DNA of 64,000 nucleotides from Pseudactinotalea sp. HY158 (GTDB lineage Bacteria; Actinomycetota; Actinomycetes; Actinomycetales; Beutenbergiaceae), in the NCBI RefSeq assembly GCF_009660225.1, contig NZ_CP045920.1, positions 2,988,079-3,052,078 of the forward strand, in the 5' to 3' direction. Positions within the stretch are counted from its first letter, which is position 1. Every line of letters starts with the position of its first letter. The notes under the pieces are model-generated. The model worked only from the letters and a program-made list of their open reading frames with translations, was not told the origin of the DNA and made no database searches. Below are positions 1-64,000 of the stretch, piece by piece. A program made the position numbers and the translations under genes.

Positions 1-486
1 GAACACCGTGGCCGGGGAGCCGACCCGGGCGACGATGCCGCCCTCCTGGTCGATCGTCACGGCGAGCGGGATCCCCGATCCGTCCTCCCCGACGGACGCC
101 TCCTGCAAGCCATTCGAAAGTTCGGCGGTGCCGACGGGATCGTGCTCGACCACAGGATTCGACCAGGCGAAGTAGAGCACACCGCCGAGGTCGTACTTCT
201 CCACGACCTCGGCCGGCGTGTCGACGCCGTAGCGGGCCTGATTCTCGGACTTCATCGAGTCGTCGTCGGCGGAGTTGCCGTAGACGTGGGTCCAGGTCAT
301 CTGACCGATGAGCTCCTCGAGGCTCATGTCTGCGACAATCTGGGCGATCGCATCCGCGTCGCTGGGCGGATCGATGGCGGCCTGGGCCGGCAGCATCGTG
401 GCCGCCACGAGACCGCCCGCCGCGAGCGCGGCGAGGCAGGCACGCGTACCGGTCGCGCGACCGGCCCGTCGAAGTGTTCGGGACAC
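1..486 (-). CDS. Secreted GH3 glycosidase (beta-N-acetylhexosaminidase-like), 5' part
   Basis: The first 162 codons are present and the gene runs off the left edge. The start is GTG at 486, with AGGAGG (494-499) seven bases upstream. Residues 1 to about 36 form a signal peptide (Arg-rich start, Ala/Gly/Leu core ending MLPAQA). The mature part begins with a conserved GH3 opening (IAQIVADMSLEELIGQM) and contains IPLAVTIDQEGGIVARVG, the IDQEGG motif typical of NagZ-type GH3 enzymes. Such enzymes remove beta-linked N-acetylhexosamine from glycans; here the enzyme is exported. The His-Asp catalytic dyad region lies outside the window, so beta-glucosidase activity cannot be excluded. An inverted repeat at 560-600 may control it. 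Confidence 0.85.
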   Translation of the reverse strand, partial: MSRTLRRAGRATGTRACLAALAAGGLVAATMLPAQAAIDPPSDADAIAQIVADMSLEELIGQMTWTHVYGNSADDDSMKSENQARYGVDTPAEVVEKYDLGGVLYFAWSNPVVEHDPVGTAELSNGLQEASVGEDGSGIPLAVTIDQEGGIVARVGSPATVF

Positions 487-559
487 CGTTGTTCCTCCTG
501 TGTTGGGTGAGTCGCACCGTTCCGGACCGGCAACCGTGCGCAGCACGGAACGTTGATGA

Positions 560-600
560 AAATATCTGTTGCCAGATCACTACTGGTCGTAAAGATATTT
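560..600. promoter_or_regulatory. Inverted repeat AAATATCT-N25-AGATATTT, candidate operator
   Basis: Two perfect 8-bp arms (560-567 and 593-600) lie in an unusually AT-rich island about 75 bases upstream of the GH3 start, with a smaller inner dyad GCCAG/CTGGT (571-575, 583-587). The position suits a repressor site for the glycosidase. The regulator is unknown; assignment as an operator is inference. Confidence 0.4.
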
Positions 601-709
601 CGGACCTGACATTACGGCGCCTGCCGCCGCTACGCAAGGGGAGCGACGTCGTCCACATGCTGAACACTTGCGGCGGCCCACGAGCACGCCGACTCGCGCC
701 CATGCACAA

Positions 710-789
710 TGGCACCCGTGTCCACCTCGATCGTCCTGCGCGCATCCCTTCGGCCCTCCCCGGGCCGAATGATGCGAATGTGCGCCTGA
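710..789 (+). CDS. Possible Met-rich leader peptide upstream of metQ
   Basis: A 26-codon frame starts at ATG 710 and ends RMMRMCA-stop, so three Met codons and one Cys codon fall immediately before its TGA. Its distal part overlaps a strong hairpin (741-776). The metQNI operon begins 152 bases later. Leader peptides rich in the regulated amino acid are known from attenuators, and sulfur-amino-acid uORFs are known in actinobacteria. There is no clear ribosome binding site, so this is a suggestion only. Otherwise 487-941 holds no recognisable gene and no SAM riboswitch motif I could see. Confidence 0.2.
741..776 (+). promoter_or_regulatory. Hairpin in the metQNI leader
   Basis: CGCAT (741-745) pairs with ATGCG (772-776), and TTCGGCCC (749-756) pairs with GGGCCGAA (762-769), leaving a five-base loop. 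The stem covers the first Met codons of the possible leader peptide. It could act as an attenuator or pause hairpin; no T-tract follows. Confidence 0.35.
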
Positions 790-941
790 ACCACGCCTCC
801 CCCGCGCCCATCTGAGCGGCGCATCGGGTCGTCCCCCACCCGCACCGACCCGCCAGGCCCGTGAGCACGACCGCTGCCGCGAGCCGTCCCGCCCCGAACG
901 GCGGCCCATCCGCGCCGCCCCAGCACGAAGGAACCACACCC

Positions 942-1835
942 ATGTCCCCCCTCCGCCTCAAGCACGCCGCACTCGCCTCCCTCCTCACCGCCGGCGCCCT
1001 CGCCCTGACCGCCTGCGGCAGCGATGCCCCCGCCGCGGCCTCGACCGGCAGCAGCGACGACCCGATCCGGATCGGCGTGGTCACGGCCGCCGAGGACTAC
1101 TGGGACACGTTCACCGACCTCGCGGCCGCCGAGGGGATCAGCGTCGAGTTCGTCAACTTCACCGACTACCAGCTGCCCAACCAGGCGCTCACCGACGGCG
1201 AGCTCGACCTCAACCAGTTCCAGCACCTGCTCTTCCTCGCCCAGTACAACGCGAAGGCCGACGGCGACCTCGTGGCGATCGCCTCGACCGCCGTCTACCC
1301 GCTCGGCATCTACTCGACCGAGCACGCCACCATCGAGGAGATCCCCGACGGCGGCGAGGTCGCCATCCCCAACGACGCCACGAACCAGGCCCGTGCGCTC
1401 CTCGTGCTCCAGGAGGCCGGGCTGATCGAGCTCGCCGGCGGCGGGAACGCCTTCTCCGCCCCGAGCGACGTGCTCGACTCCTCCCGGGTGAGCGTCACCC
1501 CCGTCGACGCCGCCCAGACCCCGCTCGCGCTCGAGGACGTCGACGCCTCGATCATCAACAACGACTTCGTGGGCAAGGCCGGCCTGAGCGCCGACGACGC
1601 GCTCTTCTCCGACGACCCCGAGTCCGACGCCGCCGCCCCCTACATCAACATCTGGGCGGCCCGGGCCGGCGACGCCGACAACCCGACCTTCGCCAAGCTC
1701 GCCGAGATCTACCACGACGCGACCGTCGAGGCCGGCGTGCAGGAGGTCGCCGGCGGCACCGCGGCCTTCCTCGACAAGGCCCCGGCCGCGCTGGCGGACA
1801 TCCTGACCGGGCTGCAGACCGACATCGACGGCTGA
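942..1835 (+). CDS. metQ: D-methionine-binding lipoprotein of the MetNIQ importer
   Basis: This is the substrate-binding lipoprotein (NlpA family) that delivers methionine to the MetN-MetI ABC transporter at the outer face of the membrane. The 297-aa product starts MSPLRLKH and has a lipobox LTAC with Cys25. The NlpA-type fold follows (IRIGVVTAAEDYWDTF, then FTDYQLPNQALTDGELDLNQFQH). ATG 942 is preferred over the in-frame GTG at 861 because AAGGA (928-932) precedes it and the signal peptide then starts at residue 1. metN follows after an 11-base gap and metI overlaps metN, so the three form an operon. Confidence 0.93.
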   Translation: MSPLRLKHAALASLLTAGALALTACGSDAPAAASTGSSDDPIRIGVVTAAEDYWDTFTDLAAAEGISVEFVNFTDYQLPNQALTDGELDLNQFQHLLFLAQYNAKADGDLVAIASTAVYPLGIYSTEHATIEEIPDGGEVAIPNDATNQARALLVLQEAGLIELAGGGNAFSAPSDVLDSSRVSVTPVDAAQTPLALEDVDASIINNDFVGKAGLSADDALFSDDPESDAAAPYINIWAARAGDADNPTFAKLAEIYHDATVEAGVQEVAGGTAAFLDKAPAALADILTGLQTDIDG

Positions 1836-1846
1836 GTCGCCCAGCC

Positions 1847-2899
1847 ATGACCGACACCATCATCCGCCTCGAGCGCGTGAGCAAGTCCTTCGGCGCACTG
1901 CGCGCCGTCGACGAGGTCTCCCTCGAGATCCACGCCGGGGAGATCTTCGGGGTCATCGGCCACTCGGGGGCGGGCAAGAGCACCCTCGTGCGACTCATCA
2001 ACGCCCTCGAGCGGCACGATGCCGGCGAGCTCACCGTCGCCGGCGAGCCGCTCTCGCCGCTGAGCGAGACGCGGCTGCGCGGGGTCCGGGCCGGGATCGG
2101 CATGATCTTCCAGCACTTCAACCTGCTCGGCTCGCGCACCGTCGCCGCGAACGTGGCCTATCCGCTCGAGGTAGCGGGCTGGCCGCGGGCCCGGCGCCGG
2201 GCGCGGGTGGCCGAGCTGCTCGAGTTCGTGGGGCTGTCCGACAAGGCACGCGCGTATCCCGCGAAGCTCTCCGGTGGCCAGAAGCAGCGCGTGGGCATCG
2301 CCCGGGCGCTCGCGACCAGCCCGCGGATCCTGCTCGCCGACGAGCCCACCAGTGCGCTCGACCCGGAGACGACCGCCGACGTGCTCTCCCTGCTGCAACG
2401 GGTCAACGCCGAGCTGGGCATCACGGTCGTCGTCATCACCCACGAGATGGACGTCGTGCGCGCGATCTGCGACCGGGTGGCGGTCATGGACTCGGGCCGC
2501 GTGGTCGAGACCGGCCCCACCTACGACGTGTTCACGCGCCCGCGGGCGCCCATGACCCGCACGTTCGTCGCCTCCACCCGGCGCGACCGGCCCTCGGCCG
2601 AGGTGGTCGAGCGGCTGCGCGCCCGCCACACGGGTCGGCTTCTCACGCTCGGTGTGGACGACGAGACTCGCTCGAGCGTTCGCCTCCAGTCGGTCCTCGG
2701 CCGGCACGACGTGGCCGCCACCCTCGTCTACGGCGGCATCACGGAGGTGTCCGGACGGCCGTCCGGTTCGCTCACCTACGAGCTGACCGGGCCCGGCGTG
2801 GCCGGGGCCGTGGCCGAGCTGCGCGGACTGACGGACGTCGAGGACTGGGGAGCGACGTCGTCCACAAGCGGTTCCGGAGCATCGGAGGTGCGCCCGTGA
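1847..2899 (+). CDS. metN: Methionine ABC transporter ATP-binding protein
   Basis: This ATPase powers methionine import. The 350-aa protein has Walker A GHSGAGKS at about residues 38-45, the ABC signature LSGGQKQR at about 141-148, Walker B ILLADEPT just after, and the H-loop ITHEMDVV. The C-terminal 80 or so residues match the NIL domain of MetN, which in characterised homologues binds methionine and inhibits transport. The order metQ-metN-metI and the 4-base overlap with metI (2896-2899) support translational coupling. Confidence 0.95.
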   Translation: MTDTIIRLERVSKSFGALRAVDEVSLEIHAGEIFGVIGHSGAGKSTLVRLINALERHDAGELTVAGEPLSPLSETRLRGVRAGIGMIFQHFNLLGSRTVAANVAYPLEVAGWPRARRRARVAELLEFVGLSDKARAYPAKLSGGQKQRVGIARALATSPRILLADEPTSALDPETTADVLSLLQRVNAELGITVVVITHEMDVVRAICDRVAVMDSGRVVETGPTYDVFTRPRAPMTRTFVASTRRDRPSAEVVERLRARHTGRLLTLGVDDETRSSVRLQSVLGRHDVAATLVYGGITEVSGRPSGSLTYELTGPGVAGAVAELRGLTDVEDWGATSSTSGSGASEVRP

Positions 2900-3552
2900 C
2901 GGCCGGCGACATGGCGCCGCTGCTGCTCGAGGCCCTCGGGCAGACGGCCTACATGGTCCTCATCACCCTCGCCGCGGGCGGCGTCGTCGGACTCGCGCTC
3001 GGGATCGGGCTGTACGTGACGCGCAGCGGGAACCTGCTCGCGAACCGGGCCACCTTCACGATCCTCAACCTGGGCGTGAACATCGTGCGGCCGATCCCGT
3101 TCCTCATCTTCCTCGTGGCGCTCGGGCCGCTGACCAAGCTGGTGACCGGGCGGATCATCGGGATCGAGGCGTTCACGTTCGCGATGTGCTTCATGGCCGC
3201 GTTCGTGTTCTCCCGGCTCGTGGAGCAGAACCTGCTGTCGATCGACCCGGGCGTGGTCGAGGCGGCGCGCGCGATGGGCGCCTCGCCGCTGCGGATCATC
3301 CTCACCGTGCTCATCCCCGAGGCGCTCGCCCCGCTCATCCTCGGGTACACGTTCCTGTTCGTCGGCGTGCTCGACATGTCGGCGATCGGCGGGTACCTCG
3401 GCGCCGGTGGGCTCGGCGACGTCGCGATCGTGTACGGCTACCAGCAGTACGACTGGGCCGTGACCGCGACCGTCGTGGTGATCATCGTGATCATCGTCCA
3501 GCTCGTGCAGTGGCTCGGGAACTCGCTGGCGAAACGGGCGCTGCGGCGCTGA
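2896..3552 (+). CDS. metI: Methionine ABC transporter permease
   Basis: This 218-aa integral membrane subunit has five hydrophobic segments. It carries the EAA-loop signature of binding-protein-dependent permeases (VVEAARAMGASPLRIILTVLIPEALAPLILG, about residues 120-150) that contacts MetN. The GTG start overlaps the metN stop. Together with metQ and metN it forms a complete MetNIQ importer. A perfect palindrome 18 bases after the stop probably ends the transcript. Confidence 0.95.
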   Translation: MTAGDMAPLLLEALGQTAYMVLITLAAGGVVGLALGIGLYVTRSGNLLANRATFTILNLGVNIVRPIPFLIFLVALGPLTKLVTGRIIGIEAFTFAMCFMAAFVFSRLVEQNLLSIDPGVVEAARAMGASPLRIILTVLIPEALAPLILGYTFLFVGVLDMSAIGGYLGAGGLGDVAIVYGYQQYDWAVTATVVVIIVIIVQLVQWLGNSLAKRALRR

Positions 3553-3570
3553 GTCGAATCACTCGTCGAG

Positions 3571-3618
3571 AACGACCTTGTGGTCGGGAATCGCGCGATT
3601 CCCGACCACAAGGTCGTT
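3571..3618. terminator. Perfect 48-bp palindrome between convergent metI and folD
   Basis: Bases 3571-3594 are the exact reverse complement of 3595-3618, with no unpaired centre; each arm begins AACGACCTTGTGGTCGGGAA. It sits between the convergent ends of metI and folD, where a bidirectional terminator is expected. Neither side has a clear T-run, so intrinsic termination would be of the U-tract-poor kind found in actinobacteria. Confidence 0.7.
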
Positions 3619-3632
3619 GTGAACGGCTGAGC

Positions 3633-4499
3633 TCAGGCCGCCAGGCCCGCCCGGCGTTCCGCGGCCTCGACCGCGTTCTTGAAGAGCATGGCGATGGTCG
3701 TCGGGCCGACCCCCCCGATCCGCGGGGTGATCGCGCCGGCGACCTGCTCGCAGGCCTCGTCGACGTCCGGCAGGAGCCTGCGCCCCTCGTAGCGGACGCC
3801 GCCGCCGATGACGGTGACGCCCGGGGTCAGGTGCTCGGGCTGGAGGATGCCGGGCACGCCCGCGGCGGCGATGACGATGTCGGCGCGGCGGGTGTAGTCG
3901 GCCCAGTCGGGCACGCCCGTGTGGACGACGGTCACCGCGGCGTTCGCGGTCGGACGTTTCTGCGAGAGCAGCAGCGCGAGCGGCCGGCCGAGCGTCGTGC
4001 CCCGGCCGAGGATGACGACGTGGCGCCCGGAGACCTCGATCTCGTAGTGGGCGAGGATCGCCTCGATGCCCGCGGGCGTGCACGGGACCGGCCCGGGCAT
4101 CCCCAGGGCGAGGCGGCCCATGTTCACCGGGTGCAGGCCGTCGACGTCCTTATCGGGGTCGAGGGCGAGCAGGGCGGCGTCGAAGTCGATCTGCGGCGGG
4201 GTCGGGTGCTGGATGAGCACGGCGTCCACGTCGCTCGCCTCGTTCATGTCGGCGACCGCGGCGAGCACATCGGCCTGCGTGGCGTCGTCCCCGAGATGGA
4301 TGTGCGGCGCGGTGAACCCGAGCTCGGTGGCCTTGGTCTGCTTCATCCGGATGTACCCGGCGGAGGCGGAGTCGGAGCCGACGAGGATCGTGCCCAGGCC
4401 CGGGGTGTGCCCAGCCGCGGTGAGCGCGGCGATCCGGGGCGCGAGGCCGGCGAGGACCGCGTCCGCGACCGGGCCGCCCGGCAGCATTCGAGCACTCAC
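3633..4499 (-). CDS. folD: Bifunctional methylene-THF dehydrogenase / methenyl-THF cyclohydrolase
   Basis: FolD interconverts 5,10-methylene-THF, 5,10-methenyl-THF and 10-formyl-THF, feeding purine synthesis. The 288-aa length is usual. Visible landmarks are [16 protein letters not shown] (the Y-x3-K active-site motif), [10 protein letters not shown] (usually QLPLP), [23 protein letters not shown], the NADP-binding segment [17 protein letters not shown], and [19 protein letters not shown]. The GTG start overlaps the glyA stop by four bases (GTGA), so the two are translationally coupled and share the ZTP riboswitch upstream of glyA. The product supplies formyl groups for PurN and PurH, also in this window. 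Confidence 0.95.
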
Positions 4500-5782
4500 T
4501 GCTGCAGGCCGGGGTAGAGCGGGAACGCGCCGGTCAGCTTGGCCACGCGGGCCTTGGCCGCCTCGACGTCGGCGCCCGCGCCGGTCGCGAGCAGCCCCGC
4601 GATGATGTCGGCGACCTCGGTGAACTCCTCGTCGCCGAAGCCGCGGGAGGCGAGCGCCGGGGTGCCGATCCGCAGGCCGGAGGTGACCCGGGGCGGGCGC
4701 GGGTCGAACGGCACGGCGTTGCGGTTGACCGTGATGCCGGCCGCGTGCAGGAGGTCCTCGGCCTGCTGGCCGTCGAGGTCGGAGTGGCGCAGGTCCACGA
4801 GCACAAGGTGGACGTCGGTACCACCGGAGACGACGGACACGCCCGCCTTCTTCACGTCCTCCGCGAGCAACCGGTCGGCGATGATCCGCGCGCCCGAGAT
4901 CGTGCGGGCCTGCCGCTCGCGGAAGTCCGCGCCGGCCGCGACCTTGAGGGCCGTGGCCTTCGCCGCCACGACGTGCATGAGCGGACCGCCCTGCTGGCCC
5001 GGGAAGACGGCCGAGTCGAGCTTCTTGCCGAACGTCTCACCGTCGCGGGAGAGGATGAGGCCCGAGCGGGGGCCGCCGAGCGTCTTGTGCACGGTGGTCG
5101 AGGTGACGTCCGAGAACGGTACCGGGTTCGGGTGCAGACCGGCGGCCACGAGACCCGCGAAGTGGGCCATGTCGGTCCACAGGTAGGCGCCGACCTCGTC
5201 CGCGATCGAGCGGAACGCCTCGAAGTCGAGGTGGCGGGGGTAGGCCGACCAGCCGGCGATGATGACCTTCGGCTGCTCCTCGATGGCGCGGGCACGCAGC
5301 GCGTCGTAGTCGATCAGGTGGGTGTCCTCGGCCACGCCGTAGGCGGCGACGTCGTACAGCTTGCCGGAGAAGTTGATCTTCATGCCGTGGGTCAGGTGCC
5401 CGCCGTGCGCGAGCGAGAGGCCGAGGATCTTGTCGCCCGGCTTGATGAGGGCGTGGAGCACGGCGGCGTTCGCGGTCGCACCCGAGTGCGGCTGGACGTT
5501 CGCGTAGTCGGCGCCGAAGAGGGACTTCGCGCGCTCGATCGCGAGCGACTCGGCGATGTCGACCTGCTCGCAGCCACCGTAGTAGCGGCGGCCGGGGTAG
5601 CCCTCGGCGTACTTGTTCGTCAGCACCGACCCCTGGGCCTGGAGCACGGCGCGGGGAACGAAGTTCTCCGAGGCGATCATCTCGAGGGTGTCGCGCTGGC
5701 GGACGAGCTCCCCCTCGAGCACGGCGGCGATCTCGGGATCGAGCTCGGCCAGGGGCATGTTGGCGGCGGCTTCTTGCGTCAC
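4496..5782 (-). CDS. glyA: Serine hydroxymethyltransferase
   Basis: GlyA converts serine and THF to glycine and 5,10-methylene-THF, the main entry of one-carbon units. The 428-aa protein shows [32 protein letters not shown] near the N-terminus and the PLP lysine in [14 protein letters not shown] (about residue 232; the more usual form is THKTLRGPRGG). Other conserved parts include [10 protein letters not shown] and [15 protein letters not shown]. The start lies 71 bases below a ZTP riboswitch, linking expression to the 10-formyl-THF shortage signal. It forms an operon with folD. Confidence 0.96.
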
Positions 5783-5852
5783 GGGTTCTCCAAGTACGGG
5801 TCTCGACGGTGTCGACGGATGTCGATCGATCTCGGTCGGTCTCAGTCGATTC

Positions 5853-5933
5853 CGTGGCCCAGGCGGGCGACCACGAACTCCTTGGCATCGCTCCCCGGTG
5901 GTGATCCACCTCTGCGCCAGTCGCGATGATGCC
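5853..5933 (-). ncRNA. ZTP (pfl) riboswitch upstream of glyA-folD
   Basis: Read on the minus strand, this matches the pfl/ZTP architecture. P1 pairs GGCATC (5928-5933) with GATGCC (5884-5889). Inside it are the conserved GACTGGCG (5915-5922), P2 GGTGG/CCACC (5906-5910 with 5897-5901) and GGGGAGC. P3 pairs CGTGG (5871-5875) with CCACG (5853-5857) and its loop carries the conserved CCGCCTGGGC. A second copy with the same conserved blocks precedes purH. pfl RNAs are known to bind ZMP/ZTP and to activate one-carbon and purine genes, including glyA, folD and purH. Confidence 0.92.
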
Positions 5934-5934
5934 A

Positions 5935-5940
5935 GTGTAC
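5935..5940 (-). promoter_or_regulatory. Candidate -10 box of the glyA-folD promoter
   Basis: On the minus strand a TACACT box lies just before the first base of the riboswitch P1 stem, the expected place for the -10 element of the transcript carrying the ZTP sensor. No clear -35 is visible. The IS982 element begins about 68 bases upstream, so the core promoter seems to be spared. Confidence 0.4.
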
Positions 5941-6007
5941 AAGGAACCGGCGGCGATCCGATATGCGATCGCCGCCCACCGGCCGTGGCCGGACGCGGGA
6001 ACGGTCA

Positions 6008-7049
6008 CTAGATGAGTAATTCCAAGGGGTGTGGGCGGCGCGGCGGCTGCGCGGTGAGCGAGAAAGTGTCCAGGATCGGCGTTGTTACCCCAATCGCCGA
6101 ACGTGGAGGTTCGCCGTGGACGCCGACCTGGACACCCTCGCAACTGAACTGTACGTCACGACCGATGACCTACTGAAGGCCCATCCCGAAGAATGCCCGT
6201 TGCGGCCGTTGGTGGGCCTGGCACCGCAGATCAGCGACGCCGAGCTGATCACGTTGGCGGTGATGCAGGCACTGCTGGGCCATACCAACGAGACCCGCTG
6301 GCTCCGGTACGCCCACACGCACCTGCACGCCATGTTCCCCTACATTCCGCGTCAATCGGGCTACAACAAGCGCCTGCGTGCCCTGGTCGGGACCGTGGCA
6401 TGGCTGATCCGGGCGCTGGCATCCCAGACCTCCGTGTACGACGACGACGTCCTCCTGGTCGACTCCACCCCCATCGAATGCGCCCGCTCCAGGGAGACCG
6501 TGCACCGCTCGGACCTGGCCGGCTGGGCCCAGTACGGCTACTGCGCCAGCCACTCCCGCTACTTCTGGGGACTACGCCTGCACATGATCGCCACCGTCCA
6601 TGGACTGCCCATTGCGTTCGCGATCACCGGCGCCAAGGCCGATGAACGCACCGTGGTCCTGGAACTCCTGCAGACCGACCAGTCCCTGGCCGGACGCGCC
6701 CGATCGATCCTGATCGGTGACAAGAACTACTTCGGCCACCAGTTCGAGACCGACCTCGCCGACCACGACATCGAACTGCTGCGCCCAGCACGCAAGGGCG
6801 AGAAACCGCGCCCGGGTGCACGGTTCTTCAAACCACTGCGCCAGACCATCGAATCGATCTTCGATACCTTCAAGGGCCAACTCGACCTCGAACGCCACCA
6901 AGGCCGCACCCCCGCCGGTGTCCTGATCCGCATCCTGCAACGCATCCTGGCCCTGACCGCCGCCATCTGGCACAACGACCGTACCGGCCAGCCCATCCGC
7001 CGCTCACTGACCGCCTACGACCACTGACCCCTTGGAATTACTCATCTAG
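6008..7049 (+). mobile_element. IS982-family insertion sequence with 23-bp perfect terminal repeats
   Basis: Bases 6008-6030 and 7027-7049 are perfect inverted repeats (outer ends CTAGATGAGTAATTCCAAGG). Because CTAG is itself palindromic, the outermost four bases may be a CTAG target duplication, leaving 19-bp inverted repeats (6012-6030, 7027-7045). The element of about 1.04 kb holds one intact transposase. It lies between the glyA promoter and the thiamine-binding protein gene. Intact ends and gene suggest a recent arrival. Confidence 0.92.
6116..7027 (+). CDS. IS982 family transposase
   Basis: The 303-aa DDE transposase begins VDADLDTLATELYVTTDDLL and contains LLVDSTPIECARSRETVHRSD (first catalytic Asp), ILIGDKNYFG (second Asp) and RQTIESIFDTFKGQ (Glu), in the IS982 arrangement. 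GTG 6116 is chosen because GGAGG (6105-6109) lies six bases upstream and the IS982-like N-terminus begins there. An in-frame GTG at 6029 would add 29 residues encoded by terminal element sequence. The stop codon TGA overlaps the right inverted repeat. Confidence 0.93.
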   Translation: MDADLDTLATELYVTTDDLLKAHPEECPLRPLVGLAPQISDAELITLAVMQALLGHTNETRWLRYAHTHLHAMFPYIPRQSGYNKRLRALVGTVAWLIRALASQTSVYDDDVLLVDSTPIECARSRETVHRSDLAGWAQYGYCASHSRYFWGLRLHMIATVHGLPIAFAITGAKADERTVVLELLQTDQSLAGRARSILIGDKNYFGHQFETDLADHDIELLRPARKGEKPRPGARFFKPLRQTIESIFDTFKGQLDLERHQGRTPAGVLIRILQRILALTAAIWHNDRTGQPIRRSLTAYDH

Positions 7050-7052
7050 GCT
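7047..7052 (+). promoter_or_regulatory. -10 box TAGGCT across the IS982 right boundary
   Basis: TAGGCT lies six bases before the ATG at 7059, which would give an essentially leaderless transcript. Its first three bases belong to the IS end or CTAG target. The base run CTGACC at 7024-7029, 17 bases upstream and inside the element, resembles a -35 box. Confidence 0.45.
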
Positions 7053-7058
7053 GGACGC

Positions 7059-7358
7059 ATGCTCGTAGCGATCAGTATCAGCCCCTCCGCCGGCGACGAG
7101 ACCGGGGGCGTGAGCGACGCGGTGGCCAAGGCCGTCCGGGTCATCCGCGACTCCGGCCTGCCGAACGAGACCACCGCCATGTTCACCACGATCGAGGGCG
7201 AATGGGACGAGGTCATGGCCGTGGTCAAGGCGGCCCTCGACGCGGCCGGCGAGGGCTCCCCGCGGGTCGGACTCGTGCTCAAGGCCGACATCCGGCCCGG
7301 CTTCACGAATCAGCTGACCGAGAAGGTCGACCGGGTCGAGGCCCGGCTGACCGACTGA
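7059..7358 (+). CDS. MTH1187-type thiamine-binding protein
   Basis: This 99-aa protein belongs to the MTH1187/YkoF-like thiamine-binding family (formerly DUF77), small cytoplasmic alpha/beta proteins that bind thiamine or related compounds. Visible family features are the N-terminal strand LVAISISPSA, the segment VIRDSGLPNETTAMFTTIEG and GSPRVGLVLKADIRPG. The start lies nine bases past the IS982 right end, so the insertion changed its upstream region but not the coding frame. The gene converges with the lipoprotein gene with only 15 bases between stops. Confidence 0.85.
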   Translation: MLVAISISPSAGDETGGVSDAVAKAVRVIRDSGLPNETTAMFTTIEGEWDEVMAVVKAALDAAGEGSPRVGLVLKADIRPGFTNQLTEKVDRVEARLTD

Positions 7359-7373
7359 CCGGCGCGCTCCGCC

Positions 7374-7919
7374 TCAGCCGAACTTCACCTCGGCGACGGC
7401 GTGCTCCCGCCCCTGACCGGCCGCCTGGAGTTCGACTCGCAATTCGACGGTCTCCCCGGTGCTCGTGTCCTCGTACCGCACGAAGGTGGATCCGGCCCCG
7501 GAGTCCTCGCCGACCCGATCCCAGTGCGGGCCGCCCGGATCGGCATGACCGGTGAGCTCCTCGACCACCTCGGGGGTGGCGAGCTCGACCATCCGGTCGT
7601 GATCCCCCGACCCCCAGGCGACGATCAGGGCGTCGGCGTAGTCGGCGGCGTCGGTCGGGATGGGCGCATCGGTCCCGCCGGTCTCACTCCGTGTCGGGGT
7701 GGGCGTCGGGGTGGACGTCGGGCTCGCGGTATCGCTCTGCGAGCCCGTGGGCGCCGACTCGTTCGGCCCCGGCTCGCTCGGCGTGACCGAGGCCGGCGGT
7801 GACGCGGGCGGGGTGGGCGAGCCGCCGTCGTCCCCACTCTCACAGCCGCTCAGCGATGCGAGCAGCGCCGCGGCCAGGGCGCCGGCCGCGAGGGCGTGGC
7901 GCGTAGTGAGCGCGTGCAT
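7374..7919 (-). CDS. Putative lipoprotein with Ser/Thr/Pro-rich linker
   Basis: This 181-aa secreted lipoprotein has a signal peptide ending LLASLSGC (lipobox LSGC). A linker of about 70 residues rich in Pro, Ser and Thr (with TSTPTPTPTRSET) follows, then a small C-terminal domain of about 90 residues (DYADALIVAWGSGDHDRMVELATPEVVEELT...) resembling NTF2/SnoaL-like folds in lipoproteins; that likeness is weak. ATG 7919 is chosen because GGAAGGA (7924-7930) lies just upstream; an in-frame start at 7934 would leave no binding site. Function unknown. Confidence 0.8.
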   Translation of the reverse strand: MHALTTRHALAAGALAAALLASLSGCESGDDGGSPTPPASPPASVTPSEPGPNESAPTGSQSDTASPTSTPTPTPTRSETGGTDAPIPTDAADYADALIVAWGSGDHDRMVELATPEVVEELTGHADPGGPHWDRVGEDSGAGSTFVRYEDTSTGETVELRVELQAAGQGREHAVAEVKFG

Positions 7920-7948
7920 GAAATCCTTCCCCATCGTCGGTGCCGGGG

Positions 7949-8470
7949 TCAGGAGGCGGAGTCGACCTCGTGTTCAGTCTGCGCCTCATCCGGCCCGTCG
8001 CCAAGGATCTTGCGCAGGTAGGCGTAGGTGAGATCGCCGGCGTTCTGGTCGTACTGGTGCTCGAAGCCGTGCTTGTCGTACATCGCGAGGTTCTGCTTGG
8101 AGTCCTGGCCGGTGAAGACCCAGACCTCCTTCGTGTCCTCGGGCAGGTAGTGGAGCACGGCCATGAGGAGCTGGGTGCCGATCCCCTGGCCCTGCAGGTC
8201 CGGAACCACGGCGAGGCGGCCGAGCAGCGCCCGGTCCTCCTCGAGGCCCACGCGCACGGAGCCCACGAGCCGCGAGCCGGTCCACGCCCCGAGCGTGACG
8301 ACGTCGGCACGATCGAGATCGGCCTCGAGCTCCGCCAGGGTCTGCGTGAGGGAGGGGATGTTCGGGTCTCCGTACAGCTGGGCCTCGGTCACGAACGCGG
8401 CCCGGCGCACCGTCAGCAGCTCGCCGGCGCAGGATTGTTCGACCAGGTCGATCCGCAGGTCTTCGCTCAT
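7949..8470 (-). CDS. GNAT family N-acetyltransferase
   Basis: The 173-aa protein has the acetyl-CoA-binding motif A of GNAT enzymes, LAVVPDLQGQGIGTQLL (Q-x-x-G-x-G form), preceded by the strand SVRVGLEEDRALLGR and followed by motif B (NLAMYDKHGFEHQY). The substrate is unknown. ATG 8470 (MSEDLRID) is preferred to an in-frame upstream start at 8506 because AAGG lies nine bases upstream and the domain begins soon after. Its promoter region faces purU. Confidence 0.85.
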   Translation of the reverse strand: MSEDLRIDLVEQSCAGELLTVRRAAFVTEAQLYGDPNIPSLTQTLAELEADLDRADVVTLGAWTGSRLVGSVRVGLEEDRALLGRLAVVPDLQGQGIGTQLLMAVLHYLPEDTKEVWVFTGQDSKQNLAMYDKHGFEHQYDQNAGDLTYAYLRKILGDGPDEAQTEHEVDSAS

Positions 8471-8503
8471 GACCCCATCCTTGCACTTCGGACTCCCCCG
8501 GCG

Positions 8504-8520
8504 CACGGCGCAGCGCCGTG
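8504..8520. promoter_or_regulatory. 17-base palindrome between divergent GNAT gene and purU
   Basis: CACGGCGC and GCGCCGTG flank a single central A. It lies in the 89-base divergent region, 27 bases upstream of the purU -10 box, and could be an operator or just a GC-rich dyad. Confidence 0.25.
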
Positions 8521-8546
8521 GGTGAGACGATGTCGGGCCGGGCGGC

Positions 8547-8552
8547 TACCCT
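8547..8552 (+). promoter_or_regulatory. -10 box TACCCT, leaderless purU promoter
   Basis: TACCCT lies seven bases before GTG 8560 and there is no ribosome binding site, the usual arrangement for a leaderless actinobacterial transcript. Confidence 0.5.
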
Positions 8553-8559
8553 GGCCGTT

Positions 8560-9414
8560 GTGACTGACAGCGCACCCCAGTGGGTCCTCACCCTCTCCTG
8601 CCCCGACCGCCCCGGGATCGTCCATGCCGTGGCCGGTGCCGTGGCCGGGATCGGCGGCAACATCACCGAGTCACAGCAGTTCGGCGATCCGGAGTCCGGG
8701 CTGTTCTTCATGCGGGTCCAGGTCGAGTCCGGTGCGGGCGAGGGGCCGCTGCGGTCGGTGCTCGAGCCGGTGGCCTCCTCGTTCGGGATGACCTGGACCC
8801 TCGACCGGGTGGGCCGGGCGATGCGCACGATCGTCATGGTCTCGACCACGGCGCACTGCCTCACCGACCTGCTCTTCCGACAGCGCTCGACCGGGCTGCC
8901 GACCGACATCGTGGCCGTCGTCTCGAACCACACGACCCTCGCGCCGATCGCCGAATTCTACGGCGTGCCGTTCCATCACATCCCCGTGACGAAGGCGACG
9001 AAGGCCGAGGCGGAGAACCGGCTGCTCGAGCTCACCGCCGAGCTGGACGCCGAGCTCGTGGTCATGGCCCGGTACATGCAGATCCTCTCGGACGACCTGT
9101 GTCGTGCCCTGCCCGGGCGGATCATCAACATCCACCACTCGTTCCTGCCCTCGTTCAAGGGCGCCCGGCCCTACGCCCAGGCGCACGCCCGCGGGGTCAA
9201 GCTCATCGGAGCGACCGCGCACTATGCGACGGCCGACCTGGACGAGGGCCCGATCATCGAGCAGGACGTCGAGCGGGTCACGCACGCGGAGGACCCGACC
9301 GAACTCATGCGGCTCGGTCAGGACGTCGAGCGCCGGGTGCTCGCCCGGGCCGTGCGCTGGCACGCCGAGCACCGGGTGCTGCTCGACGCACACCGCACGG
9401 TCGTGTTCCGGTAG
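8560..9414 (+). CDS. purU: Formyltetrahydrofolate deformylase
   Basis: PurU hydrolyses 10-formyl-THF to THF and formate, balancing the folate pool and supplying formate. The 284-aa length is typical. An N-terminal ACT domain (TLSCPDRPGIVHAVAGAVAG, residues about 8-85) is followed by a formyltransferase-like domain with YMQILSDDLCRALPGRIINIHHSFLPSFKG and IGATAHYATADLDEGPIIEQD, which hold the catalytic Asn, His and Asp. The GTG start matches the family N-terminus; an in-frame GTG at 8518 lacks support. It acts in the same folate network as glyA, folD, purH and purN. Confidence 0.95.
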   Translation: MTDSAPQWVLTLSCPDRPGIVHAVAGAVAGIGGNITESQQFGDPESGLFFMRVQVESGAGEGPLRSVLEPVASSFGMTWTLDRVGRAMRTIVMVSTTAHCLTDLLFRQRSTGLPTDIVAVVSNHTTLAPIAEFYGVPFHHIPVTKATKAEAENRLLELTAELDAELVVMARYMQILSDDLCRALPGRIINIHHSFLPSFKGARPYAQAHARGVKLIGATAHYATADLDEGPIIEQDVERVTHAEDPTELMRLGQDVERRVLARAVRWHAEHRVLLDAHRTVVFR

Positions 9415-9432
9415 CCGGCCCGCTCCGTCGCC

Positions 9433-9438
9433 TACGGT
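9433..9438 (+). promoter_or_regulatory. -10 box TACGGT, leaderless promoter of the PIG-L gene
   Basis: TACGGT lies seven bases before ATG 9446 with no ribosome binding site between, matching the purU pattern. The box is in the 31-base gap after purU. Confidence 0.45.
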
Positions 9439-9445
9439 GAGTGGC

Positions 9446-10156
9446 ATGGAACTGCAACCACTCGACGAGGACTGGGAGCGCGCCGTCGCGATCGTGGCGC
9501 ACCCGGACGACATGGAGTTCGGCGCCGCCGGGGCGATCGCCCGCTGGACCGCGCAGGGCAAGCACATCACGTACGTCATGGTCACCTCGGGCGAGGCGGG
9601 CATCGACTCGATGGCACCCGATCGGGCGGGACCGCTGCGGGAGCGCGAGCAGGTCGACTCGTGCCGAATCGTCGGCGTCGAGGACGTGATCTTCCTGCGC
9701 CGACCGGACGGCACGCTCGAGCACTCGCTCGAGTTGCGGGCGGCGCTGTGCGAGCAGATCCGGCGGCTGCGCCCGCAGATCGTGATGACGAACAGCTACC
9801 GGGAGACCTGGCCCGGCGGGCTGCTCAATCAGGCCGACCACATCGCCGTGGGCCGCGCGAGTGTCGACGCCGTGCGCGACGCCGGGAACCGGTGGATCTT
9901 CCCCGATGCGGGTGGCGGGCTCGAGCGTTGGGACGGCGTCCGCCAGGTCTGGCTGCCCGGCTCACCCGCCGCGGGGCACGCCGTCGACATCAGCGCCACA
10001 TTCGAGGTCGGGCTCGACTCGCTCCGCGCACACGCCGCCTATATCGAGGGCCTCGGCGGCTTCGACCCGGCCGGCTTCCTGGACGCTGGTGCGACCGCCG
10101 CCGGTGAGCGCCTCGGCTGCCGGTACGCCGCCACGTTCGAGGTGCTCCAGCCCTGA
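9446..10156 (+). CDS. PIG-L family deacetylase
   Basis: This 236-aa enzyme belongs to the LmbE/PIG-L zinc-dependent N-deacetylase family, which includes MshB and Mca of mycothiol metabolism. It has the metal-binding motif AHPDDMEFGAAG (H-P-D-D) near residue 19, MVTSGEAG, REREQ, and a later NQADHIAVGRASVDAV carrying the third metal ligand His. The natural substrate cannot be told. ATG 9446 gives the expected short N-terminus; longer upstream frames overlap purU. Confidence 0.9.
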   Translation: MELQPLDEDWERAVAIVAHPDDMEFGAAGAIARWTAQGKHITYVMVTSGEAGIDSMAPDRAGPLREREQVDSCRIVGVEDVIFLRRPDGTLEHSLELRAALCEQIRRLRPQIVMTNSYRETWPGGLLNQADHIAVGRASVDAVRDAGNRWIFPDAGGGLERWDGVRQVWLPGSPAAGHAVDISATFEVGLDSLRAHAAYIEGLGGFDPAGFLDAGATAAGERLGCRYAATFEVLQP

Positions 10157-10180
10157 GGGCGGGCTTGCCCCTCCCCGCCC
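10157..10180 (+). terminator. Short GC hairpin after the PIG-L gene
   Basis: GGGCGGG (10157-10163) pairs with CCCGCCC (10174-10180) directly behind the stop codon. There is no T-run. Confidence 0.4.
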
Positions 10181-10197
10181 CCTGCGGGGAAACTCGC

Positions 10198-10211
10198 CGT
10201 TGCGGTGGCAC
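10198..10211. repeat. 14-bp target duplication of IS481, left copy
   Basis: CGTTGCGGTGGCAC abuts the left end of the IS481 element; the identical copy is at 14352-14365. Confidence 0.85.
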
Positions 10212-10271
10212 TGTCTTGTATCGGGACATGGGTGACAGTTCTGCATCAGGACATCGGTGACGTTTGATGTA

Positions 10272-10382
10272 TCAGGACGTCGGTGACGGTTCATCGTTGA
10301 TGGTGGTGGTGCGGGGGTGGAGGAGGGAGTGGTTGTTGCTGACGTAGGTGATGCCCTTGGGCGGCCAGAGGTGCTCGGCGAG
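10272..10382 (-). pseudogene. 3' end of the IS481 transposase gene, severed by IS21
   Basis: On the minus strand, 37 codons beginning with the duplicated CTCGCC read LAEHLWPPKGITYVSNN... and end at TGA (10272-10274). The frame joins exactly to the large 5' part at 13022-14254 when IS21 and one copy of the 6-bp duplication are removed, giving a 445-aa transposase. Confidence 0.85.
10377..10382. repeat. 6-bp target duplication of IS21, left copy
   Basis: GGCGAG abuts the left end of IS21; the second copy is at 13022-13027. Confidence 0.8.
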
Positions 10383-10482
10383 TGTCAAGGGACAGTGGGA
10401 CATCCCTGTGGGCGGACATGTGGGTTCCCTGCTGACGGACAGTTCATCTCCCTGCCTGCGGTCAGTTGATCTCCCCGGGTTG

Positions 10483-11280
10483 TCAGGTCAAGGGGATCAC
10501 CCCGCGTCCGTTGGTCGCTTCGGTCAGTCGTTGTGAGGTGCCCTCGGTCACGATTACGTGGGCGTGGTGCAGGAGCCGGTCGACGGTGGCGGTCGCCAGG
10601 GTCTTGGGCATGATCGTGTCGAACCCGGCGGGGTGGATGTTGCTGGTGACCGCGAGGCTGCGGCGTTCGTAGGTGGCGTCGACGAGGCGGTAGAAGGCCT
10701 CGGCGGCGGCCTGTCCGGCGGGCAGCATGCCGATGTCATCGATGACGACGAGCTCGGCGCGGGTGATCTTGGCCAGGACCTTGCTGATCGACCCGTCGAC
10801 GGTGGCGCGGCTGATGGCTGTGGTCAGCGATTCCAGGGTGAACCAGGCAACGGGCATTCCTTCGTCGATGGCCTTGTGCGCCAGGGCCTCGACGAAGTGG
10901 GTCTTGCCGGTGCCCGAGGGGCCGCTGATCGCCAGGTTCTCGCGGTGGTGGATCCATTCCAGGGTGGCCAGCGCGGACTGGGTCGGGGCCGGGATGGACG
11001 AGTCGTGCTCGCGCCAGGAGTGCAGGGTCTTGCCGGCGGGCAGCCCGGCGGCCTTGCGGCGGGCGGTCTTGGTGGCCTCGTCGCGGCCGCGCACTTCTTC
11101 GGCCAGTAGCACCCGCAGGATCTCGGCGGGATCCCACCGTTGGGACTTCGCCGTCGCCAGAACATCGGGGGCGGCGGCGCGCAGGTAGGGCAGGCGCATC
11201 CGTCGCATGGCCTGCTCCAGGTCGCTGGGCAGCGGTGGCGCTGCCGGCGTTGTCGTCGTGGTCACGGCGGTCGGACTCAT
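10483..11280 (-). CDS. istB: IS21 helper ATPase IstB
   Basis: IstB is the AAA+ ATPase that selects target DNA and activates the IstA transposase. The 265-aa protein has Walker A SGPSGTGKTHF (about residues 121-131), Walker B ELVVIDDIGML, and sensor-like TSNIHPAGFDTIMP. Its start overlaps the istA stop by four bases (11277-11280), so the two are translationally coupled as usual for IS21. Confidence 0.95.
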   Translation of the reverse strand: MSPTAVTTTTTPAAPPLPSDLEQAMRRMRLPYLRAAAPDVLATAKSQRWDPAEILRVLLAEEVRGRDEATKTARRKAAGLPAGKTLHSWREHDSSIPAPTQSALATLEWIHHRENLAISGPSGTGKTHFVEALAHKAIDEGMPVAWFTLESLTTAISRATVDGSISKVLAKITRAELVVIDDIGMLPAGQAAAEAFYRLVDATYERRSLAVTSNIHPAGFDTIMPKTLATATVDRLLHHAHVIVTEGTSQRLTEATNGRGVIPLT

Positions 11281-12848
11281 CGGGTGGTCTCCTTGCTGGT
11301 GGTGAAGTTCGCCCAGGCAGTGGTGCCGGGCTGGGCCGAGTGGGCTTCGTCAGCGACGACCAGGTCGGTCGCGGTCGCCCCAACGGCCTGGTGGTCGACG
11401 ATGGCGGCCAGGTCGCCCTCGCCGAAGCGGCCGGCGGCCGCGGCCACGCCCAGGGCGGCGTCCACGCCCTCGCGGCCGACGAGGGTGGCCAGCTGTACGG
11501 CGTCGGCCATTTTGGCGCGGATGCGCACTGCCCCGGCCGCGGAGGCCTCGATCAGCCAGTCGTAGGCACCCCGCCCCAGCGCGAGGAACTCCTCCTCCGC
11601 GGCGTTGCGGGCTCGTGGTTTCGGCGGTCGGGGCGCACCATCGGGCTCCTGCGGGTGGTCGGGGTAGTGCGCCAGGTCGATACGCGGGTTGCCCGGCGTG
11701 GACAGGCGGTGACGGGCGACCTCAACTAGCCCACGACGATCGGTGGCCCAGTCCGGCACGAGCGGCAGCGCGTCTAGGTCGGCGACGATGATCAACTCGG
11801 CCCCCGCGGCCCGCACCCACACTTCCTCCTCGACCAGCCCCGGCGGGGTGGAGTAGCGCACCGACCCGAACCGTATGGTCTGATCGGTGCCTACGCTGCG
11901 GGTCTCTCCCAGCGCCATCGTGTGCGGCGCGGCCGGCAGCATGTGCAACCGAGCCCGCTCCTCGATCAGCGCCTCGGCCGGTAACCGCGCGGACTCGCGG
12001 TGCTTGCGGTTGTTGACCTTGGTCATGAACTCCTCGCACGCCTGTTCCAACTGCGCGAAGGAGGAATACTGCTCGCGCAGGTTCGCGCCGGTAGGCACGA
12101 TGTCAGCCTTGGCCAACCGGACCGTGGACTCCGTGCCGCCCTTGGACTCCGGGTCGTAGGGCACGCACGTGTGCACCTGGCTGCCGTAGTGGCGGGCGAC
12201 CTGCACGATCTGCGGATGGCGTACCGCCACGCCGGCGACGTGCTCGACGCTGACCGTCTTGGCGTTGTCGGTCAAGATGTAGCTGGGCACCCCGCCCAGG
12301 CGGCGCAGCGTGGCATCCAGGCACGCGATCAGCGTCGGCAGCGTCTGGTCCCACACCGGAATGACCACCCGGAAACGTGACCAGGCCAGCCAGGCGCAAA
12401 ACAGCCACGTCCGTCGCGGCTTCCCATCGGGCCCGGGCACTCGCGAGCCCTCGCCCCAGTCGAACTGAAGCCACAGCCCCGGCTCGGTGATCCACGGCCG
12501 ATAGCTGCGCCGGTGCCCGGCCCGCCACGCGGCCTTGACCTCGGCGACAGCCCGCCGGGTGGTCCGCTCGGTCCCTGTGAACCCCACAGCGACGAGCCGG
12601 CCGTGGATAACGTCAGCGCGGACCTTGCCGTTGCCGCGCTCGACCCACTCCTCGATCTTGGGCATGTGCTCATCGATCATCCGCGGCCGGCGGCCCGCGC
12701 CGGTGACCGCACGGCCCTGATCACGGGCGGCGACGTACCGCCGCACCGTCTTGGGGTCCACCCCGGCCAGTTGCGCGGCCGAGTGCGCACTCTGTGTGGC
12801 GTCGTACGCCTCCAGAATTTCCATGATCTCCCTGTCAGACTTCTTCAT
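11277..12848 (-). CDS. istA: IS21 transposase IstA
   Basis: The 523-aa DDE transposase begins MKKSDREIMEILEAYDATQS with an HTH (AAQLAGVDPKTVRRYV). The catalytic core shows LQFDWGEGSR (first Asp), SYILTDNAKTV (second Asp) and SKGGTESTVRLAKADI (Glu). A beta-barrel C-terminal region follows. ATG 12848 is chosen because GGAGGG lies five bases upstream and the family N-terminus starts there; an in-frame upstream start at 12962 falls in the element's terminal repeats. Confidence 0.94.
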   Translation of the reverse strand: MKKSDREIMEILEAYDATQSAHSAAQLAGVDPKTVRRYVAARDQGRAVTGAGRRPRMIDEHMPKIEEWVERGNGKVRADVIHGRLVAVGFTGTERTTRRAVAEVKAAWRAGHRRSYRPWITEPGLWLQFDWGEGSRVPGPDGKPRRTWLFCAWLAWSRFRVVIPVWDQTLPTLIACLDATLRRLGGVPSYILTDNAKTVSVEHVAGVAVRHPQIVQVARHYGSQVHTCVPYDPESKGGTESTVRLAKADIVPTGANLREQYSSFAQLEQACEEFMTKVNNRKHRESARLPAEALIEERARLHMLPAAPHTMALGETRSVGTDQTIRFGSVRYSTPPGLVEEEVWVRAAGAELIIVADLDALPLVPDWATDRRGLVEVARHRLSTPGNPRIDLAHYPDHPQEPDGAPRPPKPRARNAAEEEFLALGRGAYDWLIEASAAGAVRIRAKMADAVQLATLVGREGVDAALGVAAAAGRFGEGDLAAIVDHQAVGATATDLVVADEAHSAQPGTTAWANFTTSKETTR

Positions 12849-13015
12849 GCGTCCCTCCGGTGGACTACTCGTGGTGGTTGAAGACCTCGAGCACATCCCC
12901 GGAGGGCCGCTTTCGCCGGGACCGACACGGCCCGATCCCATGGCCACAGACAGGGAGATCAACTGTCCATCAGCAGGGAAGTCCGTGTCCGTCTACAAGG
13001 AGGTTGGCATGTCCG

Positions 13016-14254
13016 CTAGCAGGCGAGGGTCTCGCCGTGCTGGTCTACGAAGCCGACGGTGGTCTCGTCCCAGGTGGCGAGGACGCTCTGGCCGGCCAGT
13101 CGGCTGCTGATCTGGAACTCGATTCCGCGGATCTTGGCGCTACCCGTGGGCCGGATCACCAGGAGGCGGCTACCCCGGGCGGCGACGGCACGCCGGGCCA
13201 GTGGTGGCTCTGTTGGGGGTGGCGTCTCGCCGATGGACGCGGCGATGGCTCCCTGCCCGGCGATCCCGCGCGGATCGGGCAGGAGTGGCTCGATGTAGGA
13301 GACCTTCGGCTTGGGAGGCTCGGCTACCGCGGTCGCGTCCCATGCGCGCTGCGGGGTGATGCGCCCCGGTAGGCCCTGATGGCCACGCTCGGTGTTGTAG
13401 ATCCGGTCGAAGACATCGACCTGTGCCTGCAGCTCGGGCAGTGAGGACGCGATCGGCTGCTTGTCCAGGAACCGGAACAGGGTCTGGTGGAATCGCTCGT
13501 TCTTGCCCTGGGTGGTCGGTTTGTAGGGCTTGCCGGTGATCGCCTCCACCCCCAGGGAGGTGACGTATTCGACGAGTCGGCCCTGCCAGCCACGCCTCGA
13601 GGGGTTGAGGGCCACACCGTTATCGGTCAGTAGGCGCTGTGGCACGCCACGGGCGGCGATCCCCTTCTCCACCACGGCGATCGCGGCGTCGCTGGTCTCG
13701 GCGGCCGCGACGTGGGAGGCGACCGCGAGCCGACTGTGGTCGTCCTCGAGTTGGAAGATCACACATTTGCGTCCACCAGTAAGGACGTACTCGGTCGCGT
13801 CCAGTTGCCAGCACGCGTTCGGTGCCGGGTACACAAACCGCCGGTAGGCGGCCCGTGGTCGCTTCTTCGGCTCGACCCGGGCGACACCCTTGTCCCGGAA
13901 GATCCGCGCCAACGACGCCGTCGACGGGGAGGTCAAGCCCATCGCGACCAACTTGTCATGCACGCTCACAGGACCGTGGTCCAGGCCCGAGGCCTCGAGC
14001 GCGGCACGCACGTCCAGGGCTCGCTGCTTGGTGTCCTCATCGATCCGCGTCGGAGACGTCGCCGGGCGCCGCGAGCGGGGCTCCAACACAGCAGCCTGCC
14101 CCTGGCGACGGGCCCGTGCCCGCAGCACGTAGAACGTCTTGCGCGAAATGTCGTGCTCAAGACAGAACGTCGTCACCGCCCCACGCGGCGCATCATCGGG
14201 CCACCTCGCAATCGCCAGACGGACACGGGCATCAACAGGCTCATTCGCAGGCAT
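13016..14254 (-). pseudogene. IS481 transposase, C-terminus cut off by IS21
   Basis: The first 411 codons (to 13022) are native IS481 transposase; the frame then enters the IS21 end and stops at TAG 13016-13018. Visible parts are an N-terminal HTH (FCLEHDISRKTFYVLRARARR) and the DDE core with CWQLDATEYVL, RLLTDNGVAL and GKNERFHQTLFRFLD. The missing last 34 residues are at 10272-10376. All three catalytic residues remain, but the C-terminal segment is lost, so activity is doubtful. Confidence 0.9.
13022..13027. repeat. 6-bp target duplication of IS21, right copy
   Basis: GGCGAG, identical to 10377-10382, directly follows the IS21 right end. Confidence 0.8.
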
Positions 14255-14351
14255 CCGCTCATCAAACCCGCTGAAGTGTCACCACCAAGACCCCTCGAAC
14301 TGTCACCGATGTCCTGATGCAGAACTGTCACCGATGTCCTGCGACATAACA

Positions 14352-14365
14352 CGTTGCGGTGGCAC
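14352..14365. repeat. 14-bp target duplication of IS481, right copy
   Basis: CGTTGCGGTGGCAC, identical to 10198-10211, directly follows the IS481 right end and continues into the rest of the split 41-bp repeat. Confidence 0.85.
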
Positions 14366-14574
14366 AGCTTCTTTCCCCACCTCGCCCTGCCCACCTCGCG
14401 GGGAGACTCGCCGTTGCGGTGGCACAGCTTCTTTCCCCAGGTGCGGCCGCATCGGCCCGGCGTCGTGAAGCTGGGGAAGCTCGTCGTTGCGCAGGCACAG
14501 CTACTTTCCCCGCGATCCTGTGTCGACCATCAGCCGGCCGCTCGGTCGTCGATGCCGTGGATTCCGGCGCGCCG

Positions 14575-16140
14575 GAAGTTGTCAAGGTGTACGAGGCCAG
14601 TGCCCTGTTATGCGGCCTGTTCGTAGGCCGGGTTCGAGTCCTCCTTGGTCGATTGGTCGTGTTCATCGTCGGGCTGGTTGATCCAGGCCGCTGTGGGTAG
14701 GTCGAGGATCTTCGGGGCGTGGTTGGTCGAGAAGCGTTGGGGGTGGGCAGCGCGCGCGGCGGCGAGGGTGGCCTGACGGTCGGTCGCGATCTGATCGGCG
14801 TGGCCGTAGTGGACGTCTGCGGGGGTGTGGAGCCCGATCCCGGAATGGTGGTGTTCGTGGTTGTACCACTCGGTGAACTCGGCCATCCAGGCGCGGGCAT
14901 CGTCCAGGGATCCGAACCGGTCGGGGAACGTGGGGCTGTACTTGGCGGTCTTGAACAGTGATTCCGAGTACGGGTTGTCGTTCGAGACCCGCGGGCGTGA
15001 GTGTGAACGGACTACCTGCAGGTCCTCCAGCAGTACAGCGACCGATTTCGAGGTCATCGAGGTGCCGCGGTCGGCGTGGACGACGTGGGGGATGCCGTGG
15101 ATGCCGAAGACCTCGCGCATCATCTCCTCGGCCAGCGGGCCACTTTCACGGGCGTGGACGATGGCCCCGACGATATAGCGCGAGTAGATGTCGAGCATGA
15201 CGTAGGCGTCGTAGTAGACGCCCTTGGCCGGTCCGGGCAGTTTCGTGATGTCCCACGTATAGACCTGGCCGGGGCCGGTGGCCACGAGCTCGGGGACCGT
15301 CCGGGCGGGGTGACGGGCCTGCCGGCGACGATCGACTACCTGGTCGTCCTCACGCAGGATCCGGTACATCGTGGACACCGAGCACAGGTAGACCCCTCGT
15401 TCGAGCAATGTGGCGTAGACCTGCATCGGCGTGGAGTCAACGAATTCCGGGCTATCCAGGACCTCCAACACGACCTCGCGCTCGGCACACGAGAGCCTAT
15501 TGACCGGATCGGCCCGATCAAGTGGGGTCGGCGCCGGGCGGGCCTTGCCGTGGCGAGCGGCCGTGGCCCGGGAGATGCCCGTCAGGCGTGCCGCCTCACG
15601 GGTGGTGATGCCGGCACCGGTGAGCTCCTCGTGGGTGGCCATCAGCGCTTCGTGGGCCCGTGCCCGTCCTGCGCGCTCTTGGAGATCTGCTCCAAGAGCG
15701 GTGTGTGTTTTTCCCATGATCTCCAGGGCAGTACGGGTCTGGTCCAACTCGTTCTGGGTCACCTCCAACTGCCTGCGCAGCCGTCCGATCTCGGCCTGCT
15801 CCCGGTTCGGGCGACCGACCGCCTGACCGGGCTCCTTGCCCTCGAGGACGCCCGCATCACGCAGCCGCCGCCACTCGCTGATGGAGGCCGAGTGCAGCCC
15901 CTCGCGGCGCAGGTACGCTCCCGCGTCCCCGTCGGCCAGGGCCTGCTCGTAGGCCTGGACATGGGCGAGCTTCTGCGCCGGGGTGAACCGTCGCCGCTTC
16001 GGGCCACCGGCCCGGGGACCAGCCCCGGCGGGGTCCTCCTGACTGTTCTCGTTCATCATCTTCAACGCGTTCGGCATCATCATCGGATCGTTCCTAGTCT
16101 CACCCTACGAGTCATACTTGCTATGAGGACCTGGTCTCAA
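14575..16140 (-). mobile_element. IS3-family element, ends approximate
   Basis: One intact IS3-type transposase gene fills the element. I could not fix the ends: a plausible pair starts TGTCAAGGTGTACGAGG near 14580 and, from the other side, TGAGACCAGGTCCTC near 16139, sharing AGGT and AGT blocks only. No target duplication was found. If the right end is near 16139, the last residues of the neighbouring AbiEi/DUF559 gene come from the element. Confidence 0.6.
14608..16083 (-). CDS. IS3 family transposase, single-frame OrfAB
   Basis: The 491-aa product joins what is usually OrfA (HTH RFTPAQKLAHVQAYEQAL...GLHSASISEWRRL, then a coiled region with REQAEIGRLRRQLE) to an OrfB integrase (rve) domain. 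Catalytic residues lie in VYTWDITKLPG (Asp), HVVHADRGTSMTSKS (Asp) and NDNPYSESLFKTAKY (Glu). A second HTH (TTREAARLTGISRATAARH) lies between. Most IS3 elements need a programmed -1 frameshift to make OrfAB; here a single frame encodes it. The N-terminal MMM start is ambiguous by a few codons. Confidence 0.92.
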   Translation of the reverse strand: MMMPNALKMMNENSQEDPAGAGPRAGGPKRRRFTPAQKLAHVQAYEQALADGDAGAYLRREGLHSASISEWRRLRDAGVLEGKEPGQAVGRPNREQAEIGRLRRQLEVTQNELDQTRTALEIMGKTHTALGADLQERAGRARAHEALMATHEELTGAGITTREAARLTGISRATAARHGKARPAPTPLDRADPVNRLSCAEREVVLEVLDSPEFVDSTPMQVYATLLERGVYLCSVSTMYRILREDDQVVDRRRQARHPARTVPELVATGPGQVYTWDITKLPGPAKGVYYDAYVMLDIYSRYIVGAIVHARESGPLAEEMMREVFGIHGIPHVVHADRGTSMTSKSVAVLLEDLQVVRSHSRPRVSNDNPYSESLFKTAKYSPTFPDRFGSLDDARAWMAEFTEWYNHEHHHSGIGLHTPADVHYGHADQIATDRQATLAAARAAHPQRFSTNHAPKILDLPTAAWINQPDDEHDQSTKEDSNPAYEQAA

Positions 16141-17163
16141 CTCAGCCTGACACGTAGGGCGCTGCGCGAGCGCCGCCCGAACGAGTTCCACAACGTCGTC
16201 GGGCCGGGTGCGCACGTCGGTGGCGGGGATCCTCAGCACCTGCCAGCCGAGCCGAATGAGCATTCGGTCGCGTTCGCGATCACGCGCCTGCGCTGCCGGG
16301 TCCGCGTGATAGGCGGCCCCGTCGATCTCGACATCCAGCTTGAGCGGCACGTGCGCGAAATCGAGGATTGCGTGCCCGCCCTCGTCGCCCCACACCTCAT
16401 ATCGCCTGATGAAGGACATCCCGGCGCGACGAAAGAGCCGTCCGGCCTCCGCCTCCCGACCCGAATCGGATTCCCGATCGAAGACCTCGATCTCGCGCCT
16501 CATCGGGCTGAATCCGGGCACGTGTCTGGGCTCGGAGAGGCCGTCGTACAAGGCATTCAGTGTGACGATCTTCTTGAAGATGCCATCGTGCAGGACTGCC
16601 TGCAGGTCACGGCTGCTCAACGTCGCGGCCAGGTCGACGAGAGTGCGGACCGGATCGGCCACGACCAGCCCCGTCGATGTGCGGCGCGGCTCGGCCGGGA
16701 GCCGGGTGCGATGGATCTTCAATCCCGTCTGTGCGCGGACGCGCGTGGAATGCGGCAGCGTGACATGGATGGTCGCAGAGTACGGGCGATAGATGAGGCC
16801 GAGTTCGTAGGCCGCCGTGTCGTGACTCAGATACGCGTTCGGTCCGCAATACAGGAGCGCCGCGACACATCGACATAGCCGGGTCCGACGGGTGCCGGCG
16901 AGGCAGTAGACACCCGAATACACGCGCACCCAGAGCCCGAGCGCCAGCCGGTGCCGGATGTGTTCGTCGGTGAGGCCGGTGGCGAGCACCTGCCCACGGG
17001 CGATGAGTCCGTGCTGGGTGCGAAACAGGCCCGCCGCGTCCGCCTCGCTCTGCCGGCGGCGGGCTCGAGCCGGAGGCGACGGGGGTGGCGGTTCGCCGTG
17101 AGGGCTCGCGGCGTCCAAGGCATCCTCGAACGGGGCGGTCTTGAGATTCCTGGGTGTGGTCAT
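16105..17163 (-). CDS. AbiEi-antitoxin / DUF559-type protein next to IS3
   Basis: This 352-aa protein resembles actinobacterial proteins annotated as type IV toxin-antitoxin AbiEi family or DUF559 proteins. It has an N-terminal HTH-like part (GLFRTQHGLIARGQVLATGLTDEHIRHRLALGLWVRV...GVYCLAG), a middle part (HVTLPHSTRVR...IHRTRLP...VVADPVRTLVDLAATLSSRDLQAVLHDG), and a C-terminal Vsr-like nuclease fold (KLDVEIDGAAYH...RDRERDRMLIRLGWQVLRIPATDV). ATG 17163 is the likeliest start, although no binding site precedes it. The final residues (about RPGPHSKYDS) seem to come from the IS3 end. No partner toxin gene is adjacent. Confidence 0.7.
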   Translation of the reverse strand: MTTPRNLKTAPFEDALDAASPHGEPPPPSPPARARRRQSEADAAGLFRTQHGLIARGQVLATGLTDEHIRHRLALGLWVRVYSGVYCLAGTRRTRLCRCVAALLYCGPNAYLSHDTAAYELGLIYRPYSATIHVTLPHSTRVRAQTGLKIHRTRLPAEPRRTSTGLVVADPVRTLVDLAATLSSRDLQAVLHDGIFKKIVTLNALYDGLSEPRHVPGFSPMRREIEVFDRESDSGREAEAGRLFRRAGMSFIRRYEVWGDEGGHAILDFAHVPLKLDVEIDGAAYHADPAAQARDRERDRMLIRLGWQVLRIPATDVRTRPDDVVELVRAALAQRPTCQAELRPGPHSKYDS

Positions 17164-17373
17164 GACACCAGGAGGCAACGCGAGGCGATGACCGCGCACG
17201 TGATGAGGGCGGAGCTGTGGACAGCGATGCATCACGGTGCAGTCTGGGCACAGAGGAGTTGCAGCAGCCGCCCGGTACCCCGCCAGTGCCGGGCCGCGGC
17301 ACCACGACTGCGGGGAACATCGCCGGGGCACGGCACCAACGAATTTCCCCGCACAGGCGGTGAGAACGGCGAA

Positions 17374-17412
17374 GCCCCACCGGGCGCGCCTTGTGAGCAC
17401 GCCCGGTGGGGC
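17374..17412 (-). terminator. Hairpin terminator after the GH92 gene
   Basis: GCCCCACCGGGC (17374-17385) pairs perfectly with GCCCGGTGGGGC (17401-17412) across a 15-base loop, 22 bases past the GH92 stop codon. The rest of 17164-17433 shows nothing further. Confidence 0.7.
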
Positions 17413-17433
17413 CGGGGTTCGTCGGACCGGCGA

Positions 17434-20400
17434 TCAGGCCGACTGGCGACGCCGGAGCACGAGTCCGCCCGCGGCGAGCAGGAGGGCCGCGACGATCCAC
17501 GCCGTCACCGTGATACCGGTGTCGGGCAGCTCGTCGAGGCCATCCTGGTCACCCGTCGGGGTGTCCGTCGGGGCGTCCGTCGGGGTGTCCGTCGGCTCGT
17601 CGGTCGGCTCATCCGTCGGCTCCGGCGTGGGGCCCGGTGCCGGCGTGACCTCGAGTGCGACCGGCTCGGAGGCGGACGGCTCGAGGAACGTCGGGTCGGA
17701 CGGCACGAATGCCGCCGTCACCGAGACCGTCGAGGCCGGCGTCTCCGCGGGCACCGTCAAGGGGATCTCGATCGTGCCGGTCTCGGCCCCGATCGGGGCC
17801 TCCGCAACGACCGTGCCGTCGACGCGGAGTTCGATGGTTCCCTGCGGAACGGTCAGATCGGCGGAGTCGACCGTGACGGTTGCCGTGGCCGATGCGCCGG
17901 CCTTGATCGTGGTCGCGGACAGCTCGAGGCCCGTGGTCGTGGCGGCCGCATCGCTCGGGTGGACATCGGCGGCCCAGGTCGTGGGCGTCGAGCTCAGCCC
18001 GAACGAGATCTCACTCGCGTTCGCGAGGGTCTCGGCCTTCATCCAGCTGCGGCCGTAGGCGTTGCCGTCCACGGTCATCGTCTCGATGAAGGGGGCGGCG
18101 GCCGGATCGGAATCGGTCGTGATCCGCACCGGCTTCCCGTCGAGCCACACCGTGGCGGCGGGGAACATCGGCGACGAGATCGCCAGCCCGGCCTCGGAGG
18201 GAACGACCGGGAAGAGGCCGAGCGAGGCGAACACGTACCAGGCCGACTGCACCCCGAGGTCGTCGTTGCCGGGCATGCCGTCCCGGTCGGTGCCGAACGC
18301 GGTGGTCCGCAGCTGGCTGATCACGTACTGCGTGCCCGCCGGCTTTCCGGCCCAGTTGTAGGCCCAGGGCGCCTGGTAGCTCGGCTCGTTTCCCATGTAG
18401 AACGTGTCGGCGTCCTGACCGCCGTTGAGCTCGGCCAGCGTCGGGGTCGCGGTCAGCTCGTCGTCCATGGAGAACAGCGCGTCGAGTCGGTCGATCGCCG
18501 CCTCGTTCCCGCCGATGCCCTCGATCAGGCCGTCCCAGGCGTGCGCGAAGGACCAGAAGTAGTTCGGCTCCGTGGACTCGTGGAAGGTTCCCGTGCCGAA
18601 TTCGCCCGGGACGCCGGGCTCAGTCGGTGCCACGCGCGAGCGCAGCGTGTCCGTCTCGGGGTCGAGGATGGTCGTCCACCAGCCGGCGCGGTCGTAGAGC
18701 ACGTCGACCTGGTCGTCCGTGATCGTGACGTCGTCGGCGACGACGTCACGCACCGCCGCGAGGAACTCGGCGGCCGCGTAGTCGCTGTTGTAGCGCTCGA
18801 TGTTCGCGCTCGTCCAGTCGCCCTCGGGGTAGTAGCCGGTCTCGAGGTAGTCGGCCATCCCCGCGAAGCTCGCGTTGCCGTTGCAGGCGCTCGTCTCGTC
18901 GAACGAGGACTGGCTGACGAACCGGGCCGCGGCGGCCAGGTCGAAGTCGCGTGCGCCGAACGCGTACGTGGCGGCGATCACCGGGAGAGCGTTGTCGCCG
19001 GACATGGGCGTCGAGTCGTCGCTCGCGTCCACCCAGTGCGGCAGCGCGCCGCACTGCAGGCCGTCGACGATCGTGGACTGCGCCACGTCGCTCGCCACGT
19101 CCGGCGCGAGGAGCGCGAGCAGCTGGGCCTGGGTGCGGTAGGTGTCCCAGAACGACAGGCTCGAGTAATGGGTGTCGTAGCCGCCGGTCTCGCCGTTCGC
19201 CTTGGTGTAGTCGTAGTCGGAGACGTTCACGGTCTCGCGCTCCTGCACGTAGCCTCCGCGGTCGGGCTCGCCGCTCAGCAGCTCGGGGGCCTCCATGCTG
19301 CGGAACTCGCCGTTCACATCGGAGTAGACCGTCGGCGAGCCGAGGGCCCGGTACAGCGAGGTGTAGAACTTCACGAGCTCATCCCGCTGCTCTTCGGTCA
19401 GCGCGTCCGGATCGGCGGCACGGTCGACCTGCACGGTGTTGAGGCGCTCGTTCCACAGGTCGTCGGCCTGCGCACGCACCTGATCGAGGGTGGCGGTGGG
19501 CGCCTCGGCCGCGAGGTTCTCCTCGGCGTTGGCGATGGAGACCGAGGAGATGCCCACGCGCAGCGTGAGCGTGGGGTCGTCGGCCGGAACGTCGTACTGG
19601 AGCACGGTCGAGCCGTCGACCACGGTGTTGACCGTGGACTCCGCACCCTCCGTGTCGTCGGTGTCGTCCTGAGCCTCGAGCGTGCGGTCGAGCTCGGCGT
19701 AGAAGTAGACGTTCGAGTTGTACGGGGTGCCCCACGGGGTGCAGAAGGCCGGGGCGACCGTCTTGCCGGTGAGCACCGTTCCGTCCTCGGACACCTCGAG
19801 CGAGACGTTCTCGGGCGAGATCTTTCCGGCGTCGTTGCGCGCGTTCGAGTTGGCGTTGAGGCGGGTGTCGAGCGAGAAGTACGCGGAGTCGGCGTCCGGG
19901 TAGGTGAAGGTGGCGACCCCGGTGCGGGTCGTGGCACCGAGCTCGACCTCCACGCCGCTGTCGAGCGTGACGGAGTAGGCGCCCGGAGCGGCGGACTCGT
20001 TCGCGGTCTGGAACTCGGCAGCCTGCTGCGGAGCGCCGGCGGCGTTCGTGACCGAGGTGGCGTCGGTGCGCGGCAGCATGCCGACGACGCCCTGGCCCGG
20101 GCAGCCGGGCCCGTTGATGTGGGTGAGGCTGAAGAAGTTGATCCGCCCGGAGGTGGCGCTTGCCGGCAGGATGTAGCCGCCCGACCCGTTGTAGTTGCTC
20201 CGGGACATGTCCGGGCCGAAGGTGACCATACCGAACGGGACCTTGGCCCCGGGGCTCACGTTGCCGGCGTAGCCGCTGGTCGAGGAGACCGCGGTGCCGA
20301 TGTGCGGGTCGACGTACTGGGTGAGGTCGAGCGGTTCCCCGGCCTCCCAGTCGGCGCCCGGTTCGGCCGTCGCGGGGGCGACGGCGGCGGTCGCCACGAG

Positions 20401-20499
20401 CGCGAGCGTCGCGCCCGTGCCCAGGACCCGCCCGCGCCACACCGACCCGGATGTCGGCCGCCTGCGGCCGATGGGTCGACTAGTACTACGAATCGACAT
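17434..20499 (-). CDS. Cell-wall-anchored GH92 alpha-mannosidase
   Basis: The 1021-aa protein is a secreted, sortase-anchored exo-alpha-mannosidase of family GH92, a calcium-dependent family acting on N-glycans and other mannosides. Residues 1 to about 45 are a signal peptide. The N-terminal GH92 domain starts DLTQYVDPHIGTAVSSTSGYAGNVSPGAKVPFGMVTFGPD; the catalytic barrel shows SFWDTYRTQAQLLALL, YFWSFAHAWDGLIEGIGG, EPSYQAPWAYNWAGKP and GNDDLGVQSAWYVFASLGLFPV. An Ig-like domain (about 830-945) follows, then a linker of TDEP/TDTPTDAP repeats, LPDTG at about 991-995, a hydrophobic segment and RRRQSA. A LacI-type palindrome precedes it. Confidence 0.93.
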   Translation of the reverse strand: MSIRSTSRPIGRRRPTSGSVWRGRVLGTGATLALVATAAVAPATAEPGADWEAGEPLDLTQYVDPHIGTAVSSTSGYAGNVSPGAKVPFGMVTFGPDMSRSNYNGSGGYILPASATSGRINFFSLTHINGPGCPGQGVVGMLPRTDATSVTNAAGAPQQAAEFQTANESAAPGAYSVTLDSGVEVELGATTRTGVATFTYPDADSAYFSLDTRLNANSNARNDAGKISPENVSLEVSEDGTVLTGKTVAPAFCTPWGTPYNSNVYFYAELDRTLEAQDDTDDTEGAESTVNTVVDGSTVLQYDVPADDPTLTLRVGISSVSIANAEENLAAEAPTATLDQVRAQADDLWNERLNTVQVDRAADPDALTEEQRDELVKFYTSLYRALGSPTVYSDVNGEFRSMEAPELLSGEPDRGGYVQERETVNVSDYDYTKANGETGGYDTHYSSLSFWDTYRTQAQLLALLAPDVASDVAQSTIVDGLQCGALPHWVDASDDSTPMSGDNALPVIAATYAFGARDFDLAAAARFVSQSSFDETSACNGNASFAGMADYLETGYYPEGDWTSANIERYNSDYAAAEFLAAVRDVVADDVTITDDQVDVLYDRAGWWTTILDPETDTLRSRVAPTEPGVPGEFGTGTFHESTEPNYFWSFAHAWDGLIEGIGGNEAAIDRLDALFSMDDELTATPTLAELNGGQDADTFYMGNEPSYQAPWAYNWAGKPAGTQYVISQLRTTAFGTDRDGMPGNDDLGVQSAWYVFASLGLFPVVPSEAGLAISSPMFPAATVWLDGKPVRITTDSDPAAAPFIETMTVDGNAYGRSWMKAETLANASEISFGLSSTPTTWAADVHPSDAAATTTGLELSATTIKAGASATATVTVDSADLTVPQGTIELRVDGTVVAEAPIGAETGTIEIPLTVPAETPASTVSVTAAFVPSDPTFLEPSASEPVALEVTPAPGPTPEPTDEPTDEPTDTPTDAPTDTPTGDQDGLDELPDTGITVTAWIVAALLLAAGGLVLRRRQSA

Positions 20500-20540
20500 A
20501 CTCGGAAGCTCCTTTGATCAGGTCTGTTCCACATCGACAC

Positions 20541-20556
20541 CTGACATCGATGTCAG
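20541..20556. promoter_or_regulatory. LacI-type operator upstream of the GH92 gene
   Basis: CTGACATCGATGTCAG is a perfect 16-base palindrome with the central CG and TGNNANCGNTNNCA pattern of LacI-family operators. It lies 42 bases above the GH92 start and suggests sugar-responsive repression. No lacI-type gene is in the window. Confidence 0.55.
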
Positions 20557-20598
20557 ACGATGCTACCCGAGCACCGGCACCGCGACGACCACGCGCGA

Positions 20599-20632
20599 AC
20601 GGCGGGACCCACCCGAAGGTGAGCCCCGCCGT
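20599..20632 (-). terminator. Hairpin terminator after mdh
   Basis: ACGGCGGG (20599-20606) pairs with CCCGCCGT (20625-20632); an inner CACC/GGTG extends the stem. It lies 37 bases after the mdh stop, separating mdh from the GH92 gene. Confidence 0.65.
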
Positions 20633-20669
20633 CCATACGCCTGCGGGCGAGGCCCGCAACCGGCTCGAC

Positions 20670-21662
<993 letters not shown>

Positions 21663-21765
21663 CTATCGACGAGTGCATGGGCCGGGAGTGACGGCGGTCG
21701 CCCGGGAGGTGCGGTCACCCACGATTGCATCACACGGCCGGACCCGGTAGTCCCGCGTGAGATAT

Positions 21766-21777
21766 CTTGATGTCAAG
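21766..21777. promoter_or_regulatory. Inverted repeat CTTGA-TG-TCAAG upstream of icd
   Basis: Perfect 5-bp arms with a 2-bp centre lie 31-42 bases above the icd start. A site with the same arms (CTTGA-AC-TCAAG, 41754-41765) lies at a similar distance above the acyltransferase gene. A shared regulator is possible but unproven. Confidence 0.35.
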
Positions 21778-21807
21778 CAATCCTATAGCCGACCACCAGG
21801 AGTCTTC

Positions 21808-24039
<2,232 letters not shown>

Positions 24040-24049
24040 ACCGCCGACC

Positions 24050-24095
24050 GGTGGATGCGGCCCCTCATTCGGCCTCTCCAGGGGCCGTATCCACC
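24050..24095. terminator. Strong bidirectional hairpin between icd and the DUF3017 gene
   Basis: GGTGGATGCGGCCCCT (24050-24065) pairs with AGGGGCCGTATCCACC (24080-24095) with one mismatch. It sits between the convergent ends of icd and the DUF3017 gene. Confidence 0.8.
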
Positions 24096-24114
24096 ATTCG
24101 GGGCCGAACGCGCC

Positions 24115-24390
24115 TCAGACGTTGTCGGCGGTGAGCCCGAGCACGAGGATCGCGACGCCGATCCCGGCGAGCAGCACGACGTCGAACGAGCGCGACCGGG
24201 AGGCGATCCGGTCCGCCCACGACGTACACGCCCGCACCGCGGCGAGCACGAGCAGCTCCGCGCCGAGGATCGAGATGCCGGTCCGCGCCCCGAGCGTGAA
24301 CGAGGCGGCGATCATCACGACCACGCCCGCGACCGCGAGCCACAGGACGGCCGTCCGGCCGCGCGCGAGGGTGACGGGGTCGGTGCTCAT
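24115..24390 (-). CDS. DUF3017 family membrane protein
   Basis: The 91-aa protein has three hydrophobic segments (AVLWLAVAGVVVMIAAS, GISILGAELLVLAAVRA, FDVVLLAGIGVAILVLGL) separated by short charged loops. Size and pattern match DUF3017, actinobacterial membrane proteins often encoded near folD or purH; purH lies about 2.3 kb away. ATG 24390 gives MSTDPVTLARGR; the preceding GTG (24393) is an alternative, and a TATCCT box lies just upstream. Function unknown. Confidence 0.7.
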   Translation of the reverse strand: MSTDPVTLARGRTAVLWLAVAGVVVMIAASFTLGARTGISILGAELLVLAAVRACTSWADRIASRSRSFDVVLLAGIGVAILVLGLTADNV

Positions 24391-24502
24391 CACGGGCCAG
24401 GATACCGCCGGTGTCGACGCCCTGGTCCAGCATGGCGCGCACACACCGGTCGCCACAGAACGAGGAGTGACACGATGGGCGACCTGAGAAGGGAGACGGA
24501 CG

Positions 24503-24679
24503 ATGTGGCACTCGAGTAGGACGCCTCAGCTGGGTCGGCATGTGCCCGCGGCCCTGGTCACGGCGCTCTTGCGCATCGGCGCCACGTGGCGCATCCCACT
24601 CGCCGGTCGAGATCTCCGGGCCATCCTCCCCGCAGCGCCGGCCGCGGATGCGTCGACCATTCCCGCGTGCGGTTCATGA
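24503..24679 (+). CDS. Small 58-aa ORF coupled to the next gene
   Basis: ATG 24503 has GGGAG (24491-24495) seven bases upstream. The frame reads MWHSSRTPQLGRHVPAALVT..., is Ala/Arg-rich, and ends TGA at 24677-24679, overlapping the ATG of the next gene by ATGA. That overlap supports translational coupling. A still shorter frame (24475-24519, MGDLRRETDDVALE) with its own GAGGAG overlaps the start. No homology recognised; real but unproven. Confidence 0.45.
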   Translation: MWHSSRTPQLGRHVPAALVTALLRIGATWRIPLAGRDLRAILPAAPAADASTIPACGS

Positions 24680-25386
24680 CCGATGCGCATCGCGGAGTCC
24701 TCGGGCTCCGGGTTCGCGCCCGGGGGCGCCTCGCGCCCGGTTCCGGCACGCGCCCGTTACACGAGCCGTTCGTCGGCAACCGCAGCATCCGGCTCGCCGG
24801 CGACCTGCCGGCCTCGGCCGCGGAGCTGCCGGTGCAGGTGTCGGCCCGCCTCACACCGGACGGCCTCGTGGCCACGGCGGTCCGCCCCTGCGATCCCGCC
24901 GAACTGGCCGATCCGCACCCGGCGAACGTCCTGCGCGGGCTGCGCCGCCGGATCGACCCCGGCCTCGTGTCACCGGGCGCCGATCCCACGTCACCGCGAC
25001 TGACCGCCGCCCTCGACGAGTTGCTCGCCGCCGGCCGGATCCGCGACCGCACGCGCATCAGCCTCGCCCGCGGGGTGCGGGTGCTGGTCGTGGTGGTGAC
25101 CGGGGGCGGCGTTCGGGAGGAGCTCGAGCGGGTCGACCCGCTCGGGGTGAGCGCCGTCGTCCTCACTCCCGCGCGCTGGAGCGGGGACGAGGAGGTCGAG
25201 GCGCGCGCGCTGCTCGACCTCATCCCCGAGCCGGACGTCGTCGCGAGCGGCAGGGGAATCACCGCTCACGGCGATGTGGGCCTGCTCCTGCGCACTGTTC
25301 ACGCCCCGACCGAGCCGATCTCCGCGGCGCTCGCGCGGCTGCCGGCCGGGCTCGTGACGCTCACCAACTGGATCGAGCCGGACTAG
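24676..25386 (+). CDS. Hypothetical protein
   Basis: This 236-aa protein was not recognised. It starts MTDAHRGVLGLRVRARGRLA and has a first half with a beta-rich look (LPVQVSARLTPDGLVATAVRP). A later half has alternating hydrophobic strands (VRVLVVVVTGGGVREELER, GVSAVVLTPARW, LLDLIPEPDVVASGRG). No signal peptide or membrane segment is evident. The start is chosen because its ATG overlaps the stop of the small upstream ORF. Its own stop TAG forms part of the -10 box of the following oxidoreductase gene. Confidence 0.6.
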   Translation: MTDAHRGVLGLRVRARGRLAPGSGTRPLHEPFVGNRSIRLAGDLPASAAELPVQVSARLTPDGLVATAVRPCDPAELADPHPANVLRGLRRRIDPGLVSPGADPTSPRLTAALDELLAAGRIRDRTRISLARGVRVLVVVVTGGGVREELERVDPLGVSAVVLTPARWSGDEEVEARALLDLIPEPDVVASGRGITAHGDVGLLLRTVHAPTEPISAALARLPAGLVTLTNWIEPD

Positions 25387-25389
25387 GTT
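25384..25389 (+). promoter_or_regulatory. -10 box TAGGTT, leaderless oxidoreductase promoter
   Basis: TAGGTT is six bases before GTG 25396, and its TAG is also the stop codon of the preceding gene. The intervening GGAGGA is too close to the start to work as a normal ribosome binding site. Confidence 0.45.
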
Positions 25390-25395
25390 GGAGGA

Positions 25396-26664
25396 GTGAA
25401 TCGGATTGTGATCGTCGGCGCCGGCCTCGCGGGACTGCGCACCGCAACGGAACTACGGGAGCGCGGATACGACGGCGAGGTGGTCGTGATCGGCGACGAA
25501 CCGCATCCGCCGTACGATCGCCCGCCCTTGTCCTCCGAGCTGCTCACCCGCGCCGAGCCGCTCTGGCTCGCCGACGACCTGGGCACCGCCTTGGCCGACG
25601 TGGCCGATCGGGTGATCACCGGCCGCGCCGCCCGCCTCGAGCCGGGGGCCGAGTCGGTCGTGATCATGGACGACGGCGCTCGCCTCGAGGCGAGTGCGGT
25701 CGTGCTGGCCATGGGGTCGGCGCCGGTTCGTCGCTGGCCCGAGCCGCTCACGCTGCACACGCTCGAGGACGCGGCGCTGCTGCGCGCGGCACTCGCCGCC
25801 CCGGCGCGCCTCGCGATCATCGGCGCCGGCTGGATCGGATCGGAGGTCGCCGGGCAGGCGGCCGCGGCGGGCCACGAGGTCACGGTGTTCGAGGCCGGGC
25901 CGGCGCCGCTGGCCGACCACATCGGCGTCCGCGCCGGGGACTACACCCGGGCCTGGCACGAGGCCGCCGAGGTGGACCTGCGCACCGACACCCCCGTGCA
26001 CGCAGTCGACCCGGCGGGCGGCACGGGCGCCGGCCTGCGCGCGATCGTGCGCACCGGGGACGGCGACATCGAGGCCGATGCGGTGCTCGCCGCGACCGGG
26101 GTGCGACCGAATACCGACTGGCTCGCCGGCTCCGGGATTCCGGTGACCGAGCGCGGTTTCGTGCCGGTCACCGTCGACGGCCGGGTGTCCCCGCGCGACG
26201 CAACGGTCGAGGCCACCGGCGCGGATACGCCGCGGGTCTGGGCGGTGGGCGACGTCGCGCTCCGCGACCACCCCCGGCACGGCCCGCTCGCCGGCGGCCA
26301 CTGGTTCTCGGCGCTGCGCGATCCGGCCGGTGTGGCCGCGGGGATCCTCGGCCCGGAGCGCGCGGAGCCCGCGCCGAACCTGCTGGCCCCGGAGGTGTTC
26401 TCGGACCAGTTCGGCCACCACCTCGAGCGGATCGGGGACCTCGCGGGGCCAGGCGGCACCGAGGTGCTGCGCGGGGATCCGGGCGCCGGCTGGACGCTGC
26501 TGCAGATCCGCGAGAACCGGCTCGTGGGCGCGATCGTGGCCGACTCCCCCCGGGACACCTCGGCGGTGCGCAAGGCGTTCCAGCGCGCCGGCGAGGACTA
26601 CCCGAGAATCGACCTGGACCTGGCCACCGACCCGGCCGTCCAGCTCCGCAAGGCCCTGACGTAG
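25396..26664 (+). CDS. FAD-dependent NAD(P)H oxidoreductase (ferredoxin-reductase type)
   Basis: The 422-aa flavoprotein resembles the ferredoxin/rubredoxin/putidaredoxin reductase group. The FAD-binding motif is IVIVGAGLAGLRTATELRERGYDGEVVVIG, with PYDRPPLSSELL. A second dinucleotide fold IIGAGWIGSEVAGQAAAAGHEVTVFEAG binds NAD(P)H. ATGVRPNTDWLAGSGI and VWAVGDVA (FAD ribityl site) follow, and the C-terminus has a reductase dimer-like domain. The electron acceptor is unknown: no ferredoxin or P450 gene is adjacent. Confidence 0.9.
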   Translation: MNRIVIVGAGLAGLRTATELRERGYDGEVVVIGDEPHPPYDRPPLSSELLTRAEPLWLADDLGTALADVADRVITGRAARLEPGAESVVIMDDGARLEASAVVLAMGSAPVRRWPEPLTLHTLEDAALLRAALAAPARLAIIGAGWIGSEVAGQAAAAGHEVTVFEAGPAPLADHIGVRAGDYTRAWHEAAEVDLRTDTPVHAVDPAGGTGAGLRAIVRTGDGDIEADAVLAATGVRPNTDWLAGSGIPVTERGFVPVTVDGRVSPRDATVEATGADTPRVWAVGDVALRDHPRHGPLAGGHWFSALRDPAGVAAGILGPERAEPAPNLLAPEVFSDQFGHHLERIGDLAGPGGTEVLRGDPGAGWTLLQIRENRLVGAIVADSPRDTSAVRKAFQRAGEDYPRIDLDLATDPAVQLRKALT

Positions 26665-26667
26665 CGA

Positions 26668-26698
26668 CCCCGAGCCACCCCGGTCGGCGGGCTCGGGG
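26668..26698. terminator. Bidirectional hairpin between oxidoreductase and purH
   Basis: CCCCGAGCC (26668-26676) pairs with GGCTCGGGG (26690-26698), between the two convergent stop codons. Confidence 0.7.
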
Positions 26699-26730
26699 CC
26701 GCTGCCGGCGTCGGCGCGCGACGCCCGGGG

Positions 26731-28299
26731 TCAGTGCGCGAAGTGACGCGTGCCGGTCAGGTACATGGTCACCCCGGCGGCCGTGGCCGCGTCGACGACC
26801 TCCTGATCGCGTACGGAGCCGCCGGGCTGGACGATCGCCCGCACCCCGGCGTCCATGAGCACCTGCGCGCCGTCGGCGAAGGGGAAGAACGCGTCGGAGG
26901 CGGCCACGGAGCCACTCGCCCGCTCCCCCGCCCGCTCGACCGCGAGCCGGCACGAGTCGACGCGGTTCACCTGCCCCATCCCCACGCCGACCGCGGCGCC
27001 GCCGGCGGCGAGCAGGATCGCGTTCGACTTGACCGACCGCACGGCCCGCCAGGCGAACGCGAGGTCGGCGAGGGTGGCCTCGTCTGCGGCCGCGCCGGCG
27101 GCGAGGGTCCAGTTCGCGGGGTCGTCCCCCGCGGCGTCGATCCGGTCGACCTGCTGGCTCAGCAGCCCGCCCGCGATCTCACGCTCGGCCACGGCCGCCC
27201 CGGCCAGCGCGGCACTGCCGGCGACCGTGAGGATGCGGATGTTCTTCTTGCGGGAGAGGATCTCGAGCGCCGCCGGCTCATAGCCGGGCGCGAGCACGAC
27301 CTCGGTGAACACGCCGGCGACCTGGTCGGCCATCTCCTCGGTCACGACGGCGTTCGCGGCGATCACGCCACCGAACGCGGAGACCGGATCGGTCGCGTGC
27401 GCCCGCGCGTGCGCCTGGGCGATCGTCTCCCCCACGGCGACCCCGCACGGGTTGGCGTGCTTGATGACGGCGACGGTCGGGGTGTCGCCGTGGTCGTGCG
27501 CGGCGCGCCAGGCGGCGTCGGCGTCGACGTAGTTGTTGTAGCTCATCTCCTTGCCGTGGAGCTGGGTCGCGCCAGCCAGTCCCCCGCCGCGGGCATCCGT
27601 GTACAGGGCCGCGCCCTGGTGCGGGTTCTCGCCGTAGCGCAGCACGCGCGAGCGCTCCCAGGTCGCACCCTTCCAGCCCGGGAAGCCGGTGCCCTCGTCG
27701 TCCGGGGCCACGACCGTGCCGAGCCACGTGGCCACGGCCACGTCGTAGGTGGCGGTGTGGCGGAACGCGTCGACGGCGAGGCCCGCCCGGTCGCGCGAGT
27801 CGAAGCCGCCGGCGGTCACCGCCGCGAGCACCGCCTCGTACCGGGTCGGGTCCACGACGACGGCCACGCTCGCGTGGTTCTTCGCCGCTGCACGCACCAT
27901 GGACGGGCCGCCGATGTCGATCTTCTCGATGCAGTCCTCGACCTCGGCGCCGGAGGCGACCGTGTCGGCGAAGGGGTAGAGGTTGACCACCACGAGGTCG
28001 AACGGGGCGACCCCGAGCTCCTCGAGCCGGCGCACGTGCTCAGGCAGGCGCCGGTCGGCGAGGATGCCGGCGTGGATCTTCGGGTGGAGGGTCTTGACCC
28101 GGCCGTCGAGGCATTCGGGGAAGCCGGTCACGTCCTCGACACCGGTGACGGGAACACCGGCCGCGGCGATGGCCTGGGCGGTCGACCCGGTGGAGACGAT
28201 CTCGACGCCGGCCTCGTGCAGGCCGGCCGCGAGTGCGGCCAGGCCGGTCTTGTCGTAGACGGAGACGAGGGCGCGGCGGATGGGTAGGCGGTCGGACAC
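26731..28299 (-). CDS. purH: AICAR transformylase / IMP cyclohydrolase
   Basis: PurH performs the last two steps to IMP: it formylates AICAR (ZMP) with 10-formyl-THF, then closes the ring. The 522-aa length is normal. The N-terminal MGS-like cyclohydrolase domain shows [26 protein letters not shown] and [10 protein letters not shown]. The AICARFT domain shows the catalytic Lys in [47 protein letters not shown] and [18 protein letters not shown] 28299 follows GGAG by eight bases and matches the family start. A ZTP riboswitch lies 41 bases above, so its own substrate ZMP is the likely signal. Confidence 0.96.
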
Positions 28300-28339
28300 G
28301 ACGAGACTCCAAGGATAGGTGTGGCACCGGTTCGGTGGT

Positions 28340-28432
28340 CCACCGCGGCCCAGGCGATCGGCTCGCATCGGAGGTCAGGTCGTGGCCGCTCCCAGGTGGT
28401 GCTCCACCTCAACGCCAGTCGCGGCCGGTCCC
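28340..28432 (-). ncRNA. ZTP (pfl) riboswitch upstream of purH
   Basis: On the minus strand the conserved GACTGGCG (28413-28420), P2 GGTGG/CCACC (28404-28408 with 28395-28399), GGGAGCGGCC, and the P3-loop block CGCCTGGGC (28347-28355) appear in pfl/ZTP order. It shares these blocks with the glyA copy while linkers differ. Downstream, CGGTGG/CCACCG (28334-28346) can form a small hairpin near the purH start. ZTP riboswitches activate purH-type genes when ZMP accumulates. Confidence 0.9.
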
Positions 28433-28461
28433 ATCGTAACAACTCCCCGGCGGGGCCCCGG

Positions 28462-29598
28462 TCAGTCGGCCGGCGGGGGCTCGTCGCGGGCGAGGAGCGC
28501 GGTGGCGCTCTGGGAGCTGAGGCCGGTCGCCTGGAGGAGGTCGACGGTGAGCGAGCGCATGATGATCACGAGGGTCTGGAGCCGCCAGCCCGCCTCGTCG
28601 AAGCGCTGGGGCGCGAGCCGGCCGGCGACCCCGGCGAGCGTCTCGCGGGCCGGCAGGGTGCTCGTTCCCGATCCGAGGGCCCGGCCGAGCTCCTCGGTTC
28701 CCTCGGCGATCCGGGTGAGCCAGGCTGAGATCCGCTCGTCGCCGCCGGCGCTCATCGCGGTCACGCCGCGGCGGGCGATCACGCGGGCGTTCCTCATCGC
28801 GCGGTCGGCGAAGAGGTTCGCGTGCTGCAGGTCGGCGAGTTCGGGCTGATAGTGCCGCGAGGCCGGGGAGATCCGTACGGACTGGCGGGCGTTGCGCACA
28901 ACCTCGGACCATTCGTCGAGCACGCCCTGCGTGGCGCGCCCCGCGATGAGCGCGTCCCGGATCGGCTGCTCGTCACCGGTGGCCACGCCACGGGCGAGCA
29001 GGCGCAGCAGCTGGGCCAGGTCGCTCGTGCTCGCACGGGCGAGCTGACGGGCACGCCGCCGGGCGTCCCCGGGGGTCAGCGCGGCCACGAGGAGGGCGAA
29101 GCCGCCCCCGATGAGGGCGTCGAGCCACCGTCCGGCGGCCCCGCCCGTGGCGCTGATGACGGGCAGGGCGACGATGACGATCCCCTGCACGCCGGCCTGC
29201 ACGGTGAGCATCGCGCCGCGGTCGACGAATCGGGCCAGGAGCGCGGCGACGAGAATGACCACGACGATCTGCACGGGCCCGGTTCCGAGCCCGGCGGCGA
29301 TGAGCTCGCCGAGGGCGACGCCGAGGGTCACCCCGATCGCCAATTCGGCGACCTTGCGGATCTGCCGACTCGGGCTGAAGCCGAGGCACACCCACGCGGC
29401 GATCGGCGCGAAGAACGGCTGCTCGTGACCGAGGCCGTAGTGGGCGACCGCCCAGGCGACGCCCGCCGCGACGGCCGCGACGAGCACGGGCAGGGCCGCG
29501 GACCGGACCCGCCGTCGCCCCTGGCGCGCGTGTTGACGCGCGAGCACGAGCAGGCGTCGCCGGTCGAGTCGCTCCTCCGGCTCCCCCGAGATGGTCAT
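28462..29598 (-). CDS. FUSC family (aromatic-acid exporter-like) membrane protein
   Basis: The 378-aa protein has an N-terminal membrane domain of about six segments (residues about 35-170, including AALPVLVAAVAAGVAWAVAHYG, VTLGVALGELIAAGLG and VQIVVVILVAALLARF). FFAPIAAWVCLG, ELAIGVTLGVALG and QAGVQGIVIVAL resemble FUSC/ArAE half-modules. A long helical cytoplasmic domain rich in Ala, Arg and Leu forms the second half. It may export small acids; substrate unknown. ATG 29598 has a TAGCAT box six bases upstream (leaderless). Confidence 0.8.
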   Translation of the reverse strand: MTISGEPEERLDRRRLLVLARQHARQGRRRVRSAALPVLVAAVAAGVAWAVAHYGLGHEQPFFAPIAAWVCLGFSPSRQIRKVAELAIGVTLGVALGELIAAGLGTGPVQIVVVILVAALLARFVDRGAMLTVQAGVQGIVIVALPVISATGGAAGRWLDALIGGGFALLVAALTPGDARRRARQLARASTSDLAQLLRLLARGVATGDEQPIRDALIAGRATQGVLDEWSEVVRNARQSVRISPASRHYQPELADLQHANLFADRAMRNARVIARRGVTAMSAGGDERISAWLTRIAEGTEELGRALGSGTSTLPARETLAGVAGRLAPQRFDEAGWRLQTLVIIMRSLTVDLLQATGLSSQSATALLARDEPPPAD

Positions 29599-29604
29599 CC
29601 CGTC

Positions 29605-29610
29605 ATGCTA
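29605..29610 (-). promoter_or_regulatory. -10 box TAGCAT, leaderless FUSC promoter
   Basis: On the minus strand TAGCAT is six bases before the ATG at 29598, with no ribosome binding site. Confidence 0.45.
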
Positions 29611-29664
29611 GGGCCGCGTCCGACCCGACCCGGCATGCCGCCTCCGACGGCCACTCTCACAACT

Positions 29665-29696
29665 TGAACATCAGTTCACAAGGTCAGACATACTAT
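29665..29696 (+). promoter_or_regulatory. Sialidase promoter: -10 box and inverted repeat
   Basis: TACTAT (29691-29696) is a good -10 box 43 bases before the sialidase ATG. Upstream, TGAAC-ATCA-GTTCA (29665-29678) is an inverted repeat overlapping the -35 position, well placed for repressor control. The regulator is unknown and no nan catabolic genes are adjacent. Confidence 0.45.
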
Positions 29697-29738
29697 GTAG
29701 CATCTGAGGGGTTCACCGTCGATCCACCTGGAGTCACA

Positions 29739-32700
29739 ATGGCTGTGTTTTTCCGGCGCTCCCGACGAGCTGCCGCGGCCGGCGCCGCATTCGCGCTGAG
29801 CCTCATCGGTCTCGCCCCCGCGGCGTTCGCCGACCCCGGCGACCCCGGCGACCCCGCGGGCGGCCCGTGGGACGTCGACACGACCCTCCCGGCGAGCTAC
29901 GCGGACCAGCGCCTGGCCACGGGAGGCAGCGAGGGCTTCACGTGCTACCGGATCCCCGCCCTGACGACGGCGGGCGACGGCACCGTCCTGGCCGCCTGGG
30001 ACGGGCGACCGGGCGGCTGCGGCGACGCCCCCAATCCGAACTCGATCGTGCTGCGCACCTCCGACGACCACGGCGAGACCTGGTCCGCGCAGCGGACGAT
30101 CGCCCAGGGCCACGGCGACCCCGACAAGCTCGGGTTCTCCGATCCGTCCTTCGTGGTCGACCGGGAGACCGGGGAGATCTTCACGTTCTTCGTCATGTCC
30201 CATGACTGGGGCTGGCACCAGGGCGGCTCGAACCCGCCGGCGAACGAGCGCCAGGTGATGGACGCCGTCTACATCTCCTCCCGCGACGGCGGCCAGACCT
30301 GGTCCGAGCCGGTCGAGGTGACCGGAGCGCTCGACCCGGGAGGCGCGGGCGAGGTGTTCAACGGCCGGTTCGCCGCCTCCGGTGAGGGCATTCAACTGCG
30401 ATACGGCGAGTACGCCGGCCGGCTGATCCAGCAGTACACGGTCCGGGACCTGAGCAGGGGCGGCGGCATGTACGCGGTCTCGCTCTACTCCGACGACCAC
30501 GGGGCCACGTGGCACGCCGGCGCCCCGGTGGGCCCGAACCTCGACGAGAACAAGGTGGTCGAGCTCTCCGACGGCCGAGTCATGCTCAACTCCCGTTCCT
30601 CCGGCCGGAGCGGCGGCCGCTGGATCGCCTACTCCTCCGACGGCGGCGAGACCTACACCGATCCCGTGTTCGACACGAACCTTCCCGACCCGCGCAACAA
30701 CGCCTCGATCATCCGTGCGTTCCTGAACGCGGACCAGGGCAGCGACGAGGCGAAGGTGCTGCTCTTCTCCAACGCGAACGCCACGAGCCGCTCGAACGGC
30801 ACGATCCGGGTCTCCTACGACGACGGGCAGACCTGGCCCGACGCGAAGGTGTTCGAGCCGGGTGGAATGTCCTACTCGACCTTGACGACGCTCGCCGACG
30901 GATCCATCGGCCTGCTGTACGAGCCGGGCGGCCAGAACATCCAATTCGCCCGATTCACCTGGGCCTGGCTCGACGCCGCCGGGGTCACGATCACCGCGGC
31001 CGACCGCGCGCTCCACCGCGGCGACGACAGCATCGACCTGACCATCGGCAACCTCGGACCGGCCGGCGACCTGCCCGCCGGAAGTCTGAGCATCGACGGA
31101 ACGCTCGAGGTGACCGCGGCCGACGTCCCGGTGCCGGCCATCGCGGCCGGCGCGCAGGCGACGATCACCGTGCCGGTCACGATCGGGGAGTTCGTGGACC
31201 CGGGCGACCTCCACGTCACCGCCGCCTACACCGCGGGCGGGACGAGCATCGATTCGCCCCTGACCCTGCCGGTGCAGCTCCAGGACGGACAGATCGCCTC
31301 GACCGCGATCCCGCAGTCGGCATTCACGGCCTCCGCCTCGTCGACGCCGCAGCCCGGCCATGGGCCGGAGAGCATGTTCGACGGTGACACCGGAACGCTG
31401 TATCACACCGCGTGGTACACCGGCACGGACGACACCGAGGTCCCGGGCGGCTTCACGGTCGACCTGGGCGATGCCCAGGATCTCGCCTACATCACCCTGG
31501 TGCCCCGCGCCGACGGCCTCAATGGCACGATCGGCCGGTACCGCATCCTCAGCGGAACGGACGCCGACTCCCTCACCGAGCACAGCACGGGCACGTGGCC
31601 CGCGAATTCGGACCCGAGGCGCGTGTACTTCGGCGGTGAATCGACTCGCTACGTGCGGGTCGAGGCCGTGAGCACCTACGGCGACACCGCCGACAAGTGG
31701 ATCTCGGTGGCCGAATTCGAGGCCCGCCGGGTCGGTCGGGAGCCGCTCCTGGACATCTCGCTCACCCTCGCCGGCGAGCCGGCCGCCTCGTACGCGGTCG
31801 GCGACCGGATCCCGGTCGCGGCCCACGTCGAGAACACCTCCGACGAGACCCTCGACGCCGTCCCGCGTGCCGGCGAGTGGCGGGGACTGTACCCGGGTTG
31901 TCGCTACGTCGGCATGGAACCGGGCTTCGGCTACGACTGCACGGCCGAGTACGTCGTCACGCAGGCGGATCTGGACCGCGGGTACGTCGATCTGGGCCAG
32001 ACCTGGGCCGTGGACGACGAGAACATCGCCCAGAACCCGGCCACGGATCCGATCCAGGAATTGGTCATCGCGGGCCCCCGGGTCAACCTGGGCATTCACG
32101 CGACCAATCTCGGCGCCTGGAACCCTCCCGCGCCCGCGGAGATCGTGGCGGGCACGCAGCTCACATATCGATTCCAGTACTCGAACACGACGAACGCGAC
32201 GGTCGCGCTCGTGCCGATCGAGGGTGACTTCAGCGGCTTCCACATCACCGAGACCCCGAACTGCCGCTACGGCGCCCTGGCTCCCGGAGCCGACCCGATC
32301 TGTTCCACCGCGGTGTACACGGTGACCGCCGACGACGTCTCCGCGGGCTTCGTCGCGCCGCCCGCACGGTTCGCCGTGGGCCCGAACGCGTCCGGGGCCG
32401 ATCCGTTCTTCGTGCTCGACGTGCCCGCGCCGCGGATCGACCTGCCCGAACCGGCGGCGTCGCCGACGATCGCCACGATCACCGGGGTCGAGGGCGTCAC
32501 CGTCGCCTACGGCACCTCCGAGGCCGACGCCCTCGCCGCCCTACCCGCGACCACGACCGTCACCGACAGCGACGGCGGCACCCACACCGTCGACCTCACC
32601 TGGACCATCGCGGACTATGACGGCCACCGGGCGGGCGATCATGCCGCCATCGCCGTCTTCGCCCTCCCCGACGGCCTCACCCAGACCGACCCCGCCACCC

Positions 32701-33080
32701 CCCTCGCGGTGGCGGCCACGATCACGGTCGACGTGGACGAGAGTGACGGCACCGACGGCGACGGCTCGGATACCGGTGGGAGCGACAGCGACGGTGGCAA
32801 TCCCGATACCGGCGACAGTGACGGCGCCGGCAGCGGCACCGACGCAGGGTCGGGATCGGCGGGCCCGACCGACCCGACCGTGCCGACCGACCCGACCGTT
32901 CCGGCCGACCCGACGGGATCCGCCGGGGCCGCGGCCGGCGCGGACCAGGCGCCGCCTCAGACCCCGGGCGGGGAGCTGCCCGACACCGGCACGGCGGTCG
33001 GCACGATCGCGCTGCTGTCGGCGGCCCTCGCGGTCGCGGGCGCGGTGCTCGTGCTCCGAAGTCGCCGCCGATCCGCCTGA
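29739..33080 (+). CDS. Cell-wall-anchored exo-alpha-sialidase, multidomain
   Basis: The 1113-aa protein removes terminal sialic acid from glycans at the cell surface. After a signal peptide (to about residue 31) comes a GH33 propeller with the RIP motif (CYRIPALTT) and several Asp boxes: SDDHGETW, SRDGGQTW, SDDHGATW, SSDGGETY and YDDGQTW. An Ig/NEW3-like domain (about 415-510), an F5/8-type C (CBM32-like) domain (about 525-665), two related CARDB-like repeats with YPGCRYVGMEPGFGYDCTAEY and ITETPNCRYGALAPG, and an Ig-like domain follow. The tail is an Asp/Gly/Ser and Pro/Thr linker, LPDTG (about 1080), a hydrophobic segment and RSRRRSA. ATG 29739 follows GGAG; an earlier in-frame ATG would disturb the signal peptide. 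Confidence 0.93.
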   Translation: MAVFFRRSRRAAAAGAAFALSLIGLAPAAFADPGDPGDPAGGPWDVDTTLPASYADQRLATGGSEGFTCYRIPALTTAGDGTVLAAWDGRPGGCGDAPNPNSIVLRTSDDHGETWSAQRTIAQGHGDPDKLGFSDPSFVVDRETGEIFTFFVMSHDWGWHQGGSNPPANERQVMDAVYISSRDGGQTWSEPVEVTGALDPGGAGEVFNGRFAASGEGIQLRYGEYAGRLIQQYTVRDLSRGGGMYAVSLYSDDHGATWHAGAPVGPNLDENKVVELSDGRVMLNSRSSGRSGGRWIAYSSDGGETYTDPVFDTNLPDPRNNASIIRAFLNADQGSDEAKVLLFSNANATSRSNGTIRVSYDDGQTWPDAKVFEPGGMSYSTLTTLADGSIGLLYEPGGQNIQFARFTWAWLDAAGVTITAADRALHRGDDSIDLTIGNLGPAGDLPAGSLSIDGTLEVTAADVPVPAIAAGAQATITVPVTIGEFVDPGDLHVTAAYTAGGTSIDSPLTLPVQLQDGQIASTAIPQSAFTASASSTPQPGHGPESMFDGDTGTLYHTAWYTGTDDTEVPGGFTVDLGDAQDLAYITLVPRADGLNGTIGRYRILSGTDADSLTEHSTGTWPANSDPRRVYFGGESTRYVRVEAVSTYGDTADKWISVAEFEARRVGREPLLDISLTLAGEPAASYAVGDRIPVAAHVENTSDETLDAVPRAGEWRGLYPGCRYVGMEPGFGYDCTAEYVVTQADLDRGYVDLGQTWAVDDENIAQNPATDPIQELVIAGPRVNLGIHATNLGAWNPPAPAEIVAGTQLTYRFQYSNTTNATVALVPIEGDFSGFHITETPNCRYGALAPGADPICSTAVYTVTADDVSAGFVAPPARFAVGPNASGADPFFVLDVPAPRIDLPEPAASPTIATITGVEGVTVAYGTSEADALAALPATTTVTDSDGGTHTVDLTWTIADYDGHRAGDHAAIAVFALPDGLTQTDPATPLAVAATITVDVDESDGTDGDGSDTGGSDSDGGNPDTGDSDGAGSGTDAGSGSAGPTDPTVPTDPTVPADPTGSAGAAAGADQAPPQTPGGELPDTGTAVGTIALLSAALAVAGAVLVLRSRRRSA

Positions 33081-33103
33081 TCGGCGGATCGCCCGGCCCC
33101 ACA

Positions 33104-33140
33104 CCGAACGAGCGGCACCCCGCGGGGGCCGCTCGTTCGG
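33104..33140. terminator. Bidirectional terminator between sialidase and purN
   Basis: CCGAACGAGCGGC (33104-33116) pairs perfectly with GCCGCTCGTTCGG (33128-33140); an inner CCCC/GGGG extends the stem. It separates convergent genes. Confidence 0.8.
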
Positions 33141-33168
33141 CGTATCGGGTCGTTCGGCTTGTCGGGCG

Positions 33169-33777
33169 TCAGCCGGCGCCGAGCACGACCCGGCGCCCCT
33201 CGATGCGCCAGCCGTCGCGGCACAGCCGGCCGAGGTGGTCCACGAGCTGGGCGCGCTCGGCGACCTTGATCCGCTCGGTCAGGGTCTCGACGGTGTCGTC
33301 GTCGGCCACCGGGACGGCGACCTGGGCGACGATCACGCCGGTGTCGATGCCTGCGTCGACGATGAAGAGGGTCGCCCCGGTGAGCTTGACGCCGTACTCG
33401 AGCGCGTCCCGCGGGCCGTGGATGCCGGGGAACGCGGGCAGCAGGGTGTTGTGCGTGTTGAGGAACCGGCCGCCGAACTCCGCGAGGAACTCGGCCCCCA
33501 CGAGCTTGAGGAAGCCGGCGCTGATGACCAGGTCGGGGTTGAACGCGGCGACCCTTGCCGTGAGCGAGCGGTCCCACTCCACCCGGTCGGCCGCATCACC
33601 GACGCGCGTGACGAAGGTGGGGATCCCGGCGGCGGCCGCGAGCTCGAGCCCGCCGCAGTCCCGGTCGGCGCCGACTGCGACGATCCGGGCGCCGTACCCC
33701 TCCACCCGGGCCGCGTCGATGAGCGCCTCCAGGTTCGATCCGCCACCGGAGACCAGGACCACGACGCGTGCACTCAC
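33169..33777 (-). CDS. purN: Phosphoribosylglycinamide formyltransferase
   Basis: PurN transfers a formyl group from 10-formyl-THF to GAR in purine synthesis. The 202-aa protein has LVSGGGSNLEALIDAA (phosphate-binding loop), VISAGFLKLVG, and the active site FLNTHNTLLPAFPGIHG. Asn and His of the N-x-H motif are kept, although the usual NIHPSLLP reads NTHNTLLP. The catalytic Asp is in FIVDAGIDTGVIVAQ. GTG 33777 fits the family start, with a TAGGCT box (33786-33791) eight bases above. It depends on the 10-formyl-THF made by FolD. Confidence 0.94.
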   Translation of the reverse strand: MSARVVVLVSGGGSNLEALIDAARVEGYGARIVAVGADRDCGGLELAAAAGIPTFVTRVGDAADRVEWDRSLTARVAAFNPDLVISAGFLKLVGAEFLAEFGGRFLNTHNTLLPAFPGIHGPRDALEYGVKLTGATLFIVDAGIDTGVIVAQVAVPVADDDTVETLTERIKVAERAQLVDHLGRLCRDGWRIEGRRVVLGAG

Positions 33778-33785
33778 GGCAGGTG

Positions 33786-33791
33786 AGCCTA
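33786..33791 (-). promoter_or_regulatory. -10 box TAGGCT upstream of purN
   Basis: On the minus strand TAGGCT is eight bases before the purN GTG, consistent with a near-leaderless transcript. Confidence 0.4.
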
Positions 33792-33917
33792 CCGGCATCC
33801 TCCCCCGGCGCACGATTTCTTCCCCCCGCCGGGGGTCTGCGAGACTGGAACCGGCCGGAACCGGCCGATCGTCGGAACCGGCGATGCCCCGACGAGCCGA
33901 CGAAAGCACGGTGAGAC

Positions 33918-34490
33918 GTGAGCGCGAGCAGCGACGACTCGTCCGAGGACGAGCGCAACGAGCCCGCCCGGAACCCCTACGCGGCCCCGAAGCACGGCGC
34001 GCCGACCCCGCCGCCGCGGGCGCCCGAACCACGCCGGCCCGCCGAGTCTCAGCGGCCGGGCGAGCCGAACGGCCCGCGGCAGGGAATGCCCGAGCTGCCC
34101 GACAAGGAACAGCTCAAGGAGCTGGGTCGCTCGCTCGCCTGGTTCGGCGCCGCGATGCTGGGAACCTTCCTCGCCTCCCAGCTCCCGCTGCCGGTCGGCG
34201 CGGCGACCCCGGTGCTCGGCGTGGCCACGATCTGGCTCGGGGTCCGCGCGATCATCCGCAGCCGGAAGATCTCGACCCGCAACCTCCTCACTCCGATGGC
34301 GATCATGGGCATCGTGCTGGCGCTGCTGCTCACGCTCGCGGGCACCTCACGCGTGGTGCTGTGGCCGATCGAGGTGGCCAAGCAGGAGTGCCTGCAGCTC
34401 GCGATCACCAACACGGCCAGGACCGAATGCGTGAACGAATACAACACGGCCCTGCAGGAGCGGCTCGACTCCCTCACCCCGGGGAGCTGA
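33918..34490 (+). CDS. Hypothetical membrane protein with Pro-rich N-terminus
   Basis: The 190-aa protein has about 65 polar, Pro/Arg/Glu-rich residues at the N-terminus (cytoplasmic by charge). Three or so hydrophobic segments follow (SLAWFGAAMLGTFLASQLPL, VLGVATIWLGVRAII, MAIMGIVLALLLTLAG), then a C-terminal tail of about 45 residues with two Cys (KQECLQLA..., TECVNEYN), possibly outside the membrane. GTG 33918 has GGTGAGA-like purines upstream. No family recognised. It lies in the short region between purN and perM. Confidence 0.7.
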   Translation: MSASSDDSSEDERNEPARNPYAAPKHGAPTPPPRAPEPRRPAESQRPGEPNGPRQGMPELPDKEQLKELGRSLAWFGAAMLGTFLASQLPLPVGAATPVLGVATIWLGVRAIIRSRKISTRNLLTPMAIMGIVLALLLTLAGTSRVVLWPIEVAKQECLQLAITNTARTECVNEYNTALQERLDSLTPGS

Positions 34491-34561
34491 TCACGCTCGC
34501 CTGATTCGAGCGTAGGGACGACGCACGCGCGCCTTTCGCGGTCGCCGAGCCCGTCGCCGGA

Positions 34562-35818
34562 CTAGTCGGCGACGGGGGTGCCCCGCACCTGCCGCCACCA
34601 CATCCGCAGCCAGCCCGCCGCCGCCCGCACTCCGGCCGCGGTCGCAGGGTGCAGCACCGTGCCCAGGACGGCGATCCCGGCGCCGAGCTGCCACCACGCG
34701 GCCAGCCCCACCGCGACCGCGGAGGCTCCCCAGTGCGACATCCGCCCCGGTCCGGCGGCACCGGCCGACAGCCCCTGCACCGCCGCGAGCAGCGTCGCCG
34801 CCACGAGGGCGGCCAGCGCGGCCACGAGCCACACCTGCCACAGGGGCAACTCCCGTGTGCGCCGGTGCAACCAGAGCCCGCCCAGGAGGCCGACGAGGAG
34901 ACCGGCGAGCCCGAGGATCGGCAGCGTCGCCACCATCGAGTCGGGATCGGGCAGCGCCCCGAGGATCGGCAGCGCCGGCAGCGGCCCGGAGACCACCTCG
35001 CCCGGCGCGAAGAGCGTGTCGGCGCCGGCGGCGAACCCGGGCCCGAGGAGGAACGCGGTCGCCCACACGATGAGCGTGGGCAGGAGCAGCAGGTCGACCA
35101 GCACCGTCACTGCGGTCGAGATCGGGTCGGTGCGCAGGCTCTCGTGCAGCGCCGTGATGAGGTCGAGTCCGGCGACGACGCTCGCGAGGGTGGCGATCGT
35201 GGCGACGGCGGTCAGCGCGAGCGCGGCCAGCACTCCGCCGCGCAGCGCGAGCCGGGGCACGACCCCGAACCCGCCCCACAGCCGCGCGAGCCACGCGAGG
35301 CGCGGGTAGCGTCCCCGCATGCCCAGCACCGCGCCGGCGGCGGGCACGCCCACCCCGCCGAGGAGCGCCGTCCATACGCCGTCGAGGGAGGCGAGCTGGG
35401 CGAGCAGCGCCGTGAGCACGGCGTAGGTGACCACGGCGAAGCCGACCGCCCCCCATGAGTCGAGGCGGGCGCGGCGCAGCGACGCCGAGGTGAGGAGCAC
35501 GGCCAGCAGGGTGACGCCCACGGGCACGATGCTCACCGCGCCGGCGGCCAGGGTGATCGTGGCGCCGTGGCCGAGCAGCCACAGGCCGGTCCCGGCCCGG
35601 GCCGCCTCGATCCAACTCGCCGAGCCGAGTTCGGGCGATGCCGCGGTGGCGACGTAGGTGGCCACCGCGGGAACGACGATCGCGAGCCACGAGCCGAGCG
35701 CGGCCTCCGCGCCGCCGAGGACGCCCCGGAGCCAGAGCTGCGGCAACAGGGCACGCAACCGGGAGTCGGGGCCGGCCGGGTCGTGGTCGACGACGCGGCG
35801 CGTCGAGGTGTCAGTCAT
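34562..35818 (-). CDS. DUF6350 (PerM-like) membrane protein
   Basis: The 418-aa polytopic protein has about ten hydrophobic segments, including GSWLAIVVPAVATYVATAA, GATITLAAGAVSIVPVGVTLLAVLL, AVGFAVVTYAVLTALLA and LWQVWLVAALAALVAATLLAAV. Its size, layout and position between purN and sucCD match the actinobacterial DUF6350 family, which includes PerM of mycobacteria, a membrane protein needed for division under stress. Function here is inferred from family and context only. Confidence 0.75.
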   Translation of the reverse strand: MTDTSTRRVVDHDPAGPDSRLRALLPQLWLRGVLGGAEAALGSWLAIVVPAVATYVATAASPELGSASWIEAARAGTGLWLLGHGATITLAAGAVSIVPVGVTLLAVLLTSASLRRARLDSWGAVGFAVVTYAVLTALLAQLASLDGVWTALLGGVGVPAAGAVLGMRGRYPRLAWLARLWGGFGVVPRLALRGGVLAALALTAVATIATLASVVAGLDLITALHESLRTDPISTAVTVLVDLLLLPTLIVWATAFLLGPGFAAGADTLFAPGEVVSGPLPALPILGALPDPDSMVATLPILGLAGLLVGLLGGLWLHRRTRELPLWQVWLVAALAALVAATLLAAVQGLSAGAAGPGRMSHWGASAVAVGLAAWWQLGAGIAVLGTVLHPATAAGVRAAAGWLRMWWRQVRGTPVAD

Positions 35819-35832
35819 CGTCTCTATCGTGA

Positions 35833-35875
35833 ACGACGTCCGCCCCGCCGTAGGTGCGGCGGGGCGGTGTGTCGT
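35833..35875 (-). terminator. Hairpin terminator after sucCD
   Basis: CCGCCCCGCC (35840-35849) pairs with GGCGGGGCGG (35858-35867), extended by ACGAC/GTCGT outside. It lies between the sucD stop and the DUF6350 start. Confidence 0.75.
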
Positions 35876-35893
35876 GCAATCGCGCGGGCGGGG

Positions 35894-36784
35894 TCAGCCC
35901 TCGAGGATCTCCCGCACGAGCAGGGCGGTCTCGGAGGGGGTCTTGCCCACCTTGACGCCGGCGGCCTCGAGGGCCTCCTTCTTCGCCTGGGCGGTGCCGG
36001 AGGATCCGGAGACGATGGCCCCGGCGTGGCCCATGGTCTTGCCCTCGGGGGCGGTGAATCCGGCGACGTAGCCGACGACGGGCTTGGTCACGTGGGCCTT
36101 GATGTACTCGGCCGCCCGCTCCTCGGCGTCGCCGCCGATCTCGCCGATCATGACGATGACCTCGGTGTCGGGGTCCTCCTCGAAGCCGGCGAGGGCGTCG
36201 ATGTGGGTGGTGCCGATGACCGGGTCGCCGCCGATGCCGATCGCGGAGGAGAAGCCGAAGTCGCGCAGCTCGTACATGAGCTGGTAGGTGAGCGTGCCGG
36301 ACTTGGACACGAGGCCGATGCGGCCCGCACCGGCGATGTCGCCGGGGATGATCCCGACGTTCGACTGGCCGGGGCTGATGAGGCCCGGGCAGTTCGGGCC
36401 GACGAGCCGCACCCCGGCCTCGGCCGCGAGGTTGTAGAACTCCGCGGAGTCCTTGACGGGTACGCCCTCGGTGATGATGACCGTGAGCGGCATGCCCGCC
36501 TCGATCGCCTCGACCACCGCGGACCGGGTGAACTTCGGCGGCACGAACACGACCGAGACGTTCGCGCCGGTGGCGGCCATGGCCTCGGCCACCGTGCCGT
36601 ACACCGGCACGGCCCGGGTCTCGCCCTTGATGTCGAAGTCGACGGACGTGCCCGCCTTGCGCGGGTTCACCCCGCCGACGATCTGCGTGCCGTAGGCGAG
36701 CATCCGGGTCGTGTGCTTCATGCCCTCGGAGCCGGTCATGCCCTGGACGACGACGCGCGAGGAGTCGTTGAGGAAGATTGCCAT
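35894..36784 (-). CDS. sucD: Succinyl-CoA synthetase alpha subunit
   Basis: SucD forms the CoA-binding and phospho-His subunit of succinyl-CoA synthetase (TCA cycle, substrate-level phosphorylation). The 296-aa protein shows [58 protein letters not shown] and the active-site His in [13 protein letters not shown]. The start MAIFLNDSS at 36784 has GGAGAAC upstream. sucC ends 29 bases above, forming the usual sucCD operon. Confidence 0.96.
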
Positions 36785-36813
36785 TGTCTTGAGTTCTCCT
36801 AGCTTCGGGCGAC

Positions 36814-37989
36814 TCAGGCGTTCGCCAGCTCGGCGGCCTTGTCGGCGGCGCCGTCCATGGTGTCGACGAGGGTGACGAGCGGGTGGTTCGCGTCGGCGAG
36901 GATCGCCCGGCCGGCGTCGACGGAGTTGCCGTCGAGGCGCACGACGAGCGGCTTGGTGGCCGCGTCGCCGAGGATCTCGAGGGCCTGCACGATGCCCGAG
37001 GCGACCTGGTCGCACGCGGTGATCCCGCCGAAGACGTTGACGAAGACGCTCTTGACCTGCGGGTCGCCGAGGATGACGTCGAGGCCCGCGGCCATGACGG
37101 AGGCGGACGCGCCGCCGCCGATGTCGAGGAAGTTGGCGGGCTTGACGCCGCCGTGCTTCTCGCCGGCGTAGGCCACGACGTCGAGGGTGCTCATGACCAG
37201 GCCCGCGCCGTTGCCGATGACGCCGACGGCGCCGTCGAGCTTGACGTAGTTGAGGCCCGCCTCGGCGGCCTTCGCCTCGAGCGGGTCGGCCGCGGCGGAA
37301 TCCTCCAGGCCGGCGTGCTCGGGCTGGCGGAACTCGGCGTTGTCGTCGAGGGTGACCTTGCCGTCGAGGGCGATGATCTCGCCCGCGCCCGTCTTGACGA
37401 GGGGGTTCACCTCGACGAGCGTGGCGTCCTCGGCCGCGTAGACCCCCCACAGCTTGACGATCGCCGCGGCGACCTTCGGCGCCGTCTCGGCGTCGAAGCC
37501 GGCGGCGGCCACGATCTCGTCGGCCTTGGCGGCGTCGATGCCCACGTTCGGGTCGATCGCCACCTTCGCGAGCGCCTCGGGCCGCTCGACCGCGAGCTGC
37601 TCGATCTCCATGCCGCCCTCGACGGAGCACATCGCCAGGTAGCGGCGCTCGGCCCGGTCGAGCAGCACGGAGAAGTAGTACTCCTCGGCGATGTCGGCGC
37701 CCTCGGCGATCATGACGCGGTGGACCGTGTGGCCCTTGATGTCCATTCCGAGGATCTCGCCGGCGCGCTCGGCCGCCTCGTCCGCGGACTTCGCGATCTT
37801 GACGCCGCCGGCCTTGCCCCGGCCACCGGTCTTGACCTGGGCCTTGACCACGACGACACCGCCGTCGGGTGGGAGCAGCTCGGCCGCCGCCGACTTCGCC
37901 TCCTCGGGCGTCGTTGCGACGATGCCCCGCAGCACGGGCACGCCGTGCTTCTCGAAGACGTCACGCGCCTGGTATTCGAACAGGTCCAC
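36814..37989 (-). CDS. sucC: Succinyl-CoA synthetase beta subunit
   Basis: SucC supplies the ATP-grasp nucleotide site. The 391-aa length is normal. It starts [22 protein letters not shown], has [19 protein letters not shown] (nucleotide-binding loop), [46 protein letters not shown] and [10 protein letters not shown]. Its upstream region, 37990-38129, also ends the Gfo/Idh gene transcribed towards it. Confidence 0.96.
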
Positions 37990-38129
37990 TGAGCCTCGCT
38001 CCTCGAAAATGTCGACAGATGAACGTCGTGCCTCGGCAACGAGGCCCTCCCCAGACTAACGCCGCCCGAGCCCGGCCGCCCACGAGATCCCCCCGGGGGT
38101 GGCGTGAGGCGGGTCACGCGCCGGCGCAC

Positions 38130-39167
38130 TCACCGCGTATGGACGGCGCTGCGCAGCTCCCGTTCGTCCACGGCGACCGGCCCGCGCGTACGCACCGATT
38201 CGAGGGCGGCCTGCGCGATCGCCACCGAGACGACCCCGTCGAACGGCTCGACCCGAGCGGGCGCTCCGTCGATCGCGGCGAGCAGATCGCGCAGCTGGGC
38301 CGTGAAGGGGCTGTCGGCCGGGTCCCCGGCGGGGATGTAGGCGGCCTCCCCGGTGCCGGTCGGATCGAGGGTGAGGCTGCGGGCGTCGAGGGTGGAGTGT
38401 CGCAGGGCGGCGGTCGTGCCGTGCAGGTCGAATCCGGTGGTGAACTCCAGGCCGGGCGGCCCCCAGTAGCCGGTCACCTGGCTCGTCGCGCCGCTTGCGT
38501 GGGTCAGGGTCACGGCCGCGGTGTGCACGGGCGCGGGCGGCTCGCCGGACCCGCTCGCGGTGCCCGTCGCGCCCGTCGCGCGGCGGGCGTACACCTCGGT
38601 CACCTCGCCGGCGAACCAGCGGGCCTGGTCGAGGTCGTGCACGAGCTGATCCATGATGATCCCGCCGCTGGCGGCCTCGTCGTAGAACCAGCCGCCGGCG
38701 GGCGGGGCCGTGCCGGCGCGCAGGAATCGGGTGGCGAGGACCTCGCCGATCTCACCCGCGGCCACGCGGGCACGGGCCTCGGCATAGGCCGGGAAGTAGC
38801 GCACGACGTGGGCGGGGAACAGCACGCCCGCGGACGTGGCCGCGGCGGCCGCGATGTCGATCGCCTCGGCCACGGTGCGCCCGAGTGGCTTCTCGCACAC
38901 GACGTGCCTCCCGGCGGCGAGCGCGGCGAGGGCGTACTCGCGGTGGGTGGCCGGCGGCGTGAGGATCCCGACGATGTCGCTGCCCTCGATGAGCTCGCCG
39001 ACGGTCGCTGCCGCCCGGGCCCCGACCCGCTCGGCGGCGGCGCGCGCCCCGGAGCGGGAGTAGAGGGTGAGATCGGATCCGAGCACCTGCCAGCCGGCGA
39101 TATGGGCGGCGGAGATCCCGCCGGTACCGATGAGCCCCACCCGTGGCCGTCCCGATCGACTCCGCAC
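38130..39167 (-). CDS. Gfo/Idh/MocA family oxidoreductase
   Basis: The 345-aa NAD(P)-dependent sugar or polyol dehydrogenase has an N-terminal Rossmann fold (RVGLIGTGGISAAHIAGWQVLG), the family motif VCEKPLGRTVAEA (Lys of the EKP motif), and a C-terminal alpha/beta domain with a putative substrate His/Asp region (GGIIMDQLVHDLDQARWFAGE). GTG 39167 is chosen because AAGGAG (39175-39180) lies seven bases upstream; longer in-frame starts have no support. Substrate unknown; no sugar operon is adjacent. Confidence 0.88.
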   Translation of the reverse strand: MRSRSGRPRVGLIGTGGISAAHIAGWQVLGSDLTLYSRSGARAAAERVGARAAATVGELIEGSDIVGILTPPATHREYALAALAAGRHVVCEKPLGRTVAEAIDIAAAAATSAGVLFPAHVVRYFPAYAEARARVAAGEIGEVLATRFLRAGTAPPAGGWFYDEAASGGIIMDQLVHDLDQARWFAGEVTEVYARRATGATGTASGSGEPPAPVHTAAVTLTHASGATSQVTGYWGPPGLEFTTGFDLHGTTAALRHSTLDARSLTLDPTGTGEAAYIPAGDPADSPFTAQLRDLLAAIDGAPARVEPFDGVVSVAIAQAALESVRTRGPVAVDERELRSAVHTR

Positions 39168-39322
39168 GCACGCTCTCCTTCGTCGTTGAACCGGCCGTGA
39201 GTGACCGCGGCACGCCGTCCCTGCGGTGCTCGGGCTCACGCTACCGTGGGCAGGTGGGCAGACAGCCCGCGAGCTGCCGGATGGCCGGGGACGCTCGAGC
39301 CGACGTCGCCCGCGTGCCGCTC

Positions 39323-39583
39323 CTACTGGTAGGGCCCGGGCGGCATCTGGCGCGGATCGCCGCCGGGGTGCATGGGACCGGGGCCCGGCTGGTACCCGCC
39401 CTGCCCCGGGGGCGGGTTGAACGCTCCGCGCTCCCGGGCCCGCATGATCCCGTTGGTCACCGCGGCGCGGATGATCAGGTAGAAGATCCAGATCACCAGA
39501 GCGAAGATCGCCAGGTAGATCACGATGCCGATGAGCAGCATGACGCCGGCGCCGGCGAAGCCCCAGTCGGGAAGGTTGTTCAT
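39323..39583 (-). CDS. Small membrane protein with Pro/Gly-rich tail
   Basis: The 86-aa protein has one long or two close hydrophobic segments (AGVMLLIGIVIYLAIFALVIWIFYLIIRAA, about residues 12-42). A cytoplasm-like charged stretch RARERGAF and a tail rich in Pro, Gly and Gln (NPPPGQGGYQPGPGPM...) follow. It could be a short envelope protein. No family recognised. Confidence 0.6.
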   Translation of the reverse strand: MNNLPDWGFAGAGVMLLIGIVIYLAIFALVIWIFYLIIRAAVTNGIMRARERGAFNPPPGQGGYQPGPGPMHPGGDPRQMPPGPYQ

Positions 39584-39684
39584 AGCGGCCGCCTTTCGTT
39601 GGAGGTAGCCCGAACCCTAGCGGGCGCGGGCTCGCCCGGCGCGCGAACGCGAGGCTTCGTCGAGGTCGACGGGGCGGGACGGCC

Positions 39685-41712
39685 TCAGCCGCCCGTGGCA
39701 TCCGGTGCCGGCTCGGTAGAGGGTTCGGTGGCCGGCTCATCGGACGGATCGGTGGCCGGCCCGGCCGAGGTGTCCTCGGGCGCCACGTCCAGCCCGAGCT
39801 CGCCGAATGCGTCCTGCACCACCGCGGAATACAGGTACATGCCCTCCATGTCCGGGTGGGTCTGATCCGGCTGGAGCCGATCGGGGTGCTCGGTGGCCGC
39901 CTGGTGCCAGTCGGCCACCGCGACGTTCTCCCGCGCGGCGGCGACGGCCGCGAGGTTGTCGTTCGACTCCTCCACCCAGAAGCTCGAACCATAGATGTTC
40001 ACGAGCACGACGGACCGGTCCGGGCCGAGGGCGTCGAGCGTCGCATCGATGAGGGCGACGTCGCGGGCGCCCGCGTTCGTGCCGGCGGCGATGATCACGA
40101 CGTCGCGCACCGTGCCCGCGGCCAGCGCGTCGTCGATCGCCTCCGCGACGGCGGGCCACTGCCGGTTCGACTCGGCGTCGATGTCGATCCCGGGCAGCTC
40201 GGCCGCGAGCGCGGGGGCGGCGACGTAGAGCATCGAGTCGCCGAAGGAGCTGATATCCGACCCGGTGATCTCCCCGGTCACCCGCTCGGAACCGTCGGGT
40301 GTGGCGGCGGCATCGGTCCGAGCGGCCCCGCCGACGTACTCGGCAGCCTCCGCCATCGCACGTTCGAGGCTGTTCTGGGTCGGGGCGGTGGCCCAGGCCA
40401 CGACGAAGGCCGCGAGCACCGCGGCACCCGCCGCGGCCGTCACGACCTTGCCGCGCGGGCGGCGGGCTCCGAACCAGGCACGGGCCCGGCGGAGGGTCTC
40501 GATGAACCCCAGGCGGCGCACCGGGTTCTCGATCCACGTGAACGACGCGGCGGCCAGGGCGATCGTCAGGCCGACCGCGAGCATCTTCCCGGCCCACCAG
40601 GCTCCCGAGTCCGCCGTGGCCGCAGGGAGGACCGCGGTCACGATGAGCAGCACCGGCCAGTGCCACATGTAGATCCCGTAGGAGCGCCGGCCGATCCACG
40701 CGAGCGGTCCGGCCTCGAGGATCCGCGTGAGCGGGCTCGGCCCGCCGGGAAGGGCCGCGATGATCGCGGCCGTCGCGAGGGAGGCGAGGACCAGGCCGCC
40801 GCGATAGGCGAAGGGGGCTGCGCCGTCCACACGCATCATGAGCACGACGAGCGCGATCGCGCCGGCACCCGCGCCGGCGAACCGCCACCGCTGCCATGCG
40901 CGGCCGCGGAAGAACCGGGGGCCGTCGGGCGCGAGGGCGAGGGCGAGCCCCGCGCCGATGAGCAGGCCGAACGCGTGGGTGTCGGTGCCGTAGTAGACGC
41001 GGGTGGGGGCGTCCGGGTCGAGCAGGAGCGCCATGGCGAGCGCGCTGGCGAGGGCTCCGGCGGCCAGCAGGCCGATGCGCAGCCGGGTGCTGCTCACGGC
41101 CGCGAGCAGGACCACGGTGATCACGGGCCACACGAGGTAGAACTGCTCCTCCACCGCGAGCGACCAGAAGTTGACGAAGAGGTTCGGGGTGGCCGCGTCG
41201 AAATAGGAGGAGCCGGCGCCGATCTCGAGCCAGTTGTTCGAGAACGTGACGGCGCCGACGATGTGACGGCCGATGTCCACGAGCAGGTCACCGCCGGCGA
41301 CCAGGGCGAGCACGGTCGAGGCGACCACGACCGTGACGAGCGCGGGCAGGAGCCGGCGGGCGCGCCGCACCCAGAAGGCGGGCAGGTCGATGCGCCCGTT
41401 CTTGGCGAGTTCGCGCAGGAGCAGGGTGGTGATGAGGTAGCCGGAGATGACGAAGAAGACGTCGACGCCGATGAAGCCGCCCCGCAGGCTCGCCGGGCGC
41501 ACGTGGAAGACGAGCACGGCGATGATCGCGATCGCGCGCAGCCCGTCGAGCCCGTGGATGCGCCAGGGCGTGGGTGGCGTGCCGGCCACTCGGCCGCGGC
41601 GGGCTGTACCGGTCGGGCCGGTCGGGCCGGTCGAGCCGGTCGGGCCGGTCGAGCCACGTCCCTCGGGCCGGGTTGCCCGTGACCGATCACGGGTGACGGC
41701 TGGTGCTGCCAC
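39685..41712 (-). CDS. Acyltransferase-3 (OafA/YrhL type) with C-terminal SGNH domain
   Basis: The 675-aa protein O-acylates an extracellular polymer or glycan. A cytoplasmic N-terminus with a collagen-like stretch (GSTGPTGSTGPTGPTG) leads to an acyltransferase-3 domain of about ten membrane segments, starting at RIHGLDGLRAIAIIAVLVFHV (conserved R/H) and including FFVISGYLITTLLL, NWSLAVEEQFYLVWP-like FWSLAVEEQFYLVWPV and SYGIYMWHWPVLL. The extracytoplasmic SGNH domain has SSFGDSMLYVAAPAL (GDS), VIIAAGTNAG and a later D-H-like ADWHQAATEHPD. The GTG start follows GGAGG. A CTTGA/TCAAG repeat lies 42-53 bases above. Confidence 0.92.
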   Translation of the reverse strand: MAAPAVTRDRSRATRPEGRGSTGPTGSTGPTGPTGTARRGRVAGTPPTPWRIHGLDGLRAIAIIAVLVFHVRPASLRGGFIGVDVFFVISGYLITTLLLRELAKNGRIDLPAFWVRRARRLLPALVTVVVASTVLALVAGGDLLVDIGRHIVGAVTFSNNWLEIGAGSSYFDAATPNLFVNFWSLAVEEQFYLVWPVITVVLLAAVSSTRLRIGLLAAGALASALAMALLLDPDAPTRVYYGTDTHAFGLLIGAGLALALAPDGPRFFRGRAWQRWRFAGAGAGAIALVVLMMRVDGAAPFAYRGGLVLASLATAAIIAALPGGPSPLTRILEAGPLAWIGRRSYGIYMWHWPVLLIVTAVLPAATADSGAWWAGKMLAVGLTIALAAASFTWIENPVRRLGFIETLRRARAWFGARRPRGKVVTAAAGAAVLAAFVVAWATAPTQNSLERAMAEAAEYVGGAARTDAAATPDGSERVTGEITGSDISSFGDSMLYVAAPALAAELPGIDIDAESNRQWPAVAEAIDDALAAGTVRDVVIIAAGTNAGARDVALIDATLDALGPDRSVVLVNIYGSSFWVEESNDNLAAVAAARENVAVADWHQAATEHPDRLQPDQTHPDMEGMYLYSAVVQDAFGELGLDVAPEDTSAGPATDPSDEPATEPSTEPAPDATGG
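41609..41655. repeat. Nonamer tandem repeat (GGTCGGGCC) in the acyltransferase gene
   Basis: About five tandem 9-bp units related to GGTCGGGCC encode the collagen-like GPT/GST stretch on the minus strand. Confidence 0.75.
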
Positions 41713-41753
41713 GGCGACCTCCGCTCACGATCCCCGCGGGCTCGGGCCGCGGT

Positions 41754-41765
41754 CTTGAACTCAAG
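41754..41765. promoter_or_regulatory. Inverted repeat CTTGA-AC-TCAAG upstream of acyltransferase
   Basis: Same arms and spacing as the icd site at 21766-21777, also a few tens of bases above the start codon. Confidence 0.3.
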
Positions 41766-41817
41766 GCTAGGCCGCGGCACCGACATCACCTACGCGCCAC
41801 GAGCGGCGTGGCGCGAT

Positions 41818-42519
41818 TCACCCCGGCGATGGCCGCGCCGCCGGCCTGGCGTTCGGGGGCGGCGTGCCGACCTCGTCGATGGTGTGGCCCTCGCATGGCG
41901 TGGTCGTGACGCCCGCTCGCTCGATGCGGTCGACCATGAACCAGCGAACCGCGCCGCGCAGGCGACACCAACCGATCAGGTACCAGCGGCCGTTGGTCGA
42001 GGCGAACAGCATGGGCTCGACGTCGCGACTGGTCGTCGCGCCCTCCCCCGACGTGTAGCGGATCCGAAGGACCCGCTGGTCGGCCATGGCCTCCTCCAAC
42101 GCAGACCTGACGGCCCGCGACGACGACCGCGTCGCGTCGACCCACACGCGCTGCGCCAACTCCTCGGCCCGTGTCCGGGTCCGGGGATCGAGCACATCGA
42201 CGATCTTCCGGACCCCGGCGGAGGCCAGATCGGCGTAGGGGGCGTCGGGCGCGGCCGCGACAGCCGCCAGGAGCGCGACGGCTTGAGCCGGGGACAGGGT
42301 CACCGGTGGGAGTGAGGCACCCGCCACCAGCCCGTACCCACCGCCGGGACCGGGGCGCGACCAGATCGGTGCACCGCTGCTCTCCAGCGCCGCCACATCG
42401 CGCTTGACCGTACGCACGGACACCCCGAACTCCGCCGCGAGCGTCTCGGCGGTCCAACCCCGCGCTCCGCCGCGGCGCAGCATCTCCGACAGCGCGTGGA
42501 GCCGCTCGGCTCGCTTCAC
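41818..42519 (-). CDS. WYL-domain transcriptional regulator (YafY/DeoR-like)
   Basis: The 233-aa regulator has an N-terminal winged HTH (KRAERLHALSEMLRRGGARGWTAETLAAEFGVSVRTVKRDVAAL, HTH_11 type) and a WYL domain (VLRIRYTSGEGATTSRDVEPMLFASTNGRWYLIGWC), a ligand-sensing fold. It lacks a long WCX extension. GTG 42519 gives the family start, though no binding site is seen and in-frame GTGs slightly upstream are possible. It is divergent from an alpha/beta hydrolase across 73 bases and probably regulates it. Confidence 0.85.
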   Translation of the reverse strand: MKRAERLHALSEMLRRGGARGWTAETLAAEFGVSVRTVKRDVAALESSGAPIWSRPGPGGGYGLVAGASLPPVTLSPAQAVALLAAVAAAPDAPYADLASAGVRKIVDVLDPRTRTRAEELAQRVWVDATRSSSRAVRSALEEAMADQRVLRIRYTSGEGATTSRDVEPMLFASTNGRWYLIGWCRLRGAVRWFMVDRIERAGVTTTPCEGHTIDEVGTPPPNARPAARPSPG

Positions 42520-42592
42520 CGGAACCACCAGGCAGACTTCATGCCGGAAATGGTGACACACACCTGTCCGGCGGCCCTGAGAACATCGAGAC

Positions 42593-43333
42593 ATGACAAC
42601 GACATCGACCCCGAGCGACCCCACGATCATCCTCATCCCCGGCCACTGGCTGGGCGCCTGGGCCTGGGATGACGTGCTCGAACACCTGTCGGCCGCGGGC
42701 GCGGCGGCCACCGCGGTGACCCTTCCGGGCCTGGACGAGCACGACCCCGAGCGATCGTCCAAGACCCTGGCGGACCAGGCTGCGGCGATCGAGGACGTCG
42801 TGACTCGGGCGGCAGGTGGCCAGGGTGTGGTTCTCGTGGCTCACAGCGGCGCGAACGCCCCCGTCACCCTCGTTCTGGACCGATGCCCCGAGCTCATCCG
42901 CCGAGTGGTCTGGGTCGATTCCGGGCCGGTCGCCCCCGGAAGCGTGTTCGCGCCCGATGTGCCGGAGGACCTGGCGGAGCTTCCGCTGCCTCCCTTCGAC
43001 GTTCTCGGGGAGCAGGCCGGCCTCGAGGGCCTGAGCGCCGAGGTGCTCGACCGCTTCCGGTCCCGGGCCGTACCGGAGCCCGGCCCCGTGCTTCGTGCGC
43101 CGGTGCACCTGACGAACGCTGCGCGGCTGAGCGTGCCGACCACGCTCGTGTGCTGCTCGATCTCGAGCGCGCAGGTGCTGGAGCTCGCCGAGGCCGGCCA
43201 CCCCGTGTTCGCCGAGGTCGTCGAGTTCGAGCACCGGGAGTTCGTCGACCTGCCCACGGGGCACTGGCCCATGTGGAGCCGCCCCCGAGACTTGGCCGAA
43301 GCGATCCACTGCGCTGCCACCCGGGCCGCCTGA
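42593..43333 (+). CDS. Alpha/beta hydrolase
   Basis: The 246-aa enzyme has an oxyanion-hole segment (IILIPGHWLGAWAWDDV), a nucleophile elbow VVLVAHSGANAP (Ser in A-H-S-G-A, where the usual G-x-S-x-G has Ala at the outer positions), and a catalytic His in LPTGHWPMWSRP near the C-terminus. It resembles small esterases or the salicylate-esterase/hydroxynitrile-lyase-like group. Substrate unknown. The divergent WYL regulator is its likely controller. Confidence 0.85.
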   Translation: MTTTSTPSDPTIILIPGHWLGAWAWDDVLEHLSAAGAAATAVTLPGLDEHDPERSSKTLADQAAAIEDVVTRAAGGQGVVLVAHSGANAPVTLVLDRCPELIRRVVWVDSGPVAPGSVFAPDVPEDLAELPLPPFDVLGEQAGLEGLSAEVLDRFRSRAVPEPGPVLRAPVHLTNAARLSVPTTLVCCSISSAQVLELAEAGHPVFAEVVEFEHREFVDLPTGHWPMWSRPRDLAEAIHCAATRAA

Positions 43334-43387
43334 ACCGCGACCGTCCGCCCTCTCTCCCGGCCGGCCCCGCAGGTCACCCGTGTCGCC

Positions 43388-45811
<2,424 letters not shown>

Positions 45812-45894
45812 GGCCGCACCAGCCTACGACGGCCCGGCGACCCCGAGCGGCCCCACAGAATCATGGGGCCCATCCGCGCCATCCGGGCCATGCG

Positions 45895-46080
45895 AGCCAC
45901 GGGGATGTGGGTGGCCCGGACCACCACTGACGTGGCCGCAGCCACCCAGTCGGGAGCGAGCCATGGATGTGGGTGGCCCGGACCACCGCTGACGTGGTCG
46001 GAGCCACCCAGTCCGGGCGGAGCCATGGATGTGGGTGGCCCGGACCACCCCTGACGTGGTCGCGGCCACCCACTGGGGGG
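45895..46080. repeat. Three tandem copies of a 62-bp hairpin unit
   Basis: The block GGATGTGGGTGGCCCGGACC starts at 45903, 45965 and 46027, exactly 62 bases apart, and the units are about 90% alike. Each unit folds strongly: GGGTGGC pairs with GCCACCC, and inside GACCAC pairs with GTGGTC around a loop of about seven bases. The period is not a multiple of three and no gene reads through. The array lies between the small membrane protein gene (upstream on the minus strand) and pcrA. Confidence 0.9.
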
Positions 46081-46087
46081 GGGTGGC

Positions 46088-46426
46088 CTACCAGATGACG
46101 GCGATGGCGATGTTGGCGAGCACGAGGCCCGCGATGGCGCCGAGGAAGCCCCGGCTCACCTTCTCCTGGTTGCGACCGCCCCAGATGATCATGCCGCCGG
46201 CGATGAGCGCGATGAGCAGCTTGATCCCGTACTTCATGTCGTTCACGTCGGTGAAGATCGCGTGGGCCAGCCCCATCGAGATGAGGCCGGCGATGATGGC
46301 GGTGAGGATGCCGTGAAGCATGCCGGTGGCGATCTTCGGCTTCTTGAGGTTGACCACGGCGCCGCCGAACACGATCGCCCAGCCGACCATGTGCAGGATC
46401 ACGAGAATCTGCAGGAGAAGAGTCAT
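46088..46426 (-). CDS. Small four-segment membrane protein
   Basis: The 112-aa protein consists of four hydrophobic segments (LLLQILVILHMVGWAIVFGGAVV, MLHGILTAIIAGLISMGLAH, YGIKLLIALIAGGMIIWGG, FLGAIAGLVLANIAIAVIW) with short loops (NLKKPKIATG; TDVNDMK). Similar small integral membrane proteins are widespread in actinobacteria without known function. It starts MTLLLQ at 46426 with AGGAGAAG upstream. Confidence 0.75.
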   Translation of the reverse strand: MTLLLQILVILHMVGWAIVFGGAVVNLKKPKIATGMLHGILTAIIAGLISMGLAHAIFTDVNDMKYGIKLLIALIAGGMIIWGGRNQEKVSRGFLGAIAGLVLANIAIAVIW

Positions 46427-46498
46427 GTGCTGACACTACGTCAGCACCCTGGGGGGCTCACAATCCCGGCCGTGGCCCGCGTCACAGCCGCCTCGGGC

Positions 46499-47170
46499 TC
46501 ATAGGAGCCGTCGCATCGCCGCCCAGCGGGTGAGCTCGTGCCGGGAGGAGAGCTGGAGCTTGCGCAGCACCGCGGACACGTGCGATTCCACGGTCTTGAT
46601 CGAGATGAACAGCTCCCCTGCGACCTCCCGGTAGGTGTAGCCGCGCGCGATGAGGCGCATGACCTCCTGTTCCCGGGCCGAGAGCCGGTCGAGCTCGTCG
46701 TCGGCGGGCTCGCTCAGCCGGCTCGCTCCCTGGGCTCCGCCCGCACCGAAGGCGTCGAGCACGAAGCCGGCGAGCCGCGGGGAGAACACCGCGTCGCCGC
46801 CAGCGACCCGGCGCACCGCGTCCGAGAGTTCGGGCCCGCTGATCGCCTTGGTCACGTACCCGCGGGCACCGGCACGCACCACGGAGACGACGTCGTCGGC
46901 GGCATCGGAGACCGACACCGCGAGGAAGCGCACCCCCTCGCCCAGGTCGGAGCAGCCGCGCACCACCTCGGCCCCGCCGCCCCCGTCCCCGCCGGGCAGG
47001 TGCACGTCGAGCAGCACGACGTCGGGCCGTAGGGCCCGCGTGGCGGCGATCCCACCCTCGACGTCGTCCGCCTCGCCCACGACCTGCAGGTCCGCGGCCA
47101 GTTCGGCGCGCAGCCCCGCCCGCACCATGGCGTGATCGTCCACCACGACCACTCGCAACGTCGTGCTCAT
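46499..47170 (-). CDS. NarL/LuxR-type response regulator
   Basis: The 223-aa regulator has a receiver domain (VVVVDDHAMVRAGLRAEL; phospho-Asp in DVVLLDVHLPG near residue 54; Lys in GYVTKAI) and a LuxR-type HTH (LSAREQEVMRLIARGYTYREVAGELFISIKTVESHVSAVLRKL). Its start overlaps the stop of the upstream kinase gene by four bases, so the two form a coupled two-component system. The divergent PspC/LiaF-like operon beyond the kinase is the obvious target. Confidence 0.93.
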   Translation of the reverse strand: MSTTLRVVVVDDHAMVRAGLRAELAADLQVVGEADDVEGGIAATRALRPDVVLLDVHLPGGDGGGGAEVVRGCSDLGEGVRFLAVSVSDAADDVVSVVRAGARGYVTKAISGPELSDAVRRVAGGDAVFSPRLAGFVLDAFGAGGAQGASRLSEPADDELDRLSAREQEVMRLIARGYTYREVAGELFISIKTVESHVSAVLRKLQLSSRHELTRWAAMRRLL

Positions 47171-48447
47171 CGGACTCCTTCTCGATCATCGCCGCGTGCC
47201 GACCGATGCTCATGACCGCCCGGACCCGCCGCCTCATCCTGCCCGACCCGCGCGGCCGGGTCCCGCGCCCCCGCACGCGGCATCGCCAGCCGCACCTCGG
47301 TGCCCTGCCCCCGCCCCGTGCGGATCCGGGCACTGCCCCCGTGCCGGCGCATCCGCATCACGATCGACTCCCGCACCCCGTGCCGGTCGGCCGGCACGGC
47401 CTCGAGGTCGAAGCCCTCGCCGCGGTCCCGCACGTACACCTCGATCTCGGCCGGCGCGACCTCGAGGTACAGGCTCACCGGCGCGGCCCCGTGCCGGACC
47501 GCGTTCGTCAGCGCCTCCCGGGTCGCGGCCACGAGCGCGGCGGCGCCGGCACCGGGCACGTCGTCGCCCACGGTGATCGCGTCGATCTGCCGGCCGTAGC
47601 GTTCCTCCACCTCCGCGGCCACCGCCTCGACCTGGCGCGCGATCGAGCCCTCCGGCGAGGCCGGATCCGTGTACAGCCAGTCGCGCAGCTGCCGCTCCTG
47701 CGAGCGCGCCAGCCGCCGCACGGCCTCCGGGTCCTCGGCCCGGGAGCGGATGAGCGCGAGGGTCTGCAGCACCGAATCGTGCAGGTGCGCGGCGATGTCG
47801 GCCCGTTCCGACTCCCGTGCGCGTGCCGCCCGCTCGCTGCCCAGGTCCTGCCACATCCTCAGCCCGACCGGTGCGAGCACCACCGCGACCGCGGCCACAA
47901 GGAGCAGCCCGACCCCGGCGGCCCAGACGATGAGGTCGAGGGTGCGACCGCGCCCGGCGAACAGCACGACCCCGACGGCCGCGAGCCCACACCCGGCCAC
48001 CACGCGGGCGAGCACGACGGACCGGGGGCGAGCTGCGTCGTCCCCACGCCCCAACTCGCTCCACGCGAGCGCGGCGCCGAGACACACGAGCACGAACGCG
48101 ATGATCCACGAGGCGCCGCCGGCGATGTTGCCGCGCAGCGCCAGCAGCAGGACCGCGACCGCGAGCAGCGCCCCCGCCAGCACGAGTTCGCGATTCGACA
48201 CCCGGGTGCGCAACGAACGCAGCCGCGGGGCGAGGCGGCTCGGCCCGGGGGTGTCGCCGCCGGGCACGACCGCCCACAGCCACGCGTACATCAACGCCCC
48301 CGCGCCGAGTGCGACCGTGGCGCCGACGAACGCCCACCGCACCGATCGGACCGGCAGCCCGAGGTGATCGGCGAGGCCGGCGCACACCCCGGCGAGCCGC
48401 CGGCCCGCGTGGGGACGGCGCAGCTCGGGTCGGGGCGTGGGCGTCAC
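47167..48447 (-). CDS. Sensor histidine kinase with N-terminal PspC domain
   Basis: The 426-aa kinase begins with a PspC domain (LRRPHAGRRLAGVCAGLADHLGLPVRSVRWAFV...LMYAWLWAVVPG). A set of further membrane segments follows (residues about 85-205), then HisKA_3 with the phospho-acceptor His in ERADIAAHLHDSVLQTLALI. The HATPase_c domain shows EALTNAVRHGAAP and RDRGEGFDLEAVPADRHGVRESI. The layout is that of actinobacterial PspC-containing NarL-family kinases. The 3' end overlaps the regulator gene. Confidence 0.92.
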   Translation of the reverse strand: MTPTPRPELRRPHAGRRLAGVCAGLADHLGLPVRSVRWAFVGATVALGAGALMYAWLWAVVPGGDTPGPSRLAPRLRSLRTRVSNRELVLAGALLAVAVLLLALRGNIAGGASWIIAFVLVCLGAALAWSELGRGDDAARPRSVVLARVVAGCGLAAVGVVLFAGRGRTLDLIVWAAGVGLLLVAAVAVVLAPVGLRMWQDLGSERAARARESERADIAAHLHDSVLQTLALIRSRAEDPEAVRRLARSQERQLRDWLYTDPASPEGSIARQVEAVAAEVEERYGRQIDAITVGDDVPGAGAAALVAATREALTNAVRHGAAPVSLYLEVAPAEIEVYVRDRGEGFDLEAVPADRHGVRESIVMRMRRHGGSARIRTGRGQGTEVRLAMPRAGARDPAARVGQDEAAGPGGHEHRSARGDDREGVR

Positions 48448-48595
48448 CGGGCCATCGTGTCACGCACGGGCCCGGCCGGACCGGGGCGCGGGCCCGATCA
48501 GGGACGAACCAGGGGTCGACCAGGGGTCCGGCGCGGCGGAAATCAGGGGAGTCCCCCATAGCGGCACGGGCCCGCGTCCGGATTGACTGTGGGGC

Positions 48596-50317
48596 ATGCA
48601 CAGCACACAGGAGCAGACCTCACCGTCGCAGGCGCCGGGGGCATCGTTCTTCTCGTCGATCCGCCGGTCCGGGATCGTTCGCACTCAGAACCGGTGGGGC
48701 GGCGGCGTGGCCGGCGGGCTCGCCCGGCGGTTCAACATCGATCCCGCGATCATGCGCGGGGTCTTCGTGATCGTGACGCTCTTCAGCGGCGTGGGCCTGC
48801 TCGTGTACGGGCTGTGCTGGGCGCTGCTGCCGGAGGAGACCGACGGGCGGATCCACCTGGAGGAGGCGATGTCCGGGCGCTTCGACGCCGCCCTTGCCGC
48901 GGCGGGTGCGGCCCTCGTGATCGGGCTCGCCCGGCCGGGGCTGTGGTTCGCCCCGTTCGGGGGCAGCGGCGCGTGGGGGATCTTCATCGCGATCATCGCC
49001 GTAGGCGCGGTCGTCGCCCTCGTCGCGGTGGCCCGGTCGCGCTCGTCGGACGGGGACGGGGCGGGCGCTTCCGGGCCGGGCGCTTCCGGGCCGACGGGAG
49101 CGACGGGCGGGCCACCGGGGCAGGAGGGTGCCGGGGCACCAGCGGCCACGGCGGAACCCACCGCGCACACCGGGGCGGTGGCGATCTCCGAGACCAGGGC
49201 GTTGCCGGTGGCGTCCGCGGCGGCAGGCCGCTCGGAGCCGGAGATGGACACGTCTCGGCGGGTGACCGAGGACCCCGCGCCCATGGCGCCGACCGAACGG
49301 TTCGAGGCTGCCCGGGCGGGGGCGGCACCCACGGAGCAGCTCGCGCCGGTGTCCTCGGATCCGGCAGCCACCGAGAAGTTGGGGGCGGGACCGGCGGCGG
49401 CCGGTCCCGCCGGTGCGACCGATGCCGCACCGCCGTTGTGGAGCGGGCAGCCCCGGCCGTATCCCCAGGCTCCCCCGCAGGCCGACCCGACCGCCCCGAC
49501 CGGACAAACAGGGCCGACCGGGCCGAGCGGGCCAACCGGGCCGTGGGGGCAGTACCGGGCGCCGATGCCGTCGCGCCGCCGCACTTCGCGGCCGGGCTAT
49601 CGACTCGTGCTGCTGGGCCTCGCGGGGGTGTTCCTCGTGCTCGCAGGCGTCCTGCTCGCATGGTTCAGCGGATACGTCTCGATGGCGATGCCGCCGCTGG
49701 TCATGGCCGGCGGCTCGCTCGTCGCCGTCGGCGTGGTCGTCACGATCGCCGGCCTGCTCGGGCGGAGGGGCGGCCTGCTCTCGCTCGTGTCGGTCGTCGG
49801 GCTCGTCGTCGCCGGAGGCCTCGTGATCGGCGGCTTCGACAACTACGGGTCGGGGGCCCTCACGTGGGACTCCAGCCGCACGATCGCCCACGCCCCCGCC
49901 ACGTATCAGGTGACCGACCGGGCCGATCTCGAACGCTTCGAGGCCTGGTACTCGCAGAATTCCAGTGGACCGACCGTCCTCGACTTCACGACGGCAGCCT
50001 CATCGGTCGATGAGGCGGGCCTCGATCTCGGCAGCATCGCGCTCCCGCCGGGCGCATCGCTCGACCTGCGAATCCCGGCCGACGTGCCCTTCGACGTCCG
50101 GGTCACCGGCGAGAACGCGTGGGTGGATGCGTGGGACCTCTCCGGAGTGAGGGCTCACGCCACCCGCGCGGTGCAGAACTGGGGCCCGGAGCAATGGGTC
50201 CTCGGCGCCGGCGGCAGTCTCGATTTCACCTCGGCCCTCGTGGGCGAGCCACTCCGGCTGCACCTCGACGCGCCCGAGTCCGCGATCAGTATCCAGTTCG
50301 TACAGGAGCAGTCATGA
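48596..50317 (+). CDS. PspC domain protein with LiaF-like C-terminal region
   Basis: The 573-aa membrane protein starts with a cytoplasmic tail and a PspC domain (NRWGGGVAGGLARRFNIDPAIMRGVFVIVTLFSGVGLLVYGLCWALLPEE). Two more membrane segments, a long low-complexity linker (about 160-335) ending in collagen-like GQTGPTGPSGPTGPWG, further hydrophobic segments, and a C-terminal beta-rich domain follow (SSVDEAGLDLGSIALPPGASLDLRIPADVPFDVRVTGENAWVDAW), like the adhesin/LiaF fold. It is divergent from the PspC-kinase and precedes a coupled membrane protein gene. Confidence 0.88.
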   Translation: MHSTQEQTSPSQAPGASFFSSIRRSGIVRTQNRWGGGVAGGLARRFNIDPAIMRGVFVIVTLFSGVGLLVYGLCWALLPEETDGRIHLEEAMSGRFDAALAAAGAALVIGLARPGLWFAPFGGSGAWGIFIAIIAVGAVVALVAVARSRSSDGDGAGASGPGASGPTGATGGPPGQEGAGAPAATAEPTAHTGAVAISETRALPVASAAAGRSEPEMDTSRRVTEDPAPMAPTERFEAARAGAAPTEQLAPVSSDPAATEKLGAGPAAAGPAGATDAAPPLWSGQPRPYPQAPPQADPTAPTGQTGPTGPSGPTGPWGQYRAPMPSRRRTSRPGYRLVLLGLAGVFLVLAGVLLAWFSGYVSMAMPPLVMAGGSLVAVGVVVTIAGLLGRRGGLLSLVSVVGLVVAGGLVIGGFDNYGSGALTWDSSRTIAHAPATYQVTDRADLERFEAWYSQNSSGPTVLDFTTAASSVDEAGLDLGSIALPPGASLDLRIPADVPFDVRVTGENAWVDAWDLSGVRAHATRAVQNWGPEQWVLGAGGSLDFTSALVGEPLRLHLDAPESAISIQFVQEQS

Positions 50318-50901
50318 CCAGCAGCCCGAACGCGACCGTACCGACGAACGATGGTCCGAACGACGCAGCAGGGAGTCCGACGGCGGCGAAGCGGCGCACC
50401 CCGCGTGCCGGGATCCGCAGCACCACGGTGGTCTGGGGGCTGCTACTCATCGCCGGTGGCGTGCTCGTGGCGGCCCTCGGCCTCGGCTACCGGCTCGACG
50501 CGATCACGTTCACGGTGATCGTGAGCGCCGGACTCGGCGTCGCCCTGTTGCTGCTGGCGATCCTGCCGCGCCGGGCGCCCCGGGCGACCGTCACGGTGTA
50601 CGAGCCGTGGCCCACCGAGGGCCCAGGTGTCATGCCGGCGGCCGGGTCGGGCGGATTCGTCGCCCCCGCCGCGACCGGCGGCGTATCGGGGATGGACGAC
50701 GCACCCGACCCACTCGACTCTGCACCGGCGGCACCGGCGGCGGCACCGACGGAGCCGCCCACGACCGCGGCGCAGCCCGATCAGTCGACGATCGAATTCC
50801 CGCGCTCCGGCCACGAGCCGCCCCCCGACGACGCCACGGCGACTTCGGCCGGACACCCCACCGGCGACGACTGGTGGGATCCGAGCGCCAAGCGCGACTA
50901 G
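50314..50901 (+). CDS. Membrane protein coupled to the PspC gene
   Basis: The 195-aa protein starts at an ATG overlapping the upstream stop (ATGA). It has a polar N-terminus, two membrane segments (TTVVWGLLLIAGGVLVAALGLGYRL, TFTVIVSAGLGVALLLLAILP) and a long Ala/Pro/Thr-rich cytoplasmic tail ending DDWWDPSAKRD. It was not assigned to a named family. Operon position points to a role in the same envelope-stress module. Confidence 0.8.
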   Translation: MTSSPNATVPTNDGPNDAAGSPTAAKRRTPRAGIRSTTVVWGLLLIAGGVLVAALGLGYRLDAITFTVIVSAGLGVALLLLAILPRRAPRATVTVYEPWPTEGPGVMPAAGSGGFVAPAATGGVSGMDDAPDPLDSAPAAPAAAPTEPPTTAAQPDQSTIEFPRSGHEPPPDDATATSAGHPTGDDWWDPSAKRD

Positions 50902-51100
50902 CCCTTGTCCTCGCGGCCTCCCCACCCGGGCCGGTTCCAGTGGCGCGACGTCGCCATCGGGTGATCGGCCTCCTGCTGCTTCCGGCTACTCGACGCGATC
51001 GCGAGACTTCTCGGGAATTTCTTCGACTTGTTTCCCCGGCAGTGTTCCTGGGTGCCCTTGGGCGGTTGGGGCCGGGGGAATGTCGGTGGTCGCTGAGACC

Positions 51101-54100
51101 ATGATTGGTATGGAACTTCAGCAGCTGGTGGGCGAGGTGGGCGATGATGCCGGCCTGGTCGCTCGGCTGCGTCAGGGCCGCGATACCGTGGATCGGGTCA
51201 AGTTGGAGCAGCTCGCGTTGGCGGCGACGTGGGTGCAGTGGCATCCGTTCGTCATCGCCGATGACTATGACGGCGATGAGGACCTGGCCGGTGCGCCGCG
51301 GCTCGTGGCCGAACGCGCCCGTGCCCGCAACGCGATCTGGGAGCGGGAGGGCCACGTGGTCACCCCGGCCACGACCGGATCCGGCACCGGGGCCGGATCC
51401 GACTCCGGGGCCGGCGCGGGTGCCATGGGCTCTGATTCGATGGATGCCCCGGCGGCCGCCACCACGTCGTCCTCCTCCAGCGAGTCCGCCACCGGCGGTG
51501 ACGCCACCGCCGCGTGTGCCGATCCCGCGCCCTCGGCCAGTGGCACGCTTGCAGGTGCTTCCTCCTCTCCCGCGGCCGGCGAGCCGGCCACCTCCAGCTC
51601 CGCGGCCTCCGGCTTCACCACCTCTGAATCCGCCACGACCGGATCCGGCTCCGGGGCCGGGGTCTCGGGGTTCGTGGCCTCGGGTGGTGAGCACGGGGCC
51701 GATCTGGGGGTCGATCCGGGCACGGGGGTGCGGGGGTTGTGGACGGTGGAGGAGTTCTCGATCTCGACGTTCGCGACCGCGGCCGGGATGGGTCTGGGCG
51801 CGGCCGAGCGGCTGCTGCTGGAGGCCGAGCAGTTGCGGGTGCGGCTACCGCGCCTGTTCGCCCGGACCATGGCCGGGCGGACGCGGGTGTGGCGGGCCCG
51901 GACCCTCGCCCGGGCGACCCTGTTCCTCTCGGAAGAGGCATGTGACTACGTCGATGCCCAACTCGACCTCGTGCCCTTGAACTTCGGGCAGGCCCAGCTC
52001 GATGGCCTGATCAAGCGGGCCCTGATCGAGCACATGCCCGAGGAGTACGAAGACCTCGAGGAACGCTTCGCCGCGCCACCGGCACGAGACGTCGTGTTCA
52101 AGCACGCACGCGACGGGACCGGGGACACGAGCGTGCAGGCCGTCCTGCCCGTCGTGGAGGGCCGCATCCTCGAAGACGTCATCGACCACCTCGCCGCCAC
52201 CCTCACCGCCCAGGGCTGGAAGCTGACCGCGGGCGAGTTGCGCTCCTACGCCATGGGCGACCTCGCCCGGCTCCGCTACGACGGCCAACACCCCCTCACC
52301 CCACCCGAGACCCCCACCAGCGAGCCGAACAGTGGGCCGACCGGTGCCCAGCTGCCCGGCAGACCACCCGACGGGCCGAACGATGGGCCGGCAGGGCCGA
52401 GCCGGTGTGGGGATCCGAACTGCACCGGCAACCGCCACGACGACGACCCGGTGACCACCGCCAGCCCGGTGACCACGGGCGTCCCGGTGACCACGGGCGT
52501 CCCGGTGACCACGGGCGTCCCGGTGACCACGGGTGGGGCGGGTGTGCCGCGTGGCAAGATCTTGATGTACTTGCACGTCCAGGCCCGTGACCTGTTCCCC
52601 TTCGGCATCCCGAACACCGGCCCACCACCACCGCCGACACCCGGCGGCGCCGGAGGTGCCGGAGCTGCGGGAGCCGATCACGGCGATGACGCCGCCGGCA
52701 GGCCCGCCACGCGCGCATCCGGGCCCCCGACCGGGCCGACCGGGCCGCTGACCGAGCCCACCGAGCCGACTGGGTCGCCTGGGCCGCTGACTGGGTCGTC
52801 GTTGGGGATTGATCCCGGCCGGTTGCGGCGGACGCCGGTGCGTATCGAGGCCCGCGGCATCCCGGCCGGCACGTTCATCAGCGCCGCCGAACTCGCCCCG
52901 ATGTTCTACCGGCCATCCGCGCTCACCCCGCACGGACGCCCCTGCACCGGTGACTGCCTCACCCGGCCCACCGGCCCGCCCGACGGCCCGCCCGCGGGCC
53001 CGATCCTCGACCGGCGCAGGCACCGATCTGACAGCAGCCGATCTGGCAGCAGCCGATCTGGCGGCATTGAGGGGACAGCCCTGCCCGGAACCGGCGGGAC
53101 CGACAGCACAGGTGTGTCCACCGCTCCCGGATCCGTCGAGGTCGCCGCCGAGGCCGGCGAGACCGTCCGGCCCGGAACCGGCGAGACCGACACCACAGGT
53201 GTGTCCACCACTCCCGGATCCACCGTAGTCGCCGCCGGGGCCGGCGAGACCATCCTGCTCGGGGCGTCGGCCGGCAGCCCCGGCTCCGGTGCTGCCGGTG
53301 CTACGGGTGCTACGGGTGCTGTCGGTGCTACGGGTGCGGCCGGTAGCGGGTTGGCGTGTTTCGCGCCGGAGATCATCGTTCGTCCGGTCCTGGACCTGGA
53401 CGAGCCACTCGCCACGGACTGCTACACCCCGTCCGAGCGGCTGCGTGAACAACTCGTCCTGGCCGAGGATCGATGCGCCTTCCCCTGGTGTACCCGCACC
53501 GCCCGCGCCTGCGACCTGGACCATATCCAGGCCTGGCACACCACCCGGCCCCGCACCGGCCCGAACGCCGGCGCCGAGGTCGCCACCGGCGGGGCGACCT
53601 GCCTGTGCAACCTCGCCCCGCTGTGTCGGGCGCATCACCGGCTCAAGACCCACGCCCGCGCCGCCGCCGCGTCCCACGGCCGGCACGCGGCCTGGACCTA
53701 CGTCAAACTCGATACCGGCACCTACCTGTGGACCGGCCCCCACGGCCTCCGGCTCCTACGCACCCCGTGGGGCACCTACGACACCCAGAACACCGGCATC
53801 CAGAACACCGACATCCACGAACCAGACGAGCCGGGTCAGACGAGCAAGACGAGCGACCACCGTGACTCGAACGGTCCGAACGGCGTGGACGGCGTGGGCG
53901 GCCCGAACGACCCGACCGACCTGACCGGCTCGAACGGTCCGACCGGCGTGGGCGGCTCGACCGGCCCGACCGGCCCGACCGACTCAATCGGCACGACCGA
54001 CGCAACCGGCGCGACCGGCGCAACCGGTGCGACCGGCGTGGGCGGCGCGAGCGAACGGTCCGCGAACGGGGCGATGTCCCCGCAGCGGGAACGGGCGAAC

Positions 54101-54256
54101 CGGGCCCACTGGTCCGAGGCCACCCTCGAGAACCGGGACATCCTCGAGGCCTGCAACCACGACATCATCAAGAGAGCCGACCAGGCCCGCGCCGCCAGAC
54201 GCCTAGCAGAAGAGGCCGCAGCCGACGCCTGCCGACTCGACGAACCACCCTTCTGA
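51101..54256 (+). CDS. DUF222/HNH endonuclease (13E12-repeat type), unusually long
   Basis: The 1051-aa protein belongs to the DUF222-HNH group (the '13E12 repeat' proteins of actinobacteria), usually about 400-600 aa. DUF222 is split: MELQQLVGEVGDDAGLVARL... at the start, then a low-complexity insert of about 110 residues, then TVEEFSISTFATAAGMGLGAAERLLLEAEQL through the helical region to RLRYDGQHPL. Long inserts rich in Gly, Pro and Thr follow, including VTTGVP repeats and GATGATGA. The HNH domain (LVLAEDRCAFPWCTRTARACDLDHIQAWHT...NLAPLCRAHHRLKTHAR) has its metal-binding Cys and His. The start could also be ATG 51110. Some 200 Gly/Thr-rich and charged residues follow HNH. Confidence 0.85.
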   Translation: MIGMELQQLVGEVGDDAGLVARLRQGRDTVDRVKLEQLALAATWVQWHPFVIADDYDGDEDLAGAPRLVAERARARNAIWEREGHVVTPATTGSGTGAGSDSGAGAGAMGSDSMDAPAAATTSSSSSESATGGDATAACADPAPSASGTLAGASSSPAAGEPATSSSAASGFTTSESATTGSGSGAGVSGFVASGGEHGADLGVDPGTGVRGLWTVEEFSISTFATAAGMGLGAAERLLLEAEQLRVRLPRLFARTMAGRTRVWRARTLARATLFLSEEACDYVDAQLDLVPLNFGQAQLDGLIKRALIEHMPEEYEDLEERFAAPPARDVVFKHARDGTGDTSVQAVLPVVEGRILEDVIDHLAATLTAQGWKLTAGELRSYAMGDLARLRYDGQHPLTPPETPTSEPNSGPTGAQLPGRPPDGPNDGPAGPSRCGDPNCTGNRHDDDPVTTASPVTTGVPVTTGVPVTTGVPVTTGGAGVPRGKILMYLHVQARDLFPFGIPNTGPPPPPTPGGAGGAGAAGADHGDDAAGRPATRASGPPTGPTGPLTEPTEPTGSPGPLTGSSLGIDPGRLRRTPVRIEARGIPAGTFISAAELAPMFYRPSALTPHGRPCTGDCLTRPTGPPDGPPAGPILDRRRHRSDSSRSGSSRSGGIEGTALPGTGGTDSTGVSTAPGSVEVAAEAGETVRPGTGETDTTGVSTTPGSTVVAAGAGETILLGASAGSPGSGAAGATGATGAVGATGAAGSGLACFAPEIIVRPVLDLDEPLATDCYTPSERLREQLVLAEDRCAFPWCTRTARACDLDHIQAWHTTRPRTGPNAGAEVATGGATCLCNLAPLCRAHHRLKTHARAAAASHGRHAAWTYVKLDTGTYLWTGPHGLRLLRTPWGTYDTQNTGIQNTDIHEPDEPGQTSKTSDHRDSNGPNGVDGVGGPNDPTDLTGSNGPTGVGGSTGPTGPTDSIGTTDATGATGATGATGVGGASERSANGAMSPQRERANRAHWSEATLENRDILEACNHDIIKRADQARAARRLAEEAAADACRLDEPPF
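52448..52537. repeat. Five 18-bp tandem repeats in the DUF222/HNH gene
   Basis: CCGGTGACCACGGGCGTC recurs at 52448, 52466, 52484, 52502 and 52520; the three middle units are identical and encode VTTGVP. Confidence 0.85.
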
Positions 54257-54292
54257 CCACGCCGGTCCCGGAGCGCCGAGCCCCTCGCGGCC

Positions 54293-55075
54293 TCAGGAGC
54301 GGCCTTCCGCGTCTTCCGCGCGCAACGCATCCATCGTCCGGCGGGGGCCGGTGAGCACACCGCCGTCGACGGGCAGCGTGATACCGGTGATCCACGAGGC
54401 GTCCTCGGAGAGGAGGAAGGCGATCGCCGCAGCGATGTCCTCCGGCTCCCCGAGCCGGCCGAGCGGATAGAGGGGGATGAGCGGGTCGGGCCCGCCGACC
54501 TCGTCCCACACCCGGGTCCGGACCGTCCCGGGCGCCACGACGTTGGCCCGGATCCCCCGTGGCCCCAACTCCGCCGCGAGGTTGCGCGCGAACGACACGA
54601 GCCCGGCCTTCGCCGCGGAGTAGGCGTCCTCACCGAAGGCCGCGAGCCCGTTGACCGAGCTGACGAACACGATCGCGCCACTGTCCCCCAGGTACGGCAC
54701 GCCGGCCCGCACGAGCCGCATCGCCCCGCCGAGGTTGAGGTCGACCGCCCAGTTCCAGTCCTCGTCGGTCATGCCCTCGGCCACGCTCGGTCCACGCCGG
54801 GCCGCCCCGGCCACGTTCACGAGGAAGTCCAGCGCCCCAACCGCCGCCACCGCATCGATTAGTGCGCAGTCGACGGTCGCCGTCTCGGTCATGTCGCATT
54901 CGACCACGACCGCGCCGGGCAGGTCCGCGGCCACGTCCCGCGCCGCCCCCACATCGACATCGGCCAGCACCACGCGGGCACCCTCCGCGGTCAGGCGGCG
55001 CGCGGTGGCGGCCCCGATCCCGTGCGCGGCACCGGTGACGACCGCGGTCCTGCCTGCGAATCGGCTCGCGTCCAT
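54293..55075 (-). CDS. Short-chain dehydrogenase/reductase
   Basis: The 260-aa SDR has the NAD(P)-binding motif AVVTGAAHGIGAATARRL (T-G-x3-G-x-G), ADVDVG after the second strand, NVAGAARRG, catalytic Ser in VFVSSVNG, and the Y-x3-K active site in AYSAAKAGLVSFARNLAAEL. The acidic ADVD segment suggests NAD. Substrate unknown. ATG 55075 has GGGAGG upstream and a TAGGTT box further up. Confidence 0.9.
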   Translation of the reverse strand: MDASRFAGRTAVVTGAAHGIGAATARRLTAEGARVVLADVDVGAARDVAADLPGAVVVECDMTETATVDCALIDAVAAVGALDFLVNVAGAARRGPSVAEGMTDEDWNWAVDLNLGGAMRLVRAGVPYLGDSGAIVFVSSVNGLAAFGEDAYSAAKAGLVSFARNLAAELGPRGIRANVVAPGTVRTRVWDEVGGPDPLIPLYPLGRLGEPEDIAAAIAFLLSEDASWITGITLPVDGGVLTGPRRTMDALRAEDAEGRS

Positions 55076-55163
55076 GCGGCCTCCCTTCCAGTGAGGGAAA
55101 CCTACCCGACCCGGTGAGGCGTGTGCGTCACATCGCCGCAGCCCCCGGCGGGCCGCACCCGCC

Positions 55164-56723
55164 TCACTCCCACTCGATCGTGCCCGGCGGCTTGCTGGTC
55201 ACGTCGAGCACGACCCGGTTCACGTCGGGCACCTCGTTGGTGATCCGGTTGGAGATCTGGGCGAGCAGGTCGTACGGCAGGCGCGACCAGTCGGCGGTCA
55301 TCGCATCCTCCGAGCTCACGGGCCGCAGCACGATCGGGTGGCCGTAGGTGCGCCCGTCCCCCTGCACACCGACGGAGCGCACGTCGGCGAGCAGCACGAC
55401 CGGGCACTGCCAGATCTCCCGGTCGAGGCCGGCCTTCGTCAGTTCGGCGCGCACGATCGCGTCGGCCGCGCGCAGCGTCGTCAGCCCCTCGCGGGTGACC
55501 TCGCCGACGATCCGGATGCCGAGCCCCGGCCCGGGGAACGGCTGGCGCCAGACGATGCCGTCCGGCACACCGAGCTCGAGGCCGACCTGGCGCACCTCGT
55601 CCTTGAACAGCTGCCGCAGCGGCTCCACCAGCGAGAACTGCAGGTCGTCCGGCAGGCCGCCCACGTTGTGGTGGGACTTGATGTTCGCGGCGCCCTCGCC
55701 GCCGCCGGACTCGACCACGTCCGGGTAGAGCGTGCCCTGAACGAGGAACTTCACGTCCTCCCCGCCGCTCACGAGGTCGCGCGCGGCGGCCTCGAAGGCG
55801 CGGATGAACTCGCGCCCGATGATCTTGCGCTTGGTCTCCGGGTCCGTCACCCCGGCGAGCGCGTCGAGGAAGGTGTCGGAGGCGTCGCGCACCATGAGCT
55901 TGACGCCCGTGGCGGCCACGAAGTCCTGCTCCACCTGCTCGGCCTCACCGGTGCGCAACAGGCCGTGGTCCACGAACACGCACGTGAGCTGGTCGCCGAC
56001 GGCCCGCTGCACGAGCGCTGCGGCGACCGAGGAGTCGACGCCGCCGGACAGCCCGCAGATGACCTTCGCGTCCCCGACCTGGGCGCGGATGGCCGCGACC
56101 TGCTCGGCGATGACGTTCGCCGCGGTCCAGTCCGGGCTCAGGCCCGCGCCGCGGTAGAGGAAGTTCTCCAGGGTCGCCTGCCCGGCCTCGGAGTGGAGCA
56201 CCTCCGGGTGCCACTGCACGCCGAAGAGCCGCCGCTCCCGATCCTCGAACGCGGCGACGGGCGCGCCCTCGCTCGAGGCGAGCACCTCGAATCCGTCCGG
56301 GGCGCGGGTCACGGCGTCGCCGTGGGACATCCACGCGAGCGGGCATGCGGGCGAGCCCTCGAGCAGCGTGCCCGGCTCGGCCACGGTCACCTCGGTGCGC
56401 CCGTACTCGCGCCGGCCGGTCTCGGTCACGGTGCCGCCGAGTGCCGCGGCCATGGTCTGGAAGCCGTAACAGATCCCGAGCACGGGCACGCCGGCCTCGA
56501 ACAGCGCCGGGTCGATCCCGGGCGCGCCCTCGGCGTACACCGATGCCGGCCCGCCCGAGAGGATGATGGCCGCGGGATCCCTCGCGAGGATCGCCTCGGC
56601 GCTCAGCGTGTGGGGGACGACCTCGGAATACACCCGGGCCTCGCGCACGCGGCGCGCGATGAGCTGGGCGTACTGGGCGCCGAAGTCGACGACGAGGACA
56701 GGGCGGGGCAGAGCAGCGGTCAC
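55164..56723 (-). CDS. guaA: GMP synthase (glutamine-hydrolysing)
   Basis: GuaA aminates XMP to GMP. The 519-aa protein has the class I amidotransferase domain with catalytic Cys in [13 protein letters not shown] and His-Glu in [12 protein letters not shown]. The ATP pyrophosphatase domain carries the P-loop [14 protein letters not shown], and the dimerisation domain ends in [41 protein letters not shown] 56723 has a TATCCT box six bases above. It continues from IMP made by PurH. Confidence 0.96.
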
Positions 56724-56729
56724 CGGTCA

Positions 56730-56735
56730 AGGATA
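56730..56735 (-). promoter_or_regulatory. -10 box TATCCT, leaderless guaA promoter
   Basis: On the minus strand TATCCT is six bases before the guaA GTG with no ribosome binding site. Confidence 0.5.
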
Positions 56736-56754
56736 GGGGACGACGCAGCTCGCC

Positions 56755-57153
56755 TCACGCGGGTCGGCGCGCCTCGAGCGTCGTGTTCACCCAGTGGCTC
56801 GTGCGGGTCTCCATGACGAACGAGAGCACGGGCACGACGCCGCCGGCGACGAGCGCGAGAATCCGCCCGACCGACCACTTCATCCGGCTCCACAGGTCGA
56901 AGACGGCGATGAGGTAGACGACGTAGATCCAGCCGTGGATGAACGGCACCCACGCCCCGATGACGGGCTTCGCCGACCCCTGCTCGTCGAGGCCGGCCGC
57001 GTGGAACACGTATTTGAGCACCATCTCCAGGCACAGCAGCAGGAGCATCCCGCCGGTGACGAAGGCCATGACCCGGTAGCGGGCGAAGGCGGAGCGGTCC
57101 TTCTGTTCGGCGATCCGGGTGACGTCGGCGGGGTCGGAAACGGGAGAGGTCAT
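56755..57153 (-). CDS. DUF3817 family membrane protein
   Basis: The 132-aa protein has three membrane segments (RYRVMAFVTGGMLLLLCLEMVLKY, WVPFIHGWIYVVYLIAVFDLW, GRILALVAGGVVPVLSFVMETRT) and the HGWIYVVYL and FVMETRT blocks of DUF3817, an actinobacterial family often encoded beside guaA, as here. Function unknown. SURF1 lies just upstream with a 10-base gap. Confidence 0.88.
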   Translation of the reverse strand: MTSPVSDPADVTRIAEQKDRSAFARYRVMAFVTGGMLLLLCLEMVLKYVFHAAGLDEQGSAKPVIGAWVPFIHGWIYVVYLIAVFDLWSRMKWSVGRILALVAGGVVPVLSFVMETRTSHWVNTTLEARRPA

Positions 57154-57163
57154 GGGTCCATTC

Positions 57164-58057
57164 TCACGGTCGTGCGGGTGGGGTCACAACGAGCGGGTCG
57201 CGGGCGGCCTCCGGCGGGCCGGCTGCTCCGGCGTCGTCGTCGGCGGCGGCAGCAGCAGCGGCGAGGTCGCGGGCCTCGTCGCGGACCATGCGCCACCAGA
57301 TGAGCACGGCGAATCCGCCGAAGATGAACCATTCGCCGGCATAGGCGAGGTTCTGCAGGTTGAGGCCGCCGCCGGAGAGGGTGGGCACGGCGACGTCGTC
57401 GAGCGGGGGCAGGCCGGCGGGATCGGGCACGGCCGGGTCGGATTCGGCGAGCACGATGAAGCCGGAGTAGATCGGGGTGGACCATTCGTTCACGAGCTGG
57501 GCGGAGCTGACCGCCCCGATCTCGTCGCCGTCGACCGGGTCGCCCACGGCCTGGGAGCCGTCGAGGTAGCCGATCGCCTCGACCCGGGTGCCCTCGGCGT
57601 TCAGGTAGGCCGGGTCGGTCTCGGCGACCCAGCCGCGCACGACCGGCAGCACGGCGCCGCCGTCGGTGCGCAGCCCGGAGAGCACCCAGTAGCCGCTGGT
57701 CCACAGGTCCGTGTTCTCCGGGTCGGCCGGGTCGACCCGGAACTGCCCCGGCACGAAGAACTCGGGGCCGATGTAGGTGCCGGCCACGTGCACCCGGCGC
57801 CCGACCATCTCCTGGGTGAAGTGGGTCTGCGGCTCGGCGATGTCGCCGATCGGCACGGGCGCTGCCTGCTCGCGCGCGGCGAGCTCGGCGGCCTGGCCCT
57901 GTTCGGCGCGGGCGACGGCCCGGTCGAGCTGCCAGGCCCCGAGCCGGACGCACACGGCCGCGGCGGCGAGGATCACCACGAGCAGGACGAGCATCCGCCG
58001 GGTGAGCGCCGCCTGACGCCAATGCTTCCCGCTCGGGCGCGGGGACGGTTCTGACAC
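57164..58057 (-). CDS. SURF1 family protein
   Basis: SURF1 proteins help assemble cytochrome c oxidase. The 297-aa protein has the two-segment layout: an N-terminal membrane helix (MLVLLVVILAAAAVCVRLGAWQLDRAV, with the conserved LGxWQLDR), a large external domain (HVAGTYIGPEFFVPG, WVLSGLRTDGGAVLPVVRGWV), and a C-terminal helix (LAYAGEWFIFGGFAVLIWWRMV). The GTG start has a TACAGT box six bases above. No oxidase genes are in the window. Confidence 0.9.
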   Translation of the reverse strand: MSEPSPRPSGKHWRQAALTRRMLVLLVVILAAAAVCVRLGAWQLDRAVARAEQGQAAELAAREQAAPVPIGDIAEPQTHFTQEMVGRRVHVAGTYIGPEFFVPGQFRVDPADPENTDLWTSGYWVLSGLRTDGGAVLPVVRGWVAETDPAYLNAEGTRVEAIGYLDGSQAVGDPVDGDEIGAVSSAQLVNEWSTPIYSGFIVLAESDPAVPDPAGLPPLDDVAVPTLSGGGLNLQNLAYAGEWFIFGGFAVLIWWRMVRDEARDLAAAAAAADDDAGAAGPPEAARDPLVVTPPARP

Positions 58058-58063
58058 GCCCCT

Positions 58064-58069
58064 ACTGTA
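58064..58069 (-). promoter_or_regulatory. -10 box TACAGT, leaderless SURF1 promoter
   Basis: On the minus strand TACAGT is six bases before GTG 58057 with no ribosome binding site. Confidence 0.5.
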
Positions 58070-58126
58070 CGTCGACCCCCTGGGCGTCTAGGCCCTGTGG
58101 CCCGCCCCCCGCCGGCCGCCGCGCCC

Positions 58127-58132
58127 TAGGAT
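58127..58132 (+). promoter_or_regulatory. Candidate -10 box of the pta-ackA operon
   Basis: TAGGAT lies 78 bases before the pta ATG; GGAGGGACC precedes the start, so this transcript would have a leader. Confidence 0.35.
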
Positions 58133-58210
58133 CGACCTGGGACCGGCCACCATCCACGGCCGGGGCCCGCCGTCGTTCGACCCGCCCACCCGACCTGGAG
58201 GGACCAGCAC

Positions 58211-60313
58211 ATGTCGGCCCGCAGCATCTACGTCGCCTCCCCCGAGGGGCACACCGGCAAGTCCTCGATCGCGCTCGGGATCGTGGATCTGCTCGTGGGT
58301 CAGGTGCGTCGGGTCGGCGTGTTCCGGCCGGTCATCCGCTCCCGGTCCGAGCCCGACGCGGTGCTCTCGCTGCTGCTGCGCCACGTCGGGGTGGACCTGC
58401 CCTACGAGGACTGCACCGGGGTCACCTACGACGAGATCCACGCCGATCCGGAGGCCGCGCTCGGCCGGATCATCTCCCGCTACCGTGACGTCGCCCACCG
58501 CTGCGACGTCGTGGTCATCGTGGGCTCGGACTACACGGACGTCGCCGGCCCGACGGAGCTGGCCTACAACACGCGCATCGCCGCGAACCTCGGATCGGCG
58601 GTCGTGCTCGTGACCTCGGCCTGGCAGCGGGCCGGCTCGGACGTGCGGCACGTGGTCGACGTGGCGATGGCCGAGCTCGCCGCGGGCCACGCGCAGGTGG
58701 TCGCCGTCGTCGCGAGCCGCGCCGTCCCCGAGCACCTCGAGGACGTGCGCGCGGCGCTGGCGGACCTGCCCGTGCCGAGTTGGGCCCTGCCCGACGTCCC
58801 CCTGCTCTCGGCGCCGTCGGCGCGCGAGCTCATGGACGCCGTCGACGGCGCGCTGTGGGCCGGCGACGACGCCCTCCTCGACCGCGAGGTCGAGAACGTC
58901 ATCGTGGGCGGCATGACGATGGACCACATCCTCGACCGACTCACCGACGGCGCCATGGTCATCGTGCCGGGCGACCGGTCGGAGGTGGTGCTCTCGATCG
59001 TCGCCGCCCACGCGGCCGAGTCGTTCCCCTCGCTCGCCGCGCTCATGCTCAACGGCGGCTACCTGCCCTCGGAGCAGGTGACCCGGCTCGTGCAGGGCCT
59101 GGGGCAGCGGCTGCCGATCGTCACCACCGGCCACGGCACCTTCGAGACCGCGAGCCGCGCGGCCGCCACCCCGGGGCTCATGGGCACCGGCTCCCAGCGC
59201 AAGATCGACGTGGCCCGCTCGACCTTCGAGGCACACGTGGACGGCGCCCGGTTGCGGGCCGCGGTCGCCGTGCCGCGGGCGAGCGTGGTCACCCCGCTCA
59301 TGTTCGAGTACGACCTGATCGAGCGCGCCCGCGCGAGCCGCAAGCACGTCGTGCTCCCGGAGGGCGGCGACGAGCGGATCCTGCGGGCCGCGTCCACGCT
59401 GCTCGCCCGCGACGTGGTCGACCTCACGCTGCTCGGAGACGAGCAGGCGATCCGTGCCCGCGCCACCGAGCTGGGCCTCGACCTCTCCGGGGCGCAGGTG
59501 CTCTCCCCGACGGAGCCGGAGCTGCGGGAGCGCTTCGCCCAGGAGTACGCGCGGCTCCGCGCCCACCGCGGGATGACGGTCGACCGGGCGCGCGAGGTCG
59601 TGACCGACGTCTCTTACTTCGGCACGATGATGGTCCAGCTCGGCCTCGCCGACGGCATGGTCTCGGGCGCGGCGCACACCACCGCGCACACGATCAAGCC
59701 CGCGTTCGAGATCATCAAGACCTCCCCGGGCACTCAGGTCGTCTCCTCGGTGTTCTTCATGTGCCTGCCGGATCAGGTGCTCGTGTACGGCGACTGCGCG
59801 GTCAACCCGGACCCGAATGCGGCCCAGCTCGCCGACATCGCCCTCTCCTCCGCCGAGACCGCCGCCCAGTTCGGGGTCGACCCGCGGGTGGCGATGCTCT
59901 CCTACTCCACCGGCACCTCCGGTTTCGGGGCGGACGTGGACAAGGTGCGCGAGGCGACCGACCTGGCCCGCGAGCGCGCGGGGGCGCTGAGCATCGAGGG
60001 ACCCATCCAGTACGACGCGGCCGTGGACGCCTCGGTCGCCGCCACGAAGCTGCCCGGTTCCGACGTCGCCGGCAAGGCGACCGTGTTCATCTTCCCCGAC
60101 CTCAACACCGGCAACAACACCTACAAGGCCGTGCAGCGCAGCGCCGGCGCCGTGGCCGTCGGGCCCGTGCTCCAGGGGCTGCGCAAGCCGGTGAACGACC
60201 TATCGCGAGGAGCATTGGTGCAGGACATCGTCAACACGGTGGCGATCACCGCCATCCAGGCGCAGGGGCTCGATACCGCTGCCGGCACCATCGGCGAGGG
60301 AGGCCCCCGATGA
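58211..60313 (+). CDS. pta: Phosphate acetyltransferase, long form
   Basis: Pta interconverts acetyl-CoA and acetyl phosphate. The 700-aa long form has an N-terminal P-loop domain (YVASPEGHTGKSSIALGIVDLL), a DRTGG middle domain (about 215-330, with NVIVGGMTMDHILDRL) and a C-terminal PTA_PTB catalytic domain (KHVVLPEGGDERILRAA, VSSVFFMCLPDQVLVYGDCAVNPDP, ATVFIFPDLNTGNNTYKAVQR). Its stop overlaps the ackA start (ATGA). With AckA it makes the acetate overflow/ATP pathway. Confidence 0.96.
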   Translation: MSARSIYVASPEGHTGKSSIALGIVDLLVGQVRRVGVFRPVIRSRSEPDAVLSLLLRHVGVDLPYEDCTGVTYDEIHADPEAALGRIISRYRDVAHRCDVVVIVGSDYTDVAGPTELAYNTRIAANLGSAVVLVTSAWQRAGSDVRHVVDVAMAELAAGHAQVVAVVASRAVPEHLEDVRAALADLPVPSWALPDVPLLSAPSARELMDAVDGALWAGDDALLDREVENVIVGGMTMDHILDRLTDGAMVIVPGDRSEVVLSIVAAHAAESFPSLAALMLNGGYLPSEQVTRLVQGLGQRLPIVTTGHGTFETASRAAATPGLMGTGSQRKIDVARSTFEAHVDGARLRAAVAVPRASVVTPLMFEYDLIERARASRKHVVLPEGGDERILRAASTLLARDVVDLTLLGDEQAIRARATELGLDLSGAQVLSPTEPELRERFAQEYARLRAHRGMTVDRAREVVTDVSYFGTMMVQLGLADGMVSGAAHTTAHTIKPAFEIIKTSPGTQVVSSVFFMCLPDQVLVYGDCAVNPDPNAAQLADIALSSAETAAQFGVDPRVAMLSYSTGTSGFGADVDKVREATDLARERAGALSIEGPIQYDAAVDASVAATKLPGSDVAGKATVFIFPDLNTGNNTYKAVQRSAGAVAVGPVLQGLRKPVNDLSRGALVQDIVNTVAITAIQAQGLDTAAGTIGEGGPR

Positions 60314-61548
60314 CCAACGTCCTCGTGATCAACTCGGGCTCCTCCTCCCTCAAGTACCAGGTGGTCGACGCCACGACCGGGATCGCCGCCGCCACCGGGC
60401 TGATCGAGCGCATCGGGCTCGTCGGCGGGCGGCTCATCCACGAGCGCGGCGCCGCCGGCCGGTCGGGGGCCGAGACGACCGAGTGGCAGATCGACGCGGC
60501 CGACCACACGGTCGCCGTCGAGCAGATGCAGCGGGCGTTCACCGAGCTCGGGCCGGATCTGGCCGACATGGACCTGGCCGCGATCGGGCACCGGGTGGTC
60601 CAGGGCGGGGCCCGGTTCGGCGGCCCCGTGCTCGTCACCGAGGAGGTCAAGCAGATCATCGACGGTCTCGCGGACCTCGCCCCCCTGCACAATCCCCCGA
60701 ACCTGGCGGGGATCGAGGCGGCCCAACGCGCCTTTCCCGACCTCGACCACGTCGTCGTCTTCGACACCGCGTTCCACCTGAGCATGCCCGCGCGGGCGAG
60801 CACCTATGCGCTCAACGCGGCGGTGGCCCGCCAATACCGCATCCGCCGCTACGGCTTCCACGGCACGTCGCACTCCTACGTGGCCCGGCAGGCGGCCCAG
60901 TTCCTGGGCAAGCGCGACTCCGACACGAACGTCATCGTGCTCCACCTCGGCAACGGCGCCTCCGCCACCGCGGTCGCGGGCGGCACCTCGATCGACACGT
61001 CGATGGGCCTGACCCCGCTCGAGGGCCTCGTCATGGGCACGCGCACCGGCGACATCGACCCGGCGGTGGCGCTCTACCTGAGCAGGCACGCCGGCATGGG
61101 AATCGACGAGATCGACGACCTGTTCAACCGCCGCTCCGGGATGCTCGGGGTCACGGGCCACCAGGACATGCGCGACGTGATCGAGGCGTGGGAGGCGGGC
61201 AACCCCGACGCCGAGCTCGGCCTCGACCTGTACACCTACCGGCTGCGCAAGTACCTCGGCTCCTACCTCGCCGTGCTCGGCCGGGTCGACGCGGTCGTGT
61301 TCACCGCCGGCATCGGCGAGAACTCCCCCGACATCCGGCTGCGCACCATGTCCGGGCTCGACCACCTCGGCATGGGCATCGACCCCGCGCGCAACCTCGA
61401 ACGCAAGCCCGGCGTGCGCGACATCAGCGCGGAGTCCGCCCGGGTGCGCACGCTCGTCATCCCCACGAACGAGGAATGGGAGATCGCGCGGCAGACGATG
61501 GAAGTCGTGCTCGCGCCGGGCGAACACGAACCGCGCGCGCTTCCCTGA
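60310..61548 (+). CDS. ackA: Acetate kinase
   Basis: AckA converts acetyl phosphate and ADP to acetate and ATP. The 412-aa protein starts MTNVLVINSGSSSLKYQVVD (acetokinase signature 1) and has IGHRVVQGGARF, VVVFDTAFHLSMPA, RRYGFHGTSHSYVARQA (signature 2), HLGNGASATAVAGGTSIDTSMGLTPLEGLVMGTRTGDIDP and VVFTAGIGENSPDIR. ATG 60310 is set by the ATGA overlap with pta and by the family start; longer frames run through pta in another phase. Confidence 0.96.
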   Translation: MTNVLVINSGSSSLKYQVVDATTGIAAATGLIERIGLVGGRLIHERGAAGRSGAETTEWQIDAADHTVAVEQMQRAFTELGPDLADMDLAAIGHRVVQGGARFGGPVLVTEEVKQIIDGLADLAPLHNPPNLAGIEAAQRAFPDLDHVVVFDTAFHLSMPARASTYALNAAVARQYRIRRYGFHGTSHSYVARQAAQFLGKRDSDTNVIVLHLGNGASATAVAGGTSIDTSMGLTPLEGLVMGTRTGDIDPAVALYLSRHAGMGIDEIDDLFNRRSGMLGVTGHQDMRDVIEAWEAGNPDAELGLDLYTYRLRKYLGSYLAVLGRVDAVVFTAGIGENSPDIRLRTMSGLDHLGMGIDPARNLERKPGVRDISAESARVRTLVIPTNEEWEIARQTMEVVLAPGEHEPRALP

Positions 61549-61789
61549 GGCGAGCGACGTCGTCCATAGGCACTGGGCGGGCCGGCGCGATCGACCCTCC
61601 TCGATGACGACTTGCCCGAGCGCGTGGCGTCCCACAAGGCCACGCCCGCCGGGTCTTGACCGACCGAGTGAATTCGGTCCGATTCCCAGCCGATTCACAT
61701 AAAGGACTGGTAAAGTCGATCGTGACCTGGTGACGAACCGAGGGGGCCGTGCCTAGCATGGCCACCTGACTCAACGAAGGTGGGGCGTG

Positions 61790-62308
61790 ATGACGGAGAC
61801 CGACCAGCGGCAGGGCCGCCGCGACCGGGTGGCGATCGAGTTGCGCGACGTGTGGGACGACGATCTGCCGACCTTCAACGAGTATCTGCGCGATCCGCAG
61901 TCCCAGGCGATGGCCTCCTCCACCTTCGTCGACTACACCGACACTCAGGGGTTCAACTCCTATTGGAGCAAGCTGCGCAGCAACGAGGAGGCGACCGTGC
62001 GCACGATCACGCTCGCCGGCCGGCCGCACGAGGTCGTGGGCCATATCGCGGTGTCGCCGGGCGGCAAGGGCCTGCAGGTGAGCTACTGGATCGACCGCGA
62101 GCACTGGGGCCAGGGCATCGCGACCTCCGCGCTGCGGGCGATGCTGGCGGAGGTGGCCGAGCGGCCGATCTTCGCCAACGTCACCCGGATCAACGAGCCC
62201 GGGGCCGCCGTGCTGCAGCGCAACGGGTTCAATCGCGCGGGCAACGACTCGGGCTTCGACGCCGGCAAGGGCCGGATGATCGACGACGTCATCTTCCGCC
62301 TGGGCTGA
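61790..62308 (+). CDS. GNAT acetyltransferase, RimJ/RimL-like
   Basis: The 172-aa enzyme has a typical RimL-type layout: VAIELRDVWDDDLPTFNEYLRDPQSQ at the start, EVVGHIAVSPGG, and motif A SYWIDREHWGQGIATSALRAML (G-Q-G-I-A), then VLQRNGFNRAG. It may acetylate proteins or small molecules. ATG 61790 and the adjacent GTG 61787 are both possible starts behind GAAGGTGGGG. Its stop is three bases from the convergent fumC stop, leaving no room for a terminator. Confidence 0.85.
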   Translation: MTETDQRQGRRDRVAIELRDVWDDDLPTFNEYLRDPQSQAMASSTFVDYTDTQGFNSYWSKLRSNEEATVRTITLAGRPHEVVGHIAVSPGGKGLQVSYWIDREHWGQGIATSALRAMLAEVAERPIFANVTRINEPGAAVLQRNGFNRAGNDSGFDAGKGRMIDDVIFRLG

Positions 62309-62311
62309 CGC

Positions 62312-63715
62312 CTACGGGTGGGTCATCGACATCAGGTCGAGGGCCTCGTCGAGCTGGGCCTCGGTGAGGTCGCCGCGCTCGACGTAGCCGAGGTCGAGCG
62401 CCGCCTGCCGGATCGTCAGGTTCGCCGCGATCGAGTGCTTGGCGATCGTCGCGGCCGCCTCGTAGCCGATGATCCGGTTCAGCGGCGTGACGATCGAGGG
62501 CGAGGACTCGGCCAGTTCGCGGGCCCGATCGGCGTTCGCCGCGATGCCGTCGACGGTCTTCGTGGCGAGCACCCGGGTGGAGTTCGCGATCAGGGTGATC
62601 GACTCGAGCACGTTGCGGGCCATCATCGGCATCATCACGTTGAGTTCGAATGAGCCCGAGGATCCGCCGAAGGCGACCGCGGCGTCGTTGCCCACGACCT
62701 GGGCGCACACCATGAGCACCGCCTCGGGCACCACGGGGTTGACCTTGCCGGGCATGATCGAGGAGCCGGGCTGCAGATCCGGGATGTGGATCTCGCCGAG
62801 GCCGGTGCGGGGGCCGGAGCTCATCCAGCGCAGGTCGTTGCAGATCTTCGTGAGCGAGACCGCGATCGTGCGCAGCTGACCGCTCAGCTCCACGAGCCCG
62901 TCGCGGGCGGACTGGGCCTCGAAGTGATCGGCGGCCTCGGTCAGCGGCAGGCCGGTGTTCTCCGCGATGAGGCTGATGACCCGCTGCGGGAACCCGATCG
63001 GGGTGGTGATCCCGGTGCCGACGGCCGTGCCCCCGAGCGGCAGCTCGGCCACGCGCGGGAGCGCCGAGGCCACCCGTTCGATGCCGTAGCGGATCTGCTG
63101 GGCGTAGCCGCCGAACTCCTGCCCGAGGGTCACCGGGGTGGCGTCCATGAGGTGGGTCCGGCCGGCCTTGACGACGTCCGCGAACTCATCCCGCTTCGCC
63201 TCGAGGGAGGTGGCCAGCAGTTCGAGGGCGGGCAGCAGCTCCGAGGTGACGGCCTCGGTGGCGGCGATGTGGATCGAGGAGGGGAACACGTCGTTCGAGG
63301 ACTGGGAGGCGTTCACGTGATCGTTCGGGTGCACCGCCCGATCGCCCGCGAGCCCGCTCTCGTCGGCGAGGGTCGCGATCACCTCGTTCATGTTCATGTT
63401 CGACGACGTGCCCGAGCCGGTCTGGAACACGTCGATCGGGAAGTGGTCGTCGAATTCGCCGGCGATGACCCGGTCGGCGGCCGCCATGATCGCGGCCGCG
63501 CGGGCATCGTCGAGATAGCCGAGCTCGTTGTTGGCCCGGGCCGCGGCCCGCTTGACGTGCGCGAGCGCGGCGATGTGGTGCCGGGAGATCCCGCGGCCGG
63601 AGATCGGGAAGTTCTCGACGGCCCGCTGGGTCTGGGCGCGATACTTCGCCCCGATCGGGACCCGCACCTCCCCCATCGTGTCGTGCTCGATGCGGTACTG
63701 GGTCTCGTCGCTCAT
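62312..63715 (-). CDS. fumC: Class II fumarase
   Basis: FumC hydrates fumarate to malate. The 467-aa length is normal. It shows [62 protein letters not shown] (with the B-site region), [17 protein letters not shown], and the signature [18 protein letters not shown] 63715 (MSDETQYRI) follows GGAG; a longer in-frame start at 63952 lies in the promoter region. With mdh, icd and sucCD it covers much of the TCA cycle in this window. Confidence 0.96.
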
Positions 63716-63940
63716 CACATCTCCGGCAGTGCTCAAGGTGACCTGTAGGTTCCCTTCAGTATCCCATCGAGCTCCTGGGCCGGTCTCCATGGTCGAACGG
63801 GGGATCCGGCCCTCATATCCAATGATCGAAGGGCCGAAGTCACCATTCGGCGTACCCACAGAGCAGTCAGCGGCCCTCGTTATCCACCAGCCGTGACCCT
63901 CGAGCCGACACGTCGGACCGTCGTGTGGTCCGGTTGGATC

Positions 63941-64000
63941 ATGGTGCGACAACTCGACATCCTCGCAGCAGCCGCACGTCGCCAGGCCGGTCTCGTCAGT
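63941..64000 (+). CDS. 5' end of a gene leaving the window, possibly AbiEi/DUF559-type
   Basis: The open frame reads [20 protein letters not shown] and continues past the right edge. The pattern, a short helix followed by [10 protein letters not shown], resembles the N-terminus of actinobacterial AbiEi/DUF559-type proteins such as the one at 16105-17163. Only 20 codons are visible, so this is tentative. The 225 bases between fumC and this frame hold the fumC promoter region and nothing else recognisable. Confidence 0.35.

Follow-up and report, generated by a model that had tools for sequence, protein, structure and literature searches.

The 64,000-nucleotide stretch of the Pseudactinotalea sp. 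HY158 genome analysed here (the window) carries, between pcrA and a small conserved gene, a 62-base unit repeated three times in tandem – raising the question of what the array is and whether it has anything to do with pcrA. A first-pass annotation had placed three hairpin-forming units at 45895-46080 and suggested a triple terminator, an RNA element in the pcrA leader, or a variable-number repeat. This interpretation proved partly supported. The tandem structure that the variable-number reading presumes is present: the units start, on the + strand, at 45903, 45965 and 46027 (spacing 62 and 62), the array spans 45903-46074, and the annotated range was correct within about 15 bases. Tandem Repeats Finder reported a period of 62, 2.7 copies and 91% matches (score 282), and the second and third copies are 89% and 79% identical to the first in ungapped comparison.

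Both flanking genes lie on the − strand. Read on that strand, each unit consists of a 46-base core, approximately ACYGGGTGGNTCCGACCAC-7-GTRGTCCNGGNCACCCACAT, followed by a spacer. Unit 1 (46013-46074) has its core at 46029-46074 and a 16-base spacer, unit 2 (45951-46012) its core at 45967-46012 and a spacer of the same length, and unit 3 (45889-45950) its core at 45905-45950 and a trailing spacer that is alike only in part. The small gene upstream of the array (46088-46426, − strand, stop codon 46088-46090) encodes a protein of 112 amino acids, hydrophobic by eye, that has matches in 22 of the 24 family genomes (own genome counted) and none in a Pfam search. On the other side, pcrA (43388-45811, − strand) encodes a UvrD-type helicase with a PcrA/UvrD tudor domain by Pfam. 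At its 3′ end, the third + strand copy gives way to non-repeat sequence (46075-46088), which comprises nine G, some further bases and the margin of the stop codon of the small gene. This nine-G run (+ strand, within 46075-46090) separates the array from the stop codon, which on the − strand reads TAGGCCACCC and recalls the truncated 3′ arm of a unit.

The first-pass annotation had proposed a search of the genome for the unit, with a neutral tandem duplication as the outcome if there were neither transcription through the region nor a copy elsewhere or in relatives. BLAST of the window array against its own 3.65-Mb genome identified five more loci, at 1.21, 1.94, 2.84, 3.20 and 3.48 Mb, so that the six loci together contain 15 complete units, in most cases three each with a step of 61 or 62 bases, and a diverged pair was found at a further locus. 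Every complete unit scores above 59 bits in a covariance model, R1, which was built from these same 15 units. Searches with a 3′-arm pattern and with R1 found no further strong locus beyond the six in this genome, though R1 scored 150 of 7753 first-look candidates and weak copies could be missed. Since the queries that found the loci (the window array and the 3′-arm pattern) are weighted to the 3′ arm, a conserved 3′ arm is favoured among them. A neutral tandem duplication (VNTR) peculiar to this locus is nonetheless refuted by the relatives that BLAST, the 3′-arm pattern and R1 each identified; the 79-89% identity of the tandem units would suit it, but the related arrays at five other loci leave it next to no credence.

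Three complete units are present at each of four loci (window, 1.21, 2.84 and 3.20 Mb). The 3.48-Mb locus has two, plus a third lacking its 5′ half and starting at the TAG stop of a MOSC-domain gene. At 1.94 Mb a single complete unit lies between fragments, with GGGAGTAGTCCCGG before it and a second copy of its 3′ end after it. Because GGGAGTAGTCCC has no occurrence in a 464-kb sample of the genome (which excludes the 1.94-Mb locus), we read the fragment as the probable remnant of a neighbouring unit; a possible fragment also follows the 2.84-Mb array. The period is 62 in the window and at 1.21 and 3.48 Mb, and 61 at 2.84 and 3.20 Mb and in the diverged pair. The latter, at 2.18 Mb (L068, about 3350-3475), comprises two units at a 61-base spacing with weaker scores (21.4 and 19.4 bits, with E 0.05 and 0.19), which we think are a diverged relative of the family. 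The ends of each of these two units, ATGAGGG and CCCTCAT, are able to pair.

Five other weak R1 matches that we inspected each resemble a single hairpin shortly after an apparent stop codon. The string GNCACCCACAT occurs eight times in the 464 kb and is carried by six units of two arrays within that sample. A single-dyad pattern gave 103 matches, against 38 for a reversed control; by hand count of those listed, the six arrays account for 25 and the diverged pair for 2. Of 15 dyad loci checked outside the arrays, 11 are in open reading frames and 4 were left unassigned by a simple ORF caller.

We examined how far the family extends beyond this genome. R1 matched one of 396 genomes of the order at E 1e-4, the source genome itself; the set was an even draw from a larger group, and stricter filters were applied in scoring. 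Among the 24 genomes of the family, three matched at E 0.001: the source genome and two others (G022 and G023), whose matches are solitary hairpins, with no tandem partner within the 351 bases inspected. One genome of the genus was among those searched. No match was obtained by blastn against plasmids and phages, and a degenerate exact pattern had 0 matches in viral_contigs. The same kind of pattern returned one match, in Pseudarthrobacter, from genome_contigs, a set that may omit records of the window's genome or near ones; from its letters alone, we judged this a chance single match rather than a family member.

Across 23 orthologous small-gene loci (own included), R1 finds three units in the source genome only; among the relatives' loci, L092, L073, L077 and L078 gave the four weak single matches seen (12.0 to 19.7 bits). 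By eye, the 3′ flank of the small gene had no unit in the 17 of 22 relatives' loci inspected. Other short tandem repeats occupy this flank in three relatives: TGAGCGTGTCCGGCC-like (L083), TGCCTCGA-like (L084) and a pair of GCGAGGTGGTTCTGC (L091). With tandem matches from the source genome only, the family is, within the set of genomes searched, confined to this lineage. Our literature searches met no description of this repeat, though we do not claim that it is absent from print.

Comparison of the complete units revealed that letters and lengths are conserved unevenly. The 46-column core alignment is gap-free in all 15. Core identity is 92.8% within loci (13 pairs) and 74.0% between them (92 pairs), with the 5′ arm at 92.8% and 75.0% and the 3′ arm with ACAT at 96.2% and 86.5%. 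Loops are 84.6% identical within loci and 37.1% between, and internal spacers 82.8% (4 pairs) and 40.6% (32 pairs); base composition alone would give about 30% identity, and spacers were compared over 16 columns, the last of which, at 61-base loci, is the first base of the next unit. Core columns 38-46 (CACCCACAT) are invariant, and the ACAT among them lies outside the 13-pair stem. The conserved portion of the unit is thus one asymmetric half, GTRGTC...GNCACCCACAT, together with lengths: the loop is 7 bases and the spacer 15 or 16 at each locus, though their letters differ widely between loci. Across the family, hairpin strength is less well preserved than sequence and spacing. Constancy of spacing rests on five loci, and statements on unit number on six. 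Some loop letters are common to pairs of loci (GTCA in the window and at 1.21 Mb; CCGGGA at 2.84 and 1.94 Mb), and the loci may therefore be of more recent origin than the argument from spacing requires. Position within the array carries no signal, as 72 of 216 relabellings reach the observed value – an indication that copies were made or homogenised locally.

By Pfam, the window array, between the small gene without a match and pcrA, has counterparts between L28 (rpmB) and a SnoaL-like gene, S20 (rpsT) and RDD, a lipase maturation factor and an MTES_1575-type nuclease domain, an AMP-binding enzyme and UbiA, and MOSC and AzlD. The diverged pair lies between an open reading frame with a sub-threshold Anthrone_oxy match and an Ala_racemase_N gene. 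With the diverged locus included, four of the seven settings are codirectional, three convergent and none divergent. Of the 126 gaps measuring 100-600 bp in the sample, as delimited by a simple GC-frame ORF caller, 36 are divergent, and the absence of divergent settings (0/7) is statistically weak, with a chance of about 0.09.

That arrays stand behind genes would suit tandem terminators or 3′ mRNA stabilisers, acting in both directions through their dyad, and folding in the window agrees. As the first-pass annotation had predicted, every window unit folds into a hairpin on the − strand (−35.4, −31.6 and −29.1 kcal/mol; z −5.3, −5.3 and −3.1 against 200 shuffles of each unit), and the whole array folds well on both strands (z −5.1 on − and −4.0 on +). 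Folding is also strong at 3.20 Mb (z −3.1, −2.2 and −4.1) and in two of the three units at 2.84 Mb (z −2.3, −0.8 and −2.8). The core dyad is real: the 13-pair structure has 85.6% of its cells paired, and this drops to 31-51% when the pairing is slid by 1-3 columns. Single hairpins of similar theme occur near gene ends in the source genome and two relatives, and a terminator role has been proposed for clusters of hairpins that lack a U trail (PMC8355165).

Other evidence points away from a general terminator or RNA role. Units at 1.21 Mb (z +0.1, +0.9 and −1.2) and 3.48 Mb (z +0.4 and −0.4) fold little or no better than their shuffles, and the 1.94-Mb unit has a z of −1.2; overall, z is below −2 in 8 of the 15 units and above it in 7. 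No pair is altered on both sides in the 15 cores, and each of 500 shuffles pairs as well as the observed alignment or better, leaving the structure without covariation. The terminator scan of 45600-46600 found 0 terminator-like sites, that is, no U tract after a G+C-rich stem. Separate, stronger hairpins (z −7.0 and −7.3) lie between rpmB or rpsT and the adjoining array. Finally, the units lie on the strand of the upstream gene in the window and at 1.94, 2.84 and 3.48 Mb, and on the opposite strand at 1.21 and 3.20 Mb. The triple terminator of the first-pass annotation therefore fails as a general account and we regard it as unlikely for the family, although a local RNA effect or terminator could still operate at the window locus, where folding is strong.

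An RNA regulatory element in the pcrA leader is harder still to sustain. The array does lie upstream of pcrA on the same strand and folds strongly (z −5.1), but a conserved promoter-like stretch (45812-45843) that resembles the RecA-NDp/PafBC consensus intervenes. All 24 family genomes (L124-L147) have a TANNNT box 9-10 bases ahead of the pcrA ATG, and eight bases further up a 9-mer has at least six of the nine letters of tTGTCRgtg in 20 of the 24, a level that 1.6% of random 9-mers reach. The source PMC5656591 gives tTGTCRgtg-8-TannnT as the consensus of LexA-independent damage genes. In the window, the putative promoter (45821-45843, − strand) comprises TAGGCT at 45821-45826, 9 bases before the ATG, and a 9-mer at 45835-45843 in the tTGTCRgtg place; the latter is degenerate, matching five of nine letters and thus among the four weak ones of the 24 genomes. 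A promoter scan of 45600-46600 returned nothing.

With this box lying between array and gene, the array is probably outside the transcript from pcrA's own promoter, and the box-to-ATG spacing suggests that pcrA may have a leaderless start. Other members of the family adjoin other genes, and an Rfam search of 45000-47000 gave 0 covariance-model matches at E up to 1. The array does not look like a pcrA control switch, and we consider the leader reading extremely improbable. Just upstream of the promoter stretch lies a perfect 7-bp inverted repeat at 45849-45870, GGCCCCA/TGGGGCC with an 8-base loop and no T run.

We filed these arrays as a new, small, lineage-specific interspersed repeat family. 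To our knowledge, such small repeat families are little described in actinobacteria outside mycobacteria. MIRU and MIRU-VNTR of M. tuberculosis are described in PMC2734929 as tandem, intergenic, scattered units of 40-100 bp, and tandem units of 61-62 bp at six intergenic loci fit that description; the likeness is one of size, dispersal and tandem form. The same source places MIRU at 41 locations, compared with six or seven loci here, and the present family further differs in its dyad symmetry and its about three units per locus. It also describes an M. tuberculosis tandem array upstream of the DNA repair gene fpg1 that it gives as missing outside the complex.

REP sequences (GTAG/CGTC) share with the family a palindromic build, intergenic position behind genes and codirectional or convergent settings, and PMC3733652 describes species-specific REP families and tandem reiteration together with flanking DNA. 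All seven loci here have such settings, a statistically weak agreement. Unlike the high-copy 20-40 bp palindromes of REP, the family has a longer unit and few copies: 15 complete units with a 46-bp core at six loci, to which weak copies may have to be added. The unpaired GTAG/CGTC tag is absent from the core end; 14 of 15 cores begin AC or AG, all 15 end CACAT, and the GTRG of the cores sits inside the 3′ arm. A search for the RAYT (Y1 transposase, PF01797) that goes with GTAG REPs had 0 matches in the source genome, and 5 of 14 control genomes have one. Thousands of REPs are predicted in three Actinomycetota according to PMC12306157. Hairpin-cluster intrinsic terminators, which PMC8355165 describes as several hairpins that follow a stop codon and lack a U tract, are likewise a partial match, as the family's folding is not kept and two loci have separate hairpins nearer the gene. 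A CRISPR array was rejected because, within a locus, internal spacers show 82.8% identity (4 pairs) instead of being unrelated.

Our preferred reading – with a probability of roughly 45% – is an interspersed repeat of MIRU/REP-like kind, confined to one lineage, whose action, if it has any, would be as double-stranded DNA. The element is about 185 bp long and consists of three direct repeats, each unit being an imperfect inverted repeat of 61-62 bp; it lies in the gaps that follow gene ends, at six loci or, if the diverged pair is counted, seven. Each core contains two GGTGG-N6-CCACC-like dyads with centres 21 bp apart, so that a three-unit array presents six dyads at steps of 21 and 40-41 bp, about two and four helical turns. 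This spacing would place the six roughly on one helix face, where a putative dimeric protein could perhaps bind them cooperatively. Half-site symmetry peaks at offsets 5 and 26, with 3.69 and 3.78 of 5 half-site pairs (locus-weighted), compared with 1.50 for genome 16-mers. The symmetry of the two dyads is about 75%, below the 85.6% of the core hairpin; the dyads may thus be a mere by-product of the palindrome, which explains part of their symmetry, and as protein sites they are putative. A lineage-specific chromosomal binding platform – six phased dyads in three units, placed behind genes at six or seven loci, with both the number of three units and the 61-62 bp spacing held by selection for a putative protein in chromosome organisation or transcription-coupled topology – is a more speculative proposal, and one that we regard as rather unlikely.

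Much of the evidence fits a selfish or neutral repeat equally. A single or triple unit could have been copied to a few harmless sites behind genes, in the manner of a MITE or REP, by a trans-acting transposase now lost or unrecognised, with tandem copies arising and homogenising by slippage and gene conversion. The appearance of the family in one genome of 396 in the order, the clustering of units by locus with an uninformative array index, the fragments seen at 1.94 Mb and perhaps also following the 2.84-Mb array, and the intergenic position are all consistent with such an origin, and we hold it to be quite possible. It sits less well with the lack of a Y1 transposase match in the genome (the one type searched), with loop and spacer lengths that stay constant despite differing letters, and with about three units at each of six loci, a number that free slippage would not lead one to expect. 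The same two features – geometry kept while intervening letters drift, and about three units per locus – make the choice between a selected array and a selfish repeat directly testable, and repeat families small enough for complete deletion are rare test objects.

Within the 464-kb sample – the window plus 20 stretches of its genome, analysed with Tandem Repeats Finder (score at least 50) and open reading frames from a simple GC-frame caller – three with a period of 30-200 were reported: the window array, its family member at 3.48 Mb, and a 72-base array unrelated to them. The last lies between convergent genes at 1.8457 Mb (L114, 5712-5900) and has two clear units and a diverged third by eye; a second full copy was not found in the genome. 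The window also contains an 87-base tandem repeat of 2.1 copies at 53083-53262, which is probably inside a reading frame given its absence from the intergenic list. Surveys of 400 kb each in genomes G001 and G023 gave two and one intergenic tandem repeats in the same range of periods. In G001, a 95-base tandem pair (L148, 19184-19374) lies between codirectional genes and is predicted to fold strongly, at −61.2 kcal/mol per unit.
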